From Thioalkalivibrio sp. ALJ21 (GTDB lineage Bacteria > Pseudomonadota > Gammaproteobacteria > Ectothiorhodospirales > Ectothiorhodospiraceae), in assembly GCF_000378605.1 (NCBI RefSeq), contig NZ_KB905156.1, positions 353,209 through 417,208 of the forward strand: a stretch of DNA of 64,000 nt. Reading direction: 5' to 3'. Position 1 is the first letter of the stretch. Each line of letters begins with the position of its first letter. A program made the position numbers and the translations under genes. A model generated the notes under the pieces. It was not told the DNA's origin, did no database searches, and worked only from the letters and a program-made list of their open reading frames with translations. Below are positions 1 to 64,000 of this stretch, piece by piece.

Positions 1-1077
1 GGGGCCAACCTGCAGGCGGCCTTCCAGAACCCCTGGATCATCGGCACGTTCGTGGCAATCTTCGTCGCGCTGGCGATGTCGATGTTCGGCTTCTACGAAC
101 TGCAGATGCCGGCCAGCGTGCAGAGCAAGCTGTCGCAGATCAGCAACCGCCAGGAAGGCGGCACCTACATGGGCGCCGGGATCATGGGCTTCCTGTCGGC
201 CCTGATCGTCGGTCCGTGCGTAACCGCGCCGCTGATTGGCGCCCTGCTCTACATCAGCCATACCGGTGACGCCGTCCTGGGCGGCATCGCCCTGTTCTCC
301 CTGAGCATGGGCATGGGCGCACCGCTGCTGGCGATCGGCACCTCGGCCGGCCGTCTGCTGCCGAAGGCCGGCCCGTGGATGGACACCATCAAGGCGGTAT
401 TCGGTGTGGGCCTGCTGGCGATCGGCATCTGGCTGCTTGAGCGGGTAATCCCCGGCGAGCTGGCGATGTTCCTGTGGGCCATTCTGCTGATCGTCACTGC
501 AGTGTACATGGGCGCGCTGCGCACCCTGCCGGAGGGAAGTTCGGGCTGGTACACGCTGTGGAAGGGCCTGGGTGTGGTCCTTCTGATCTACGGCGTCCTG
601 CTGATGCTGGGCGCGGCCACCGGCGGCAAGGACGTCTTCCGCCCGCTGGCCACGCTCAACCAGCCGACGATGACGGCCAGTGGCGAACGCTCTGGCCCCA
701 CAGAAATGGAGTTCACCTACATCGACAGCCTCGATGACCTGGAACGCGAGCTGGAACAGGCCCAGAACAACAACCAGCCGGTGTTCCTGGACTTCTATGC
801 CGACTGGTGCGTGGACTGTGTGCGCCTGGAACGGACGACCTTCCAGGACCAGCGCGTGATCAGTGCGATGGCGGACGTGCACCTGCTCAAGGTGGATGTG
901 ACCGACAACACCTCCGAGCACCGCAACCTGATGCGCGAGTTCAACCTGTTCGGGCCGCCCGCGATGATCTTCTGGGATTCCGACGGCAACGAGTTGCGCA
1001 ACTATCGCAACGTGGGCTACCTGAACGCCGACCGCTTCCTGGCCCATGTAGAAAATGCGCTCGGGGTGACGCCATGA
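1..1077 (+). CDS. dsbD: Thiol:disulfide interchange protein DsbD, C-terminal part (5' truncated by window)
   Basis: The reading frame is open from the first base, so the gene starts outside the window; 358 residues are visible. They contain several hydrophobic segments of the DsbD/CcdA transmembrane domain (including the GPCVTAPLIGALL stretch with its membrane cysteine), then a linker and a C-terminal periplasmic thioredoxin domain with the active site WCVDC near residue 270. DsbD carries electrons from cytoplasmic thioredoxin across the inner membrane to periplasmic thiol proteins. The stop codon overlaps the ATG of the TlpA-like lipoprotein by ATGA, so the two are probably co-translated and may be redox partners. 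A shorter CcdA-thioredoxin fusion cannot be excluded because the N-terminus is missing. Confidence 0.9.
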   Translation, partial: GANLQAAFQNPWIIGTFVAIFVALAMSMFGFYELQMPASVQSKLSQISNRQEGGTYMGAGIMGFLSALIVGPCVTAPLIGALLYISHTGDAVLGGIALFSLSMGMGAPLLAIGTSAGRLLPKAGPWMDTIKAVFGVGLLAIGIWLLERVIPGELAMFLWAILLIVTAVYMGALRTLPEGSSGWYTLWKGLGVVLLIYGVLLMLGAATGGKDVFRPLATLNQPTMTASGERSGPTEMEFTYIDSLDDLERELEQAQNNNQPVFLDFYADWCVDCVRLERTTFQDQRVISAMADVHLLKVDVTDNTSEHRNLMREFNLFGPPAMIFWDSDGNELRNYRNVGYLNADRFLAHVENALGVTP

Positions 1078-1640
1078 AGCATCGCTCGCACACATTTGGC
1101 TGGATCGCCCTTGCCGCCGCCGGTGCCCTCCTGCTGGCCGGCTGCGAGGAACCGACACCGGAAATGGATACCGCCGAGGCAAATGGGGGCGAAGCCGCGG
1201 AGGCCGCCGCCGAAGAGGCCCAGGGTGACCCCCGCATCGACTTCACCCTTCCAGATCTGGACGGTAACGACCGCCAGCTGAGCGAGTGGGATGGCGACCT
1301 GATCGTGCTCAACTTCTGGGCGACGTGGTGCCCGCCGTGCAAGAAAGAGATGCCGTTGTTCCAGGAGACCTGGGAAGAGCATCGGGACGATGGCTTCACC
1401 ATCGTCGCCGTCGCCGTGGACGAACTCAGCGCAACCCAGCACTTCGTCGATGACTTCGGGATCGAATTTCCGATCCTGATCGGCCAGGACGAGGCCGTGG
1501 AAGTCGGTCGCAAGTACGGAAACCGCATCGGCGCACTGCCCTACACGGTGCTGATCGACCGCGATGGCATTATCCGTGACACCCATCGCGGCGAGGTCGA
1601 GGAAGAAGACCTGCAGGCCTGGCTGGACGATTACCTCTAA
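1074..1640 (+). CDS. TlpA/ResA-like thioredoxin lipoprotein
   Basis: 188 residues. The N-terminus has a basic start, a hydrophobic segment and the lipobox LLAGC, with the lipidated cysteine at residue 24. A low-complexity Glu/Ala linker follows, then a TlpA-like thioredoxin fold with active site WCPPCK near residue 85 and the cis-proline region GALPYT. It is probably a membrane-anchored periplasmic thiol reductase in cytochrome c maturation or disulfide repair, fed by the DsbD encoded immediately upstream. The ATG at 1074 overlaps the dsbD stop; longer in-frame starts lie inside dsbD and would destroy the signal peptide. Its stop overlaps the stop of the convergent kinase gene. Confidence 0.88.
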   Translation: MKHRSHTFGWIALAAAGALLLAGCEEPTPEMDTAEANGGEAAEAAAEEAQGDPRIDFTLPDLDGNDRQLSEWDGDLIVLNFWATWCPPCKKEMPLFQETWEEHRDDGFTIVAVAVDELSATQHFVDDFGIEFPILIGQDEAVEVGRKYGNRIGALPYTVLIDRDGIIRDTHRGEVEEEDLQAWLDDYL

Positions 1641-2515
1641 GGGCGTGCGACGGCAGCGGCGGCCAGGCCATCGAATCCCGCCTGCTGGAGCTTGCATTCC
1701 GCCAGGCGCACGGCCGCCACGAGCGCCTGTTCGGGGGGCTCGCCCGAGACCAGTGCATTGATCAGCCCGGCATTGAAGGTATCGCCAGCTCCCACGCTGT
1801 CGACGACACGCAAACCCGGGGTGGGCGCGCAATAGACCTGTAGTTCATCCTGTGCGAGCCAGGCCCCCTCGGCTCCGGCCGTCACGGTCACGATACGCCC
1901 GGGGTAACGGCGGGCCAGTTCGGCCGCGGCCTCGTCAGGGCGTGCCGCAATTCCCTGCGCCCAGTCCCGCGACAGCATCAGGACATCGGCCCACTCGAGA
2001 CACGCCTCCAGACCCGGGCGTCGCTTCTCCAGTTCCAGTGAGATCGGTTGGTCCGTCACGGCTTCACGGACCCGGGGCAGGACCGTTCGCAGGGTCTCTG
2101 GCTGGCGTCCCTCGAAATGCAGCCAGTCGTACTCCTCCCACGCGATCCGCCGCAGATCGGCTGCACTGAGCTCGGGCAGGTCACGGTGGTGCACGATGGT
2201 ACGGCTACCCGAGTCGCGCGAACGCAGGATATGGGATGTCGGGGTCGCGCCCGGATATCGCGCACAGGCGGCGGTATCGACGCCGCGCGCCACGAGGCGT
2301 TCGCGCAGCCAGTCGCCTGACCCATCCTCCGCAAACACGGCAGCAAGGGCCGCACGATGACCGAACTGCGCGAGGATGCAGGCCGTGTTGGTCGCGTTGC
2401 CCCCCGGCTGAGAGGAGCTGGCCAGGGCGCGAATCTCTGCGTCCTCACATGGATAGCACTCGACGTCCAGGTTGTGGTCCAGGGTTGCGATGCCCGTTGT
2501 CAGGATGCGCGCCAT
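1637..2515 (-). CDS. PfkB-family sugar kinase, ketohexokinase-like
   Basis: 292 residues. The N-terminal GGNATNTA substrate-binding motif (near residue 38) and the C-terminal GAGDTFNAG motif with the catalytic Asp (near residue 246) identify a ribokinase/PfkB-fold kinase. The stretches DLPELSA and WLHFEGR resemble ketohexokinases more than ribokinase or 1-phosphofructokinase, so fructose or a related ketose is a plausible substrate; the specificity is inference. The gene converges on the TlpA gene and their stop codons overlap (TAG at 1637-1639 on the minus strand, TAA at 1638-1640 on the plus strand). The ATG at 2515 has a weak GAGAG ribosome site. Confidence 0.82.
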   Translation of the reverse strand: MARILTTGIATLDHNLDVECYPCEDAEIRALASSSQPGGNATNTACILAQFGHRAALAAVFAEDGSGDWLRERLVARGVDTAACARYPGATPTSHILRSRDSGSRTIVHHRDLPELSAADLRRIAWEEYDWLHFEGRQPETLRTVLPRVREAVTDQPISLELEKRRPGLEACLEWADVLMLSRDWAQGIAARPDEAAAELARRYPGRIVTVTAGAEGAWLAQDELQVYCAPTPGLRVVDSVGAGDTFNAGLINALVSGEPPEQALVAAVRLAECKLQQAGFDGLAAAAVARP

Positions 2516-2630
2516 GTTGCTCTCGTCATTCGACCGGGCTGTATTGTGCGGGCCTCGAGGCCCGGCGTCATCCGCGACATCCCGACGACAGCCTGCGACA
2601 ATGTGGCCTCACCCGATCACGACGAGTGGC

Positions 2631-3041
2631 ATGGCAACCTTCCCCTCCCCGGAAACCGCCGAGGCGGCGTTCTACGAGGCCTTTCAGGCAGGCGACTCCG
2701 ACGCCATGCGCACGATCTGGCTGGACAGCCCCGAATGCGTTTGTATTCACCCCGGGGGCGAGCGCCTGCTTGGGACCGATGTCATCCTCGAGAGCTGGGA
2801 CGACATCCTGCCGAACATGCGTGGCGTCGTGATCCACCGCACCGAGCTGAACGTCATCCCGGGGCAAGACCTGGTGATCCACACCCTGCGCGAAAACCTC
2901 TACGTCAGCGGCGAACGCCGCGGCGTGATGCTGGCCACGAATGGTTACCGCCTCGAGGGCGAGGGCTGGCGGATGTTCCTGCATCATGCCAGCCCCGACC
3001 CGGACCCACCGCCGACCTGGGATACGGGACGGGTGCACTGA
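2631..3041 (+). CDS. NTF2-like/SnoaL-like protein, first of a tandem pair
   Basis: 136 residues from the ATG at 2631, which has a GAG ribosome site; an earlier ATG at 2601 lacks one. The pattern (ETAEAAFYEAFQAGD, CIHPGGERLLG, a late W-R-M-F-L-H-H strand) is that of the NTF2-like superfamily, single-domain cone-shaped folds often annotated SnoaL-like or DUF4440. No catalytic residues can be assigned. Its stop overlaps the start of the next gene (TGATG), so the pair is likely translationally coupled. The two products share the AFYEAF/YYEAF, VCIHPG/VCVHPG and HHAS patterns, which points to an old tandem duplication or a heterodimer. Confidence 0.72.
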   Translation: MATFPSPETAEAAFYEAFQAGDSDAMRTIWLDSPECVCIHPGGERLLGTDVILESWDDILPNMRGVVIHRTELNVIPGQDLVIHTLRENLYVSGERRGVMLATNGYRLEGEGWRMFLHHASPDPDPPPTWDTGRVH

Positions 3042-3478
3042 TGGGCGGGGCGAGCGACGAATGCCTGATGGCCTACTACGAGGCCTTTCGTGCCGCAGAC
3101 ATCGAGCGGATGATGCGGTTATGGGCAGAACGCCCGGATATCGTCTGCGTGCACCCGGGCAGCCCTCGGGCCCATCGCGGGGTTTCCGAGGTAATGGAGA
3201 GCTGGCTGCTGGTATTCGCACGCGAGCTGAACATCGGGATCGAGCCGCGCATCGTCGGGCGCCAGGAAACGACCGAAAGCCTGAGTCTCGTGATCGAGGA
3301 GGCGATTACCCGTCCCGGTGATGTCGCGGCCACCGGGACCATCCTGATCAGCCAGACCTGGCGCCGCAGTGGCAATGGCTGGCGGCTCCAGTTTCACCAC
3401 GCCTCGCACGGACGCCGTGCCCCACCCTCGCAGCAGGGGATGTTCGTACCGGATGGGGGCGGCTCCACCCGGCACTGA
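3041..3478 (+). CDS. NTF2-like/SnoaL-like protein, second of a tandem pair
   Basis: 145 residues, beginning MGGASDECLMAYYEAF. The same NTF2-like signatures are present as in the upstream gene (acidic helix, CVHPGSPRAHRG loop, WRLQFHHASHG terminal strand), but sequence identity is low. The start ATG shares its A with the upstream TGA stop. The C-terminal tail is Gly/Ser rich. The gene converges on aroK with a 27-bp gap. Function unknown; members of this superfamily may be enzymes or small-ligand binding proteins. Confidence 0.7.
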   Translation: MGGASDECLMAYYEAFRAADIERMMRLWAERPDIVCVHPGSPRAHRGVSEVMESWLLVFARELNIGIEPRIVGRQETTESLSLVIEEAITRPGDVAATGTILISQTWRRSGNGWRLQFHHASHGRRAPPSQQGMFVPDGGGSTRH

Positions 3479-3505
3479 CGGACAAGCGGCCCTGGCGCGA
3501 GAAAT

Positions 3506-4048
3506 TCAGCCCTCCGAGCGGGGCTGGCACAGATCCGGGCGTTGGACCTTCAGGGCATCACAGACCCCGCGAACGGCATCGCGTACGCGTCGCCCCCGCC
3601 CCTCCAGCGTCATACTCGCAATCTCCCGATAAAGCGGATCACGGCGCTCGAACAGCTCCTGAAGCTTGGCCCGTGGGTCTGCCACCTCGTTCAGCAGGGG
3701 GCGTTTGCGATTGCGGCGCGTACGCCGGAACTGCTCGTCCACCGGGACGCGCAGGTAGATCACGAAGTGCTGACTCAAGAGATCGCGATTCTCCGGGCGC
3801 TCGACGATCCCGCCGCCCGTGGCGATGACCACTCCATCGCGCTCCAGCAGCGATTGCAGCATCGCCGACTCGCGCTTGCGAAAACCCGCCTCGCCCTCGA
3901 ACTCGAAGATCGTGGGGATATCCACGCCGGTACGCCGCTGGATCTCCTGATCGGTATCGAAGAACGGGCGCCGCAACAGCCCCGCCAGCCCGCGCCCAAT
4001 CGTGCTTTTGCCGGCCCCCATGGGCCCTACCAGGACAATGTTCTGCAT
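3506..4048 (-). CDS. aroK: Shikimate kinase
   Basis: 180 residues. Walker A GPMGAGKST near residue 8, a shikimate-binding FFDTDQEI segment, FRKRES and the ATGGGIV loop are all diagnostic of AroK, which phosphorylates shikimate with ATP in the chorismate pathway. The ATG at 4048 gives the usual AroK N-terminus MQNIVLVG; an upstream TTG at 4078 would add ten residues and is less likely. In most relatives aroK is followed directly by aroB. Here aroB lies 12 kb away on the other strand and two NTF2-like genes occupy the downstream position. A terminator-like hairpin separates it from pilQ. Confidence 0.93.
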   Translation of the reverse strand: MQNIVLVGPMGAGKSTIGRGLAGLLRRPFFDTDQEIQRRTGVDIPTIFEFEGEAGFRKRESAMLQSLLERDGVVIATGGGIVERPENRDLLSQHFVIYLRVPVDEQFRRTRRNRKRPLLNEVADPRAKLQELFERRDPLYREIASMTLEGRGRRVRDAVRGVCDALKVQRPDLCQPRSEG

Positions 4049-4081
4049 GGCGGCAAGGCTACTGGCCTCGCTGGACAAAGA

Positions 4082-4106
4082 AAAGCCGGGGACAGGCCCC
4101 GGCTTT
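4082..4106 (-). terminator. Rho-independent terminator-like hairpin between pilQ and aroK
   Basis: A perfect 10-bp stem (AAAGCCGGGG paired with CCCCGGCTTT) with a 5-base loop. On the minus strand it is followed by a T-rich run (TTTTCTTT). It sits 24 bp after the pilQ stop and 34 bp before the aroK ATG. It should terminate or attenuate transcription of pilMNOPQ before aroK; partial read-through would still be needed if aroK has no promoter of its own. Confidence 0.75.
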
Positions 4107-4129
4107 CTCTGCCAATGCGCATTTCGTGG

Positions 4130-6211
4130 TCAGTCGAGAACGCGCGGCGTCACGAAGATGAGCAACTCCGCCTTGGTGTTCTGGGTCGAACGATTGCGGA
4201 AGAGATTGCCCAGGAACGGGATATCGCCGAAGAACGGAACCTTCTCGAGGTTGGTACGGCTGTCGATCTCGTAGACGCCACCGAGCACAACCGTCTCGCC
4301 GTTACCGACGAACACCTGGGTCTGGACTTCGCGCTTGTTGATCCCCGGCACACCCAGCACCTCGCGCTGACTGGGCTCGTCCTTGGTCACGTTGATATCC
4401 AGGATTACGTTACCGTTCGGCGTGATTTGCGGCGTCACCTCGGTGGACAGCACCGCCTCGATAAACTGGGTAGAGGTGGCACCGGAGGCGGTGGCCTCCT
4501 GATACGGGATCTCCTCACCCTGCTTGATGGACGCCGTTTGGCCGTTGGCCGTGATCACACGCGGACTGGAGATGATCTCCCCGCGGCCCTCGACCTGCAG
4601 GGCCGACAGCTCGAGATCAAGCAGTACTCCGCTACGCAGGATACTGATCCCGGCCTGCCCCGCGTTGCCACTGGCGGGCAGCGAGCTGTTCAGGCGATCG
4701 CCAATCGCGATACCCCCAACCCCCGCCGTTGTTGCGTCACGGGCCGCATCTGCACCCTCGATGGAACCCGCGCCACCCATGCGAGTCCGGCGATCCCCTC
4801 GTGTCCCGGAGATGCCGAAGCGTGCCCCCAGTTCGCGGTTGAAGGTGTCCTCCGCGATCACGATGCGGGTCTCGATCAGCACCTGCTGCACGGGCACGTC
4901 GAGGGTCTGCACCAGACGCCGCACATCCTCGATACGGTTCTGGGTGTCCTGCACCAGCAGGGTGTTGGTGCGGCTGTCGATGGTGATGCTGCCGCGATCG
5001 GACAGGAACTGGCCGGTCTCGTCGCCACGGATCAGGGAAGCGATCTGCTCGGCCTGGGCAAAGTTGATCTGCACGAACTCGGTGCGCAACGGCTCCAGTT
5101 CCTGGCGATCGCGCTGCGCCTCCAGCTCCAGGCGTTCGCGCGCCGCAATCTCTTCGCTTGGGGCCACGTAGAGCACGTTGCCGTCCATACGCTTGTCGAG
5201 CCCGCGGGAGCGCAGAATGATATCCAGCGCCTGATCCCAGGGGACGTTGTTCAGGCGCAAGGTGATATTGCCACCCACGGTATCGCTGACCACGATATTG
5301 AGATCAGTAAAGTCAGCCAGCAGCTGCAGGACCGAACGCACCTCGATATCCTGGAAATTCAGTGACAGGCGCTCGCCCTCGAACTGCTCCTCCTCGCGGC
5401 GCCGCGCCTCGCGTTCCGCCTCGGTAATCGGCGCCACCTCCAGCACAAAACGGCGATCGCTCTGATAGGAGAGGACTTCGTATTCGCCATGCGCGCCCAC
5501 TTCCATGCGCACACGCTCGCGCTCGGCCACGGTGTCGATGGTGCGGACCGGTGTGGCGAAATCGAGCACGTCCAGTCGGCGCTCCAGGGATTCGTCCACG
5601 CGAGCGCGCGGGAACGTCAGCTCAACCTTGCCCGCCTGCTCGCGCACATTGACCTCGGCCCCCGAGCGCGACAGGTCGATCTCGACTCGGCCTTCGCCCT
5701 CGGAACCGCGACGAAAATCGATGCCGGTAATCTCGACCGGGCGCGCGCTGCGCGTCGCCCGTTCGGAGGGCTCGCCGGCCCGATCGACCACCTGCTGGAC
5801 ATCGCTGTCGGCCTCGGAAACCCCGCGGCCCAGCGTCAGGATCAGGTTGTTGCCTTCGACCCGGGTCTGGTACTCGGAGGGCTGGGTCAGGTTCAGCACC
5901 ACGCGCGTGCGATCACCGGATTCGACCGCCGTGGCGGTCAGCAGCGGGCCCACATTGAGGTCCGTCTCGCGGCTGCGCAGCGCATTGCCAGCATCCGGCA
6001 GGTCCAGTGCGATACGCGGCGGGGAGTCGATGGCAAAGGCCCGCACGTCTTCGGGCGGAGTCCCGGAAAAGCGCAGATTCACCTGCACCCGGTCACCGCT
6101 AATGCTGGCCGCCCGAATCTCTTCCAGTTCGGTCGCCGCCACCCCCTGCGAAACCATGAACAGCAAAGCCGCCATCACGGTGCCCGCCAGCGCGCGCATG
6201 GAAGAACCCAT
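4130..6211 (-). CDS. pilQ: Type IV pilus secretin PilQ
   Basis: 693 residues from the ATG at 6211, which has an AGGGGA ribosome site 7 bases upstream; longer frames begin inside pilP. A Sec signal peptide ends at about SQGVAA. It is followed by two AMIN domains that bind peptidoglycan, an STN/secretin N0 domain around residue 290 (LNFQDIEVRSVLQLLADF), a secretin N1 domain, and the C-terminal secretin pore with VPFFGDIPFLGNLFR and the terminal LLIFVTPRVLD. It forms the outer-membrane channel for the pilus fibre. It is the last gene of pilMNOPQ. Confidence 0.96.
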   Translation of the reverse strand: MGSSMRALAGTVMAALLFMVSQGVAATELEEIRAASISGDRVQVNLRFSGTPPEDVRAFAIDSPPRIALDLPDAGNALRSRETDLNVGPLLTATAVESGDRTRVVLNLTQPSEYQTRVEGNNLILTLGRGVSEADSDVQQVVDRAGEPSERATRSARPVEITGIDFRRGSEGEGRVEIDLSRSGAEVNVREQAGKVELTFPRARVDESLERRLDVLDFATPVRTIDTVAERERVRMEVGAHGEYEVLSYQSDRRFVLEVAPITEAEREARRREEEQFEGERLSLNFQDIEVRSVLQLLADFTDLNIVVSDTVGGNITLRLNNVPWDQALDIILRSRGLDKRMDGNVLYVAPSEEIAARERLELEAQRDRQELEPLRTEFVQINFAQAEQIASLIRGDETGQFLSDRGSITIDSRTNTLLVQDTQNRIEDVRRLVQTLDVPVQQVLIETRIVIAEDTFNRELGARFGISGTRGDRRTRMGGAGSIEGADAARDATTAGVGGIAIGDRLNSSLPASGNAGQAGISILRSGVLLDLELSALQVEGRGEIISSPRVITANGQTASIKQGEEIPYQEATASGATSTQFIEAVLSTEVTPQITPNGNVILDINVTKDEPSQREVLGVPGINKREVQTQVFVGNGETVVLGGVYEIDSRTNLEKVPFFGDIPFLGNLFRNRSTQNTKAELLIFVTPRVLD

Positions 6212-6281
6212 GTGTAATCCCCTGTAGTTGTTGCCGGTCTTGCGGCCCATTCGGTTCATCATTGTTCTGCTCCCCCAACCG

Positions 6282-6824
6282 CTAGTCGGCCAGCGCCACG
6301 GAGTTTTCGCGTTCCACGTACCCGCCGAAGGCATCCGGGACCACCTCGACCAGCTTCACCCGGGTAGCCGTGATCTCGACGATACGGCCGTGGTTTTCGC
6401 CCATGTAATTGCCAACCGTCACGCGCTGAATACCCCGATCGGGGGTACGGACCAGGGCATAACGCACCTCGTCCTGCTCCAGCGATCCCACCATGCGCAG
6501 GGAATCCAGCGGGAAGCTCTCGAGGAATTCGCGGGGGCGATCCGGGTCCACCTCGGCGTCGCCGGGCTCGCCCTGGGCTGCCGCCAGCTCGGGCTGCGCA
6601 ATCACGGAGGAATCGAACGGGGAGCGGGTATGCCCCGGATACAGGTAGGGCTCGTGCGGCTCCAGCGTCGGGATCGGGTCGATACCGCTGCCCGGACGCT
6701 CATTGATCTCCGCGATATAGCGCTCCAGGTCGCTCTTGTCCGGGGCGCAACCTGACAACCCGAATGTGGCCACCAGGCCCAGCGCAAGGGCCGCACCCAG
6801 GGATCGCTGTGCAGGGTTCCGCAT
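6282..6824 (-). CDS. pilP: Type IV pilus assembly lipoprotein PilP
   Basis: 180 residues. The lipobox LSGC places the lipidated cysteine at residue 26; the PilP hallmark of a disordered, Pro-rich linker (PIPTLEPHEPYLYPGH) precedes a small C-terminal beta domain with VRTPDRGIQRVTVGNYMG. PilP sits on the inner membrane and connects the PilN/PilO dimer with the secretin PilQ. Its ATG overlaps the pilO stop (ATGA). Confidence 0.94.
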   Translation of the reverse strand: MRNPAQRSLGAALALGLVATFGLSGCAPDKSDLERYIAEINERPGSGIDPIPTLEPHEPYLYPGHTRSPFDSSVIAQPELAAAQGEPGDAEVDPDRPREFLESFPLDSLRMVGSLEQDEVRYALVRTPDRGIQRVTVGNYMGENHGRIVEITATRVKLVEVVPDAFGGYVERENSVALAD

Positions 6825-7405
6825 CAGTGGTCCTCCAGGTAGCGGTAGGTACGCGCAGTGGCGTCCATCAGCAGATCGTTATCGGAATTGCCCCGACGAA
6901 TGTGCATGTCGTGCATGGTGACGACGCGCGGGAGCGCCGAGGTCCCGCTGACGAATTCGGCCAGATCCTCGTAGTCGCCACGCACCCGCAGACGAATCGG
7001 CACCTCGGCATAGAAGTCCCGTCGGTTTTCGCCGCGCGGCTCGAACAGCTCGATCTCGAGCCCGGCCTGCAAGCCGGTCTGCGAGATATCCACCAGCAGG
7101 CTGGGGATCTCGGCGCTGCTCGGCAAAAGCTCCAGCAACGAGGCGAACATGCGCTCCATCTCTTCGAGCTGTTCCTCGTAGGCCTCGAGATTCGCGGCTC
7201 GCTCCTGCTTGTCCTCGAATTCGGCGCGCAGTTGCACCTCGCGATTTTCGGCGCGTTCCAGGTCGGTGCGCTGATCGCCGATGAAGAAGTAATAGGACAG
7301 CCCCAGGATGACCAGAACGATGACGATCAGGATCAGCGCCTTTACGGCCCAGGACGCCTCGCCAATGTTATTGAAGTCGATCTCGTTGAGTTCCTTGATA
7401 TTCAT
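6824..7405 (-). CDS. pilO: Type IV pilus inner-membrane protein PilO
   Basis: 193 residues. A short cytoplasmic N-terminus (MNIKELNEIDFNNIGE) is followed by one membrane helix around residues 22-45, a coiled coil rich in Glu/Arg, and a ferredoxin-like periplasmic domain. This architecture and the order pilM-N-O-P identify PilO, which pairs with PilN to form the alignment complex. It overlaps pilN by one base and pilP by one base of start/stop sharing. Confidence 0.94.
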   Translation of the reverse strand: MNIKELNEIDFNNIGEASWAVKALILIVIVLVILGLSYYFFIGDQRTDLERAENREVQLRAEFEDKQERAANLEAYEEQLEEMERMFASLLELLPSSAEIPSLLVDISQTGLQAGLEIELFEPRGENRRDFYAEVPIRLRVRGDYEDLAEFVSGTSALPRVVTMHDMHIRRGNSDNDLLMDATARTYRYLEDH

Positions 7406-7968
7406 CAGGAATCCTCCTCGACATCCGAAGGCCGTGTCTGATTGGCGTCGAGGCGGAAGTCACGCACCTGCAGGCTGCCGTCTTCACGTGTCTCGATGAT
7501 CTGCAGGTTGGAATCGGCCAGCCACGGCGAGGCGTCGATGCGCCGCATCAGCGTCGAGATCCGGGTGTTGGATTCGGCACGCCCGGTCAGGCGAATGCGT
7601 TCGCCCTCCTGGCGCACCTCGTTGAGATAGGTGCCGTCCGGCAACGTCTCCACCAGCTGATCGAACAGGTGCACGGCCTCGGGGCGGCGCGCCTGCAAGG
7701 TCTGAATCACTTCCATGCGCGCGATCAGGGCCTGGCGCTGCTCGTCCAGATCGCGGATGCGCGCAATCTTGCGGTCCAGCTCGCGGATCTCGCTCTCCAG
7801 CATCTGGTTACGTGACTGTTGATGGTCGATCAGCGCGCTCATAAAGGTATGCGCGCCGAAAGCCAGCAACACGCCGACCACGACCGCGCCACCCACGGCG
7901 CCAAAGAATTGCTTGCGCCGCTGCTCGCGGGCCTTCTCGCGCCAGGGGAGGAGGTTGATGTAGATCAT
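7405..7968 (-). CDS. pilN: Type IV pilus inner-membrane protein PilN
   Basis: 187 residues. The N-terminal INLLPWREKAREQR motif is the conserved PilN peptide that docks into the groove of cytoplasmic PilM. One membrane helix (about residues 23-43) and a coiled coil follow, then a periplasmic domain. It overlaps pilM by four bases (ATGA), which indicates coupled translation. Confidence 0.95.
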   Translation of the reverse strand: MIYINLLPWREKAREQRRKQFFGAVGGAVVVGVLLAFGAHTFMSALIDHQQSRNQMLESEIRELDRKIARIRDLDEQRQALIARMEVIQTLQARRPEAVHLFDQLVETLPDGTYLNEVRQEGERIRLTGRAESNTRISTLMRRIDASPWLADSNLQIIETREDGSLQVRDFRLDANQTRPSDVEEDS

Positions 7969-9032
7969 CCGGCGTACCCCCTGATGGCCAGGCCACAGGC
8001 CGTAAGCAGCGCGGGGGCGTCATTGGCGAAGCGCTGCTGATTCACCCGGCGGGAAAGCGCCATGCCGCGAAACGGGTTGGCGACGGACACCGGGGTCCCG
8101 GAGCTTTCCTCGAGCATCTCGTCGACACCCGCGATCGCGGCACAGCCGCCACCCAGCAGGATGTGGTCGATCGAGTCCTGCGGGCGCGTCACGTAGAAGT
8201 ACTGCAGCAGACGCTGGATCTGATCCATCATCGTCTGCTTGAATGGCTCGAGGATGTTGCTGACGTAGTCGGCCGGAAGGTCGCCGCTCATCTTGGCGGA
8301 GCCGGCCTCCTGATAGTTCATGCTGTAGCGGCGCATGATCTCCTCGGTCAGCATGCGGCCGCCAAAATTCTGCTCGCGGGTATAGATCACGCCCTCGGTC
8401 TGGCTGACGACATAGACCGCCGTCACCGAGGAGCCGACGTCCACAATCGCGACGATGGGCTTGTTCTCGCGATCGGGGATCTGCTCGACCAGGCGTTCGG
8501 AGGCGTGCTCGATCGCGTAGGCCTCGACATCCACCAGCTCGGGGGTGAGCTTGGCGGACTCGGCGATCGCCACACGCGATTCGACATTCTCGCGCCGCGA
8601 GGCGACGACCAGAACGTCAACGAGCTGGGGATTCTTTTCGTTGGTGCCGAGGACCTGAAAGTCGAGATTGACCTCTTCCAGGGTGTAGGGGATGTACTGA
8701 TCGGCCTCGACGAAGACCTGGCCCTCGAGCTCGGTGTCGCTGAGCGTGGCCGACATCTGGATGGTCTTGGTAATGACGGCCGAAGACGGCACGGCCATCG
8801 CACAGTGCTTGAGCTTTGTGCCGGAACGCTTGACCGCGCGGGCGAGCGCGTTCCCCACCGCCTCGGTGTCCTGGCAGACCTTGTCCACCATCACACCATC
8901 CGGCAGCGGCTCCACCGCAAAGGCCTCAACCCGGTAGCCCTTGCCCTGCCGAGCCAGCTCCAGCACCTTCACGGCGGCGGAGCTGACATCCACGCCCAGC
9001 AGTCCCTGCTTGCTCTTTCCGAGACTCAGCAC
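7965..9032 (-). CDS. pilM: Type IV pilus assembly ATPase-like protein PilM
   Basis: 355 residues from the GTG at 9032, placed 5 bases after an AGGGGG ribosome site; a TTG at 9053 lies upstream without one. PilM has an actin/FtsA-like fold. The phosphate-binding segments GVDVSSAAVKVLEL (N-terminal), IVDVGSSVTAVYVV and LLGGGCAAIAGVDEML are visible. It is cytoplasmic and recruits PilN and the motor ATPases to the pilus base. First gene of pilMNOPQ, divergent from mrcA as in Pseudomonas. Confidence 0.95.
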   Translation of the reverse strand: MLSLGKSKQGLLGVDVSSAAVKVLELARQGKGYRVEAFAVEPLPDGVMVDKVCQDTEAVGNALARAVKRSGTKLKHCAMAVPSSAVITKTIQMSATLSDTELEGQVFVEADQYIPYTLEEVNLDFQVLGTNEKNPQLVDVLVVASRRENVESRVAIAESAKLTPELVDVEAYAIEHASERLVEQIPDRENKPIVAIVDVGSSVTAVYVVSQTEGVIYTREQNFGGRMLTEEIMRRYSMNYQEAGSAKMSGDLPADYVSNILEPFKQTMMDQIQRLLQYFYVTRPQDSIDHILLGGGCAAIAGVDEMLEESSGTPVSVANPFRGMALSRRVNQQRFANDAPALLTACGLAIRGYAG

Positions 9033-9175
9033 ACATCCCCCTGTATACCCCAATGAAAGTAACTGGTAGCGTTACAATCAAGTATGCTAGCTCGTTCACA
9101 ATATACACTCCGAAATCCGGGTTGCAAGTTGCTTTGAAAGCTGATTCTTAACTTGGCCCCACTTTTTCTACAGTC
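9033..9175. promoter_or_regulatory. Divergent pilM/mrcA intergenic promoter region
   Basis: This 143-bp spacer is markedly AT-richer than its surroundings and must hold the promoters for pilMNOPQ (minus) and mrcA (plus). On the plus strand TTGCAA at 9122 followed 17 bases later by TTCTTA is a weak sigma-70 candidate; on the minus strand TTGTGA near 9100 is a possible -35. No strong pair is convincing, so only the region is called. Confidence 0.5.
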
Positions 9176-11548
9176 ATGAAGCCGATTCTCAAGATTTTTG
9201 CGGCGTTGCTGGCGCTGATCCTGGCGGCCGGAATCGGCGTATCCGCAGCCATTGCGGCCCTGTACGTGCACTACGCCCCGACCCTCCCCGAAGCGGAGGC
9301 GGTACGCGACGTGCGCCTGCAAACCCCACTGCAAGTCCGCACGGCGGACGGTCTGCTGATGGGCGAGTTCGCAGAAGAACGCCGTATCCCCCTGCCCATC
9401 GACGAAATTCCCGAGCGCGTCCGCCAGGCCTTCATCGCGGCCGAGGACGAGCGCTTCTACGACCATCCCGGGGTCGACATCGTTGGCCTGGCAAGAGCGG
9501 CGATCAACGAGATCTCCACTCGCGGCGAACGCAGCCAGGGGGGCTCCACCATCACCATGCAGTTGGCGCGCAATGTCTTTCTGACGCGCGACCGCACCTA
9601 CGAGCGCAAGCTGCGCGAGATTTTCCTGGCCATTCGCATGGAACAGGAAATGAGCAAGGACGAGATCCTCGAGTTGTATCTGAACAAGATCTACCTGGGC
9701 CAGCGCGCCTACGGGATCGAGGCCGCCGCTCGGGTCTACTACGGCCGCTCCATCGATGAGCTGGAACTGGACGAGATCGCGGTCCTCGCGGCGCTGCCCA
9801 AGGCGCCGTCCACGACCAACCCCGTTGCCAGTGCCCAGCGCGCAGAGATCCGTCGCAATTACGTGCTGCGCCGCATGCTGGATACCGGCGTGATCGGCGA
9901 GTCGGAATACGAGGAGGCGGTGGCCCGCCCGGTATCGTCCGAGCGGCACGTGGCCGCGACCGAGGTCGACGCCCACTGGGTGGCGGAGGCGGCCCGCCAG
10001 ATCGTCTTCAACCTCTGGGGCGAGGACGCCTACCGGCGCGGCCTGCAGGTCCACACATCGATTGACTCCCGCTACCAGGAAGCCGCCAACCAGGCCTTGC
10101 GCGAGGGCCTGCTGGAATACGACGAACGCCACGGTTATCGCGGGCCCGAGGATCAGCTAAGCGAGGAGACCATGGCCGACGCCGAGGCGCGCCACCGCGC
10201 CCTCAAGGCACAGGGCATACACGGGCGCCTGCTGTTTCCCGTAGTCGTTATGGAACGCGACGGAGACGGCACGCTGCATGTCGATGGCGGCCAGATCGGC
10301 GAACTCACCATCGACCCCCGCGACCAGGAATGGGCACGCAACCCGGAATTCGAGCCGGGCGACGTGATCCGCGTCAGGCCCTATACCGACGGGCGCTGGC
10401 GCCTGGCGCAGAAACCCGAGGTGACCGGCGCGGTGATCGCCCAGTCGCCGGCCGATGGGGCTATCGTTGCGCTCGCGGGAGGCTTCGATTTCTTCGAGAA
10501 TCGCTATGATCGCAGCACCCAGGCGCAACGGCAGCCCGGCTCCGCATTCAAGCCGCTGGTGTACGCGCTGGCATTGCAGGATGGCTACCGCCCGGATGGC
10601 GTCCTGGTCGATGCCCCGATGGTCTTTGACGATCCGGCACTCGGGGCCGAGTGGCGTCCACAGAACTACTCCCGGCAGTTCCAGGGCGAAATGAGCATGC
10701 GCGATGCCCTTGCCCAGTCACGCAATCTGGCATCGATCCGCCTGCTCAACAGCCTGGGACCGCAGCGCGTGCACGAACAGCTGCCGCGCTTCGGCCTGGA
10801 TCCGGACAAGCACCCCAGCAACCTGTCGATGGTGCTCGGTACCGGTGCGGTCACGCCCCTTCAGCTGAACAATGCCTACGGGGTGTTCGCCTCCGGCGGC
10901 AAGCTGCACAGCCCGTGGATCATCACGCGCATCGAGACGGACGACGGAGAGGTCCTCTACACAGCGCCGACCGAACGCGCCTGCCCCGAACCCTGCGAGA
11001 GTCCGGCCGGCCAGGACCTCTACCTGAACGCCAGCGGCGGTCCGCTGCAGTACACCGACCCGGCACAGGTACTGGAGCCGGGTGTCGCCTGGCAGATGAG
11101 CAACATGCTGGGGCACGTGATCACCGCCGGCACCGGGCGTCAGGCGCAGCAGCTGGGACGCTCGGATCTCGCCGGCAAGACCGGGACGACCAACAGCTAT
11201 CGCGATGCCTGGTTCTCGGGGTTCAACGCCGACATCGTCGCGACCGCCTGGGTCGGGTTCGACGACAACCGCGAACTGGGCCGTCGCGAGAGTGGCGGGC
11301 GCACGGCGCTCCCGCTCTGGATTCGATTCATGGACTCGGTGCTGACCGATGCACCGGAACGCCCCGTGGAGCGCCCGGATGACCTGCAGCGCGTGGCGAT
11401 CCTGCCAGACGGGCGCCGCGCACCAAGCGAGGAGACCCCGGGGGCCAATATCCAGTGGCTCATCCCGCAGCAGGTGCCGGAGCGCGGCCAGGCCCCGGTG
11501 GCCCCCCGCGGGGAGAATGGTCAGGGCCCGGCCGAGTCGGTGTTCTGA
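9176..11548 (+). CDS. mrcA: Penicillin-binding protein 1A (bifunctional transglycosylase/transpeptidase)
   Basis: 790 residues. One N-terminal membrane anchor (about residues 5-30), then a GT51 glycosyltransferase domain with the catalytic AAEDERFYDHPG and GGSTITMQLARN motifs (residues about 85-135). An OB-like insert follows, then a transpeptidase domain with SAFK (catalytic Ser near residue 457), SRN and KTGTT. It polymerises and cross-links peptidoglycan. It is divergent from pilM as in other gammaproteobacteria. Its stop overlaps the next start (TGATG). Confidence 0.96.
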   Translation: MKPILKIFAALLALILAAGIGVSAAIAALYVHYAPTLPEAEAVRDVRLQTPLQVRTADGLLMGEFAEERRIPLPIDEIPERVRQAFIAAEDERFYDHPGVDIVGLARAAINEISTRGERSQGGSTITMQLARNVFLTRDRTYERKLREIFLAIRMEQEMSKDEILELYLNKIYLGQRAYGIEAAARVYYGRSIDELELDEIAVLAALPKAPSTTNPVASAQRAEIRRNYVLRRMLDTGVIGESEYEEAVARPVSSERHVAATEVDAHWVAEAARQIVFNLWGEDAYRRGLQVHTSIDSRYQEAANQALREGLLEYDERHGYRGPEDQLSEETMADAEARHRALKAQGIHGRLLFPVVVMERDGDGTLHVDGGQIGELTIDPRDQEWARNPEFEPGDVIRVRPYTDGRWRLAQKPEVTGAVIAQSPADGAIVALAGGFDFFENRYDRSTQAQRQPGSAFKPLVYALALQDGYRPDGVLVDAPMVFDDPALGAEWRPQNYSRQFQGEMSMRDALAQSRNLASIRLLNSLGPQRVHEQLPRFGLDPDKHPSNLSMVLGTGAVTPLQLNNAYGVFASGGKLHSPWIITRIETDDGEVLYTAPTERACPEPCESPAGQDLYLNASGGPLQYTDPAQVLEPGVAWQMSNMLGHVITAGTGRQAQQLGRSDLAGKTGTTNSYRDAWFSGFNADIVATAWVGFDDNRELGRRESGGRTALPLWIRFMDSVLTDAPERPVERPDDLQRVAILPDGRRAPSEETPGANIQWLIPQQVPERGQAPVAPRGENGQGPAESVF

Positions 11549-12177
11549 TGAGCGCCTCGCGCATTCGCCAGGAACTGGCCCAGGAGGCCGCACGGATCCT
11601 GCTCGACGACGGCATCCGCGACTTCGCGCTGGCCAAGCGCAAGGCCGCCGAGCATCTGGGTGTCGAACCACGCCACGAAATGCCGCGCAATATCGAGATC
11701 CAGGAGGCCGCGATCGAGCGCAGCCGCCTGTTCGCAACGGACGGCAGCCGCCAGGCCTACCGTGACCGCCTCGAGGCCGCCCGGATCGTCATGGAGCGGC
11801 TGGCGGAACTGGAACCGCGCCTGGTCGGCCCGCTGCTGGACGGCATCGTCGAGCGCCAGCCGCTGGTCAACCTCCATGCGTTTGCCGAGACGGTGGAGGA
11901 GGTCATCCTCGACCTGGGTGAGCGCGGAATTCGCTGCCAGACGGGCGAACGCCGCTATCGCAGCCGGCAGGGGCGCGAGCAGCGGGTACCGTTTCTGAGT
12001 TTTCGCGGGCCGAATGACACGGACATTGAACTGACCGTATTCCCGCTGGACGGGCTGCGCCAGGCGCCGCCGTCGCCGGTGGACGGCAAGCCCATGGCCC
12101 GCGCAGGGCGCGCGGACGTGGACAGGCTGCTGGCCGCCGCGAACGCCGACGCACCAGCGGCGGCCGACGCGTCCTGA
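11548..12177 (+). CDS. Conserved hypothetical protein coupled to mrcA
   Basis: 209 residues beginning MSASRIRQELAQEAARILLDD. It is mostly helical and charged in the first 120 residues, with an Ala-rich tail. It has no signal peptide, membrane segment or recognised catalytic motif. Homologous proteins with the pattern ARILLDDGIRDFALAKRKAAEHLG are common in gammaproteobacteria as far as I recall, but I cannot assign a function. The start overlaps the mrcA stop by one base, so the pair is likely co-translated, and the gene converges on hemE. Confidence 0.75.
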   Translation: MSASRIRQELAQEAARILLDDGIRDFALAKRKAAEHLGVEPRHEMPRNIEIQEAAIERSRLFATDGSRQAYRDRLEAARIVMERLAELEPRLVGPLLDGIVERQPLVNLHAFAETVEEVILDLGERGIRCQTGERRYRSRQGREQRVPFLSFRGPNDTDIELTVFPLDGLRQAPPSPVDGKPMARAGRADVDRLLAAANADAPAAADAS

Positions 12178-12198
12178 CGCCAGGAAGGCGCCGCTGCC

Positions 12199-13257
12199 TT
12201 AGTCGCGGCGGTAGGAGGTGACGGTCTCGACCAGGGTTGCCACCCGTTCCGGGTCGATCCCCGGATGAATCCCGTGCCCCAGGTTGAAGACATGACCGGT
12301 ATCCCGGTCGAAGCCGTCCAGCACCCGCAGGGCCTCCTCGCGCACCACCGCATCCGGCGCGTACAGCACCGACGGATCCAGGTTGCCCTGCAGCGCCACG
12401 CGATCGCCCACACGGCGGCTCGCCTCGGCAATCTCGATCGTCCAGTCCAGCCCCAGCGCATCGGCACCGGTCTCGGCCTGCGCCTCGAGCCAGGCATCGC
12501 CACCCTTGGTGAACAGGGTAACCGGCACGCGACGGCCGTCGTGGTCCCGAATCAGACCATCGACGATGCGCTGCATGTAGGCCAGCGAGAACTCGCGGTA
12601 GCCGCGCGGCGTCAGCGACCCGCCCCAGGTATCGAAGACCATCACGGCCTGCGCACCGGCGCGAATCTGCGCGTTCAGGTATTCGGTGACCGCGCTGGCG
12701 ACCTTCTGCAGCAGCGCATGCATCGCCTGCGGCTCGCCGTACATCAGCCGCTTGGTCTCGGCGAAGTCGCGCGAGCCCTGGCCTTCGACCATGTAGGTGG
12801 CCAGCGTCCACGGGCTGCCGGCAAAGCCGATCAACGGCACTTCGCCATTCAGTTCGCGACGGATCAGACGCACCGCATCCATCACATAACGCAGCTCCTG
12901 CTCCGGATCCGGCACCGGCAGGTTCTCAATCGCCTCGAGCGAACGGATCGGGTCGCGAAAGCGCGGCCCCTCGCCGGTCTCGAAGTACAATCCCAGCCCC
13001 ATCGCATCCGGGATGGTGAGTATGTCCGAGAACAGGATCGCCGCGTCCAGCGGGAACCGGCGCAGCGGCTGCATCGTGACTTCGCAGGCCAGCTCCGGGT
13101 TCTGACACAGGTTCATGAAGCTGCCGGCCTGGGCGCGGGTCTCGCGGTACTCCGGCAGATAGCGTCCAGCCTGGCGCATGATCCAGATCGGCGGGCGGTC
13201 CACGGGCTCGCGCAACAACGCGCGCAGCAGACGGTCATTCTTCAGGGTCTGGGACAT
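12199..13257 (-). CDS. hemE: Uroporphyrinogen III decarboxylase
   Basis: 352 residues from the ATG at 13257 (MSQTLKND); a TTG four codons upstream is less likely. The signature [17 protein letters not shown], the [12 protein letters not shown] segment and the Tyr/His-containing [13 protein letters not shown] and NLGHGIHPG motifs identify HemE, which removes four carboxyl groups to give coproporphyrinogen III. It lies directly downstream of gltD, as in Pseudomonas (gltB-gltD-hemE), but here gltB is missing upstream of gltD. Confidence 0.96.
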
Positions 13258-13265
13258 CGAAAAGC

Positions 13266-14780
<1,515 letters not shown>

Positions 14781-15064
14781 AGGGTAACGCGGGTGAATGT
14801 ACGCATTCGCGCTCGAGTCGATTTTGCCTGCTGACAAGGCGCGGTGAGCGCGGTGTAGCCGAGCTACATAAGCGAGCCGCAACGCCGTCAGCAGGCAAAA
14901 TCGGCCGAGCCCCTCGCCCAATAAAATGGTGGGGTTGGAGCTGCCTGTTCCCCGATACAGCGTTGCGCCACTTGCGGGTAGAACCACTACCCGCTGCACG
15001 ACGCGCCTTGTCTCGGGAAACAGGCAGCACCAACGCGAATGCGTACATTCACCCGCGTTACCCT
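14781..15064. repeat. Palindromic dispersed element, copy 1 (about 284 bp, nested hairpins)
   Basis: The outer arms 14782-14811 and 15034-15063 are perfect inverted complements over about 30 bp. Inside are: a 16-bp stem 14820-14835/14887-14902 capped by a 6-bp hairpin 14854-14859/14863-14868; a CCCC/GGGG stem centred near 14920; and a 16-bp stem 14940-14955/15013-15028 (one mismatch) capped by hairpin 14974-14981/14987-14994 with loop AACCA. The copy at 59841 has the same length and architecture with different stem bases. The right arm overlaps the yqeY 3' end and supplies its stop codon. No reading frame inside is credible. It resembles a non-autonomous MITE-like or structured element; no target-site duplication is evident. 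Confidence 0.88.
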
Positions 15065-15501
15065 AGCGCGGACCGGACCTTCTGACTGACGACGCCCATG
15101 TCCGCGCGGCCGAAAACCCGGGGCTTGAGCACGCCCATCACCTTGCCCATATCACTGGGGCCGGCCGCGCCGGTCTCGGCGATCGCCTCGCCGATCATCT
15201 GGTCCAGTTCGGCGTCGCCCAGTTGCTCGGGCATGTAGGCCTCGATCACCGTGATCTCGGCGGCCTCGCGCTCGGCCAGGTCCTCGCGACCGCCCTTGCG
15301 GTACTGGTCGATGGAGTCGCGGCGCTGCTTGAGCATCCGGTTGAGGATGGCCAGCACCGCGTCGTCGTCGGCCTCGCGCCGCTCGTCGACCTCGAACTGC
15401 GAGACCTCGGCCTGGATCAGGCGCAACGCCGCAAGGCGTTCCTTCTCCCGGGCCCGCATGGCCTGCTTGACGTCATCCTGCAAACGGGCCTTGAGCGACA
15501 T
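15058..15501 (-). CDS. yqeY: GatB/YqeY domain protein
   Basis: 147 residues. It starts MSLKARLQDDVKQAMRAREKERL, with the VIEAYMPEQLGDAEL segment and the GxxDMGKVMGVLKP region of the YqeY family, which shares the tRNA-interacting C-terminal domain of GatB. Precise role unknown. In relatives it lies in rpsU-yqeY-dnaG-rpoD; here rpsU precedes it normally, but dnaG-rpoD is 9.8 kb away. The last Gly codon and the stop are contributed by the arm of the adjacent palindromic element. Confidence 0.92.
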   Translation of the reverse strand: MSLKARLQDDVKQAMRAREKERLAALRLIQAEVSQFEVDERREADDDAVLAILNRMLKQRRDSIDQYRKGGREDLAEREAAEITVIEAYMPEQLGDAELDQMIGEAIAETGAAGPSDMGKVMGVLKPRVFGRADMGVVSQKVRSALG

Positions 15502-15543
15502 CGAAGGGTCCTCGATCCGGGCCAGAGGCCCGAGAGACGATTC

Positions 15544-15759
15544 TTAGTACAGACGCACCCGACGCGTCATGTCGCGGGAATTCTTCTTCAGCTGGCGCTT
15601 CACCGCTGCGGCGGCCTTGCGCTTGCGCTCGGTGGTCGGCTTTTCGTAGTACTCGCGGCGGCGGACTTCCGCGACCACGCCGGCCTTCTCACAGGTGCGC
15701 TTGAAACGGCGCAGGGCAACCTCGAAGGGCTCATTCTCGCGAACTCGTACGTGCGGCAT
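15544..15759 (-). CDS. rpsU: 30S ribosomal protein S21
   Basis: 71 residues from the ATG at 15759. The sequence [20 protein letters not shown], the following KRTCEKAGV and the basic [10 protein letters not shown] tail are those of S21, a small subunit protein involved in initiation. Longer in-frame starts exist but exceed the family length. It is followed 42 bp later by yqeY on the same strand and is divergent from aroB. Confidence 0.97.
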
Positions 15760-15843
15760 ACAATCTCCGGATGCGAATGCTGATTCGTCTACCAAAACAA
15801 AAACGCCACCCGAAACACTCCGGGCAGCCATGCAGAACTCCCT

Positions 15844-15871
15844 ATGGTAATCCAACCGGCGCCATTTGCAA
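15844..15871 (-). promoter_or_regulatory. Candidate sigma-70 promoter for rpsU-yqeY
   Basis: On the minus strand TTGCAA (15871-15866) and TACCAT (15849-15844) are separated by 16 bases, about 85 bases before the rpsU ATG. The match is moderate. If the gltD-hemE pair lacks its own promoter, this site may also drive it. Confidence 0.35.
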
Positions 15872-15935
15872 AAGTCCGTGAAGCGATGCCCATCCTGACC
15901 GCGCACACGCTTACGCCCAAAGCGGCACGCACGCT

Positions 15936-17060
15936 ATGATGCCCCTGATGAACACACCCGGCACACAAAACCTGAACGTCGAGCTGGGCGAACGCAGCTA
16001 CCCCATCCGGATCGGACCGGGCCAGCTCGCCGCCGCCGACACCCTCCGCCCGGCGCTCGAGGGCCGCCGCGTAGCGGTGGTGACCAACACCACCGTGGGC
16101 CCGCTGTACGGCGAGGCCCTGCGCGAAACACTCGGCCAGTGCGGGATCGCTGGCGAGATCCTGTGGATCGAGCTGCCCGATGGCGAGGCCCACAAGACCC
16201 TGGCCACAGTGGAATCGATCATCACCCGGCTGCTGGAGGCCCGGCTCGACCGGGGCAGCCGCATCGTCGCGCTGGGCGGGGGTGTGGTGGGCGATATCGC
16301 CGGCTTCGCCGCCGCGATCTACCAGCGCGGGATCGACTTTGTGCAGGTCCCGACCACCCTGCTGGCCCAGGTCGACTCCTCGGTGGGCGGAAAGACCGGG
16401 GTCAACCACCCGCTGGGCAAGAACATGATCGGTGCCTTCCACCAGCCGCGCGCGGTGCTGATCGACACCGACACCCTGAAGACACTGCCCGAGCGCGAGC
16501 TGCAGGCCGGGCTCGCCGAGGTCATCAAGTACGGGCTGATCCGCGACGCCGAGTTCTTCGCCTGGCTGGAGGCTCATATCGACGAACTGCGCGCCCTGGA
16601 CCCCGAGGCGCTGGCCTGGGCCATCCACCGCTCCTGCGCCTGCAAGGCCGAGATCGTCGCCGCCGACGAACGCGAAGGCGGCATCCGCGCCCTGCTGAAC
16701 CTGGGCCACACCTTCGGCCACGCAATCGAGGCCGGGATGGGCTACGGCGAATGGTTGCATGGCGAGGCCGTGGGTACGGGGATGGCGATGGCTGCGCGCA
16801 TGTCGGAACGCATGGGCTGGCTGAGCCCGGCCGAGCGCGCACGCGCCGAGGCCCTGATCCAGCGCGCCGGCCTGTCACTGGACCCACCGGACCGCATGAG
16901 CGCCGAGCGCTTCCGCGAGCTGATGGCGATCGACAAGAAAGTCGCGAGCGGCCGCCTGCGCCTGGTCCTGCTGCGGGGGATCGGCCAGGCCGAGATCACC
17001 GACCAGTTCGACGTGTCGGCGCTGGATGCGACGCTGCACGAGGGCGCCCGTGTCGCCTGA
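15936..17060 (+). CDS. aroB: 3-dehydroquinate synthase
   Basis: 374 residues from the ATG at 15936; ATGs at 15939 and 15948 are alternatives and the last gives the more usual N-terminus before [12 protein letters not shown]. Family motifs are the NAD-binding [14 protein letters not shown] segment, [20 protein letters not shown], and the metal ligands in [11 protein letters not shown] and WLHGEAVG. It converts DAHP to 3-dehydroquinate. It overlaps dgt by 11 bases. The usual upstream partner aroK is 12 kb away. Confidence 0.96.
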
Positions 17061-18240
17061 GGCCCTGGCCACCACACCCCGGGTCGACCGGGCCTCCGGG
17101 CTCGCGTCGTACGCCGCCGACCCGGCAGCCTCGCGCGGGCGCGCCCACCCGGAAGCGGCGCCGCGCCACCGCAGCGATTTCCAGCGCGACCGCGACCGCA
17201 TCGTGCACTCCAGCGCGTTTCGCCGCCTGGAATACAAGACCCAAGTCTTCATCAGCCACGAGGGCGACCTGTTTCGCAACCGTCTCACGCATTCGCTGGA
17301 GGTCGCGCAGATCGGGCGCTCGATCGCGCGCGCCCTGCGCCTGAACGAGGACCTGGTCGAGGCGATCGCCCTGGCGCACGACCTCGGCCACACCCCGTTC
17401 GGCCATGCCGGCCAGCATGCCCTGAACGACTGCATGAAGGCGTACGGCGGCTTCGAGCACAACCTGCAGTCGCTGCGCATCGTCGACCTGCTGGAGCGCC
17501 ATTACGCGGAATTCGACGGTCTGAACCTGACCTTCGAGACGCGCGAGGGCATCCTCAAGCACTGCTCGCCGCAGCGTGCGCGAGAACTGGGCGCGATCGG
17601 GGTGCGCTTTCTCGAGAAGCAGCAACCCTCGCTAGAGGCACAGCTGGCCAACGTGGCCGACGAGATCGCCTACAACAACCACGATGTCGACGACGGCCTG
17701 CGCTCCGGGCTGCTCGACATGGACCAGTTGACGGAGGTCCGCCTGTTCCGCGAGTGCCTGGAAACGGTTCGCGCACGCTACCCGGGCCTCGAGCCGCGAC
17801 GGGTTCAGCACGAGACCGTTCGCCGCATGATCGATGCCCTGGTCTCCGACCTGATCGAGAGCAGCCAGGCCGCGATCGATCATCACCAGCCCGACACCCC
17901 GGACGACGTCCGCCAGGCCGGCCAGCCGCTGATCCGTTTCAGCCCGGAGATGGCCGACCAGGCGCGCGAGCTGAAGGCCTTCCTGCGCGAGAACCTGTAC
18001 CACCACCATCAGGTGCACGCGGTGATGCACAAGGCCCGCCAGCTGATTCAGGAGTTGTTCGCCGCGTTCGACTCCGAGCCGCGGCTGATGCCCGAGCACT
18101 TCCAGCGGCATGCCGAGCAGATCGCCGAGGCCGACCCGTATGCACCGCAGCGCGCGATTGCCGACTACATCGCGGGCATGACCGACCGCCACGCCATCCG
18201 TGAACACCACCGCCTGTTCGATCTGGGCACGCTGACCTGA
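17050..18240 (+). CDS. dgt: Deoxyguanosinetriphosphate triphosphohydrolase-like protein (dNTPase)
   Basis: 396 residues from the GTG at 17050, which has a GAGG ribosome site inside the end of aroB; an ATG at 17026 is possible. HD-domain metal ligands are seen in [13 protein letters not shown] and [15 protein letters not shown] (about residues 78-125), and the basic N-terminal [15 protein letters not shown] motif is typical of the type 2 dGTPase-like family. It probably hydrolyses dNTPs to nucleoside and triphosphate. It lies between aroB and the DamX-like gene in one operon. Confidence 0.92.
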
Positions 18241-18251
18241 GACTGAGACCC

Positions 18252-20078
18252 ATGGCGCTCTCCGACCAATGCCTGAAACAGCTCGGCCTGCACACGGCGC
18301 CGTTCGACGAGACCCCGGACGAACATTTCATCTACAGCGACCCGCTGTTGGACGGACTGCTGGAGTCGGCGCGCACCGCACTCGACGCCCCGGGCGCCAT
18401 CGTGATCATGACCGGCGAAAACGGCTCCGGGCGCAGCCTGCAGCTGATGCGCCTGCTGGCGATGCTGCCCGAGCCGTTCGAGCTGATCGCCTTTCGCGCC
18501 CGCATCAACACCCAGTTCGAATCGGTGGACAACACCATTCGCAACTACCTGCGTTCGCACAACGCCGATGACCCGGATCGCCCCCTGACCGAACTGCTGG
18601 CCGAACGCGTCGCCGTCGGCCGCGACCCGGTGATCGCGATGGACGACGCCCACCTGGTCGGCACCGACATCGTGAACAACCTGATGCGCATGCGCAGCGA
18701 GGTGCTCGAGTCCCAGGGCCGCGCACCACGCGTGGTACTCGTGGGCTCCGGCGGCCTGCTCCGCCGCCGCCTGTACCTCCCGGACCCCTCCGACGAGGAC
18801 CAGGTCACGCGCGTCAACCTGCGCGCCTTCAACCTCGAGCAAACGGCGGCCTACCTGCGCCACCGCCTGCAGGCGGCGGGCCTCGACGACCCGGAGCGCC
18901 TGCTCGACCAGGAAACGATCCACCATCTCCAGACCACCAGCCAGGGCCTGCCCGGCAACCTGAACCGAGAGGCCAACCAGGTCCTGGAGCGCCACTGCCG
19001 CAGCGAACGCCATGCCGCCAGTGCAGCCGGCACTACAGCGCCCGGCATCGCGCTGGGTGACGAGGCCGAGCGCGAAGAGGCGCCGTTGCCCACGACACCC
19101 GAGGCCGCCGGCGTCACCATTGACTCCGATGCCGGCCTCGACCGCGAAACCGACGCCGAACCCGTGCTTCGCGCCCAGCGCGAAGAGGACGAATTCACTC
19201 CGGCCGCCGAGGCTCTCGCGCAAACGGATGCCGCTGACGAACCGGAGTGGCCGCCGGAGCCCGACCACGAACTCGACGACCCCCCAGAGGAAAAGCGCAC
19301 ACCGCCCTTCTGGAATCAGCGCTGGTTCGTGCCGGCGGTTGCCGCCACGGTCGCGATCGGTATCGCCGCCCCCGTCGCGCTACAGCTGATGGACGGTGGC
19401 GATACCGAGGCGGAACAGGAGGTCGTCGAACTCCCTTTGCCCGAAACCCGGCCCCCTGCATCCCCCGACCAGGACGACCTGGTCGCGCCCGACCCGCTGG
19501 AGCATACCGACGACACGTTGACCAGCCCGGACATCGAACCCCTGCCCGGCCAGGAACGCCCGAGCGGCGATCCGATTGCCGGCATCGAGGCCGAACCGGC
19601 CGCGGAACCCGAGCCACAGCCCGAGCCAGAACCCGCTCCGGAACCTGAACCTGAGCCTGAACCCGAGCCCGAACCAGCACCGGAGCCGGAGCCAGAACCG
19701 GAACCGGAACCGGAACCGGAACCGGAACCGGAACCAGAGACGACCACCGAGGCCCTGGCCGACGAGGATGGTGACGGCGAGCGCCTGCGCGGCGATCTGG
19801 AGTGGCTCGGCAACCAGTCCTCCGATGCGTTCACCATCCAGTTGATCGCGGCTCCGGACATGTCCACTGCCCGCGGCTATGCGGATCGCCACAACCTTGG
19901 CGGCATCCGCTACATCCCCACGCGCGTGAACAATCGCGACTTTGTGGTCGTGCTGGCTGGATCGTTTACCAGTCGCGAGGCCGCCGAAAGCGCGGCATCC
20001 GACCTGCCCGAGGCGGTCCGCAACGAAGGCCCCTGGATCCGCTCCATCGGCTCCGTACAAGGCGTGGCACGCGAATAG
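18252..20078 (+). CDS. damX: DamX-like AAA ATPase with SPOR domain
   Basis: 608 residues. The N-terminal ATPase domain has Walker A GENGSGRS near residue 56 and Walker [11 protein letters not shown] near residue 130. An acidic linker and one membrane helix (about residues 357-378) follow. A long Glu-Pro repeat occupies about residues 450-497 and a C-terminal SPOR domain (about 525-605) binds denuded septal peptidoglycan. Pseudomonas has the same protein between aroB and gltB. It probably acts in cell division. The Glu-Pro tract is encoded by a hexanucleotide repeat. Confidence 0.86.
19605..19740. repeat. Hexanucleotide tandem repeat coding (Glu-Pro)n
   Basis: Within the damX-like gene, units of the type GAACCG/GAGCCG are repeated about 22 times, with a near-perfect GGAACC run at about 19695-19735. 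The repeat stays in frame whatever the unit number, so copy-number change would lengthen or shorten the periplasmic spacer without breaking the protein. Confidence 0.85.
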
Positions 20079-20138
20079 ACTCGCCGCCTTCGCACCCGCC
20101 AACCCGCACCTCCCCGTGCCTACTTGACCGGCCCCGGT

Positions 20139-20168
20139 TTGCCGGGAGAATGACGGTTCGGCTATATT
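20139..20168 (+). promoter_or_regulatory. Candidate promoter for gltB
   Basis: TTGCCG at 20139 and TATATT at 20163 are 18 bases apart, about 70 bases upstream of the gltB ATG. A second possible pair is TTGACC at 20124 with GAGAAT at 20146. Either would give gltB its own promoter in the 161-bp spacer after damX. Confidence 0.4.
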
Positions 20169-20239
20169 CCTGCGCCTTTTTTCGTGTTCTTTTCCAGCCC
20201 GACGGCCCGCCCTTCGCGCGCCGTGACCGGAGTTCACCG

Positions 20240-23200
20240 ATGCGACAGAACCAACTGAACGGCACCCTCTACCGCCCCGAATTCGAGCGCGACAACTGCG
20301 GCTTCGGCCTCATTGCGCACATGGACGGCGTAGCCAGCCACTGGGTGGTGGACACCGCGATCAAGGCCCTGGAACGCATGACCCACCGCGGCGCAATCGC
20401 CGCGGACGGCAAGACCGGCGACGGTTGCGGGCTGCTGATGAAGACCCCCGAGTCCTTCCTGCGCACCCTGGCCTCGGAGTCGAACATCGAACTGGCCGAG
20501 CGCTTCGCCGCCGGCATCGTGTTCATCAACCCGGACAAGATCGCCGAGACACGCGCCACCGTGGAGGGCGCGATCGAGCGCGGGCCGCTTACGCTTGCCG
20601 GCTGGCGCGAGGTCCCGGTCAACCCGGAAGACGCCTGTGGCGCCGAGGCCCTGAAGAGCCAGCCGCACATCCTGCAGGTGTTCATCAACGCCCCGGCGGA
20701 CATGGACGGCGACACCTTCGAGCGCGCACTGTTCGTGGTGCGCCGCCGCGCCGAGATCGCGATGGGCGACGACCCGGTGTTCTACGTGCCGAGCCTGTCC
20801 GCGCGCGTGGTCTCCTACAAGGGCCTGGTGATGCCGGAGAACCTGCCGGTGTTCTACCGCGACCTGCAGCGCCCGGAACTGGAGACCGCGATCTGCGTGT
20901 TCCACCAGCGCTTCTCCACCAACACCTTCCCGCAGTGGGGCCTGGCGCAGCCGTTCCGCTTCCTCGCCCACAACGGCGAGATCAACACTGTGCAGGGCAA
21001 CCGCAACTGGGCGGTCGCGCGCCAGCACAAGTTCGCCACCGAGAAGCTGCCGGAGCTGGCCGAGCTGGAGCCGCTGGTCAACCTGGAAGGCTCCGACTCG
21101 CAGAGCCTGGACAACATGCTGGAGGTCCTCCTGGCCGGCGGCATGGACCTGTTCCGCGCGATGCGCCTGCTGGTCCCGCCGGCGTGGCAGAACGTCGCGC
21201 ACATGGACTCCGACCTGCGCGCCTTCTACGAATACAACTCCATGCACATGGAGCCCTGGGATGGCCCGGCCGGGATCGTGCTGACCGACGGGCGCTATGC
21301 CGCCTGCACCCTGGACCGCAACGGCCTGCGCCCGGCGCGCTACGTGATCACGAAGGACCGCCACATCACCCTGGCCTCCGAGATCGGCGTGTACGACTAC
21401 GCCCCGGAGGACGTGGTCGCCAAGGGCCGCCTGAAGCCCGGGCAGATGCTGGCCGTGGATACCGAGTCCGGCGAGCTGCTGCAGCCCGAGGACGTCGACC
21501 GCATCAACCGCACGCGCCAGCCCTACCGCCAGTGGCTGCGCGCCCACGTGAAGCACCTGAAGAGCCAGCTGGACGACAACCAGCTGTTCTCCGGCGAGCC
21601 GATGCCGGCCGAGCGCCTGGAGACCTACGAAAAGCTGTTCGACGTGACCTTCGAGGAGCGCGATCAGATCCTGCGCGTGCTGGCCGAGGCCGGTCAGGAG
21701 GCCGTGGGCTCGATGGGGGACGACACCCCGTTCGCCGTGCTCTCCAGCCACACCCGCTCGCTGTTCGACTACTTCCGCCAGCAGTTCGCCCAGGTCACCA
21801 ACCCGGCGATCGACCCGCTGCGCGAGAGCATCGTGATGTCGCTGGAGACCTGCTTCGGCCGCGAGCAGAACCTGTTCGAGGAGACCCCGGACCACGCCCA
21901 CCGCCTGGTATCCGACTCCCCGGTGCTGTCCGAGGCCAAGTTCCGCGAACTGTGCAACCAGACCGAAGACGCCTTCCGCGTCGAGCGCATGGACCTCAAC
22001 TACGACGTCCATACCGGCTCCCTGGAAGACGCCGTGAAGGCCCTGACCGCCAACGCAGTCGAGGCCGTGCGCGGCGGTGCCGTGGTGCTGGTGCTGTCGG
22101 ACCGCGGCATCGACCCGGAACGCCGCCCGATCCCGGCCGCGCTGGCCGTGGGCGCGGTGCATCACGCGCTGATCCGCGCCAAGCTGCGCACCGACGCGAA
22201 CATCGTCGCCGAGACCGCCACCGTGCGCGACCCGCACCACTTCGCGGTCCTGCTCGGGTACGGCGCCACCGCGATCTACCCGTACCTGGCCTACTCCGCC
22301 CTGCACGGCATGTGCGAGTCCGGCGAGATCCCGAACGCCGACCCGCTGACCCTGGCGCAGAACTACCGCCGCGGCATCAACAAGGGCCTGTTCAAGATCC
22401 TGTCGAAGATGGGCATCTCCACCATCGCCAGCTACCGCGGCGCGCAGCTGTTCGAGATCGTCGGCCTGGCCGACGAGGTCGTGGACACCTGCTTCACCGG
22501 CACCACCAGCCGCATCAAGGGCACCCGCTTCGCCGATATCGAGGCGGACCTGGAGACGCTGTCCAGGCGCGCCTGGAACCCGCGCAAGAGCGCCGGCCAG
22601 GGTGGCCTGCTGAAGTACGTCCACGGTGGCGAGTACCACGCCTACAACCCGGACGTGATCCAGACCCTGCACCGCGCGGTGCAGTCCGGCGACTACGGCG
22701 TGTACAAGGAATATGCGGACCTGGTGAACGAGCGCCCGGTGACCGTGCTGCGCGACCTGCTGAAGGTCCGCGACGACATCGAGCCGATCGCGCTCGACGA
22801 GGTCGAGTCCGAGGCCGAGATCCTGCCGCGTTTCGACTCCGCCGGCATGAGCCTGGGCGCGCTGTCGCCGGAGGCCCACGAGGCCCTGGCCACCGCGATG
22901 AACCGCCTGGGCGGGCGCTCCAACTCCGGCGAGGGCGGCGAGGCCGTCTCCCGCTACGGCACCGAGCGCATGTCCAAGATCAAGCAGGTGGCCTCCGGCC
23001 GCTTCGGCGTGACCCCGCACTACCTGGTCAACGCCGAGGTGCTGCAGATCAAGGTCGCCCAGGGCGCGAAGCCCGGCGAGGGCGGCCAGCTGCCCGGCCA
23101 CAAGGTCAACAAGATGATCGCGGAGCTGCGCTATTCGAATCCGGGCGTCGCCCTGATCTCGCCGCCGCCGCACCACGACATCTACTCCATCGAGGACCTG

Positions 23201-24703
23201 GCGCAGCTGATCTTTGACCTCAAGCAGGTCAATCCGGATGCGCTGGTCTCGGTGAAGCTCGTCTCCGAGGCCGGGGTCGGTACGATCGCCGCCGGCGTGG
23301 CCAAGGCCTACGCCGACCTGATCACCATCTCCGGTTACGACGGCGGCACTGGTGCCAGCCCGCTGACCTCGGTGAAGTACGCCGGCACCCCGTGGGAGTT
23401 GGGCCTGACCGAGACCCACGCGACCCTGCGCGGCAACGACCTGCGCGACAAGGTGCGCCTGCAGACCGATGGCGGCCTGAAGACCGGGCTCGACGTGATC
23501 AAGGCGGCGATCCTGGGTGCCGAGAGCTTCGGCTTCGGTACCGGTCCGATGGTCGCGCTGGGCTGCAAGTACCTGCGCATCTGCCACCTGAACAACTGCG
23601 CAACGGGTGTCGCCACGCAGGACAAGGTGCTGCGCATGAACCACTTCATCGGCCTGCCCGAAATGGTCATGCACTACTTCCAGTTCGTCGCCCGCGAGAC
23701 CCGCGAATGGATGGCGAAGCTGGGCGTGCGCAGCCTGACGGATCTGATCGGCCGCACCGATCTGCTGGAGATCCTGCCGGGCGAGACGCCGAAGCAGCAG
23801 CACCTGGACCTGAACGGCCTGCTGGCCAGCGGCGATCTCGACGACAAGCCGCGCTTCTGCAAGGAGCCGAAGAACGAGCCGTTCGACAAGGGCGAGCTGG
23901 CCGAGAAGATGGTCGCCGAGATGCTCGAGGCGATCGAGAACAAAGCCGGTGGCAAGTACCGTTTCGACGTCGCCAATACCGACCGCTCGATCGGCGCGCG
24001 GCTGTCCGGCGAGATCGCCAAGCGTCACGGCAACCAGGGCATGTCCGATGCCCCGATCACCGTGCGCATGAAGGGCACGGCCGGGCAGAGCTTCGGCGTC
24101 TGGAACGCCGGCGGCCTGCACCTGTACCTGGAAGGCGATGCCAACGACTACGTCGGCAAGGGCATGACCGGCGGCAAGCTGGTGATCCGTCCGCCGGAAG
24201 GCTCGGGCTTCGCCAGCCAGGACACCACCATCATGGGCAACACCTGCCTGTATGGCGCGACCGGCGGCAAGCTGTTCGCCGCCGGCCAGTGCGGCGAACG
24301 CTTCGGGGTGCGCAACTCCGGCGCGATCGCCGTGGTGGAAGGCATCGGCGACCACGGCTGCGAGTACATGACCGGCGGCGTGATGGTGGTGCTGGGCAAC
24401 ACCGGCATCAACTTCGGTGCGGGCATGACCGGCGGCTTCGCGTTCGTGCTGGACCGGGAGAACGACTTCCCGGACCGCATCAACAACGAGCTGATCGACC
24501 TGCACCGCCTCGACACCGAGGACATGGAGGCGCACCGCAACTATCTCGAGGAACTCATCACCGAGTTCGTGCACGAGACCGACAGCGCCTGGGGCCGCGA
24601 GATCCTCGAGCAGTTCGACCACTACCAGGGCTCGTTCTGGCTGGTGAAGCCCAAGGCCTCCGAACTCCGGGGCCTGCTGGCCAACCTGCGCCAGGCCGCC
24701 TGA
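20240..24703 (+). CDS. gltB: Glutamate synthase (NADPH) large subunit
   Basis: 1487 residues from the ATG at 20240, with a GGAG ribosome site 8 bases upstream. A short propeptide precedes Cys20 ([13 protein letters not shown]), the Ntn-type glutaminase nucleophile. The class II amidotransferase domain is followed by a central domain and the FMN/3Fe-4S synthase domain ([31 protein letters not shown], and [12 protein letters not shown]-like cysteines at [12 protein letters not shown]). The C-terminal GXGXG repeat domain ends it. It forms glutamate from glutamine and 2-oxoglutarate. Its partner gltD is 5.5 kb away in the opposite orientation. A terminator follows. Confidence 0.97.
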
Positions 24704-24727
24704 CCCACCACCCGGCGGAACGCAGAT

Positions 24728-24757
24728 ACGGGCCCCTCACGGGGCCCGTTTCATTTT
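24728..24757 (+). terminator. Rho-independent terminator after gltB
   Basis: A perfect 9-bp stem ACGGGCCCC/GGGGCCCGT with loop TCAC, followed by TTCATTTT, 25 bp after the gltB stop. It should isolate gltB from dnaG. Confidence 0.85.
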
Positions 24758-24771
24758 CAGTGCCGAAAACC

Positions 24772-24866
24772 CGTCATTGCGAGCGCAGCGAAGCAATCTC
24801 CAGAAACTGCCACCAGAACACCGCATCTAGCGATTGCTTCGTCGCCCAAGGCTCCTCGCAATGACG
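24772..24866. repeat. Dispersed palindrome of the CGTCATTGCGAG family
   Basis: The arms read CGTCATTGCGAG at the left and CTCGCAATGACG at the right, with inner inverted segments around GAAGCAATCTC and GATTGCTTCGTC. This kind of palindromic repeat is widespread in proteobacterial genomes. A diverged relative lies at about 59362-59456. It occupies the gltB/dnaG junction, one of two putative inversion breakpoints. Confidence 0.82.
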
Positions 24867-24939
24867 TGTTGCGGCCCAACGCTGGGCTATCATGCGAACC
24901 TGACGACGAGCACACCCCCGAGGAATAGCCGGCGACACC

Positions 24940-26724
24940 ATGGCAGGTCTCATCCCCCAGGCATTCATCGACGAGCTGCTTGAGCGCAGCGATATCGTCG
25001 AGGTGATCCAGCGCCGCGTGAGCCTGAAGAAGGCCGGGCGCGAGTTCGCCGCCTGCTGTCCGTTCCACGGCGAGAAGACGCCGTCGTTCTATGTCTCCCC
25101 ACAAAAGCAGTTCTACCACTGCTTCGGCTGCGGGGCGCACGGCACCGCCATCAGCTTCCTGATGGAATACGAGAACCTGAGCTTCCCCGAGGCAGTCGAG
25201 CAGCTGGCCGAACAGGCCGGGCTGGAAGTGCCGCGCGAGGCCGGAGCGGACGATAAACGCGAGGCCCACGCGCCGCTGTACGAGGCCCTGAACGCGGCCG
25301 CCGACTACTTCGTGCAGCAGCTGCGCCAGACGCCGAAGGCCGTCGAGTACCTGAAGAACCGCGGCATCGACGGCGCCACCGCCCGCGACTACCAGATCGG
25401 CTGGGCCCCGCCCTCGGGCCTGCTCGAGACACTCCAACCACGTTTCACCCCGCAGCAGCTGGTGGATGCCGGACTGGCCGCACGACGCGACGACGGCGGC
25501 ATCCGCGAGCGCTTTCGCGCGCGCATCATGTTCCCGATCCGCGACCGGCGCGGGCGCATCACCGGCTTCGGCGGGCGCCTGATCGAGGACGGCGAGCCGA
25601 AGTACCTGAACAGCCCGGAGAGCGAGGTCTTCCACAAGGGACAGACCATCTACGGCCTGTTCGAGGCCCGCAAGGCCAGCACCCGGCTGGATGACATCGT
25701 GGTGGTCGAGGGCTACATGGACGTGGTCGGGCTGGCGCGCGCCGGTTTTCGTCGCGCGGTGGCCTGCATGGGCACCGCGCTGACCCGCGCCCACCTGGAC
25801 AGCCTGTTCCGCCAGGTCTCGCGCATCACACTGTGCTTCGATGGCGACGCCGCGGGCCGCCGGGCGGCCTGGCGCTCGCTGGCCGAGGCCCTGCCCGCGA
25901 TCCAGGGCCTGCGCGAGGTGCGCGTGCTGTTTCTGCCCGAGGGCGACGACCCCGACAGCCTGGTCCTGCGCGATGGTCTCGCCGGCTGGGAGGAACGCCT
26001 AGCCGGTGCCCTGCCCCTGTCCGAGACGCTTGTCCGGCTACTGCGCGAGGAACACCCGACCGACACCGCCGAAGGCCGCACCCGCTTCGCGCATGCCGCG
26101 ATGAAGCTGGTCGCCACCACCCGTGACCCGCTGTTCCGCGACCAGCTGGTCGAGCGTGTCGCTCAGGAGACCCACCTGAGCCCGGAGCGGCTGGGTGAGC
26201 AACTGCGCGAGGCCGAGGACGGGAACGCCCGTGCGACGGGCCCGGCCTCTACACCAACGGACATCCCCGAGGCACCAGCCGCCGAGCCGGCGGGCGCTGC
26301 GCCGGAGACACCCTCCGCCCTGTGGGGGGCGCTGCTTGCGCGCATCCTGCAGCACCCCGAGCTCGAGTGGTCCCAGTCCGAACTGGCCGACCTCACGGCC
26401 TTCCCCGGCACCGCCGCGCAAACGCTGGGCAAGCTGCTCACGGCCCTGCAAGAGCGCCCCGGCTGCAGCAGCGCCCATCTGCTGGAACGCTTCCGTGATG
26501 ATCGCCACTTCAACCGCCTGCAGGCCCTGGCCGCCCGGGAACTTGGCGATGGCGACCCGAAGGTGACCCAGCAGGTGGCCATGGACTGTGCCCGCCAGCT
26601 CCTGCTGCAGCAGGCACGCACGCGGATTCGTGAACTCACTCGCGCAGACGGCGGGCTCGCTACGGAACAACGCGAGGAACTCGCGCGTCTTACTGCATTA
26701 CTGCAGAAGACAAACACCGGTTAG
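24940..26724 (+). CDS. dnaG: DNA primase
   Basis: 594 residues. The CHC2 zinc-binding domain is seen in CCPFHGEKTPSFYVS and FHCFGC-type FYHCFGCGAHG (about residues 38-66). The RNA polymerase core with TOPRIM motifs follows (VVEGYMDVVGLARAG, CFDGDAAGRRA, about 255-320), then a C-terminal DnaB-binding domain. It synthesises Okazaki primers. Normally it follows rpsU-yqeY; here gltB, a terminator and a palindrome lie upstream. rpoD follows with a 200-bp spacer. Confidence 0.97.
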   Translation: MAGLIPQAFIDELLERSDIVEVIQRRVSLKKAGREFAACCPFHGEKTPSFYVSPQKQFYHCFGCGAHGTAISFLMEYENLSFPEAVEQLAEQAGLEVPREAGADDKREAHAPLYEALNAAADYFVQQLRQTPKAVEYLKNRGIDGATARDYQIGWAPPSGLLETLQPRFTPQQLVDAGLAARRDDGGIRERFRARIMFPIRDRRGRITGFGGRLIEDGEPKYLNSPESEVFHKGQTIYGLFEARKASTRLDDIVVVEGYMDVVGLARAGFRRAVACMGTALTRAHLDSLFRQVSRITLCFDGDAAGRRAAWRSLAEALPAIQGLREVRVLFLPEGDDPDSLVLRDGLAGWEERLAGALPLSETLVRLLREEHPTDTAEGRTRFAHAAMKLVATTRDPLFRDQLVERVAQETHLSPERLGEQLREAEDGNARATGPASTPTDIPEAPAAEPAGAAPETPSALWGALLARILQHPELEWSQSELADLTAFPGTAAQTLGKLLTALQERPGCSSAHLLERFRDDRHFNRLQALAARELGDGDPKVTQQVAMDCARQLLLQQARTRIRELTRADGGLATEQREELARLTALLQKTNTG

Positions 26725-26924
26725 GCTCCCCCGAAGTGCGCCCATCGAAGGCCGTAACTCATTGAAATCGAAAAACCTGCCCCCAGATCTCTTGTCGGGA
26801 TTTCCGTGACCCGACAGAGGGTTTGGCGGGCGAATCCCGGCAATATAAGAATCTTCTGCTACAATGTAGGATTGATTTTTCTACGACCCATTCAGCGACC
26901 CAGGCACCTCGGAGTACGACGTCA

Positions 26925-28814
<1,890 letters not shown>

Positions 28815-28820
28815 CCGGCC

Positions 28821-28840
28821 TTCCGGCCGAACGGCCGGAA
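28821..28840 (+). terminator. Hairpin after rpoD
   Basis: Perfect 9-bp inverted repeat TTCCGGCCG/CGGCCGGAA separated by two bases, starting 7 bp after the rpoD stop. No T-run follows, so it may stabilise the 3' end rather than terminate. Confidence 0.5.
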
Positions 28841-28879
28841 CCTGCCCTGCCGATGCGGCGCCATCTCTCCCTTTCCGGG

Positions 28880-28885
28880 TAGAAT
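28880..28885 (+). promoter_or_regulatory. -10 element for the tRNA-Ile2 gene
   Basis: TAGAAT, followed by a GC-rich discriminator (GGCGCCGC), lies 33 bases upstream of the tRNA. No clear -35 is visible. A GC-rich discriminator is typical of stringently controlled stable-RNA promoters. Confidence 0.5.
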
Positions 28886-28918
28886 GGCGCCGCAGTCGTT
28901 TGTACCCTCCCCGATTAC

Positions 28919-28995
<77 letters not shown>

Positions 28996-29111
28996 CTCGC
29001 TTGCGCTCGCGCTGGGCGGGTCGGACTATTCCAGTCGCGCGCCTGCCGGCGCACGCCGTTCCGGCCTCGCGAAGCCGTGCTTCGCGCCGCTGCGCGGCCG
29101 ACCTCCACCCA

Positions 29112-29128
29112 ACCGGGCCCACCACTCG
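29112..29128 (+). repeat. 17-bp direct repeat of the tRNA-Ile2 3' end
   Basis: ACCGGGCCCACCACTCG at 29112-29128 is identical to 28983-28999, which is the 3' end of the tRNA plus four flanking bases. The 112 bp between the repeats is GC-rich and contains no gene. tRNA 3'-end duplications are typical traces of integrase attachment sites, but no integrase is present, so this could be a fossil attachment site or a decayed second tRNA copy. Confidence 0.7.
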
Positions 29129-29170
29129 AACCCTTGCTTGCAGCACGGGGGCATTCCAGTGCCGTTGCGG

Positions 29171-29599
29171 TCAGGCCGCCTCGGCAGTGACGAGGCCTCG
29201 CTGAAGGTCAACGGTGATCCGTTGGCCCTCGATGACCGTGGCGCAGGCCAGCAGGAAGATCTCCACGAACTCGTTGCGCTCCTCCTCCGGCATCTCCGAG
29301 GAGGTGTTGGAGGCATTAAAGGTACCGAACATGGTGTCGTGGGCGCCGGCCGAATACAGGATCAGCCGCTGCATGGCGGCCTGGTCGTCCGGCGATGGCG
29401 CGGCGGTATCCAGGACCGGCTCGTCCAGTTTCTGCTTGATCGTGGAATAGAGATGGAACAGATATTCCGCCGCGCTCTGGCGACCCCGCCGATCCTGCAG
29501 GGTGAAGTTGGCCGAAACTGCCTGGCCACTGCGAGCGCGCAGGACGATGTGCTTCGGCTCGGGCTGATCGTCGGCGTACGGATTCAGGATGTTGGCCAC
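29171..29599 (-). CDS. Conserved hypothetical protein
   Basis: 142 residues from a GTG at 29599 with a GGAGACATC ribosome site. It is soluble, acidic and mostly helical, and includes ASNTSSEMPEEERNEFVEIF and a C-terminal ITVDLQRGLVTAEAA. I recognise no domain and no catalytic motif. It is transcribed toward the tRNA gene. Confidence 0.6.
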   Translation of the reverse strand: MANILNPYADDQPEPKHIVLRARSGQAVSANFTLQDRRGRQSAAEYLFHLYSTIKQKLDEPVLDTAAPSPDDQAAMQRLILYSAGAHDTMFGTFNASNTSSEMPEEERNEFVEIFLLACATVIEGQRITVDLQRGLVTAEAA

Positions 29600-29850
29600 G
29601 ATGTCTCCAGCGGGGTTGGACAGATGGCGGGCCAGAGTACGAGACCACCTGCGAGATTTCCATGACGCCCCCGCCAGCTATGTAGCTATCCACTGTGAGG
29701 GATGCGCAGCAATGCTGGGCCGGCCTCTACCCAACCCGGCTCGCCCGCTCACACACCTCGACGAAGGGACTTGAAGGGGCTCGCCCCTACTGGCACGTTT
29801 CAAGTCAAAATCGTGTTCGTGCCGAGTCCGGCCACTAGTGGAGCACCACG
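29600..29850. other. Intergenic region without recognised gene
   Basis: 251 bp between divergent genes. It contains a small hairpin GGGGCTCGCCCC at about 29777-29788. It presumably holds promoters for both neighbours, but no clear -35/-10 pair is seen. Confidence 0.4.
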
Positions 29851-30663
29851 ATGGCGAAATCCGTTTTGATGTGTCGACCGGAATATTTCGCCATCCACTA
29901 TGAGATCAACCCCTGGATGGACCTTGAGTGTCCCGTGTGTCCGGAGACCGCGACCCGGCAATGGGAGGCCCTTTATCAGCTGTATACGGAGACCCTTGGC
30001 TGGGAGGTCCACCTGATCCCGCCCGTCGAGGGGTTTCCGGACATGGTCTTCACGGCCAACGGCGCGCTCGTCGTGGATGACAAGGTGGCACTGCCCACCT
30101 TTCGGCACCCTGAGCGTCAGGGCGAGACCTGGTGGTTCGAAAGCTGGCTGCGCGAACAAGGGTTCACGGCGCTCTACCAGCCCCGCCACGATTTCGAGGG
30201 CGAAGGGGATGCGCTGATTTGGAACGATACACTCTTCGCCGGCTACCCCTGGCGCAGTGATCAGGCGGCACACGCCGAGCTCGCGTCGTTTCTGGATCTG
30301 GAAGTCGTCAGCCTGCAGTTAACCGATGCCCGCTTCTACCACCTCGACACAGCTTTCACGGTGGTCGACCGCCAAACCGTTGCGCTCTATCCACCCGCCT
30401 TTACCCAAGAGAGCCTGGAGGCGGTACGGCATCGTGTGCCCAATGTGATCGAGGCGGACGAGGCCGATGCGCTGGCTTACGGCCTCAATGCGGTGAGTGA
30501 TGGCGAACGAATCGTCCTGAGCGACCGGGCCGCGGGGCTCGCCGAACGCTACCGACAGCATGGCATGGAGGTATACCCCGTCGCGATCGACGAATTTCAG
30601 AAATCCGGTGGCGGCATGAAGTGCATGACACTGGACCTCAGAGGGAGACTACAAAGCCGATAA
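29851..30663 (+). CDS. Amidinotransferase/dimethylarginine dimethylaminohydrolase-like protein
   Basis: 270 residues. The pentein-fold signatures are present: PDMVFTANGALV with its substrate-binding residues, EGEGDAL (acidic catalytic loop), FYHLDTAF with the catalytic His near residue 167, and SGGGMKCMTLDL with the nucleophilic Cys near residue 260. The family hydrolyses or transfers the guanidino group of arginine derivatives. Dimethylarginine hydrolysis is the usual annotation, but the substrate cannot be read from sequence. ATG at 29851 with a GGAG ribosome site. It converges on nrdJb. Confidence 0.82.
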   Translation: MAKSVLMCRPEYFAIHYEINPWMDLECPVCPETATRQWEALYQLYTETLGWEVHLIPPVEGFPDMVFTANGALVVDDKVALPTFRHPERQGETWWFESWLREQGFTALYQPRHDFEGEGDALIWNDTLFAGYPWRSDQAAHAELASFLDLEVVSLQLTDARFYHLDTAFTVVDRQTVALYPPAFTQESLEAVRHRVPNVIEADEADALAYGLNAVSDGERIVLSDRAAGLAERYRQHGMEVYPVAIDEFQKSGGGMKCMTLDLRGRLQSR

Positions 30664-30684
30664 TCAAGATTCCCATTCCTCGCT

Positions 30685-31383
30685 CTAGCACTTCGAGTAG
30701 CCGCAGTCGCGGCAGGTGGGGCAGCCGTCGATGATCTCGAGATGGCCATCGCACTGCGGGCAGGGGGCAGCGGCTGTGGCCACCGGGTGCGGGGCCTCCA
30801 GGATGGCGGAGGCCTCCGGGGTTCCCCTGTCGCGGTAGGCGGCGACCAGTTCGCGTAGCGGGCGGGGGTGACCGTCGGGATCCAGGAAGCCGCGGCGCTG
30901 GAGGATACGCTGCAGCGCGTGGGCGATCGCGGCAACCTCGGAGGGGTGGTAAAGCGGTTTTCCGTATTCGTTTTCGCCGCAGCGGACCGGGCCGCGGTCC
31001 CAGGTGACTTTGCGCAGGTCGCGCAGGGCGCGAGCGGCGTAGCCGCCACGGGCCGCCAGCGACAGGCTGCGCATGGTGGCGGAGATCCACTGGTAGGACT
31101 CGGAGTGCTGCCCGGTGGGCAGGAAGAACTCGATCGGGCGCTCGATGGTTACACGTTCGCCGCTGACCGTGCCGGAGACGGCCACAAAGCTGACCACCAG
31201 ATAGACGGTCTGCGGCCCGTCCTGGGTCCAGTAGCGCACCTTCTCGGTGACCGACTCGAGTTCGCCCTCGGGGCGCGACGGGATGCGCTTGCCCAGCGGA
31301 TGATCGTCACTGCCGGGCGCGCCCTCACCCTGCGGGGTGTCCGAGCGGCGAAAGGCGATGATGGGCTGGTCGATCCGGTGCAT
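30685..31383 (-). CDS. nrdJb: Adenosylcobalamin-dependent ribonucleotide reductase, C-terminal subunit NrdJb
   Basis: 232 residues. It begins MHRIDQPIIAFRRSDTPQGE and ends with a cysteine-rich tail (CPQCDGHLEIIDGCPTCRDC). The tail cysteines should re-reduce the active-site disulfide of NrdJa, and the Zn-like pairs may bind a metal. Pseudomonas aeruginosa has the same split class II enzyme (NrdJa plus NrdJb). The gene starts 19 bp after nrdJa. Confidence 0.87.
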   Translation of the reverse strand: MHRIDQPIIAFRRSDTPQGEGAPGSDDHPLGKRIPSRPEGELESVTEKVRYWTQDGPQTVYLVVSFVAVSGTVSGERVTIERPIEFFLPTGQHSESYQWISATMRSLSLAARGGYAARALRDLRKVTWDRGPVRCGENEYGKPLYHPSEVAAIAHALQRILQRRGFLDPDGHPRPLRELVAAYRDRGTPEASAILEAPHPVATAAAPCPQCDGHLEIIDGCPTCRDCGYSKC

Positions 31384-31402
31384 CGTGTCCTCCCCGACGG
31401 CG

Positions 31403-33538
31403 TCAGACGTCGTCGTAGTAGCCCTCGTCCAGCGCGGCGAAGAGGTTCGCGGCGGTGTGGATCTGGCCTTCGTATTCGACCTCTTCGTCGCCGCGCAGGG
31501 TCAGCTCCCGGCCATCCTCCAGGGTGAAGGTGTACCAGGTGCTGCGCAGGCGTTCGGGGTCCACGAGCACGCCCATCTGCGCCTGCGGGTTGGGCCGGTA
31601 GGTGGTGCAGCCCTTGAGCCCGGCGCGCCAGGCCTGCAGGTAGACCTGCTGGAAGTCCTCGAACGGGATATCGCTCGGGACGTTGAGCGTCTTGGAGATG
31701 GCCGAGTCCACCCATGGCTGGGCGGCGCCCTGCATGCGGATGTGGGCATCCACACTGACCCGGTCCGCAGTAATCGCGTTGACGGGAAGATCCCCCGGCC
31801 CCGCGTCGGCATCGACCCGGGCGCGGTAGGCCAGCAGCTCAAACGAGTAACAATCCACCGCCTCGCGGGTACGCCGCCCCGGGCGACGGATGTTGCGCGT
31901 GGTGTGGTGCAGAAAGGTCGGCTCGATGCCGTTGCTCGCGTTGTTGGCGACCGAGAAGCTGATGGTGCCGGTGGGCGCGATGGAGGTGGCGTGGGTAAAG
32001 CGCGCGCCCTCCTCGGCCAGCGCCGCGACCAGCGCCGGGTCCTCCTCGGCGATGCGCTGCATGTAGCGGCTGAAGCGGGCATGCAGCTCCCGCCCCTTCA
32101 GCACGTCGCCCACCTGATAGCCGCTCTCGGCCAGCGCCGGCTGACGCCGGAGCATGTCCGCGGTCAGCGTGAAGTCCTCGTCCATGATCGGCGCCGGGCC
32201 CTTCTCGCGCGCCAGCTCCAGCCCGGCGCGCCAGCTCTCCAGCGCCAGGCGACGACAGACCTCTGCGGTGAAGGCGGCGGCCGACTCCGAACCGTAGGTC
32301 TCCCCCAGCATCGCCAGAGCCGACCCGAGCCCGAGGATGCCCATGCCGTGGCGGCGCTTGCGCAGCATCTCGGCGCGCTGCTCCGGCAGCGGCAGCCCGG
32401 AGATATCCGCGACGTTGTCCAGCATGCGCGTGAACACGCGCACCACCCGCGCGAAGCGTTCCCAGTCGAAGGCAGCATCGGCGCTGAACGGCGAGGACAC
32501 GAACCGAGTCAGATTCACCGACCCCAGCAGACAGGCCCCGTCCGGTGGCAGCGGCTCCTCGCCGCAGGGGTTGGTGGCGCGGATCACCTCGTCGAACCAG
32601 GCGTTGTTCTGGCGGTTGACCTGTTCGATCAGGATGACGCCGGGTTCGCCGACGTCATAGGTGCTGCGCATCAGGGTGTCCCACAGCTCGCGGGCGCGCA
32701 CGCGGCGGTAGATACGGCAGGCGACCCGGCCCTGGTCGTCAACGCGGTAGCCGTCCTCGACCATCGGCCAGTCGCGATAGACGAGATCGGAGGGGGCCAC
32801 CGCGTCCTGTTCCACGGGCAGCAGCGGGAAGGCGAGCGCCCATTCGTCGTCGCGCTCCACGGCCTCCAGAAAGGCATCGCGCACCAGCACGGACAGGTTG
32901 AACTGGGTCAGCCGCCCCTTGCGGCGCTTGGCGAGGATGAAACGCTCGATATCCGGATGACCGATGTCCAGCGTTGCCATCTGCGCCCCGCGGCGACCAC
33001 CGGCCGCGCCGATGGTGCGGCAGGTCTGGTCAAAGATCTGCATGAACGCGACCGGGCCGTTGGTCGGCGCGCCGGCGCCCGCGACCAGCGCACCCTTCGG
33101 GCGCAGGGTGCTGAAGTCGTAGCCGATCCCGGCCCCGGCCTTGAGCGTCAACCCGGCGGCGGTATTGGCATCCAGGATCGCCTGCAGCGAGTCCCGGATC
33201 GTGCGCGATACGGTGCAGTTGATCAGTGTGGTCTGCGGCTTGTGCGCCTCGGCCCCGGCATTGGCCAGGATGCGCCCGGCCGGGATGGCGCCGTTGTCCA
33301 GCGCCCAACGAAACTCGCGTTCAATCGGCGCGCGCTTGTCCGGCGCCTCGACGGTGGCGAGGGCTCGGGCCACGCGGTCGAACATCGCCTCGACCGAGGC
33401 ATCCACCGGCTCGCCCCGGGCGTCACGCAGCTGATAGCGCTCGGCCCAGATCGAAGCCGAGGAGGCCTGCAACGGCACGTCCGTGGACGTGTCCTGAAGT
33501 GAGGCCGCCTTGTCCTGCCTTTGCCGGCTCTTGCCCAT
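31403..33538 (-). CDS. nrdJa: Adenosylcobalamin-dependent ribonucleotide reductase, catalytic subunit NrdJa
   Basis: 711 residues. The catalytic segment NPCGEEPLPPDGACLLGSVN (near residue 323) contains the N-C-E triad that carries the thiyl radical; the other redox cysteine is in TTLINCTVS. GAGIGYDFSTLRPKGA and APTGTISFSVANNASNGIEP are typical of class II reductases. It makes deoxynucleotides with B12 and works with or without oxygen. The C-terminal redox tail is encoded separately as nrdJb. No cobalamin riboswitch could be recognised upstream. Confidence 0.94.
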   Translation of the reverse strand: MGKSRQRQDKAASLQDTSTDVPLQASSASIWAERYQLRDARGEPVDASVEAMFDRVARALATVEAPDKRAPIEREFRWALDNGAIPAGRILANAGAEAHKPQTTLINCTVSRTIRDSLQAILDANTAAGLTLKAGAGIGYDFSTLRPKGALVAGAGAPTNGPVAFMQIFDQTCRTIGAAGGRRGAQMATLDIGHPDIERFILAKRRKGRLTQFNLSVLVRDAFLEAVERDDEWALAFPLLPVEQDAVAPSDLVYRDWPMVEDGYRVDDQGRVACRIYRRVRARELWDTLMRSTYDVGEPGVILIEQVNRQNNAWFDEVIRATNPCGEEPLPPDGACLLGSVNLTRFVSSPFSADAAFDWERFARVVRVFTRMLDNVADISGLPLPEQRAEMLRKRRHGMGILGLGSALAMLGETYGSESAAAFTAEVCRRLALESWRAGLELAREKGPAPIMDEDFTLTADMLRRQPALAESGYQVGDVLKGRELHARFSRYMQRIAEEDPALVAALAEEGARFTHATSIAPTGTISFSVANNASNGIEPTFLHHTTRNIRRPGRRTREAVDCYSFELLAYRARVDADAGPGDLPVNAITADRVSVDAHIRMQGAAQPWVDSAISKTLNVPSDIPFEDFQQVYLQAWRAGLKGCTTYRPNPQAQMGVLVDPERLRSTWYTFTLEDGRELTLRGDEEVEYEGQIHTAANLFAALDEGYYDDV

Positions 33539-33636
33539 ATTGGCCCGCCGCGTTGCGCTCGCTCGAAGGGCGCTGAGGCCCTCTCCCGATCATGGGCGCC
33601 GGCGCCGCAGGCTGCAAGAACGCGCCGCGGCCGGTG

Positions 33637-34464
33637 TCAGAAGCGGTCGAGACCCGCGAGCGGGTTGGCAAGCTCGCGCACGCGCATCCAGGAGGCGATG
33701 CTGGCACGCCAGCGGCGGGTGGGCAGCACCGCATGCGGCACGCTCTGGCTGAGGAAAATCACCAGCGTGCCGGCCATCGGCTGGATGCGCTGGCATTCGC
33801 GGTCCGCATCGTCATAGATCGCGAGCTGGCCGCCGTCCTGCTCGCGCCAGTCGCGGTTCAGATAGAACACCAGCGACAGCCGGCGGCAGTTACCAGCCTG
33901 GAAGGCATCCACATGCCGGGCGTAACGGGTTCCGGGCGGGTACAGGGCAAAGTGCGATTCGGTCTCGAACAGGCCCGGGATCAGCGTCCGGCTCACCTGC
34001 AGCCGGATCGCATCCAGGCGCTCCATGAACGCCTGCTGGGCCGGGCTGGCACCATCCAGCCAGTGGATCCAGTCGCCGCGGGTGGATCGGTCGCGATGGC
34101 GCTCGCCCCCCCGACCGATCCGCGCCTGCGCCAGCTGCGCGGCATCGCGCAGGGCGTAGACCTCGTCGTGCAGCGCATCGACCGTCTCCTCGGGCAGGAA
34201 GTCGGGCCAGACGCACCGCTGATCGTGTACCAGCGCATCCAGCCAGCCCTCCGGCTCGCAGGCTTCGGGAGCACGGGATTCGATGACGGCCGGCGCGCGG
34301 GCCGGGAGCCTCTCGGCAGGGTCCAGCCACTCGGGGCCGGGAACAGGCAGATTCACGGGCGGGGTCTTCCATTCGGGCCGCGCGCGGCACGCAGGCAAGT
34401 GCCTGCCCAATGCAATATACCGGGAAAGCAGAGGCGCGCAAGCCCCCACTGGACCGCGCGACAC
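33637..34464 (-). CDS. 2-oxoglutarate/Fe(II)-dependent oxygenase (prolyl 4-hydroxylase-like)
   Basis: Up to 275 residues; the real start is probably the GTG at 34356 (GGAAG ribosome site), giving 239 residues. The double-stranded beta-helix motifs are RHVDAF (His and Asp iron ligands) and VPHAVLPTRRWRASI (distal His and the 2-oxoglutarate-binding Arg). YPPGTRYARHVD and RRLSLVFYLNRDW match the P4Hc subfamily, as found in PiuC- and prolyl-hydroxylase-like proteins. Substrate unknown. Confidence 0.82.
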   Translation of the reverse strand: MSRGPVGACAPLLSRYIALGRHLPACRARPEWKTPPVNLPVPGPEWLDPAERLPARAPAVIESRAPEACEPEGWLDALVHDQRCVWPDFLPEETVDALHDEVYALRDAAQLAQARIGRGGERHRDRSTRGDWIHWLDGASPAQQAFMERLDAIRLQVSRTLIPGLFETESHFALYPPGTRYARHVDAFQAGNCRRLSLVFYLNRDWREQDGGQLAIYDDADRECQRIQPMAGTLVIFLSQSVPHAVLPTRRWRASIASWMRVRELANPLAGLDRF

Positions 34465-34471
34465 TACCCTG

Positions 34472-35251
34472 TCAGTGGCTCAGAAAACCGCCGGAAATCA
34501 GGTGCTGACGAAGAGCGGCCTGTCCCTCGGTGACCCGGGCGCGGGGGCCCCGCAGGCCCAGCTCGACCTGCGGGGCCTGGCGGTCCATCCGCGGCAGGCA
34601 GGAGATGCGCAGATCGGAGAATGCCGCCTCCATGGCCTCGAGCACCGGGACCAGGCGGCTCTCGGTCACGTTCTCGAGCACTAGGACCTCCTCGACCGAG
34701 CCGGCGGCGGCATCGCGCCCGGGGAAACGCTGGTCCAATACCCAGCGCACCATCGGTTCGGCCATGACCGGGAATCCCGGCACGCAGTGATGCCGCTGGC
34801 AGCTGACTCCCGGGATGCCGTTGACCGGATTCGGGATCAGGCTGGCCCCTTCCGGCAATTCGGCCATGCGCACGCGATGCGGCCAGGCCTCTGCGCCAAA
34901 ACGTTCCTCGAGGATGGCCATGAAGTCCGGGTGTGGCCGCAGGGAGAGCCCAAGCGCCTCGGCGAGGCAGGCGCGGGTGCGATCATCCGGCGTGGCCCCG
35001 ATGCCGCCAAAGCTGAAGACCTCCGCCCCGGTTGCCAGTGTCTCGCGAAAGGTCTGCGTCAGGCGGCCGGCATGGTCCCCGACAATGCGGATCCAGGCCA
35101 GCTCCAGCCCCTTCTCCGCCAGGGCCGCGGTGAGGTGTTCCTGGTGCCGGTCACGGCGCTTCCCGCTGAGCAGCTCGTCGCCGATGATTACGGCGCCGAT
35201 CTCGGTCTCGCCGGGTTCGCCGACTCGCCCGGGCGCGGTGGTCTCGTCCAT
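34472..35251 (-). CDS. MoCF/CinA-N-type (molybdopterin-binding fold) protein
   Basis: 259 residues. An N-terminal MoaB/MogA-like domain is shown by IGAVIIGDELLSGKRRDRHQ and FSFGGIGATPDDRTRACLAE, motifs of the competence/damage protein CinA N-terminal domain. The C-terminal CinA deamidase domain is absent; instead about 80 residues of a KH-like region follow. It lies six bases downstream of hemH, so they are probably co-transcribed. In CinA relatives this domain hydrolyses ADP-ribose or FAD-type pyrophosphates, so the biochemical role here is open. Confidence 0.85.
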   Translation of the reverse strand: MDETTAPGRVGEPGETEIGAVIIGDELLSGKRRDRHQEHLTAALAEKGLELAWIRIVGDHAGRLTQTFRETLATGAEVFSFGGIGATPDDRTRACLAEALGLSLRPHPDFMAILEERFGAEAWPHRVRMAELPEGASLIPNPVNGIPGVSCQRHHCVPGFPVMAEPMVRWVLDQRFPGRDAAAGSVEEVLVLENVTESRLVPVLEAMEAAFSDLRISCLPRMDRQAPQVELGLRGPRARVTEGQAALRQHLISGGFLSH

Positions 35252-35257
35252 CGCGGC

Positions 35258-36352
35258 CTACTGCTGCGCGCCCAGGGCCAGCGCCCGTTCGCGGGCGGCG
35301 GCGCGTGCCTCGGGGGCATTGTCCGGATCGTCCAGCCACGGGGCGATGTGCTGGCGGACCAGTCCGGCCAGGAAGTCGAGGTGGTCGGAACGGTCGTTCA
35401 GCGCCGGGATGTAGTGGAAGCGCTCGCCGCCAGCCTTGAGGAAGATCTCGCGGTTCTCATCGCCGATCTCCTCGATAGTCTCGAGACAGTCGGCGGAGAA
35501 CCCAGGGCAGATCACATCCACCGAGCGCACGCCCTCCTTGGGCAGCGCCTTCATGGTCTTGTCGGTATAGGGCTTCAGCCACTCTTCGCGGCCGAAACGC
35601 GACTGGAAGGTCACCTGCCACTGGTCGTCGTTCAGGCCCAGCCTGGCGGCCAGCTTCTGGCCGGTCGCATGACACAGGCAGTGGTACGGGTCACCCTTGA
35701 CTAGATAGCGCTTCGGGATGCCGTGGAACGACATCACCAGACGATCCGCCCGGCCGTGTGCATTCCAGTGCTCGCGCACACTGCTGGCCAGGGCCTCGAT
35801 GTAACCGGGCTCGGCGTCGTAGGAGGCGACGAACTGCAGATCCGGGACCCAGCGCCAGCCCTTCAGTACGTCGGCCACCGCGTCGAAGGTGGAGCCGCTG
35901 GTGCTCCCCGAATACTGCGGATAAAGGGGCAGCACGATCACGCGGCGAACGCCCTGGCGGCGCAGCTCGTCCAGGCCCGCCTCGATGGAGGGGTTGCCGT
36001 AACGCATGCCCAGCGCGACCGGGACCTCCTCGCCGACCTGTTCGGCCAGGCGACGGCGCACACCCTCGGCCTGACGCCGCGAGATCGCCAGCAGCGGGGA
36101 GCCGTCGTCGGTCCAGACGGTGGCGTACTTGGCGGCCGAGCGGCGCGGGCGGATGTTCAGGATGATGCCGTTAAGGATCAGCCACCACAGCGGGCGCGGA
36201 AACTCGACCACGCGCGGGTCCCAGAGGAATTGCTTCAGATAACGCTTGAGCGCCGGGGCGGTGGGCTCGTCCGGTGTACCGAGGTTGGTCAGCAGTACGC
36301 CCGCCTTGCGCGGCTGGCCATGGCGGTAATCCGCTTCTCCGAAGTACTTCAT
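35258..36352 (-). CDS. hemH: Ferrochelatase
   Basis: 364 residues from the ATG at 36352, with an AGGGAG ribosome site 4 bases upstream; the longer frame lacks one. GVLLTNLGTPDEPT, PLYPQYSGSTSGSTFDAV, the catalytic-His segment MSFHGIPKRYL and the Glu-containing CPGFSADCLETIEEI identify the enzyme, which inserts iron into protoporphyrin IX in the last step of heme synthesis. It heads a probable operon with the MoCF-domain gene. Confidence 0.96.
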   Translation of the reverse strand: MKYFGEADYRHGQPRKAGVLLTNLGTPDEPTAPALKRYLKQFLWDPRVVEFPRPLWWLILNGIILNIRPRRSAAKYATVWTDDGSPLLAISRRQAEGVRRRLAEQVGEEVPVALGMRYGNPSIEAGLDELRRQGVRRVIVLPLYPQYSGSTSGSTFDAVADVLKGWRWVPDLQFVASYDAEPGYIEALASSVREHWNAHGRADRLVMSFHGIPKRYLVKGDPYHCLCHATGQKLAARLGLNDDQWQVTFQSRFGREEWLKPYTDKTMKALPKEGVRSVDVICPGFSADCLETIEEIGDENREIFLKAGGERFHYIPALNDRSDHLDFLAGLVRQHIAPWLDDPDNAPEARAAARERALALGAQQ

Positions 36353-36461
36353 GGTGCTCCCTGCGGCAATAGAGGATGGATGACTCCTGTCGGAGTCACG
36401 CCAGTTGCGTTGGTTCCATGCCAAGGATAGCGCGACCCGCGCACGGGGCGCGCGGGTGCGA

Positions 36462-37043
36462 TCAGCCGAGGCGGCCGCGCAGGGGGCTGGTCCGGGGGAA
36501 ATGCGCCAGCAGGAACTCCATCTGGTCGGCCAGCACCCGCTTGCCCTTCAGATAGATGTACTCCGCGTGGGTGGGCGTAAACGGGATCGCCAGCAGCTGC
36601 ATGCCGGCCTGCTCGGGGGTGCGCCCGGCCTTGTGGTTGTTGCAACGCTTGCAGGCAGTGACCACGTTGTTCCAGGTGTCCGCCCCGTTCTGGCTGATCG
36701 GGGTGACATGGTCGCGCGAGAGATCACGCTCATAGAAGTGCTGGCCGCAGTAGAGGCAAAGATGCGCGTCGCGGCGAAACAGCGTGGTGTTGTTGAGCGG
36801 CGGGATGTAGTGATTGAAGCGGGACTGGCGCGTGCCGAAGGTGGCGATAATCGAGTTGACCTCGACCCGGGACTGCAGCCCGGTACGGGCGTTGATGCCG
36901 CCACGCACGCGATACAGCAGACTCCCGCAGGCGTAGGCGACCTGCTCGGTGTAATAGAGGCGCACGGCCTGTTCCAGGCCGATCCATTCCAGTGGCATGC
37001 CCGCAGCGTCCGTACGCAGGACCTGATGCTCGGTCGGCAACAT
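36462..37043 (-). CDS. HNH endonuclease family protein
   Basis: 193 residues from the ATG at 37043 (MLPTEHQVLR). The HNH module near residues 95-150 has CLYCGQ, the catalytic RDHVTPISQNG and ACKRCNNHKAGRTP: two Zn-binding Cys pairs flanking the His and Asn residues. Chromosomal proteins of this size are common and not tied to a mobile element. A short palindromic element lies 18 bp upstream of its start. Confidence 0.88.
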   Translation of the reverse strand: MLPTEHQVLRTDAAGMPLEWIGLEQAVRLYYTEQVAYACGSLLYRVRGGINARTGLQSRVEVNSIIATFGTRQSRFNHYIPPLNNTTLFRRDAHLCLYCGQHFYERDLSRDHVTPISQNGADTWNNVVTACKRCNNHKAGRTPEQAGMQLLAIPFTPTHAEYIYLKGKRVLADQMEFLLAHFPRTSPLRGRLG

Positions 37044-37060
37044 GACCTCGTCCCGTCTCC

Positions 37061-37136
37061 AAGGAAACACGGATTTGCTCACGCGGAACTTGAGCAGGCC
37101 CGACGCCGCCGGGCGTGAGCAAATCCATGTCCCCTT
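37061..37136. repeat. Short palindromic element related to the 283-bp family
   Basis: Arms 37061-37084 and 37113-37136 pair over 24 positions, with a perfect inner 14-bp stem GGATTTGCTCACGC/GCGTGAGCAAATCC. The left edge AAGGAAACACGGATT resembles the edge of copy 2 (AAGGGAAACACTGATT). The internal hairpin domains are missing, so it looks like an internally deleted or minimal member. The relationship rests on about 13 matching bases at the end and is inference. Confidence 0.65.
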
Positions 37137-37434
37137 CACCGAGTCGACCGCTGGCGCGGTGCGGGATCGCACGAAACTTGCTTGACAATAAACAGGCCGA
37201 GGCCGCAACGCAATTACAGCCGCATGAACACCGGTTGGGCACGTGGATGCGGGCCCGGAGGACGCGCCCCATCAACGGGCTGTTTAAGCGCGAAGGCGAT
37301 TCCGCTACACTTGCTGGCCGTTTTTTCCGCCGAATGGGCCACAAAAGCCTTGTTCGGCGTCCTTAATACCACCCGCGAGCGCGGCCGAACGTCCCGGAGG
37401 GATTGCGGGAACGCTTGGCCCGGGGAGAGAGCGC
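37137..37434 (+). promoter_or_regulatory. Upstream region of pntAA with candidate promoter
   Basis: 298 bp without a gene. The best sigma-70 candidate is TTTAAG at 37283 and TACACT at 37306, 17 bases apart, about 125 bases upstream of pntAA. A perfect TTGACA at 37182 lacks a good -10 at the right distance. A GGGGAGAG ribosome site precedes the pntAA ATG. Confidence 0.45.
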
Positions 37435-38568
37435 ATGGCAATCAAATTATCCGTTCCCAAGGAGAGTGCCAGCGGCGAGCGCCGCGTGGCCCTGGATCCG
37501 ACGGTGGCGGCCAAGTTCGCCCAGTTGGGCGTCACCGTGCAGCTGGAGAAAGGGGCCGGCACCAACGCCCATTTCCCGGATGCCTCTTACGAGTCGGCCA
37601 CCGTGGTCGACACCGAGACGGCCTACGGCCAGTCGGACCTGATGGTCCGCGTGGCGCCGCCGACGGTGGAAGAGGTCCATCAGCTGCCGGAAGGCTCGAC
37701 CGTCGTCAGCCTGTTCCACGCCCACCGCAACCCGGACGTGGTCAAGGCGATGCAGGAACGCAAGATCCTGAGCTTCGCGATGGAACTGATCCCGCGCATC
37801 TCGCGCGCCCAGAGCATGGACGTACTGTCCTCGCAGGCGGCCGTGGTCGGCTACAAGGGCGCGATCATGGGGTCGGATCTGTCCTGCCGCTTCTTCCCGA
37901 TGCTGACCACCGCGGCCGGCACCATCCGCCCGGCCAAGGTCATCGTGATCGGTGCCGGCGTGGCCGGGCTGCAGGCGATCGCCACGGCCAAGCGCCTGGG
38001 CGCGATGGTCGAGGCCTACGACGTGCGCTCCGCGACCAAGGAGCAGGTCGAGTCGCTGGGGGCGAAGTTCCTCGATCTGGGCGTCTCCGCCGAGGGCGAA
38101 GGCGGCTATGCCCGCGAACTGACCGCGGAAGAGAAGCAACAGCAGCAGGACGCGCTGAGCGAGTTCATCGCCAAGGCCGACGTGCTGATCACCACCGCCG
38201 CGATCCCGGGCCGCGAGTCCCCGAAGCTGATCCCGAAGGACATGGTCGAGGGCATGAAGCCGGGCGCGGTGATCGTGGATCTCGCGGCCGAGGGCGGCGG
38301 CAACTGCGAGCTGTCCAAGCCGGGGAAGACCAGCAAGCACAAGGGCGTGGTCATCCACGCCCCACTGAACGTGCCCTCGCAGGTCCCGCTGCATGCCTCC
38401 GAGATGTACGCCAAGAACCTGCTCAATTTCCTCACGCCAATGATCGCCGAGGGCGGCGAGTTCAAGCCGGACTGGGACGACGAGGTCATCGCCAAGAGCG
38501 TGCTGACCCGCGACGGCGAGATCGTGCACGAGGCCACCCGTGAGGCCCTGAAGGGAGCGCAATCATGA
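37435..38568 (+). CDS. pntAA: NAD(P) transhydrogenase subunit alpha, part 1 (NAD-binding domain dI)
   Basis: 377 residues. It starts MAIKLSVPKESASGERRVAL and has the dinucleotide-binding VIGAGVAGLQAIATAKRLGA near residue 172. Alanine dehydrogenase-like halves form the soluble dI domain that binds NADH. It lacks the membrane part of E. coli PntA, which is encoded by the next gene, as in many alpha- and gammaproteobacteria. It overlaps pntAB by four bases. Confidence 0.95.
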   Translation: MAIKLSVPKESASGERRVALDPTVAAKFAQLGVTVQLEKGAGTNAHFPDASYESATVVDTETAYGQSDLMVRVAPPTVEEVHQLPEGSTVVSLFHAHRNPDVVKAMQERKILSFAMELIPRISRAQSMDVLSSQAAVVGYKGAIMGSDLSCRFFPMLTTAAGTIRPAKVIVIGAGVAGLQAIATAKRLGAMVEAYDVRSATKEQVESLGAKFLDLGVSAEGEGGYARELTAEEKQQQQDALSEFIAKADVLITTAAIPGRESPKLIPKDMVEGMKPGAVIVDLAAEGGGNCELSKPGKTSKHKGVVIHAPLNVPSQVPLHASEMYAKNLLNFLTPMIAEGGEFKPDWDDEVIAKSVLTRDGEIVHEATREALKGAQS

Positions 38569-38876
38569 TCATCGAAGGCTTTATCGCGCTGTACATCTTC
38601 ATGCTCGCGGCCTTCACCGGCTACGAGATCATCTCCAAGGTGCCGGTCATCCTGCACACCCCGCTGATGTCCGGTTCCAACTTCGTCCACGGCATCGTGC
38701 TGGTCGGGACCATGGTCGCGCTGGGCCATGCCCAGACGCCGCTGGAACAGGCCATCGGCTTTGTCGCCGTGATCCTGGCCGCGGGCAACGCCGTGGGTGG
38801 CTATGTCGTCACCGAACGCATGCTGGAGATGTTCACGACCAGCAAGAAGGACGACAAGAAGGGAGATAAGGCATGA
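38565..38876 (+). CDS. pntAB: NAD(P) transhydrogenase subunit alpha, part 2 (membrane)
   Basis: 103 residues with three hydrophobic segments and a lysine-rich C-terminal tail (TTSKKDDKKGDKA). It corresponds to the C-terminal membrane region of E. coli PntA, part of the proton-conducting dII domain. ATGA overlaps link it to both neighbours, so the three subunits are translated together. Confidence 0.95.
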   Translation: MIIEGFIALYIFMLAAFTGYEIISKVPVILHTPLMSGSNFVHGIVLVGTMVALGHAQTPLEQAIGFVAVILAAGNAVGGYVVTERMLEMFTTSKKDDKKGDKA

Positions 38877-40261
38877 GTCTGATCATCAACCTCGCCTACT
38901 TCGCGGCGGCGGTGCTGTTCATCGTCGGCCTCAAGCAGATGTCCTCCCCGACCACCGCGCGTCCGGGGATCATCTGGGCCGGCGTGGGCATGGTGATCGC
39001 CACGCTCGTGACCTTCGTGCATCCGGAGATCTCCGGCGGCGTGAACTACACCCTGATCATCCTGGGTATCGCCATTGGTGGCGCACTGGCCTGGTGGAGC
39101 GGCAAGAAGGTCGCGATGACCGACATGCCGCAGATGATCGCGCTGTACAACGGCATGGGCGGCGGCGCCGCGGCAGGCATCGGTGCGATCTACCTGCTGC
39201 AGGCGACCCCGGAAACGGTCACCAACACCGGTCTGGCGATCGCCGTGACCGGCTCGCTGATCGGCTCGGTGGCGTTCTCCGGCTCGCTGGTGGCCTACGC
39301 CAAGCTCGAAGGCCTGATGAAGAAGACCTTCACTTTCGGTGGCCAGCAGGTCGTGAACATCGCGATCTTCGCAATCACCGTGCTGCTGGGCTTCATGATG
39401 GCTACCAGCGGCGGCGAGATCGGCTCGTTCAGCCTGCTGCTGTTCTTCGTACTGGCGCTGGCCTTCGGCGTGCTGATGACCCTCCCGATCGGCGGCGCCG
39501 ACATGCCGGTAGTCATCTCGCTGTACAACGCGCTGACCGGCCTCGCGGTCGGCCTGAAGGGGATCGTACTCGACAACCCGGCCCTGATGATCGCCGGTAT
39601 CGTGGTCGGCGCGGCCGGTACGCTGCTCACGCAGCTGATGGCCAAGGCAATGAACCGCCCGATCAAGAACATCCTGTTCAGCCAGTTCGGCGGCTCCTCC
39701 GGCGGTGCCGAGGAAGAGATCGAAGGCACGATGAAGGAGATCCAGGCCAACGACGCCGGGATCATGATGGCCTACGCCGAGAAGGTCATCATCGTGCCGG
39801 GCTACGGCATGGCCGTCGCGCAGGCACAGCACAAGATCTGGGAATTCACCCAGCTGCTGCAGAAGCGCGGCGTGGACGTTAAGTTCGCGATCCATCCGGT
39901 CGCGGGCCGTATGCCCGGGCACATGAACGTGCTGCTGGCCGAGGCCGGCGTGCCCTACGACATCATCTTCGATCTCGACGAGATCAACGAAGAGTTCAAG
40001 ACTGCGGATGTCGCAATGGTGATCGGCGCGAACGACGTCGTGAACCCGGTGGCCCGGACCAACCCGGAATCGCCGATCTACGGCATGCCGATCCTGAACG
40101 CCGACCAGGCCCGCAATGTCATCTGCGTGAAGCGCGGCAAGGGCGCGGGGTTCTCGGGCATCGAGAACCACCTGTTCTATGCCGACAACAACCAGATGCT
40201 GTACGGCGACGGCCAGAAGGTGGCCGCCGAACTGGTGGCCTCGGTCAAGGCCCTCGGCTAG
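38873..40261 (+). CDS. pntB: NAD(P) transhydrogenase subunit beta
   Basis: 462 residues. The N-terminal two thirds hold about nine membrane helices (dII). The C-terminal dIII domain has the NADP-binding GYGMAVAQAQHKIWEF region and VIGANDVVNPVA. The complex uses the proton-motive force to transfer hydride from NADH to NADP+, supplying NADPH. A strong terminator follows. Confidence 0.97.
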   Translation: MSLIINLAYFAAAVLFIVGLKQMSSPTTARPGIIWAGVGMVIATLVTFVHPEISGGVNYTLIILGIAIGGALAWWSGKKVAMTDMPQMIALYNGMGGGAAAGIGAIYLLQATPETVTNTGLAIAVTGSLIGSVAFSGSLVAYAKLEGLMKKTFTFGGQQVVNIAIFAITVLLGFMMATSGGEIGSFSLLLFFVLALAFGVLMTLPIGGADMPVVISLYNALTGLAVGLKGIVLDNPALMIAGIVVGAAGTLLTQLMAKAMNRPIKNILFSQFGGSSGGAEEEIEGTMKEIQANDAGIMMAYAEKVIIVPGYGMAVAQAQHKIWEFTQLLQKRGVDVKFAIHPVAGRMPGHMNVLLAEAGVPYDIIFDLDEINEEFKTADVAMVIGANDVVNPVARTNPESPIYGMPILNADQARNVICVKRGKGAGFSGIENHLFYADNNQMLYGDGQKVAAELVASVKALG

Positions 40262-40297
40262 ACCGAGGCCGGGCCTCGTGCCCGGCCCCCGCTTGCG

Positions 40298-40332
40298 AGC
40301 CCGGCCCCCGTTTGCGGCGGCCGGGCTTTTTT
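40298..40332 (+). terminator. Rho-independent terminator after pntB
   Basis: A perfect 9-bp stem AGCCCGGCC/GGCCGGGCT with a 12-base loop and a run of six T at 40327-40332, 37 bp after the pntB stop. Confidence 0.92.
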
Positions 40333-40638
40333 GTGTGCAGCCCTCCGAGCCACCAATACCAGACCAATCCCTGTACACGACCTGTACAGGATACCCACAG
40401 GCGGATACAAACGATGGCAGTTAGGTTACACAACAGCCAACCGATATCACCAATAACGCACAACTTGTTGATATAAAAAAATAAAAACACTTTGGTCGCT
40501 TTTTAGCCATTCTGATACGAACCAAGCAGCAACAGGCGTTTAGCGACTTTCACCCCATTCCCTCCACAGAGTTATCCACAGGTTTTGTGGATAACGGTCA
40601 CACTCTTGTGCCCGTGCCGACTGGCGTAGACTAGTCGC
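40333..40638. promoter_or_regulatory. AT-rich priA upstream region with DnaA boxes
   Basis: 306 bp, clearly the most AT-rich stretch of the window. It holds a direct repeat of CTGTACA at an 11-base period (about 40371-40388), an A/T tract at about 40466-40510 (GATATAAAAAAATAAAAAC), and two perfect DnaA boxes at 40572-40594. TAGACT at 40627 is a possible -10 for priA; transcription from it would start at or near the ATG, and no Shine-Dalgarno sequence is visible, so priA may be leaderless. Confidence 0.6.
40572..40594. promoter_or_regulatory. Inverted pair of consensus DnaA boxes
   Basis: TTATCCACA (40572-40580) and its complement TGTGGATAA (40586-40594) are separated by GGTTT. Both match the strong E. 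coli R1-type box exactly. Together with the adjacent AT-rich tract they suggest a DnaA-binding locus controlling priA, titrating DnaA, or acting in replication initiation. Confidence 0.8.
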
Positions 40639-42834
40639 ATGCCCGAGATCGGAATTGCCCAGGTCGCACTCGACCGACCGCTGGACCGCCTGTTCGACTA
40701 CCGGATCCCCGAAGACACCGATCTGAGGCCCGGGCAACGAGTCCGTGTACCCTTCGGTCGTGGCGAGGCTGTCGGCATCGTGGTCGCACTCGCGCACCAA
40801 AGCGACGTGCCCGAGAACAAGCTGCGCGAGACACTGGGTTCACCCGATGCGCAGCCCATCCTGACGCCGACGGTTCTGGAACTCCTGCGCTTCGGGGCCC
40901 GCTACTATCACCACGCGCTGGGCGAGGCCCTCCTCGGCGCGCTGCCACCGGGCCTGCGTCGAGGTCACCCCCTACCCACCCTGAGCCCCGAACCCCTTTG
41001 GCGGCTCACCCCAACGGGCCACACAGCGCTCGCGGAAGGGCGAATACGGGGCCACCGCCAACTCGCCATCCTGCGCGCCCTGCCCGCGCTCGGGGCCGCA
41101 CTGGACCGCGCGACGCTGGCCACCACGGCCGCCCTTCAAATAACCGCGAAAGACCTGCGACAGCTGGAAGCACGCGGCTGGCTGGAACCGACGCGAGCCG
41201 ATCCGCGCGCCCCAGCGCCCCCCACCGGTACCGACTACACCCTGACCCCCGAGCAGGAGGCGGCCATCGCGGCGGTGTCGCCGAACGACCCCCGCCCGAT
41301 GCTGCTGGAGGGCGTCACCGGGAGCGGCAAGACGGAGGTCTATCTGCGCATGGCCGCCGATGCGGTCGCGCGTGGCCGTCAGGTCCTGTTCCTGATCCCC
41401 GAAATCGCGCTGACGCCGCAACTTGCCGGACGCATCCAGCAGCGCTTTCCCGGGCAGGTCGCGCTCCTGCACTCCGGCCTGGCCGAGGGCGAGCGCCTGC
41501 GCGCCTGGGAGGCGGCCCGCCTTGGCGAGCGCCGCATCGTGGTCGGGACCCGTTCGGCCCTGTTCGTCCCACTACCCGAGCCGGGCCTGATCATCGTCGA
41601 CGAGGAACACGACAGCGCATTCAAGCAGCAGGACGGCTTTCGCTACAGCGCGCGGGATCTGGCGATCAAGCGTGGCCAGCTCGAGCACACCCCGGTCGTG
41701 CTGGGCTCGGCGACACCCACCCTGGAGACCCTGCATGCCGCGCGCCAGGGGCGCTACACCCATGTGCACCTGCGCACCCGGCCGGACGGCACGCAACCAC
41801 CCGGTGTGGAAACCATCGATACCCGCGTGCACAGCCCGGACGAGGGCCTGACCGCACCGCTGCTGGATGCGATGCAGCAGACCCTGACCGAAGGCCAGCA
41901 GTGCTTTGTCCTGCTCAACCGGCGCGGCTTTGCCCGAGTGCTGACCTGCGAGACATGCGGCTGGGTCGCCGACTGTCCGGACTGCGATGCTCACCTGACC
42001 GTGCATGCCCATGATCGCCGCGCGATCTGCCACCTGTGCGGGCACCAGGAGTCCCGCGCCGAACGCTGCCCGGAATGCGGCGAGGCCCTGGCCCATCGCG
42101 GGCTGGGCACCCAGCGTCTGGAACAGGCGCTGGCCCGGCACTTCCCGCAGACACCGATCATCCGTCTCGACCGTGACAGCGTGCGCCACAAGGGGGCCCT
42201 GGAGGCCGCACTCGATCGCATCCGGCAGCTGGACGCCGCGATCGTCGTCGGCACCCAGATGCTGGCCAAGGGTCACGACTTCCCGCGCGTCGGACTGGTC
42301 GGTGTGATCGACGTCGATCAGGGGCTGTTCAGCGTGGATCTGAGGGCCACCGAACACACCCTGCAACTGATCGTGCAGGCCGCCGGTCGTGCGGGCCGGG
42401 GTGACGGTGGCGGGCGCGTCCTGCTGCAGACCGGCCACCCCGATCACCCCCTGATGCGGGGGCTGGATGCCGGTAACTATCCGGCGATGCTGGAACCCCT
42501 GCTGGGCGAACGCGAGGCGGCCGGGCTGCCGCCGTACGGGCACCTGGCCCTGGTCCGCGTCGAGGCCGCCGAGGCCGCGGCGGCGCATCGCCACGCGGAG
42601 ACCGTCGCGGGATACCTGCTCGCGGCACGGCACGGAGACCTGCGCGTGCTGGGTCCGGCCCCCGCCCCGCGCCATCGCGTGAATCGGCGTTTCCGCGAGC
42701 AGATCCTGCTGCGCGCGGCCGAGCGGCAGGCCCTGCACCGAACGCTCGCGCAAGCACGACATGCCTGGCAGACCGAAGATCTGCCGCGCGGTGTTCGCAT
42801 CGCGATCGACGTGGACCCGGTCTCGCTCGCCTGA
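40639..42834 (+). CDS. priA: Primosomal replication protein N' (PriA helicase)
   Basis: 731 residues. The N-terminal DNA-binding domain recognises 3' fork ends. The helicase core has Walker A GVTGSGKTEVY near residue 226, DEEHDSAFKQ (motif II) and LGSATPTLET. Eight Zn-binding cysteines lie at CETCGWVADCPDC and CHLCGHQESRAERCPEC (about 437-480). It restarts stalled replication forks. The DnaA-box region lies directly upstream, as a possible replication-linked control. Confidence 0.97.
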   Translation: MPEIGIAQVALDRPLDRLFDYRIPEDTDLRPGQRVRVPFGRGEAVGIVVALAHQSDVPENKLRETLGSPDAQPILTPTVLELLRFGARYYHHALGEALLGALPPGLRRGHPLPTLSPEPLWRLTPTGHTALAEGRIRGHRQLAILRALPALGAALDRATLATTAALQITAKDLRQLEARGWLEPTRADPRAPAPPTGTDYTLTPEQEAAIAAVSPNDPRPMLLEGVTGSGKTEVYLRMAADAVARGRQVLFLIPEIALTPQLAGRIQQRFPGQVALLHSGLAEGERLRAWEAARLGERRIVVGTRSALFVPLPEPGLIIVDEEHDSAFKQQDGFRYSARDLAIKRGQLEHTPVVLGSATPTLETLHAARQGRYTHVHLRTRPDGTQPPGVETIDTRVHSPDEGLTAPLLDAMQQTLTEGQQCFVLLNRRGFARVLTCETCGWVADCPDCDAHLTVHAHDRRAICHLCGHQESRAERCPECGEALAHRGLGTQRLEQALARHFPQTPIIRLDRDSVRHKGALEAALDRIRQLDAAIVVGTQMLAKGHDFPRVGLVGVIDVDQGLFSVDLRATEHTLQLIVQAAGRAGRGDGGGRVLLQTGHPDHPLMRGLDAGNYPAMLEPLLGEREAAGLPPYGHLALVRVEAAEAAAAHRHAETVAGYLLAARHGDLRVLGPAPAPRHRVNRRFREQILLRAAERQALHRTLAQARHAWQTEDLPRGVRIAIDVDPVSLA

Positions 42835-42856
42835 AACCCGCGCAGAACAGGCATCG

Positions 42857-42888
42857 GCCCGGCATTCTGGTTAGAATGCCGGGCTTTT
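42857..42888 (+). terminator. Terminator-like hairpin between priA and argS overlapping a -10 sequence
   Basis: A 12-bp stem GCCCGGCATTCT/AGAATGCCGGGC with loop GGTT and a T4 run, 22 bp after the priA stop. The same bases contain TAGAAT at 42872-42877, a plausible -10 for argS with a GC-rich discriminator. The hairpin may end priA transcription, or attenuate argS, whose start codon is only 21 bases downstream. Confidence 0.7.
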
Positions 42889-42909
42889 GAGACGACGGAC
42901 TCGGTTCCC

Positions 42910-44673
42910 TTGAAAGACGCCCTTACCCAGGCCCTTGAGGCCGCCCTGGAGACCCTGGTGGCCGATGGCCGTGTACCCGCCGATCACGGTGTCGAGGTGC
43001 AGGTCACGCGTGCCCGCGACCGCGAGCACGGCGACTTTGCCAGCAACCTGGCGATGCAGCTCGCACGCCCGGCGAAGACCAAGCCCCGCGACCTGGCCGA
43101 GGCCCTGTGCGCCGCGATGCCCGAGGTGCCCGGCCTGGCCGGCACCGAGATCGCCGGCCCCGGCTTCATCAACTTCCGCCTGGCCGCGGATGCCCGCACC
43201 CAGGTGCTGGGCCGCATCGCCACCCAGGGCGCCGACTTTGGCCGCTCCAGCGTGGGCAACGGCCGTCCGGTGCAGGTGGAGTTCGTCTCCGCCAACCCCA
43301 CCGGTCCGCTGCATGTCGGCCACGGCCGCGGCGCGGCCTTCGGCGCCACCGTCGCCGACCTGCTGGATTTCTGTGGCTTCGACGTCACCCGCGAGTACTA
43401 CGTGAACGACGCCGGGCGGCAGATGAACATCCTCGCCGCCAGCGTCTGGCTGCGTTACCTGGAACAGCACGGCGTACAGGTTCCGTTCCCCGCCAACGGC
43501 TACCAGGGCGACTACATCTACCCGGTCGCCGAATCCCTCACCGCGCAGATCGGCGAACAGGCCGTGCACCCGGCCGCGGCCGTGACCCGCGACCTGCCGC
43601 CGGACGAGCCGGCCGGCGGCGACAAGGAGGTCTACATCGACGCGGTGATCGCCCGTGCCCGCGAGCTGCTGGGTCCGGAGCTGTACCGCACGGTGTTCGA
43701 CTGCGGCCTGAACGCGATCCTCGAAGACATCCGCGACGACCTGCGCGAGTTCGGGATTGAATACCAGTGCTGGTTCTCCGAGCGCAGCCTGGCCGACTCC
43801 GGCGCGATCGACGCCGCGGTGCAGGACCTCGAGACGCACGGCGCACTGTACGAGAAGGACGGGGCCCTGTGGTTCCGCTCCACCGATTACGGCGACGACA
43901 AGGACCGCGTGGTGCGCCGCGAGAACGGCGACTACACCTACTTCGCCTCCGACATCGCCTACCACCGCGAGAAATTCCAGCGCGGCTTCGAGCGCGTGAT
44001 CAACATCTGGGGCGCCGACCACCACGGCTACGTCCCGCGCGTGCGCGCCGCGCTGCAGGCCCTGGGCCTGGAGGACGACCGCCTGGACGTGCTGCTGGTG
44101 CAGTTCGCGATCCTCTATCGCGGGGGCGAACGCCTGCCGATGTCCACCCGCGCCGGGCAGTTCGTCACCCTGCGCGAGCTGCGCGACGAGGTCGGCTCGG
44201 ATGCCGCGCGCTTCTTCTATGTACAGCGCCGCTGCGACCAGCACCTGGACTTCGACCTGGACCTGGCCAAGTCGCAGTCCAACGACAACCCGATGTACTA
44301 CATCCAGTACGCCCACGCGCGTATCGCCAGCGTGCTGCGCACCGCTGCCGAGCGCGGCCATACCGCCAGCGCGCTGGACGACACCGGGCTGTCCGCACGC
44401 CTGACCGAGCCGCAGGAAGACGACCTGCTGGACCGCCTCGACCGCTTCCCCGAGGTGATCGCGGCGGCCGCCGAGGCCTGCGAACCGCACCAGATTGCCC
44501 AGTACCTGCGCGAGCTGGCCGCCGGCTTCCATACCTACTACAACGCCGTCCCGTTCCTGAACGCGGAGGATGCCACCGTGATCGGCGCACGCCTGGCGCT
44601 ACTGACCGGCATCAAGCAGGTGCTGCACAATGGGCTGCGCCTGCTCGGCGTCACCGCCCCCGAACGGATGTAG
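42910..44673 (+). CDS. argS: Arginyl-tRNA synthetase
   Basis: 587 residues from a TTG start at 42910 (LKDALTQALEAALETL). The class I signature is ANPTGPLHVGHGRGA near residue 120. The N-terminal Add-1 domain is visible, and the C-terminal anticodon-binding domain ends with a conserved Met (PERM). In Pseudomonas priA, argS and a SPOR protein also follow each other. Confidence 0.97.
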   Translation: MKDALTQALEAALETLVADGRVPADHGVEVQVTRARDREHGDFASNLAMQLARPAKTKPRDLAEALCAAMPEVPGLAGTEIAGPGFINFRLAADARTQVLGRIATQGADFGRSSVGNGRPVQVEFVSANPTGPLHVGHGRGAAFGATVADLLDFCGFDVTREYYVNDAGRQMNILAASVWLRYLEQHGVQVPFPANGYQGDYIYPVAESLTAQIGEQAVHPAAAVTRDLPPDEPAGGDKEVYIDAVIARARELLGPELYRTVFDCGLNAILEDIRDDLREFGIEYQCWFSERSLADSGAIDAAVQDLETHGALYEKDGALWFRSTDYGDDKDRVVRRENGDYTYFASDIAYHREKFQRGFERVINIWGADHHGYVPRVRAALQALGLEDDRLDVLLVQFAILYRGGERLPMSTRAGQFVTLRELRDEVGSDAARFFYVQRRCDQHLDFDLDLAKSQSNDNPMYYIQYAHARIASVLRTAAERGHTASALDDTGLSARLTEPQEDDLLDRLDRFPEVIAAAAEACEPHQIAQYLRELAAGFHTYYNAVPFLNAEDATVIGARLALLTGIKQVLHNGLRLLGVTAPERM

Positions 44674-44676
44674 CCC

Positions 44677-45261
44677 ATGGCCCAGGCCCGCCGCAAGCGC
44701 CGCAAGACGACCCCCGCCCGCTCCTCGCGACCGATCCCGGGCTGGGTATGGATGTTCGCCGGCCTGCTGATCGGGCTCGGGATCGCCGCCGTGCTCTATC
44801 TCCAGGGGGCCGATCGCTCGCCCGACATCGGCGCCCTGTTCGGCGAACCGGAGCCCCCGGCCGAGCGGGCGCCCGCGGCGGAGCCGGAGCGTCTGCCCAC
44901 CGATGACGAGCCGCGGTTTCGCTACTACGAGCTGCTACCCGAAGACGAGGTCCGCGTCCCTCGGGGCGAACGTGAAGTCCCGCAAGACCAGGTGATCCCG
45001 CCCCCCGCTTCCCCGGCCGAGGGCGATCCAGTGATCCTGCAGATCGGGTCGTTCCGGCGGTTCGAACAGGCCGACGAGATGAAGGCGCGCATCTCCCTGC
45101 TGGGCCTGAGCCCGCAGGTCCACGAGGTCCAGGTCGAGGGCGAGACCTGGCACCGGGTCTTTGTCGGCCCCTTCACCCAGGAGGACGACGTCAACCGCGC
45201 CCTGGACCGCCTGCGCTCGGAGAACATCGAGGCCCTGCGCCTGCGTCACCGGGACGGTTGA
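44677..45261 (+). CDS. SPOR-domain membrane protein (FtsN-like)
   Basis: 194 residues. A basic cytoplasmic tail (AQARRKRRKTTPARSS), one membrane helix at about residues 24-43, a Pro/Glu-rich periplasmic linker and a SPOR domain (VILQIGSFRRFEQADEMKAR to the end) make a bitopic division protein like FtsN. Its position after argS matches the FtsN-type gene in Pseudomonas. Its stop overlaps the hrpA start (TGATG). Confidence 0.87.
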   Translation: MAQARRKRRKTTPARSSRPIPGWVWMFAGLLIGLGIAAVLYLQGADRSPDIGALFGEPEPPAERAPAAEPERLPTDDEPRFRYYELLPEDEVRVPRGEREVPQDQVIPPPASPAEGDPVILQIGSFRRFEQADEMKARISLLGLSPQVHEVQVEGETWHRVFVGPFTQEDDVNRALDRLRSENIEALRLRHRDG

Positions 45262-48200
45262 TGGCCGCGGCGGGCCCGGACCTGGACGCCCTGGCGAGGA
45301 CCGTGGAGGCCCTGCCGCAGGGCAGCGAACGCCGCGAACTGGGTGAACTGCTGCGTCGGGCCCGCCAGCGGCACAAGCGCGGCCAGCCCTGTGACCGGCT
45401 CGTCTCCACCCTGACCCAACGCCTTGCAAGCGCCGAACAGGGCGCCGCCGAACGCGAACGTCTGCGCCCACAGCCCGTGTATGCCGGCGACCTGCCGATC
45501 CACGCCGAGCGCGAGCGAATTGTCACCGCGATCCGCGAACACCCGGTGCTGGTGCTGTGCGGCGAGACCGGATCCGGCAAGACCACCCAGCTGCCCAAGC
45601 TGTGCCTGGAGGCCGGGCGCGGCGAGGCCGGGCTGATCGGCCACACCCAGCCACGTCGGATCGCCGCCCGCTCGGTCGCCAGCCGCATCGCCGAGGAACT
45701 GGGCACCACGCTGGGGGGTGATGCGACCTCCACCGTCGGCTTCAAGGTGCGCTTCTCCGACCAGACCGGGCCGAACAACTGGGTCAAGCTGATGACCGAC
45801 GGCATGCTGCTGGCGGAGCTGGCGCATGACCCGGAGCTGCGCGCCTACGACACCCTGATCGTCGACGAGGCGCACGAGCGCAGCCTAAACATCGACTTCC
45901 TGATGGGCGTGCTCAAGCGCTTGTCGAAGAAGCGTCCGGAGCTGCGCATCATTATCACCTCCGCGACGCTGGACCCGGAGCGCCTGTCCGCGTTCTTCGA
46001 CGACGCCCCGATCCTGACCGTGGCTGGCCGCACCTACCCGGTGGAACTGCGCTACCGCCCGATCGAGCCGGAGGACGCTGGCGAGGACGAAGACGCCGGT
46101 CGCGGCGAGCGCGACCTGTTCGATGGCATCCGCGACGCGGTCGCCGAATGCGAGCGGGCCGGCCCCGGCGACATCCTGGTATTCCTGCCCGGCGAGCGCG
46201 AGATCCGCGACGCCCACAAGGCCCTGCGCGGCCAGGTGCGCGCGGACACCGAGGTCCTGGCGCTGTACGCGCGCCTGTCCGCGCGCGAGCAGTCGCGGGT
46301 GTTCCAGTCGCACTCGGGCCGGCGCATCGTGCTCGCCACCAATGTCGCCGAGACCGCGCTGACCGTCCCCGGCATCCGCTTCGTGATCGACTCGGGTCTG
46401 GCCCGCGTCTCGCGCTACTCCTGGCGCTCGCGGGTTCAGCGCCTGAGCCTGGAGCCGATCTCGCAGGCCGCCTGCGACCAGCGCGCCGGGCGCTGCGGAC
46501 GGCTGGGCCCCGGCATCTGCATCCGGCTGTTCGCGGAGGACGACTACCACCTGCGCCCGCCCTTCACCGACCCGGAGATCCAGCGCTCCAATCTCGCCTC
46601 GGTGATTCTGCAGATGGCCGCGCTGAAGCTCGGCCAGCCGCGCCAGTTCCCGTTCGTGGACCCGCCCGACCCGCGCCTGGTCAAGGACGGCTATCGCCTG
46701 CTGGAGGAGCTGGGCGCGGTGGATGCCCGCGGCCGCATCACCCCGCGCGGCCGCCAGCTGGCGCGCATGCCCATCGACCCGCGCCACGGCGCGATGCTGC
46801 TGGCCGGGGCCGACCACGGCTGCGTGACCGAGACCGCGACCATCGCCGCCTTCCTGTCGCTCCAGGACCCGCGCGAACGCCCGGCCGAGGCCACGCAGGC
46901 GGCGGACCAGGCCCATCGGGAGTTTCAGGTCGAGGGCTCCGACTTCATGGGCATGCTGCGGCTGTGGGAGGCCTGGCACACCGCGCGCGAGGATCTTGGC
47001 TCGAATGCGCTCAAGCGCTGGTGCCGCGAACATTTCCTGAACTTCCTGCGCATGCGCGAGTGGCAGGAGCTGCGCGTGCAGCTGCTGCGCCAGGCCCGCG
47101 AGATGGACCTGAAGCCGAACCACCAGCCGGCCGACGCCGAGCCCGTGCACCGCGCGCTGCTGACCGGACTGGTCAGCCAGATCGGACAGAAGACCGAGCG
47201 CGGCGACTACCTCGGCGCGCGCAACCGCCGCTTCCAGATCCATCCCGGCTCGGTCCTGGCGAAAAAGAAGCCGGCCTGGGTGATGAGCGCGGAGATCGCC
47301 GAGACCACCCGCGTCTACGCCCGCGACAATGCCCGTATCGAGCCCGACTGGATCCTGGCCGCGGCGGCGCATCTGCTCAAGCACCATATCTTCGAGCCGC
47401 ACTTCCAGCGTCGCAGCGGACGCGTCGGGGCCTTCGACCGCATCACCCTGTACGGCCTGGTCGTCGCCCCGAAAAAGCCGGTGGACTTCGCAAGACACGA
47501 CCCGGCCGAGGCGCGGCGTATCCTGATCCGCGAGGGCCTGGTCGGCGGCGAGCTGCGCACCCGCTCCAAGGGGGTGCAGGCAAACCGCGCGGCGGTCGCC
47601 GAGATCGCCGAGCAGGAGGCGCGCGGGCGCCGGCGTGACCTGCTGGTGGAGGAGGATCGGCTGTTCGACTTCTATGACGCCCGCCTGCCGGAAGACATCA
47701 CCGACGGCACAAGCTTCGAGCCCTGGGCGCGCAAGACCGAGAAGCGGGACCCCGACGCCCTGCGGATCGACCGTGCGGAACTGCTGAACGAGCCGGACAC
47801 CGCACTCCCGCAAGGGGCCTACCCCGACCATCTGGAGGTCGAGGGCCTGCGCCTGCCGCTGGCCTACCGCTTCGAGCCCGGTCAGCCGGACGACGGCGTG
47901 ACCGTGACCATCCCGATCGCCGCGCTGAACGCGGTACCCGACTGGCTGGGCGACTGGCTGGTGCCGGGGCTTTTGGAGGAGCGCGTGACCGCCCTGTTGA
48001 AGAGCCTGCCCAAGGGCCTGCGCCGCCAGTTCGTGCCCGCGCCGGACTTCGCGCAGGCCGCGCTCGCGCGCATCGAGCACCGCCAGGGCCCGCTGATCCC
48101 GGCGCTGGCCGAGGCCCTGCGCGCGATGACCGGAACCGAGATCCCGCTGGATGCCTGGCGCCCGGAGAACCTGGAGTCACATCTGGTGATGCACTTTCGC

Positions 48201-49184
48201 ATCCTCGACCCGGAAGGCCACGAGCAAGCCAGCGGCCGCGACCTGGCCGCGCTGAAGCGCCGGCTGGGCGACAGCGCCGAGGCCCACTTCGACGCCAGCC
48301 GCCCGGACGAAATCACCCGCGAGGGGATCACCGAATGGGACTTCGGCGCGCTGCCGGAGAGTGTGGAGTTCGACCACCAGGGGGCGCAGCTGCGCGCCTT
48401 CCCGATCCTGGTCGATCACGGCGACGCGGTCTCGCTGGAGCTGGAACCGGACCCGGCGCGGGCCGCACGCGCCCACCGAGCGGGGCTGCGCCGGCTGTTC
48501 CTGCTGGGCGCACGCAAGACCGCCCGCGACCTGCGCCGCCAGCTCCCGGAGATCGAACGCGCCTGCCTGAACTACTCGACGCTCGGCAGCTGCGAGGCCC
48601 TGCGCGACCAGATCCTGGAGGCCGCGGCCGACCGCGTGTTCCTGGCCGAGCCGTGGCCACGCGATGCCGAAGCCTTTCAAGAACGCCTGGAGGGTCGCCT
48701 GCCCGAGTTCTCCCCCACGGTGATGGAGCTCTCGCGCCTTGCCGCCGAGATCCTGCGCCACTGGCACGACCTGCGCACCCGGCTGCAGGGGGATCTGCCG
48801 CTGTCCTGGATCGAGGCCGCACGCGACATCCGCGGGCAGCTCGAGGCCCTGGTCCCGGCCGATTTCCTGCTGCGCACCCCGCATGACGTGCTGCCCGAGC
48901 TGCCGCGCTACCTGCAGGCAATCGACAAGCGCCTGGAACGCCTGACCCAGGCCCCGGACAAGGACCGCGCCCGACGCGTGGCGGTCGAGCCGCTGTGGCA
49001 GCAGGCACAGGAACTGATCGCGCGGGCGCCGGACCACCCGAATGTGCTCGCCTTTCGCTACCGCATCGAGGAGTTTCGCGTCTCGCAGTTCGCCCAGGAA
49101 CTGGGCACCCGGGAGAAGGTGTCGCCCAAGCGGCTGGAACGCGAATACGCGGACGTGATCCAACGACTGGCGAGTGGCACATGA
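45261..49184 (+). CDS. hrpA: ATP-dependent RNA helicase HrpA
   Basis: 1307 residues from the ATG at 45261. DEAH-box motifs are GETGSGKTTQLPK (Walker A, near residue 105), TQPRRIAARSVA, DEAHERSLNIDFL and TSATLDPE; motif VI is QRAGRCGRLGPG. The HA2 and OB-fold domains follow, then the long C-terminal DUF3418 region with GLRRLFLLGARK typical of HrpA. In E. coli HrpA resolves stalled ribosomes. The length fits the family. Confidence 0.95.
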   Translation: MAAAGPDLDALARTVEALPQGSERRELGELLRRARQRHKRGQPCDRLVSTLTQRLASAEQGAAERERLRPQPVYAGDLPIHAERERIVTAIREHPVLVLCGETGSGKTTQLPKLCLEAGRGEAGLIGHTQPRRIAARSVASRIAEELGTTLGGDATSTVGFKVRFSDQTGPNNWVKLMTDGMLLAELAHDPELRAYDTLIVDEAHERSLNIDFLMGVLKRLSKKRPELRIIITSATLDPERLSAFFDDAPILTVAGRTYPVELRYRPIEPEDAGEDEDAGRGERDLFDGIRDAVAECERAGPGDILVFLPGEREIRDAHKALRGQVRADTEVLALYARLSAREQSRVFQSHSGRRIVLATNVAETALTVPGIRFVIDSGLARVSRYSWRSRVQRLSLEPISQAACDQRAGRCGRLGPGICIRLFAEDDYHLRPPFTDPEIQRSNLASVILQMAALKLGQPRQFPFVDPPDPRLVKDGYRLLEELGAVDARGRITPRGRQLARMPIDPRHGAMLLAGADHGCVTETATIAAFLSLQDPRERPAEATQAADQAHREFQVEGSDFMGMLRLWEAWHTAREDLGSNALKRWCREHFLNFLRMREWQELRVQLLRQAREMDLKPNHQPADAEPVHRALLTGLVSQIGQKTERGDYLGARNRRFQIHPGSVLAKKKPAWVMSAEIAETTRVYARDNARIEPDWILAAAAHLLKHHIFEPHFQRRSGRVGAFDRITLYGLVVAPKKPVDFARHDPAEARRILIREGLVGGELRTRSKGVQANRAAVAEIAEQEARGRRRDLLVEEDRLFDFYDARLPEDITDGTSFEPWARKTEKRDPDALRIDRAELLNEPDTALPQGAYPDHLEVEGLRLPLAYRFEPGQPDDGVTVTIPIAALNAVPDWLGDWLVPGLLEERVTALLKSLPKGLRRQFVPAPDFAQAALARIEHRQGPLIPALAEALRAMTGTEIPLDAWRPENLESHLVMHFRILDPEGHEQASGRDLAALKRRLGDSAEAHFDASRPDEITREGITEWDFGALPESVEFDHQGAQLRAFPILVDHGDAVSLELEPDPARAARAHRAGLRRLFLLGARKTARDLRRQLPEIERACLNYSTLGSCEALRDQILEAAADRVFLAEPWPRDAEAFQERLEGRLPEFSPTVMELSRLAAEILRHWHDLRTRLQGDLPLSWIEAARDIRGQLEALVPADFLLRTPHDVLPELPRYLQAIDKRLERLTQAPDKDRARRVAVEPLWQQAQELIARAPDHPNVLAFRYRIEEFRVSQFAQELGTREKVSPKRLEREYADVIQRLASGT

Positions 49185-49209
49185 GCATTCTTGATAGGGG
49201 AAGCAGCGA

Positions 49210-50466
49210 ATGCGCGTAGTCGTGATCGGGGCCGGAGTCATCGGCGTGGCCACCGCCTGGTACCTGCAGGAGTCCGGGGCCGAGGTCGTGCTGGTGGATG
49301 CCGCCCCCGCCCCCGCCACCGGCTCCAGCCAGGCCAACGGCGGCATGCTGCATGCGAGCCACGCCGAACCCTGGAACACCCCCGGCGTCGGCCTGGACCT
49401 GCTGCGCTTTCTCGGTCGCACGGAGTCGCCGCTGCTGCTGCGCCCGCGCGCCCTGCCGGGGCTGGCCGGCTGGGGCCTGCGCTTCCTGTGGCACAGCCGC
49501 CGCTCACTGTTCGAGCAGCACACCCGCCTGAATGCCCGCCTCGCGGCGTTCTCGCTCCGTGAGATCGACCGCCTGCAGCGGGAACTGGCGAGCGAGGGGC
49601 TGGACTTCGACTTTCGCCGCTGCGGCATCCTGAAGCTGTTCCAGGACCCGGCCAGCCAGGCCCACAATCGCGCCGCCAGCGAGGCGATGATTGATGAGGA
49701 CGTGCGCTTCGAGGACTGGGACGTGGAGCGGATCATCGCGGAAGAGCCGGCACTGGCCCCGGTCCACGACCGCCTGTGCGGCGGGCTGTTCTTCCCCGGG
49801 GATGCGATCGGCGACGCGGCACGGTTCACCGAGCAGCTGCTCGCGATCGGACAGCGCCGGGGCATCCGCTACTACCCGAACATCACCGTACGGCGCCTGC
49901 GCACCCACCGGGGCCGCATCGACGCGGTGGAGACCTCCGAAGGGCCGATCGCGGCGGAGGCCTGCGTGGTCGCCAACGGCTACCACGCCCCGGACCTCCT
50001 GCGCCCGCTGGGGCTTCATCTGCCCGTCGCCCCGGTAAAGGGCTATTCGCTGACCCTGCCGATGGATGCCGACTGCCGGCTGAACCTGCCGCTGATCGAT
50101 GACGCCAACAAGGTGGTGATGACCCCGCTGGGGGCGCGCCTGCGCCTGGCCGGTACCGCCGAATTTGCCGGCCGCGACCGTCAGCTGAACATCGAGCGCG
50201 CGGCCAATGTCCTCGATCAGTGTCGGCGCACCCTGACCGGCCTGCCCGCAACCTTCGACCCGGAGACGATGGCCCCCTGGACCGGACTGCGCCCGATGAG
50301 TGCCCGTGGCACACCGATCCTCGGCCCCACAGCCATCGCGGGCCTGCACCTGAACACCGGATCCGGGCATCTGGGCTGGACCTTTGCCTGCGGGGCAGCA
50401 GCGCTGGTGCGCGCGGGGGTGCTGGGCGAATCGCCGTCCCTGCCGATGGAAGACCTGAGGCTATGA
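49210..50466 (+). CDS. dadA: D-amino acid dehydrogenase
   Basis: 418 residues. The FAD-binding GAGVIGVATAWYLQESGAEV opens the protein. GSSQANGGMLHASHAEPWNTPG and LRPMSARGTPILGPT near the C-terminus are characteristic of DadA, an inner-membrane flavoprotein that oxidises D-amino acids (mainly D-alanine) to 2-oxo acids. An AGGGGAAGC ribosome site precedes the ATG. No alanine racemase gene is adjacent. Confidence 0.88.
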   Translation: MRVVVIGAGVIGVATAWYLQESGAEVVLVDAAPAPATGSSQANGGMLHASHAEPWNTPGVGLDLLRFLGRTESPLLLRPRALPGLAGWGLRFLWHSRRSLFEQHTRLNARLAAFSLREIDRLQRELASEGLDFDFRRCGILKLFQDPASQAHNRAASEAMIDEDVRFEDWDVERIIAEEPALAPVHDRLCGGLFFPGDAIGDAARFTEQLLAIGQRRGIRYYPNITVRRLRTHRGRIDAVETSEGPIAAEACVVANGYHAPDLLRPLGLHLPVAPVKGYSLTLPMDADCRLNLPLIDDANKVVMTPLGARLRLAGTAEFAGRDRQLNIERAANVLDQCRRTLTGLPATFDPETMAPWTGLRPMSARGTPILGPTAIAGLHLNTGSGHLGWTFACGAAALVRAGVLGESPSLPMEDLRL

Positions 50467-50480
50467 TCTCGGCCCGGGGC

Positions 50481-50559
50481 GATGCGTTTCGCGTTGCTCA
50501 ACGCATCCTACGATAGGCAGGGCGGGCTGTAGGATGTGTTGAGCAACGCGAAACCCATC
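50481..50559. repeat. REP-like palindrome, GTAGGATGCGTTGAGC family, copy 1
   Basis: Arms 50481-50511 and 50529-50559 are inverted complements over 31 bases with few mismatches (right arm GTAGGATGTGTTGAGCAACG). It lies between the convergent dadA and phoQ-like genes, where it may act as a two-way terminator. A relative lies at 62766-62843. Confidence 0.85.
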
Positions 50560-50583
50560 ATGAGGCAATGCAGGCCACCCCGT

Positions 50584-51906
50584 TTACGACGCGGGAAACA
50601 CCATCCGGATGCGGGCCCCATGCAGCTCCGGTGCCTGCTCGATATGCAGCTCGCCACCGTGGTCCTGCACCAGGGCCTGGATGATGCTGAGCCCCAGGCC
50701 CTGACCGGCCTCGGCATCGCCGCGCACGTCGGCGCGCTCCCCCCGCTCCAGTACCCGGGCACGATCCGCTGGCGCGATCCCGGGTCCGTCGTCGTCGATG
50801 GTCAGAGTGACGGCCTGCGGCGTGCACTGCGTCGAGATCCGCACCCGACTGGTCGCGTGGCGGATCGCGTTGTCCAGGGTGTTACCCAACAGTTCAAAAA
50901 TCGCACCCGGCTCCATGCGCAGGGCACAGCCCGGATCGAGCTCGCTGCCCAGGTCCACGCCCTGCTGGCTGGCCAGACGCCCGAGCGCCTGGCAGGTACG
51001 TTCGATGATGGGGGCCAGCGGCTCGGGCGCCTGGAAGGGCGCCGGACCGAGGCGCTGCGCCTGGCTGAGCTGGTGCTGCACCATCGCCTGCAGCCGGTCG
51101 ACCTGGCGCCGCATGTCCTCGGGGTCGGGGTTCTGGCTCTCGAGGTTGAGACGCAGCGCGGAGATCGGGGTTTTCAGACTGTGCGCCAGGTCGGCCAGGG
51201 CATTCTGCTGGCGTTTCAGCCGCGCGCGCTCGAACTCGATCAGGTCATTGATGCTCCCGGTCAGGGCCTGCACCTCGGTCGGGTACGGGCCCTCCAGCCG
51301 GCCGTGGTCCCCGTGCCGTAACGCCTCCAGGTCGCCCTGCACGCGGCGTAGTGGCCACAACCCCCAGAACCACAACGCCAGCCCCAGGGCGACGATCAGC
51401 GAGAACGTCATCGTCATCAGTCCCTGCCAGAGGCTGGCGCGATACTGCTCGACCTGTTCCTCGAAGGCCTCGCGGTCCTCCAGCATCTGGAAGGTCAGCC
51501 CGACCTGGCCACCGTCCAGCTCCCACTGCACGGGGAGGCTGAAGGCAAAGAAGTCGTCCTCCGACCAGCCACGCAGGGAGACCCCTACCGCGGAAGGAGA
51601 GCGCCAGAGCGTGCGACCATCCGGCCCTAGGATACGGGCGTAGAGCCCGCTGGCGGGCAGTTGCAGACGGCTCTCAGGCAGCATCTCGGGGACACGGACC
51701 TCGTTGCGCCCGACGACCTCAACCAGCCCCATCAACAGCAGGACCTGGGCCTCCAGACGGGTCTCGACGGCATCCGCCGCGTTGTCGCGAAAGGCGGCTT
51801 CCAGCACCCAGGCCGTGAGCAGGGAAAACACCAGTACGGTAGCCCCAGCGACCAGCGCCAGGCGCAGGGTCAGGCTGCTGCGGATCTGGCGCAGGGGGTG
51901 TCTCAT
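50584..51906 (-). CDS. PhoQ-like sensor histidine kinase
   Basis: 440 residues. Two membrane helices (about residues 13-36 and 160-183) enclose a periplasmic sensor domain. A HAMP-like segment and a HisKA box LAHSLKTPISAL with the phosphorylated His near residue 258 follow, then ATPase motifs NTLDNAIRHA, DDGPGIA and GEAGQGLGLS-like DAEAGQGLGLSI. SLKTP in the H box is typical of PhoQ rather than EnvZ-type kinases. It pairs with the regulator upstream. The signal is not deducible. Confidence 0.87.
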   Translation of the reverse strand: MRHPLRQIRSSLTLRLALVAGATVLVFSLLTAWVLEAAFRDNAADAVETRLEAQVLLLMGLVEVVGRNEVRVPEMLPESRLQLPASGLYARILGPDGRTLWRSPSAVGVSLRGWSEDDFFAFSLPVQWELDGGQVGLTFQMLEDREAFEEQVEQYRASLWQGLMTMTFSLIVALGLALWFWGLWPLRRVQGDLEALRHGDHGRLEGPYPTEVQALTGSINDLIEFERARLKRQQNALADLAHSLKTPISALRLNLESQNPDPEDMRRQVDRLQAMVQHQLSQAQRLGPAPFQAPEPLAPIIERTCQALGRLASQQGVDLGSELDPGCALRMEPGAIFELLGNTLDNAIRHATSRVRISTQCTPQAVTLTIDDDGPGIAPADRARVLERGERADVRGDAEAGQGLGLSIIQALVQDHGGELHIEQAPELHGARIRMVFPAS

Positions 51907-51946
51907 GAGATGGCGGACAAAGGGGCGATGCAGCCTGTATGCGGCG

Positions 51947-52663
51947 TCATGAGCCCGAGGTGGAATCCGACGGGGTCGCGGTATCCGCCTCGCGCACGAA
52001 GCGGTAGCCCCGACCGCGCAGGGTCTCGATCAGGCCCAGGTTGCCGTCCGGGTCCAGCTTGCGGCGCAGGCGGCCAATCAGCACCTCGATCACGTTGCTC
52101 TCGCGATCCTCGTCGTGCTCGTAGAGGTAGTCCGCCAGCACTTCCTTGCTCAGCACGCGCCCCGGCTGGCGCACCAGCGTCAGCAGCAGGCGGTACTCGA
52201 AGGTCGTCAGGGAGACCGGCTCGTCGTTCAGGCGGACATCGTCGGTGGCGGTGTCGATCACCAGCGGCCCGAACTGCAGCTGTTCGCGGCCGGCCTGCAG
52301 GCTGCGGCGCGCCAGGGCACGCAGGCGCGCCACCAGCTCCTGGATGTGAAACGGCTTGGTCAGGTAGTCGTCGGCCCCGGCCTCAAGCCCCTCGACCTTG
52401 TCCTGCCAGCGGTCACGGGCGGTGAGGATCAGGATGGGCAGCTGCGGCTTCACCTCGCGGGCCTTGCGAATGACGTCGAGCCCGTCCATGCCCGGCAGCC
52501 CCAGGTCTACCACCGCGATGTCGCAGTGGTATTCGGTCAGCAGGTACAGGCCGGTGTCGCCATCCGAGGCAGTATCCACGCGGCAGCCGTTGTTCTCCAT
52601 CTCCTCGGCGATCTGGCTGCGCAGAGCCAGGTCGTCCTCGATCACTACCACGCGCAGATTCAT
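51947..52663 (-). CDS. PhoP-like response regulator
   Basis: 238 residues. The receiver domain has the acidic pocket EDD (residues 9-11), the phosphorylated Asp in AVVDLGLPGMDG near residue 52, and Lys in YLTKPF. An OmpR/PhoB winged helix follows with LLTLVRQPGRVLSKEVL and the C-terminal VIEVLIGRLRRKLD...LRGRGYRF. It overlaps the PepSY gene by four bases, and the kinase follows after 40 bp. Confidence 0.92.
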   Translation of the reverse strand: MNLRVVVIEDDLALRSQIAEEMENNGCRVDTASDGDTGLYLLTEYHCDIAVVDLGLPGMDGLDVIRKAREVKPQLPILILTARDRWQDKVEGLEAGADDYLTKPFHIQELVARLRALARRSLQAGREQLQFGPLVIDTATDDVRLNDEPVSLTTFEYRLLLTLVRQPGRVLSKEVLADYLYEHDEDRESNVIEVLIGRLRRKLDPDGNLGLIETLRGRGYRFVREADTATPSDSTSGS

Positions 52664-52986
52664 GGGTCGAGCTCCGTCCCTTCCTCGATCTTGATCGTTC
52701 GTACCTGCTGGTTGTCGGTCAGGATACGCACGATGAACACGCGATTCCCGTACTCGGTCAAATCTTCGCGTGCGGAGAGGACCCGCCCCGGGTAGTTGGC
52801 CTCGACGCGCGAGACAGCCTCGTCCAGGGTCCAGACGGCCGCGCGCGGGTCTTCGGTGATGAACTGGGCCTGCGCCGCGAAGGGCGCCACGAGGATCGCC
52901 AGCAGAAGCCCGAGCACACCCGCACCGCCGATGACTCGGCGTCTCCGGCCATCGCCTTTGGCAACGGTCTCCGGTCCGGGGCGCAT
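52660..52986 (-). CDS. PepSY-domain periplasmic protein
   Basis: 108 residues from the ATG at 52986 (MRPGPETVAKG); an earlier start adds eleven. The signal peptide or anchor is GVLGLLLAILVAPFAAQAQ. The PepSY fold follows (WTLDEAVSRVEANYPGRVLS to RTIKIEEGTELDP). Such small proteins often precede PhoPQ-type operons and may inhibit peptidases or modulate the sensor. First gene of a three-gene operon with the regulator and kinase. Confidence 0.82.
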   Translation of the reverse strand: MRPGPETVAKGDGRRRRVIGGAGVLGLLLAILVAPFAAQAQFITEDPRAAVWTLDEAVSRVEANYPGRVLSAREDLTEYGNRVFIVRILTDNQQVRTIKIEEGTELDP

Positions 52987-53082
52987 AGCGGTAGTCTCCG
53001 TGACGGTGTGGGCGAACAAACTCTTGCAGCTACAAGGCTATAGGCCTAGCCTGAACGTTATCTGAAACCGGATGTTCCCGTC

Positions 53083-53397
53083 ATGACCCAAGCCCCCGCC
53101 CCCTCCGAACCCGAGGTACCTCTGGAGGAAGAAGCCGGCCCCCTGCGCTGGGACGAACTGATGCCGCATTTTGCCCGTGGCGTGGTGATCCGCGTAGCCC
53201 CCGAACTGGACCTGATCGAGGTAGCCCGCGCATTCCGCGACGATGCCACGCACCAGGTCAGCGAATGGCTGGCCAGTGACCAGGTCGCCCGTGCCACGGA
53301 TGACGACGCGCGCCGCTGGGCGGCAAACAACCCTGTCTTTACCGCCATCGTCGCCGCCCCCTGGGTGCTCGCCCAGGAGCGCAGCACGGCCCACTGA
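53083..53397 (+). CDS. DUF2288 domain protein
   Basis: 104 residues. The pattern WDELMPHFARGVVIRVAPEL followed by DLIEVARAFRDDATHQVSEW and PWVLAQE matches the small gammaproteobacterial DUF2288 family. It is acidic and soluble with no known role. It is followed seven bases later by the DUF3775 gene. Confidence 0.78.
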   Translation: MTQAPAPSEPEVPLEEEAGPLRWDELMPHFARGVVIRVAPELDLIEVARAFRDDATHQVSEWLASDQVARATDDDARRWAANNPVFTAIVAAPWVLAQERSTAH

Positions 53398-53404
53398 CCC
53401 GGCC

Positions 53405-53800
53405 ATGACCTCCCCTCTGGGCATCGAGGACGACACGCTGGCCCGCCTGATCCAGGCGGCGCGGGAGTTCCACGCCAAGGAGGAGGTCGTGTTTCCGGAC
53501 TCGAACCCCGACACCTCGGACGATGACTGGGCCATGCAGGTCCTGGCGGATCACGCGGGCGATCTGACGCTGCGCGAGCTGGAGGACACCCTGAGCGGGC
53601 TCGGGCCGGAGTACCAGGCGGAGCTGCAGGCGCTCAGTGCGGTCGGCCGGGGCGACTACGCGGTGGAGGAATGGGAAGGCGCGCTGGAGGATGCCCGCGA
53701 CGACTGGAGCCCGGACACGGCCCATCGCCTGATTGCCAACCCGATGATCGCGGACGAATGGGAGGCCGGGCTGGAACAGATGCAGGCCGCCGACCGTTAA
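53405..53800 (+). CDS. DUF3775 domain protein
   Basis: 131 residues from the ATG at 53405. The central segment (LRELEDTLSGLGPEYQAELQ, ALSAVGRGDYAVEEWEGAL, IADEWEAGLEQM) matches DUF3775. It is strongly acidic and probably co-transcribed with the DUF2288 gene. The family is uncharacterised. Confidence 0.75.
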   Translation: MTSPLGIEDDTLARLIQAAREFHAKEEVVFPDSNPDTSDDDWAMQVLADHAGDLTLRELEDTLSGLGPEYQAELQALSAVGRGDYAVEEWEGALEDARDDWSPDTAHRLIANPMIADEWEAGLEQMQAADR

Positions 53801-53833
53801 GGAAACACTGACCCGGGCCCGACCAGGGCCGAA

Positions 53834-54145
53834 TCAGGCCCCCAGCGCGGCAGAATCGAACTGTACGGCAACCCCGTCTTCCATCACCCGCACCACCTGC
53901 GCCTGCACCCGCGGCGGTTCGCCGCCGTCCCCGAGCAGGCCGAACACCTGCAGCATGAACTGATCGCCCGGGCCCAAGCCCTTGAGGACGTCAATTCCGG
54001 ACTGGTCGCGATCCTCCCAGGCCAGGAAGGCCCCACCACCGGAGATATCGTTCGTGGTAAGCCGTACCTGGCTCCCGTCACTGCATTCCGCCACCACCTC
54101 GACGGTCATCGGGATGCGCGGATGGCGCCGACGTTCCCCTGTCAT
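53834..54145 (-). CDS. PilZ-domain protein
   Basis: 103 residues forming a single PilZ domain. The c-di-GMP binding residues are present: RRRHPR at residues 5-10 and the NDISGGGAFL motif near residue 32 (D/NxSxxG). It likely acts as a small c-di-GMP receptor. No pilus gene is adjacent; it is convergent with the DUF3775 gene. Confidence 0.87.
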   Translation of the reverse strand: MTGERRRHPRIPMTVEVVAECSDGSQVRLTTNDISGGGAFLAWEDRDQSGIDVLKGLGPGDQFMLQVFGLLGDGGEPPRVQAQVVRVMEDGVAVQFDSAALGA

Positions 54146-54372
54146 GGCCTCTCTCCTGCTGCAGATGCCTTCTCAATGCATCGAAAAGATGGATACGTTG
54201 TGCTATATCCCAGATCAATGATCGTTCCATCACACGATCAGGCGCAACTCCGGGCGAACACACCCGGAAGTGCATACCGGCCCGGCAACCGCACCGGGCA
54301 GTAGAAACAAGGCAGTACCGAGATAGCTGTCGCCATATAAAAAGCCACTTCTAGACGGAGGAGTCCGTTCAC
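54146..54372 (+). promoter_or_regulatory. fccAB upstream region
   Basis: 227 bp without a gene. It contains a small hairpin CTCCGGGCGAACACACCCGGA and an AT-rich CATATAAAAAG near 54331-54341 that could be the -10 region of the fccAB promoter. A GGAGGAG ribosome site lies 13-19 bases before the fccA ATG. Confidence 0.45.
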
Positions 54373-54687
54373 ATGAAGCAATCACGTTTGTTCGTGGCGG
54401 GGCTGGTGGCCTCGCTGGCGATGGCCGGTACCGCATCCCAGGCAATCGCCGACAATGACGAAATCACCCGTGGCCAGCTGATGGCCGCTTCCTGCAAGGC
54501 CTGCCACAACGCGGCTGGCGCCGAGAAGGGCGTCCCGGATCTGGGTCGCATCTCTGCGGATGTCATCCGCAGTCAGATGCGCGCTTTCCGCGATGGCGAC
54601 CGTGACGCGACCATCATGGATCGTCACGCCAAGGGCTACACGGACGAAGAGATCGAAGCGATGTCGGTCTACTTCTCGCGCTTCTGA
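54373..54687 (+). CDS. fccA: Monoheme cytochrome c subunit of flavocytochrome c sulfide dehydrogenase
   Basis: 104 residues. The Sec signal peptide ends at SQAIADN. One heme-binding motif CKACH lies near residue 42, and a Met axial ligand is probable near the C-terminus (IMDRH or AMSVYFSRF). Its position directly before the flavoprotein FccB makes it the electron-accepting heme subunit. It carries one heme, unlike the diheme subunit of Allochromatium. Periplasmic. Confidence 0.87.
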   Translation: MKQSRLFVAGLVASLAMAGTASQAIADNDEITRGQLMAASCKACHNAAGAEKGVPDLGRISADVIRSQMRAFRDGDRDATIMDRHAKGYTDEEIEAMSVYFSRF

Positions 54688-54705
54688 TCACGGGGGATGA
54701 CAACA

Positions 54706-56001
54706 ATGCACAATTTTACTCGACGCCACTTCCTGAAGGCCTTCGGGATCACCAGCGCGGCTGCGCTGACCGGTATTGGCTGCGCCCCGCGTGCCGCCCG
54801 TAACGGCGCCAAGGCCCATGTGGTCGTGGTCGGGGGCGGCTCCGGCGGTGCCACCGCGGCGCGCTACCTCAAGCAGTTCTCGCCGGACATGATGGTCACG
54901 CTGATCGAACCCAACGCCACCTACGTCACCTGCTACGGCAGTAACTGGGTGATCGGCGGTTTCGAAAGCATGGATGCCATCACCCACGGTTACCAGAACC
55001 TGCGCGACCGCGACGGTATCGACGTGATCGAAGACAAGGTCGTTGGCGTGGATGCCGACAGCCGTACCGTGCGCCTCGAAAGCGGCGGCAGCCTGCAGTA
55101 CGACAAGCTGGTCATGTCCCCGGGCATCGACTTCCGCTACGACGACATACCCGGCATCGAAGAGGCCGATGCGGATACGATCCCGCACGCGTGGAAGGCC
55201 GGCTCGCAGACCGAACTGCTGCGCTCGCAGCTGCTGGAGATGCCGAACGGCGGCGTGTTCGTCATGGTCGCCCCGCCGAACCCGTTCCGCTGCCCGCCAG
55301 GGCCGTACGAGCGCGTCTCGCTGATCGCGCATTACCTGAAGGAACACAAGCCACGCTCCAAGATCATCGTGCTCGATGCCAAGGACAACTTCTCCAAGCA
55401 GGGCCTGTTCGAGGAAGGCTGGGAGATGCACTACGGCGACATGATCGAGTGGCGTGCGGCGTCGGATGGTGGCCTGGTCGAGGAAATCGATGTCGGCGAG
55501 ATGACCGCCCGGGCCGACAGTGGCTTCGAACGCGTGCGCGCGGATGTGATGAACTTCATCCCGGCGCAGCGGGCCGGACAGATCGCCCACGATGTCGGTC
55601 TGACCAACGACGAAGGCTGGGTCCCGGTCGATCAGCGGACCTTCAAGTCGGAGATGGACGACAACATCTACGTACTGGGGGATGCCAGCGTGGCGGGCGC
55701 GATGCCGAAATCCGGCCACTCGGCCAACAACCAGGGCAAAATCGTCGCCGCGGCGATCGTGCGCGAGTTGATGGATCAGGAGCCGCTCGATCCCTCCTCG
55801 GCCAACACCTGCTACAGCCTGATCACCCCGGAGCACGGGGTCAGCGTGGCGGCCGTGTACAAGTACCAGGATGGTGCCCAGGCAGGCGTCGAAGGCGCCG
55901 GCGGTGTCAGCCCCTCGGGCGAGACCTCGAGTTTCCGTCGCCGCGAGGCCGAGTACACCCGGGCCTGGTATGCCGGGATCACCCGGGACATCTGGGGCTA
56001 G
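54706..56001 (+). CDS. fccB: Flavocytochrome c sulfide dehydrogenase, flavoprotein subunit
   Basis: 431 residues from the ATG at 54706, 10 bases after a GGGGGA ribosome site; an ATG at 54697 lies too close to it. The Tat signal RRHFLKAFG starts the protein. FAD binding is seen in VVVVGGGSGGATAARYL. The cysteine in NATYVTCYGSN (covalent/redox environment) and the second active-site cysteine region in ANTCYSLITPEHG are conserved in FccB. It oxidises sulfide to sulfur or polysulfide and passes electrons to FccA. It supports a chemolithotrophic sulfur-oxidising lifestyle. Confidence 0.92.
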   Translation: MHNFTRRHFLKAFGITSAAALTGIGCAPRAARNGAKAHVVVVGGGSGGATAARYLKQFSPDMMVTLIEPNATYVTCYGSNWVIGGFESMDAITHGYQNLRDRDGIDVIEDKVVGVDADSRTVRLESGGSLQYDKLVMSPGIDFRYDDIPGIEEADADTIPHAWKAGSQTELLRSQLLEMPNGGVFVMVAPPNPFRCPPGPYERVSLIAHYLKEHKPRSKIIVLDAKDNFSKQGLFEEGWEMHYGDMIEWRAASDGGLVEEIDVGEMTARADSGFERVRADVMNFIPAQRAGQIAHDVGLTNDEGWVPVDQRTFKSEMDDNIYVLGDASVAGAMPKSGHSANNQGKIVAAAIVRELMDQEPLDPSSANTCYSLITPEHGVSVAAVYKYQDGAQAGVEGAGGVSPSGETSSFRRREAEYTRAWYAGITRDIWG

Positions 56002-56041
56002 ACTCGCTCGCAGCCGTAACGGCTGTAAGCGATGCATGGAG

Positions 56042-56069
56042 ACGGCGCCTGCGGGCGCCGTTTTCTTTT
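56042..56069 (+). terminator. Rho-independent terminator after fccAB
   Basis: Perfect 8-bp stem ACGGCGCC/GGCGCCGT with loop TGCG and tail TTTCTTTT, 41 bp after the fccB stop. Confidence 0.9.
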
Positions 56070-56079
56070 GTGGGGCGGC

Positions 56080-56310
56080 TCAGGCGTTCAGGTCAGGGAT
56101 CAGGCGACTGCGCAGCCGCTGGATGGCGTCTTTCAGCTGAAGCTTGCGCTTTTTCAGCCGCTGGATCGCGAAGGCATCCGGTGCCGGTTGCTCGTGCATC
56201 ACCGCGATCGCGGAATCCAGCGCCCGATGCTCGGACTCAAGCTCCGCCAGTCGTGCACGAATCTGACTCTCCGTCTCCAACAGCCCCTCCTCGCTTGTCT
56301 GTGCGATCAC
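56080..56310 (-). CDS. YdcH/DUF465 family small protein
   Basis: 76 residues from a GTG at 56310, or 66 residues from a TTG at 56280 that has a better ribosome site (GGAGGGG). It is a coiled-coil protein whose C-terminus RLKKRKLQLKDAIQRL is the DUF465 hallmark. Role unknown. It is divergent from the hydrolase gene. Confidence 0.8.
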   Translation of the reverse strand: MIAQTSEEGLLETESQIRARLAELESEHRALDSAIAVMHEQPAPDAFAIQRLKKRKLQLKDAIQRLRSRLIPDLNA

Positions 56311-56369
56311 GAGATACTTCCAGCTCGCGTATCATCGCAGACCCACCCCGCCCGGACCATCCCGAGCCC

Positions 56370-57140
56370 ATGGCCATCCGCAACACCAGCCTGCCCATCG
56401 ACACCCCCCGCGGTATCCGCCTGAACGGCGTCCTGGTCGAACCGGATGACGGTCCGCTGCTGGGCCAGGCCTGCATTGCACACTGCTTCGCCTGCTCCAA
56501 GGACTTCCCCGCGACCGTACGCCTGGCGCGCGCCCTGGCCGAGGAGGGGATCGCCACGCTGCGTTTCGACTTCGCCGGCCTGGGCGACTCCGAAGGCCGC
56601 TTTCGCGACAGCACACTGGACACCTATTGCGAGGACCTGAACGCGGCACTCGACGCATTGAAGCAGGCGACCGGAGAGCCCACCGACCTGTTGATCGGAC
56701 ACAGCTTCGGCGGGGCCATGGCCATCCATGTCGGCAGCCAGCGCGAGGAGCTGGGGGGTATTGTCACCATCGCCGCGCCCAGCCGGCCCGGCCATGTCGC
56801 GCATCTGTTCGGCGACATCGCCGACACCATCGAGCGCGAAGGCTTCGCCCGTGTGAATATTGGCGGCCGCCCGGTCGAGATTGGGCAGCCCTTCCTGGAG
56901 TCGATCGAAGAGCCGACGCTGGACAGCGCGCTGGAGCGCATAACGCAGCCGCTGCTGCTCCTGCACGCACCCGGCGATACGGTGGTCAGCGTCGATCACG
57001 CCCGCAAGATTTTCCAGCAGGCCCACCACCCCAAGAGCTTCGTCGCACTGCACCAGACCGACCACCTGCTCTCGCGCCCGGAACACACCCGCTATGTCGC
57101 CGGACTGATCCACGCCTGGGCCGCCAACCTGCTCGATTAG
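56370..57140 (+). CDS. Alpha/beta hydrolase (serine aminopeptidase-like family)
   Basis: 256 residues from the ATG at 56370 (MAIRNTSLPIDTPRGIRLNG). The nucleophile elbow is GHSFGGAM (Ser near residue 111), the catalytic Asp is in HAPGDTVVS and the His in HQTDHLLS. The oxyanion region CIAHCFACSKDF with two Cys near residue 36-39 is typical of this subfamily, often annotated OsmC-like-associated hydrolase. Soluble. Substrate unknown. Confidence 0.85.
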   Translation: MAIRNTSLPIDTPRGIRLNGVLVEPDDGPLLGQACIAHCFACSKDFPATVRLARALAEEGIATLRFDFAGLGDSEGRFRDSTLDTYCEDLNAALDALKQATGEPTDLLIGHSFGGAMAIHVGSQREELGGIVTIAAPSRPGHVAHLFGDIADTIEREGFARVNIGGRPVEIGQPFLESIEEPTLDSALERITQPLLLLHAPGDTVVSVDHARKIFQQAHHPKSFVALHQTDHLLSRPEHTRYVAGLIHAWAANLLD

Positions 57141-57160
57141 CCCCAGCGCACGCCACGATT

Positions 57161-57231
57161 TGTAGGAGGCCAGCCCTCTGGCCGATGGGGTTTTCTCGGC
57201 GTCCGATCGGCCAGAGGGCTGGCCTCCTACA
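57161..57231. repeat. REP-like palindrome, TGTAGGAGGCCAGCCC family, complete copy
   Basis: Arms 57161-57186 and 57206-57231 are perfect inverted complements over 26 bases around a 19-base loop. The right arm recurs exactly at 60438-60463. The element lies between the convergent hydrolase and fpr genes and likely serves as a terminator for both. Confidence 0.9.
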
Positions 57232-57245
57232 CCATGACCCAGGGC

Positions 57246-57986
57246 CTACCAGTAATTCTCGGTGGTGATGTGTCCCGGCTTGCGGCGGCGGTTCTTCTCC
57301 AGGCCTCGCTCGCGGAGGATGGCGGACGTGTCCTTCACCATGGCCGGGTTGCCGCACAGCATCACCTGCGAGTGCTCCGGCGCGATCTTGAGCCCGGCGT
57401 GATGCTCCAGGCGCCCCTCGGCAATCGCTGCGGGGACACGACCCTCGAGCCCGCCCGGGCAGGGTTCGCGGCTGACGAACGGGATGTATTGAAACTGTTT
57501 CGGGGCGCGTTCCTGGAACTGCCGGATCGTATCCTGGTAGGTCAGTTCGTCCGCCTTGCGCACGGCGTGGATCAGCCGGATGTTCTCGAAGCGTTCCCAG
57601 GGGGTGTCGGTCTTCAGCATCGACAGGAAGGGTCCCAGCGCGGTGCCGGTAGACAGCAGCCACAGGTCGCGACTGTCCGGCAGCTCGTCCAGCGTGAAGA
57701 ACCCCGTGGCGCGCGGCATCAGTTCCACCGTGTCCCCGGGCTCCAGCCGCACCAGCCGGTTCGACAAGGGGCCCTCCGGCACCGTGATCAGGTAGAAATC
57801 CAGCGGGGCCTCGTCCGGCGCGTTCACATAGGAATAGGGGCGTGCGACCGGCTCGCCGTCGATCTCCAGGCGCAGCCGGTTGAACTGCCCGGCCTTGAAC
57901 GGCTCCACATCCGCCTCTACCCGCAGCGAGAAGAGGCGGTCCGTCCACTGTTTGCACTCCTGCACGGTCCCCGTGACCCAGCCCAT
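57246..57986 (-). CDS. fpr: Ferredoxin-NADP reductase
   Basis: 246 residues from the ATG at 57986 (MGWVTGTVQECKQW) with a GGAG ribosome site; a TTG seven codons upstream is less likely. The FAD-binding RPYSYVNAP, NADP-binding STGTALGPFLSML and CGNPAMVKD motifs and the terminal ENYW aromatic residue are those of bacterial FprA-type reductases. They reduce ferredoxin or flavodoxin with NADPH and support oxidative-stress and Fe-S functions. Confidence 0.92.
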   Translation of the reverse strand: MGWVTGTVQECKQWTDRLFSLRVEADVEPFKAGQFNRLRLEIDGEPVARPYSYVNAPDEAPLDFYLITVPEGPLSNRLVRLEPGDTVELMPRATGFFTLDELPDSRDLWLLSTGTALGPFLSMLKTDTPWERFENIRLIHAVRKADELTYQDTIRQFQERAPKQFQYIPFVSREPCPGGLEGRVPAAIAEGRLEHHAGLKIAPEHSQVMLCGNPAMVKDTSAILRERGLEKNRRRKPGHITTENYW

Positions 57987-58090
57987 ATTTCCGACTCCAT
58001 GACTCAAGTATTATCCAGACTGGTGCCGCGCCCGGATGGTTTCAAGCTGTCCTTCAGACGATGCGGATTAATCCGCCCCGCCCCAATCCG

Positions 58091-58096
58091 TATAAT
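58091..58096 (+). promoter_or_regulatory. -10 element upstream of the thioredoxin-like gene
   Basis: A perfect TATAAT with a GC-rich discriminator lies 39 bases before the ATG at 58136. The best -35 at 17 bases spacing is TTAATC, which is weak. Confidence 0.55.
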
Positions 58097-58135
58097 CGGC
58101 GCCCGAATCCCCAATCAAAGCTTAACGGAGCAACC

Positions 58136-58717
58136 ATGGCCCGCACCCCCTCGCAGATGATCGAACTGGGCACCGAGGCCCCGAACTTCTCCCTGCCGGA
58201 CGTCGTCTCCGGCGACACCATCAGCCTCGACAGCTTTCCCGACGCAAAAGGCTACATGATCGCCTTCATCTGCAATCACTGCCCGTTCGTGCAACTGATC
58301 CGCCACGAGTTCGCGCGCTACGGCCGCGAGTACTCCAACAAGGGCATCGCGGTGATCGCGATCAACTCCAACGACATCCAGGCCGTGCCAGATGATGCCC
58401 CGGACAAGATGAAGGATGACGCCCGCCGCTTCGGCTACAACTTCCCCTATTGCCTGGACGAGGACCAGTCCGTGGCCAAGGCCTACCACGCGGCCTGCAC
58501 CCCGGACCTTTACCTGTTCGATGCCGACCGCAAGCTGTTCTATCGCGGCCAGTTCGACGAGACCCGCCCCGGCTCCGACAGCCCGGTGACGGGGCGTGAC
58601 CTGCGCGCCGCCAGCGATGCCCTGCTGGCCGGGCAGCCCGCCCCCGAACCGCAGCACCCGAGCCTTGGCTGCAACATCAAGTGGCGCCCGGGCAACGAAC
58701 CGGGCTACTACGGCTGA
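58136..58717 (+). CDS. Thioredoxin-like (AhpC/TSA-fold) cytoplasmic protein
   Basis: 193 residues from the ATG at 58136, with a CGGAG ribosome site. The peroxiredoxin/thioredoxin fold has an ICNHCPF active-site pair near residue 46. The C-terminal segment LGCNIKWRPGNEPGYYG is a conserved signature of this family. No signal peptide. Probably a thiol oxidoreductase; substrate unknown. Confidence 0.84.
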   Translation: MARTPSQMIELGTEAPNFSLPDVVSGDTISLDSFPDAKGYMIAFICNHCPFVQLIRHEFARYGREYSNKGIAVIAINSNDIQAVPDDAPDKMKDDARRFGYNFPYCLDEDQSVAKAYHAACTPDLYLFDADRKLFYRGQFDETRPGSDSPVTGRDLRAASDALLAGQPAPEPQHPSLGCNIKWRPGNEPGYYG

Positions 58718-58826
58718 CGCACCTGCCGCAGCGGGTCAACCGAATCGACCAAGCGGGAGCGGGCTGGCCCGCGCGCCCGCCGCGCCCGCCGTATACTGGA
58801 CGCACACCCTGAACCATGGCCACCGC

Positions 58827-59354
58827 ATGCCGCCCAGCAACGTGATCGACGGCCCGCGGGTCGCCACCTGGCGCTGCCCCTCCTGCCAGGAGGCCGTCCC
58901 GCGCCTGCTGCCCAATGGCGAGAGCAACCGCATCCCGATCTCGCCCGCGCGCATGGCACTGCCGGACAATACCGTGCGCCAGGCCTGCGAACGTGTGCAG
59001 GGGCTGCGGGCGCCGGAGATCTGCTTTGCCTGCGGCCAGGCCTACCAGGAGTTGCTGGGCACGCTGGTACGCCCACCGGCCGAGATGGGCGATGCCCGTG
59101 GCGAGCCCGGGCTCAATGACACCGGCATCATCGGGGCCCTGCTGCCGATCGCCGACCAGGGCACACAGATCCTGATCTTCAACGTGGTCGACCAGGAGCT
59201 GCGCTGCACCGAGATCGAGCGCCTGGCCACCTTCAACCCCGACCGCCTGACTTACCCCGGTTCGCGCGGCGCCATCGCCCCGCGCATCTGGACCCTCTAC
59301 GAAGACCACCTGGCCCAGCTGCACGCCCGGCCGCCCGTCCCGTACCACCCCTAA
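58827..59354 (+). CDS. Hypothetical protein with two CxxC pairs
   Basis: 175 residues from the ATG at 58827. It has CPSC near residue 18 and CFAC near residue 60, a possible zinc ribbon, followed by a mixed alpha/beta region (GIIGALLPIADQGTQILIFN). No family recognised. Start uncertain because the ribosome site is weak. Confidence 0.55.
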   Translation: MPPSNVIDGPRVATWRCPSCQEAVPRLLPNGESNRIPISPARMALPDNTVRQACERVQGLRAPEICFACGQAYQELLGTLVRPPAEMGDARGEPGLNDTGIIGALLPIADQGTQILIFNVVDQELRCTEIERLATFNPDRLTYPGSRGAIAPRIWTLYEDHLAQLHARPPVPYHP

Positions 59355-59361
59355 TAGCACC

Positions 59362-59456
59362 CGTCATCGCGAGGCGCGCAGCGCCGCGGCGATCTCTTGG
59401 GACAACACCAACCGCAGGAGATCCCGGCTCTACGCTACGCTCCGGCCGGGATGGCG
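59362..59456. repeat. Diverged relative of the CGTCATTGCGAG palindrome
   Basis: CGTCATCGCGAGGCGCGCAG at the left resembles the left arm at 24772, and GATCTC/GGAGATC and CCCGGC/GCCGGG inverted pairs lie to the right. It sits between convergent genes. The relationship is weaker than for the other repeats. Confidence 0.6.
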
Positions 59457-59471
59457 GGGTCAGGGCACCCG

Positions 59472-59828
59472 TCAGGCGTCTTCGTCAGCATCCACGCGCG
59501 CCAACATGCGCATACCGCCGACCATGCAGCGCAGCGCCTCCAGGGTCTGCAGATCGAAATCTGCCCCGGTCTCGCCGGGCAACTGCCAGTACTTTGGCCG
59601 GCAGGTCGCGGGGCGCTGTGACGGCATGGCGCGGGCCGCAGCCGTATCCAGCGCCACCAGCAGATCGGCCCAGGCCAGATCGGCGTCCGTCACCTCGGCC
59701 ATCGCCTGCGCCGGGCGCACCTCTATCCAGTCCTCGAACTCGGCCGCCGCGGCCAGCTCCGCCACGCGCGCGGCGCGCCCGTCCGGGCGTTCCGCGGCCG
59801 CCAGCAGCCGCGCACGACGCTTATACAT
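59472..59828 (-). CDS. Hypothetical protein resembling the C-terminal part of LMW protein-tyrosine-phosphatase folds
   Basis: 118 residues from the ATG at 59828, which has a GGAGG ribosome site. AQAMAEVTDADLAWADLLVA and the later KYWQLP resemble the helix/strand region of low-molecular-weight phosphatases and arsenate reductases, but the N-terminal CX5R P-loop is absent. It may be a pseudoenzyme, a truncated gene or an unrelated fold. Copy 2 of the palindromic element lies 13 bp upstream of its start. Confidence 0.5.
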   Translation of the reverse strand: MYKRRARLLAAAERPDGRAARVAELAAAAEFEDWIEVRPAQAMAEVTDADLAWADLLVALDTAAARAMPSQRPATCRPKYWQLPGETGADFDLQTLEALRCMVGGMRMLARVDADEDA

Positions 59829-59840
59829 ATCCGCCTCCAA

Positions 59841-60123
59841 GGGAAACACTGATTAATGTACACGCTCGTGCTCGAGTCGCTTTTGCGTGCGAACAAGGCG
59901 CGGTGACTGCCGTGCAGTCATTCTGCACAAGGGAACCGCAACGCCGTTCCCACGCAAAGGAGGCCGAGCCCCTTCGGGGTTGGTACCCCAGGTTCCCCGA
60001 TCCTGCGTTGCTGCCCGCATCAGTCAAAAACGGGCCGGTAGAACCACTACCGGCTGCGCACCGCGCCTTGTCTCGGAAAACCTGGGGTGCCAACGCGAGT
60101 GTGTACATTAATCAGTGTTTCCC
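59841..60123. repeat. Palindromic dispersed element, copy 2 (283 bp, nested hairpins)
   Basis: The outer arms 59841-59870 and 60094-60123 are inverted complements (28 of 30). The internal stems correspond one to one with copy 1: 59882-59894/59946-59958 capped by GTGCAG/CTGCAC at 59912-59928; a CCCC-TTCG-GGGG hairpin near 59970-59981; stem 59982-60000/60073-60091; and an apical hairpin 60034-60041/60047-60054 with loop AACCA. Most stem bases differ from copy 1, but complementarity is kept. Conserved unpaired or core blocks are ACAAGGCGCGGTGA, CCGCAACGCCGT, GGCCGAGCCCC and GCGCCTTGTCTCGG. No gene lies inside. Confidence 0.88.
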
Positions 60124-60199
60124 TGGTAGGTGCTTTTGAATGACACCACCGACCGGCGGCAGGCTATAGCGCAATGGATGACAACGGAGAACGGACGGC

Positions 60200-60406
60200 A
60201 TGGCCCACCTCGACTGGTCGCATTATCCGGTGAATGAACTCAAGCTCGTCTACAGCACGCTGCACGCGCAGCTTACGCTGGCGCCGGAGTTGATGGATTC
60301 GCAACTGATGGATGACCTGCAGACTCACCTGCAAAAGGCCGCGAAGGCCGACGGCGTGGACGTCTCCACCCACTCCCAGTGGGCCGCCTGGCTGAACGAC
60401 CGCTAG
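60200..60406 (+). CDS. Small conserved hypothetical protein
   Basis: 68 residues with a GGAG ribosome site before the ATG. The protein is helical and soluble (MAHLDWSHYPVNELKLVYST start, QWAAWLNDR end). No family recognised. It lies alone between the palindromic element and nadA. Confidence 0.6.
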   Translation: MAHLDWSHYPVNELKLVYSTLHAQLTLAPELMDSQLMDDLQTHLQKAAKADGVDVSTHSQWAAWLNDR

Positions 60407-60437
60407 CCCCAAGGGCATCACTGCGCACAAGTGCCCG

Positions 60438-60463
60438 ATCGGCCAGAGGGCTGGCCTCCTACA
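60438..60463. repeat. Half copy of the TGTAGGAGGCCAGCCC palindrome
   Basis: 26 bases identical to the right arm of the element at 57206-57231; the left arm is absent. It lies in the 159-bp spacer between the small hypothetical gene and the convergent nadA. Confidence 0.85.
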
Positions 60464-60565
60464 GGGGGTGCCACCAACGGCGGCCACCTCCATCCGGAAA
60501 CCCGCAGCTTGCGCCGCCCCCGAAGATCGCCTCGGCGCTGCGCGCCTCGCGATAGCGGGCAGCCC

Positions 60566-61648
60566 CTAGGCGTCGCCGGCGGTGGCCTTGCGGTGTTCGG
60601 CGGCGAAGTCGAGCATGCGCTGCGTGGCCACCAGGGCCTTCTGGCGCGCAGCCTCGTCGACGAAGATCTCGTTCTTCGCAGGTTCGGCGGTGTCTTCCAG
60701 CGTTTCGGCCAGCGAGACCAGGTCGTTCATGGCCATCCACGGGCAATGGGCGCAACTGGTGCAGGTCGCGCTGTGGCCGCCGGTGGGGGCCTCGATCAGA
60801 GTCTTGCCCGGGGCCGCCTGCTGCATCTTGTAGAAGATGCCCTTGTCGGTGGCGACGATGAACTCCTGTTCCGGACGGTTCTTCACCGCCGCGATCAGCT
60901 GGCTGGTGGAGCCGACTACATCGGCTTGATGGATCACTTCCCGCGGGGATTCCGGATGCACCAGCACCGCGGCACCGGGGTGGCGGCCGCGCAGGTCCTC
61001 CAGCGCCCAGGCGCGGAACTCGTCGTGCACCACGCAGGAGCCGTCCCACAGCACCATGTCGGCACCGGTGGTGCGGCGGATGTAGTCGCCCAGATGCTTG
61101 TCCGGGGCCCACAGGACCTTCTTGCCCTGATCGCGCAGGTGCTCGACCAGCGGCACGGCAATGCTCGAGGTAACGACGTAGTCGGCCTGCGCCTTCACAT
61201 CCACCGAGGTATTGGAGTACACCACCACCGTGTGGTCCGGATACTGGGCACGGAACTTCGCGAACTCCTCCGCCGGGCAGCCGAGATCCAGCGAACACTC
61301 GGCCTCCAGCGTCGGCATCAGCACGCGCTTCTCCGGGCTCAGGATCTTGGCCGTCTCGCCCATGAAGCGCACCCCGGCGACCACCAGCGTCTCGGCCGGA
61401 TGCTCCTTGCCGAAGCGCGCCATCTCCAGGGAGTCGGCTACGCAGCCGCCGGTCTCGTCCGCCAGCCGCTGCAGCGACTCGTCCACGTAGTAATGGGCCA
61501 CCAGCACCGCGTTGCGCTCGATCAGCAGGCGCTTGATCCGGCGCACCAGTTCGTCGCGCTGGGCATCGGTCAACGCATGCAGCGAAGCCGTCACGTGATC
61601 CGTGCGCGGCACTTGGAAGATCGGAATTTCGGCCACCGGTGCGGTCAT
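60566..61648 (-). CDS. nadA: Quinolinate synthase A
   Basis: 360 residues from the ATG at 61648 ([12 protein letters not shown]) with a GAGG ribosome site; longer frames run over the neighbouring genes. The cysteines for the [4Fe-4S] cluster lie in [11 protein letters not shown], in [10 protein letters not shown] and in [16 protein letters not shown] near the C-terminus. The three homologous domains of NadA are discernible ([33 protein letters not shown]). It condenses iminoaspartate with DHAP in NAD synthesis. nadB and nadC are not in the window. Confidence 0.95.
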
Positions 61649-61768
61649 GGGTCCTCGACATCCCGGCATGCGGGGCAAATTATCGTTAGCTAATAGTACG
61701 ACAGGCCCCAAGGCGCTGTCGTTCCTACACATTGTGGGGGCGTGCCCGCGCATCCCAACCCGGGCGCC

Positions 61769-61774
61769 TATAAT
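61769..61774 (+). promoter_or_regulatory. -10 element upstream of the LRV-protein gene
   Basis: A perfect TATAAT followed by GCCCCGG lies only 9 bases before the ATG at 61784, so the transcript may be nearly leaderless. No clear -35 is visible. Confidence 0.45.
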
Positions 61775-61783
61775 GCCCCGGCC

Positions 61784-62215
61784 ATGACCGACCTGAAACA
61801 GCAATACAAGGCAATGACATTCGAGGAACGCATGGACCTCGCCCTGTCCGCGGACCTCGAGGCGCACTGGCGTCCCCTGCTGGTCCGCGACCAGCACGCC
61901 CAGGTGAAGGCCTACTTTTCCCGCCGCATGGACCTCACGCCCGAGGAGGTCGCCCTGCTGCTGGCCGACCCCAACCAGACCGTGCGCCTGAACTGCGCCA
62001 AGCGCCCCGACCTGACACCGGAACAGGTCGAGGCCTGCGTGAACGACCGCGACCCGAACCTGCGCTACTTCGTCGCGCGCAATCCGCTTCTGACCGAAGC
62101 GCAGCGGGAACAACTGATGGATGACGAAGACGAACTGGTGCGCATTGCGGTGCGCAAGGGCCCGAAAAAACGCGGGACCCGCGCCCGCCCCGGACAAGCC
62201 GAGATGATCCGTTGA
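61784..62215 (+). CDS. LRV (leucine-rich repeat variant)-type protein
   Basis: 143 residues from the ATG at 61784. At least three tandem repeats of about 26 residues are visible, each of the form [20 protein letters not shown] followed by CAKRPD, with V/L-R at the same position. This is the LRV/armadillo-like superhelix first seen in Azotobacter. The Fe-S cysteine cluster of the Azotobacter protein is absent. It overlaps the TlpA-like gene by four bases. Confidence 0.75.
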
Positions 62216-62751
62216 CCGAGACTCGCCCCGAAAAACCGCAACGCCCGAAGCCTTCCCGGCGCCGCCGCGCCCTGAGCTGGGGCGTCCAGATCGGCATCGC
62301 GCTGTTGATCTTCCTGGCCGTACGCGCCTGGATGGCGCGCGACATGGTCGAGGGCCCGGCACCCGAATTCGAGGCACAACTGCTGGATGGCACGCCAGTA
62401 ACGCTCGCCGACTACGCGGACGAGCCCATGCTGCTGCACTTCTGGGCCACCTGGTGCCCGATCTGCCGCCTGGAGGAAGGCGAGATCGTGCGCCTGTCGC
62501 AGAGCCACCCGGTGCTCACGGTCTCCATGCAGTCCGGCACGCCGGAGGAGGTGCTGGAGCACCTGAACGAACGCGAGCGCGAACTGGCCGTGATCAACGA
62601 CCCGCAGGGCGAACTCGCTTCGCAATACAACGTCCGCGGCGTACCCGCGACCTTCATCATCAACCCCGACGGCGAGATCGTCTTCCGCAAGCAGGGCTAC
62701 GCCCCGCCCCTGGAGCTGCGCCTGCGCCTCTGGCTCGCCCGCTGGTTGTAG
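62212..62751 (+). CDS. TlpA/ScsD-like membrane-anchored thiol oxidoreductase
   Basis: 179 residues from a TTG start at 62212 that overlaps the LRV stop. One membrane anchor (about residues 22-41) is followed by a TlpA-like thioredoxin domain with WCPIC near residue 82 and a cis-Pro loop [14 protein letters not shown] is typical of ScsD-type protein disulfide reductases. The domain faces the periplasm. Translational coupling with the LRV gene suggests a functional link that I cannot define. Confidence 0.83.
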
Positions 62752-62765
62752 CCCTACCGCTCCAA

Positions 62766-62843
62766 GGTGCAGTTCGCTGCGCTCAGTGCACCCTACGCTG
62801 CACACCCCAACCGTAGGATGCGTTGAGCAAAGCGAAACGCATC
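62766..62843. repeat. REP-like palindrome, GTAGGATGCGTTGAGC family, copy 2
   Basis: The right arm 62813-62843 (GTAGGATGCGTTGAGCAAAG and on) matches the arm at 50529-50559. The left arm 62766-62797 is a related but different version (GTGCAGTTCGCTGCGCTCAG). It lies between convergent genes. Confidence 0.8.
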
Positions 62844-62863
62844 GTGCTCAGGCAACCGAGCGC

Positions 62864-63730
62864 CTAATCATCCAGCTCCCGCAGGACGCGGAAGCCGAGG
62901 TTGGTATCCATCTCGTCGATGTTGCGGCGACGCCGGGCGGCGCTGCGGGTGGCGACCGCCGGGTCGAACCACGAGCCGCCCTTGACCACGACCCACTCGT
63001 TGTCCGGGTCGCGACGGTATACGCCGTCGCGCGGCATGTTCGCGTGATTGTCATGCCAGGGCGTGGAAGTGAACTCCTGCACGTTGCCGTGCATGTCGTA
63101 CAGGCCCCACAGGTTCGGCTGGAAGCTGCCGACATCCAGCGGACGGGACAAGGGGAAACAGGCCGGGATGTACCACCTGCGACGCTGGCGGCGCTCCTCA
63201 TAGGGGAACAGGGAGTTGAAGTGCACATCGCGGCAGCCCACCACCTCGCCGAAGGCAAAAGGCGTGCGCGTACCGGCCCGGCAGGCGTATTCCCACTCGG
63301 CCTCGGTGGGCAGGCGGTAGCGCTTGCCGGTCTCCTCGCTCAGCCAATCGAGATACTGCTGGATCGACGCGGGCTTGATGTTGAAGATCGGCGTGCGTGG
63401 AGTCCGTGGCCACACCAGCCAGTCCCAAGGCTCCCAGCCTGCTGCCTCGGCGAAGGCATCCCATTCCTCGCGCGTAACGGCAAAGCGGCCCAAGGCAAAG
63501 GGCTTCTCCAGCACTACATAGCGCCGCGGCGACTCGTGCTCCTGATGCCCGTACTCCGACGCATCTGAACCGATCTCGCCTTCGCCTGGGGGGATCACCT
63601 GCAACTCGGGCGTCAGCGCACCCGAACGCGCCTCGTCACGGAACGTGACATCCAGCCACGCCTTGCGCGCCGCTCTCTGCTGCAGATCCAGCAGATCCGC
63701 CTGCTCCATCGCCTGAACGCTCTTGGCCAT
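62864..63730 (-). CDS. FGE-sulfatase (SUMF1/EgtB-type) domain protein
   Basis: 288 residues from the ATG at 63730, with an AAGGAG ribosome site 4 bases upstream. The C-type-lectin-like FGE-sulfatase fold is seen in FALGRFAVTREEWDAFA, YRLPTEAEWEYACRAGT, GLYDMHGNVQEFTS and VVKGGSWFDP...RSAARRR, ending LGFRVLREL. The paired catalytic cysteines of true formylglycine-generating enzymes are not evident. No sulfatase gene is nearby, so modification of another protein or substrate is likely. Confidence 0.83.
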   Translation of the reverse strand: MAKSVQAMEQADLLDLQQRAARKAWLDVTFRDEARSGALTPELQVIPPGEGEIGSDASEYGHQEHESPRRYVVLEKPFALGRFAVTREEWDAFAEAAGWEPWDWLVWPRTPRTPIFNIKPASIQQYLDWLSEETGKRYRLPTEAEWEYACRAGTRTPFAFGEVVGCRDVHFNSLFPYEERRQRRRWYIPACFPLSRPLDVGSFQPNLWGLYDMHGNVQEFTSTPWHDNHANMPRDGVYRRDPDNEWVVVKGGSWFDPAVATRSAARRRRNIDEMDTNLGFRVLRELDD

Positions 63731-63894
63731 TGGCTCCTTCCAACCCGTACTTAAACCGTTAAGGGCACCCGCCAATCGGGCGTGCCCATTCTATAGGCAA
63801 CATCCACCTGGGCCCGTTCCCTAGGAGAGGGCTGGCGGAAGACGTGAAGGTGGTCTAGGCTCGGGCTTGCACGCGATCTCAAGGAGGAGAAGCG

Positions 63895-64000
63895 ATGCGT
63901 CACCAAGGCTTCACGGCCATCGAACTGATGGTCACCATTGGCGTGCTCGCCATCCTGGCAATGCTGGCCGCCCCGGCCTTCAGCCAGATACTCGAGCGCC
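63895..64000 (+). CDS. Type IV pilin-like (FimT/GspH family) prepilin, 3' truncated by window
   Basis: 35 residues are visible, starting MRHQGFTAIELMVTIGVLAI. The prepilin peptidase site G^FTAIEL with Glu at position 5 of the mature protein and a 20-residue hydrophobic helix are diagnostic of type IV pilins and pseudopilins. The strong AAGGAGGAGA ribosome site supports the start. It continues beyond the window; a FimT/FimU-like minor pilin is likely. Confidence 0.82.
   Translation, partial: MRHQGFTAIELMVTIGVLAILAMLAAPAFSQILER

Follow-up and report, generated by a model that had tools for sequence, protein, structure and literature searches.

A palindromic element present twice in the window (the whole stretch of 64,000 nucleotides from Thioalkalivibrio sp. 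ALJ21 that was analysed) is well supported, by sequence comparison, as a non-autonomous IS5-type transposon and a candidate for mobilisation in trans. Equally well supported is a class-wide cloverleaf family in which such cores carry exchangeable ends. The explanation that we prefer, and consider probable, is that of a satellite transposon: IS5-family transposases would cut and paste the element in trans, its lineage would survive by adopting the ends of whichever helper is present, and its fold would matter during propagation.

The two copies lie where the original prediction placed them, with offsets of 1-3 bp, and their parts are the following.

14783..15062, no strand: copy 1, whole element, 280 bp; ends set by the empty sites of congeners and by the fold
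14779..14782, no strand: left target duplication of copy 1, CCAG; a single CCAG stands at the empty sites of G003 and G010
15063..15066, no strand: right target duplication of copy 1, CTAG, one base off the left one; from the 4-bp pattern of 153 distinct copies
14783..14811, plus strand: left terminal inverted repeat of copy 1, the 5' side of the outer stem; from arm complementarity
14811..14910, plus strand: hairpin H of copy 1, ~100 nt, with the motif CAAGGCGC ... GCAACGC; from the fold, model R2 and class-wide matches
14910..14934, plus strand: short central hairpin CCCC...GGGG of copy 1; from the fold, with a similar one in most of the 23 elements of other genera that were folded
14935..15033, minus strand: hairpin H' of copy 1, an inverted, diverged copy of H; from the self-match on the minus strand, model R1 and orientation counts
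15034..15062, minus strand: right terminal inverted repeat of copy 1; from arm complementarity
59842..60122, no strand: copy 2, whole element, 281 bp; from the same end rule as copy 1, the fold and the same insertion elsewhere
59838..59841, no strand: left flank of copy 2, CAAG, read as a decayed target duplication
60123..60126, no strand: right flank of copy 2, CTGG, read as a decayed target duplication
59842..59870, plus strand: left terminal inverted repeat of copy 2, end type A; 94% over 17 bp against the IS end of L061
59870..59969, plus strand: hairpin H of copy 2; from sequence and fold
59969..59979, plus strand: short central hairpin CCCC TTC GGGG of copy 2; from sequence and fold
59980..60093, minus strand: hairpin H' of copy 2 with a 15-nt extension; from comparison with copy 1
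60094..60122, minus strand: right terminal inverted repeat of copy 2; from sequence and fold

Both copies fold into the terminal inverted repeats and three hairpin domains that had been predicted: an outer stem of ~30 bp encloses the long hairpin H, the tiny CCCC...GGGG hairpin and the long hairpin H'. The fold of copy 1 reaches -200.4 kcal/mol (z -17.9) and that of copy 2 -175 kcal/mol (z -13.8), values equalled by 0 of 200 shuffles in each case; a fold by chance is ruled out by the z-scores of both copies together with the covariation described below. The outer arms of copy 1 are complementary at 31 of 31 positions (14781-14811 with 15034-15064) and the copy matches its own minus strand (68% identity over 1-284), making the element a palindrome composed of palindromes. 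The compensatory stem pairs named in the original prediction are present in both copies, as is the common order of parts; the equal length is partly coincidence, since copy 2 combines a shorter central loop with 15 extra bases in the right hairpin and the 157 distinct copies of the genus range from 269 to 349 bp. A transposase is not apparent inside, as had been stated, but the claim that the element holds no reading frame is not strictly correct, because a mechanical ORF of 105 codons (14731-15048, minus strand) spans most of copy 1. Copy 1 is also found in G020 (99%; zero base differences, one gap column) and the insertion of copy 2 in a second strain (L048/L191). Beside copy 1, a minus-strand frame (15058-15501) has its TAA stop within the terminal repeat of the element, the insertion thus providing the stop codon.

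Traces of transposition are seen at the ends. Where the window reads CCAG...CTAG around copy 1, the corresponding site of G003 and G010 consists of a single CCAG without the element; G004 also lacks the element there. Among the 153 of 157 distinct copies with recognised ends (the end finder slipped register in 14), 57 are flanked outside both ends by identical 4-mers: CTAG 38, TTAA 11, CTAA 3, TTAG 2, CTTG 2 and CCAG 1. The same count over all 168 copies gives 60 of 164 with identical flanks, and 97 A/A, 41 B/B and 0 A/B end combinations. Outer-stem cells are paired in 96.7% of cases in 30 diverse copies. IS5-family transposases follow a YTAR target rule with a 4-bp duplication, and the element shows both, as expected of an IS5 substrate. 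That it is a non-autonomous mobile element, one of the two possibilities first proposed, is hence borne out by the 4-bp target duplications, the empty sites and the ISs with matching ends.

These ISs, ~1.2 kb long and read at both ends, are three in number (L060, L061 and L071) and come from the congeners G010 and G012. Their transposases match NF033581 (IS5_4) above the cut-off, with a best E of 8.7e-95. One end, A, reads GGAAACACTGATCAATG in L061, GGAAACGCTGATCAATG in L060 and GGAAGCACTGATCAATG in L071; the other, B, reads GGAGACACTGATTTAAT in L071, AGAGACGCTGATTTAAT in L060 and GGAAACATTGATTTATG in L061. The outermost ~17 bp of the element resemble such IS5-family ends, and the identity to the congener IS5_4 ends is 17/18 and 16/18, so that the search for an IS with matching ends that had been suggested as a check was successful in congeners. 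Unlike the Thioalkalivibrio ISs, which have two different ends, the element has one end type on both sides: the 153 distinct copies comprise 90 A/A, 40 B/B, 0 A/B and 23 with an untyped end. The frame of L061 has a different N-terminus from that of L060, and L071 lacks ~ten residues near the catalytic region relative to L060; given these defects only L060 looks complete, and L061 and L071 are possibly inactive, judging from their frames. A search of the host genome with the PF01609 model gave 0 matches, and a helper may therefore be absent from it now. In L060 (~1316-2600), the IS directly abuts, across a common TTAA, on what seems to be one end of another element.

Size, ends, duplications, copy number and the lack of an apparent transposase would all suit an ordinary MITE, that is, an IS with an internal deletion and arms of only apparent structure. 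The element does have what defines a MITE: it is short, without apparent transposase, and has terminal inverted repeats, a target-site duplication and ends in common with autonomous ISs. Internal deletion of the IS is the usual origin of MITEs, if not a strictly defining one, and this origin is not seen in the element: the longest match between its interior and the IS is ≤18 bp. With no similarity beyond such matches, the internally deleted IS was rejected as a source of the interior. Since, furthermore, similar interiors carry ends resembling ISs of another IS5 model and cross-genus covariation is far above the controls, we regard the ordinary MITE as very unlikely. Another mobile alternative, a palindrome akin to REPINs or descended from IS200/605 and mobilised by a Y1/RAYT transposase, would account for the inverted hairpin pair, the intergenic location and the many copies. 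REPs and REPINs have short hairpins, no terminal inverted repeat and no duplication; the element combines ~30-bp terminal inverted repeats with 4-bp duplications of the YTAR type, its helper candidates with matching ends are of the DDE type, and we give the Y1/RAYT route almost no credence. The RAYT or IS200/605-type mobility considered in the original prediction was accordingly discarded, the ends and target site being of the IS5 DDE kind.

The element is abundant in the genus. At least 47 full-length copies were read in the host genome, where a DNA search with copy 1 gave at least 41 matches representing 40 places (the best 40 of 76 candidates were scored). Matches occurred in 16 of 29 congeners and in one genome of another genus among the relatives sampled, and an exact-pattern scan of contigs returned at least 104 stretches, all from Thioalkalivibrio among the matches listed. 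With nhmmer, 168 full non-overlapping copies were delimited on the fetched loci, 157 of them distinct as host-genome copies were partly fetched twice. None of the 141 contexts with enough flank among the 168 copies lies inside a gene, by a crude gene finder that also places copies at a median of 5 bp from gene 3' ends (86/134 within 30 bp) and 76 bp from gene 5' ends (45/130 within 30 bp). Gene orientations around the copies differ little from those of all neighbouring gene pairs. The CTAG target contains the stop codon TAG, which may explain the closeness to 3' ends. Neither phages nor plasmids matched copy 2, and phages did not match one relative; two relatives searched against plasmids hit 3 and 4 records, from Halomonas, Azotobacter and one Pseudomonas aeruginosa plasmid. 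Two plasmid records cover most of one relative query at 68-70% identity, and no annotated feature lies under the few plasmid matches in a gene table that is incomplete. In six copies (L041, L092, L099, L100, L131 and L166) the junction GCTGCTTCG replaces GCGCTCGAG and breaks the short helix below H, which suggests that this helix may be dispensable.

The family extends well beyond the genus. Covariance models R1 (H') and R2 (H), built from Thioalkalivibrio copies only, matched 34 and 57, respectively, of 369 sampled genomes of the host's class; the R2 matches fall in 47 of 271 genera, and two of the genomes are Thioalkalivibrio. In a sample of the phylum R2 matched 22 of 398 genomes, 11 of these outside the class, in two families. 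From the R1 and R2 matches 95 loci of other genera (48 genomes) were picked by hand. Outer arms were found in 79 of them and none in 16; the outer span is 255-300 bp in 65 of the 79, and YTAR flanks both termini of 46 of 77 loci, a pattern seen in 2 of 308 control windows further out. Hairpin orientation was read in a set of 88 loci, 85 of which have R2 matches: two hairpins are present in 56 of the 85, in +/- orientation in 55 of the 56 and with a 7-nt spacer in 46. Single-sequence folds of 23 elements from other genera mostly give the same cloverleaf of ~270 bp.

The ends differ between genera (GGCCTGTTAACA, AGCCTGTCTGTG, TACTCTTTCAAG, TGTCCTGTCCCA and others), and in two further lineages they again resemble those of local ISs: (i), G157 has an IS of ~0.8 kb with ends GGCGTGTTAACACTAAT that are 14-15/18 like those of the local elements, with CTAG on both sides in one of the two copies read; (ii), G311 has an 822-bp IS with ends GTTCTGTTGACGTTT, 14-15/18 like the local type L212 and 6-7/18 like L249. 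Both transposases match NF033580 (IS5_3), a second G157 ORF falling just below its cut-off (104.6 vs 110). Similar cores thus share ends with IS5-family ISs of two models, IS5_4 and IS5_3, and helper candidates are at hand in three lineages, Thioalkalivibrio, G157 and G311. For most end types a helper was not found in the genomes examined: none of 30 PF01609 loci (11 genomes) has the elements' ends on both sides, solo ends in three genomes led to no helper (visual inspection of ORF starts showed no transposase at 11 loci where the GGGCCTGTTAACA end is solo), and PF13340 is absent above cut-off in 13 of 18 genomes. Two loci or genomes stand apart: in the 4.5-Mb genome G383 the end motif occurs 111 times on one strand and 113 times on the other at ≤1 mismatch, reflecting many copies along with solo ends, and in G311 (L388:964-2912) the matching ends of an IS5-family IS lie 1.9 kb apart and enclose a further ORF of 358 codons, which we take to resemble an IS30 transposase.

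What is conserved in this family is the fold. Within Thioalkalivibrio, 30 diverse copies show double changes that preserve pairing at 41 of 88 pairs, and the covariation score, computed on a consensus structure, is 0.267, against 0.133 when shuffled and 0.039-0.060 with partners slid. Across genera, in 131 distinct hairpins of which none is from Thioalkalivibrio, 92.5% of cells are paired (58.3% when shuffled) and the score is 0.822, against 0.195 shuffled and 0.098-0.140 slid, in an alignment that is fitted to the model and hence favours structure. One of the five measures of this test was uninformative (double-change pairs, which 165 of 500 shuffles reach). The check by covariance models and further copies, as originally proposed, therefore yielded covariation above shuffled and slid controls both within the genus and across genera, and hairpin H defines a conserved-fold family with covariation beyond controls outside the seed genus. 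Conservation is also among the highest at two unpaired motifs, CAAGG and GCAAC.

The helices also carry a strand bias. When hairpins, from loci that came from covariance-model searches, were oriented by the CAAGG...CAACG motif and paired without a model, 84 of them gave 74 G-U against 10 A-C mismatches and 61 others; by genome, 29 lean to G-U, 0 to A-C and 4 are ties. In the model alignment the counts are 140 vs 22, with 34 of 39 genomes for, 3 against and 2 ties. In Thioalkalivibrio, with each half read on its own strand, U-G stands at 73 and 248 in the two halves and C-A plus A-C at 6 and 12. In the wobble test the U-G cells are concentrated, 45 of 61 lying in four positions. Some inner helices fall in the wrong place in the RNAalifold consensus of 157 copies, and the structure used for the genus wobble counts was therefore drawn by hand. 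In it, plus-strand counts for P2b of H (394:14) and for P4a (47:60) and P4d (5:20) of H' fit the polarity, the short helix P4c (122:1 on the plus strand in Thioalkalivibrio) is opposite to it, and the outer stem, where a polarity would not be expected, gives 123:47, mostly from two positions. As the halves are inverted, the favoured strand in each is the one that enters from its own end. A polarity from both ends cannot be explained by a single transcript; single-stranded DNA at either end can, or transcription from either side.

From these wobble pairs, which favour the entering strand in both halves, we infer, with less assurance than for the helpers or for a role of the fold in propagation, that the element could work as single-stranded DNA or RNA, in which each half would be entered from its own end. 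The fold would then perhaps pair the two ends, or the first hairpin would form once its strand becomes exposed. For IS5 transposases short ends are considered sufficient, which leaves the need for an inner fold unexplained. Hairpins are occasionally flipped: in L166 (3172-3471) the tip of the right hairpin is reversed, 166 of the 168 copies being normal and one unclassified, and in L219 (1361-1633, another genus) a whole hairpin lies in direct orientation, 1 of the 56 two-hairpin loci. The fold survives these flips, which points to DNA-level exchange within hairpins.

When the compensation occurs is informative about what keeps the fold. Insertion sites shared by two strains, as recognised from both flanks, give 16 pairs of copies, two of which are identical in base. 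In the 11 pairs with 1-20 differences (some share a copy), 70 helix pairs have changed one-sidedly and 2 on both sides, against 10610 one-sided and 2952 two-sided changes in 1458 non-orthologous pairs of the same divergence, pairs that are not independent, share rows and include old block differences. Resampling reached this contrast in 0 of 5000 draws, which owing to shared rows and copies is not a strict probability. The three remaining same-site pairs, with 31-50 differences, have 58 one-sided and 17 two-sided changes. With 2 of 72 changed pairs compensated at the same site, there is no sign of a host function that keeps the fold at each locus, and maintenance of this kind, locus by locus, was rejected on the one-sided drift of same-site copies; the same 70:2 indicates that paired changes mark differences between transposing lineages. 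The fold thus seems to be kept along transposing lineages and not site by site, a reading drawn from one comparison. The original claim that the fold is selected, as single-stranded DNA or RNA, stands as far as pairing is kept through massive compensatory change, also across genera, and is to be qualified in view of the same-site copies. A role of the fold during propagation would fit, since compensatory changes distinguish lineages from one another but not copies that have aged in the same place.

Complementary arms could also be kept without selection if the palindrome corrects itself, by template switching or arm-to-arm conversion during replication or transposition. This is suggested by the homogenised arms (A/A or B/B, with A/B 0 among 130 typed distinct copies), by double changes of transversion type with few intermediates and by the flipped hairpins of L166 and L219, which reveal strand exchange within hairpins. 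Yet same-site copies gain one-sided changes, so that correction in place looks rare, and self-correction alone would explain neither the excess of G-U over A-C on one strand nor the conservation of unpaired motifs, CAAGG/GCAAC for instance. We hold this explanation to be rather unlikely, and a correction coupled to transposition itself is possible.

Somewhat less likely still, the element might work in RNA, the first hairpin met in either direction of transcription acting as an attenuator, an antiterminator or a site for RNase III and so sparing the adjacent genes some of the damage. The wobble polarity fits a strand entering each half, and the absence of copies from genes, together with their proximity to gene 3' ends (median 5 bp) and to 5' ends (median 76 bp), is compatible with it. 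Transcribed, structured MITEs are indeed described for bacteria in the excerpts considered of PMC5896051, PMC10969869 and PMC2229807, and such precedents favour an RNA role. Against it, Rfam at gathering score recognised only a tRNA across the window and thus no family on the element (nine loci of relatives had only miRNA matches, E 0.08-0.6), and nothing in the timing comparison indicates maintenance at individual loci.

The satellite transposon that we favour has a bolder version, namely that of an ancient lineage in Proteobacteria whose heritable information would be the fold and not the sequence, whose cloverleaf core would have outlived its helpers through repeated uptake of IS5 ends, and whose spread would require a strand-polarised single-stranded form. 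We advance it tentatively, as a possibility of slightly less than even standing. Bacterial MITEs are usually viewed as decayed ISs; one structured core with different transposon ends would be a bacterial counterpart of helper-switching parasites. It would also offer a way to ask why a DNA transposon should need a fold, and the timing comparison, which tries to separate selection at the locus from selection during spread, is applicable to other palindromic repeats.

In the excerpts consulted, bacterial MITEs (Correia/NEMIS, ERIC, RUP, QMITE1/2) are short, usually without transposase, mostly intergenic, and have terminal inverted repeats, a target duplication and a very stable predicted fold (PMC10969869, PMC5896051, PMC2229807); the element resembles them in size, inverted repeats, duplication, intergenic location and predicted fold. 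It differs from them in three respects: (i), the IS with which it has its ends in common is not the source of its interior; (ii), its fold has been preserved, through compensatory change, in many families; (iii), its ends differ between genera. It is like the IS5 family (NCBIfam IS5_4, IS5_3) in its ends and 4-bp CTAG/TTAA-type flanks and unlike it in having no apparent transposase. With REPINs and BIMEs it shares a dyad of inverted hairpins in many intergenic copies, unlike them it has terminal inverted repeats, duplications and DDE helper candidates, and its hairpins of ~100 nt contrast with REPs of 20-40 bp in the part considered of PMC3733652.

Two further parallels are analogies only. SINEs are non-autonomous lineages that persist by acquiring the recognition end of different helpers; the element is similarly fitted with different helper ends, no relation being claimed, and differs in being a DNA transposon without reverse transcription. 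AAV-type inverted terminal repeats are nested palindromes in one outer stem, with occasional inversion of an inner hairpin; the nested palindromes and occasional inner-hairpin flips of the element are a likeness of form that is not extended to a Rep protein or a replication role.

Caulobacter repeats with two arms appear in the excerpt of PMC2229807, and a core common to elements with different ends does not figure in the excerpts of the structured-MITE accounts PMC10969869, PMC5896051, PMC4853749 and PMC2229807. Searches of the open literature, also with six terminal-repeat strings, retrieved no description of the element; most subscription journals, ISfinder and preprints lie outside this scope and a description there is possible. 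Two further repeats occur in the window: a second inverted-repeat family, GATGCGTTTCGCGTTGCTCAACGCATCCTAC, forms a hairpin at 50481-50559 with a distant, inverted partner at 62807-62844, and a REP-like hairpin, TGTAGGAGGCCAGCCCTCTGGCC, lies at 57161-57231 with a further single arm at 60434-60463.
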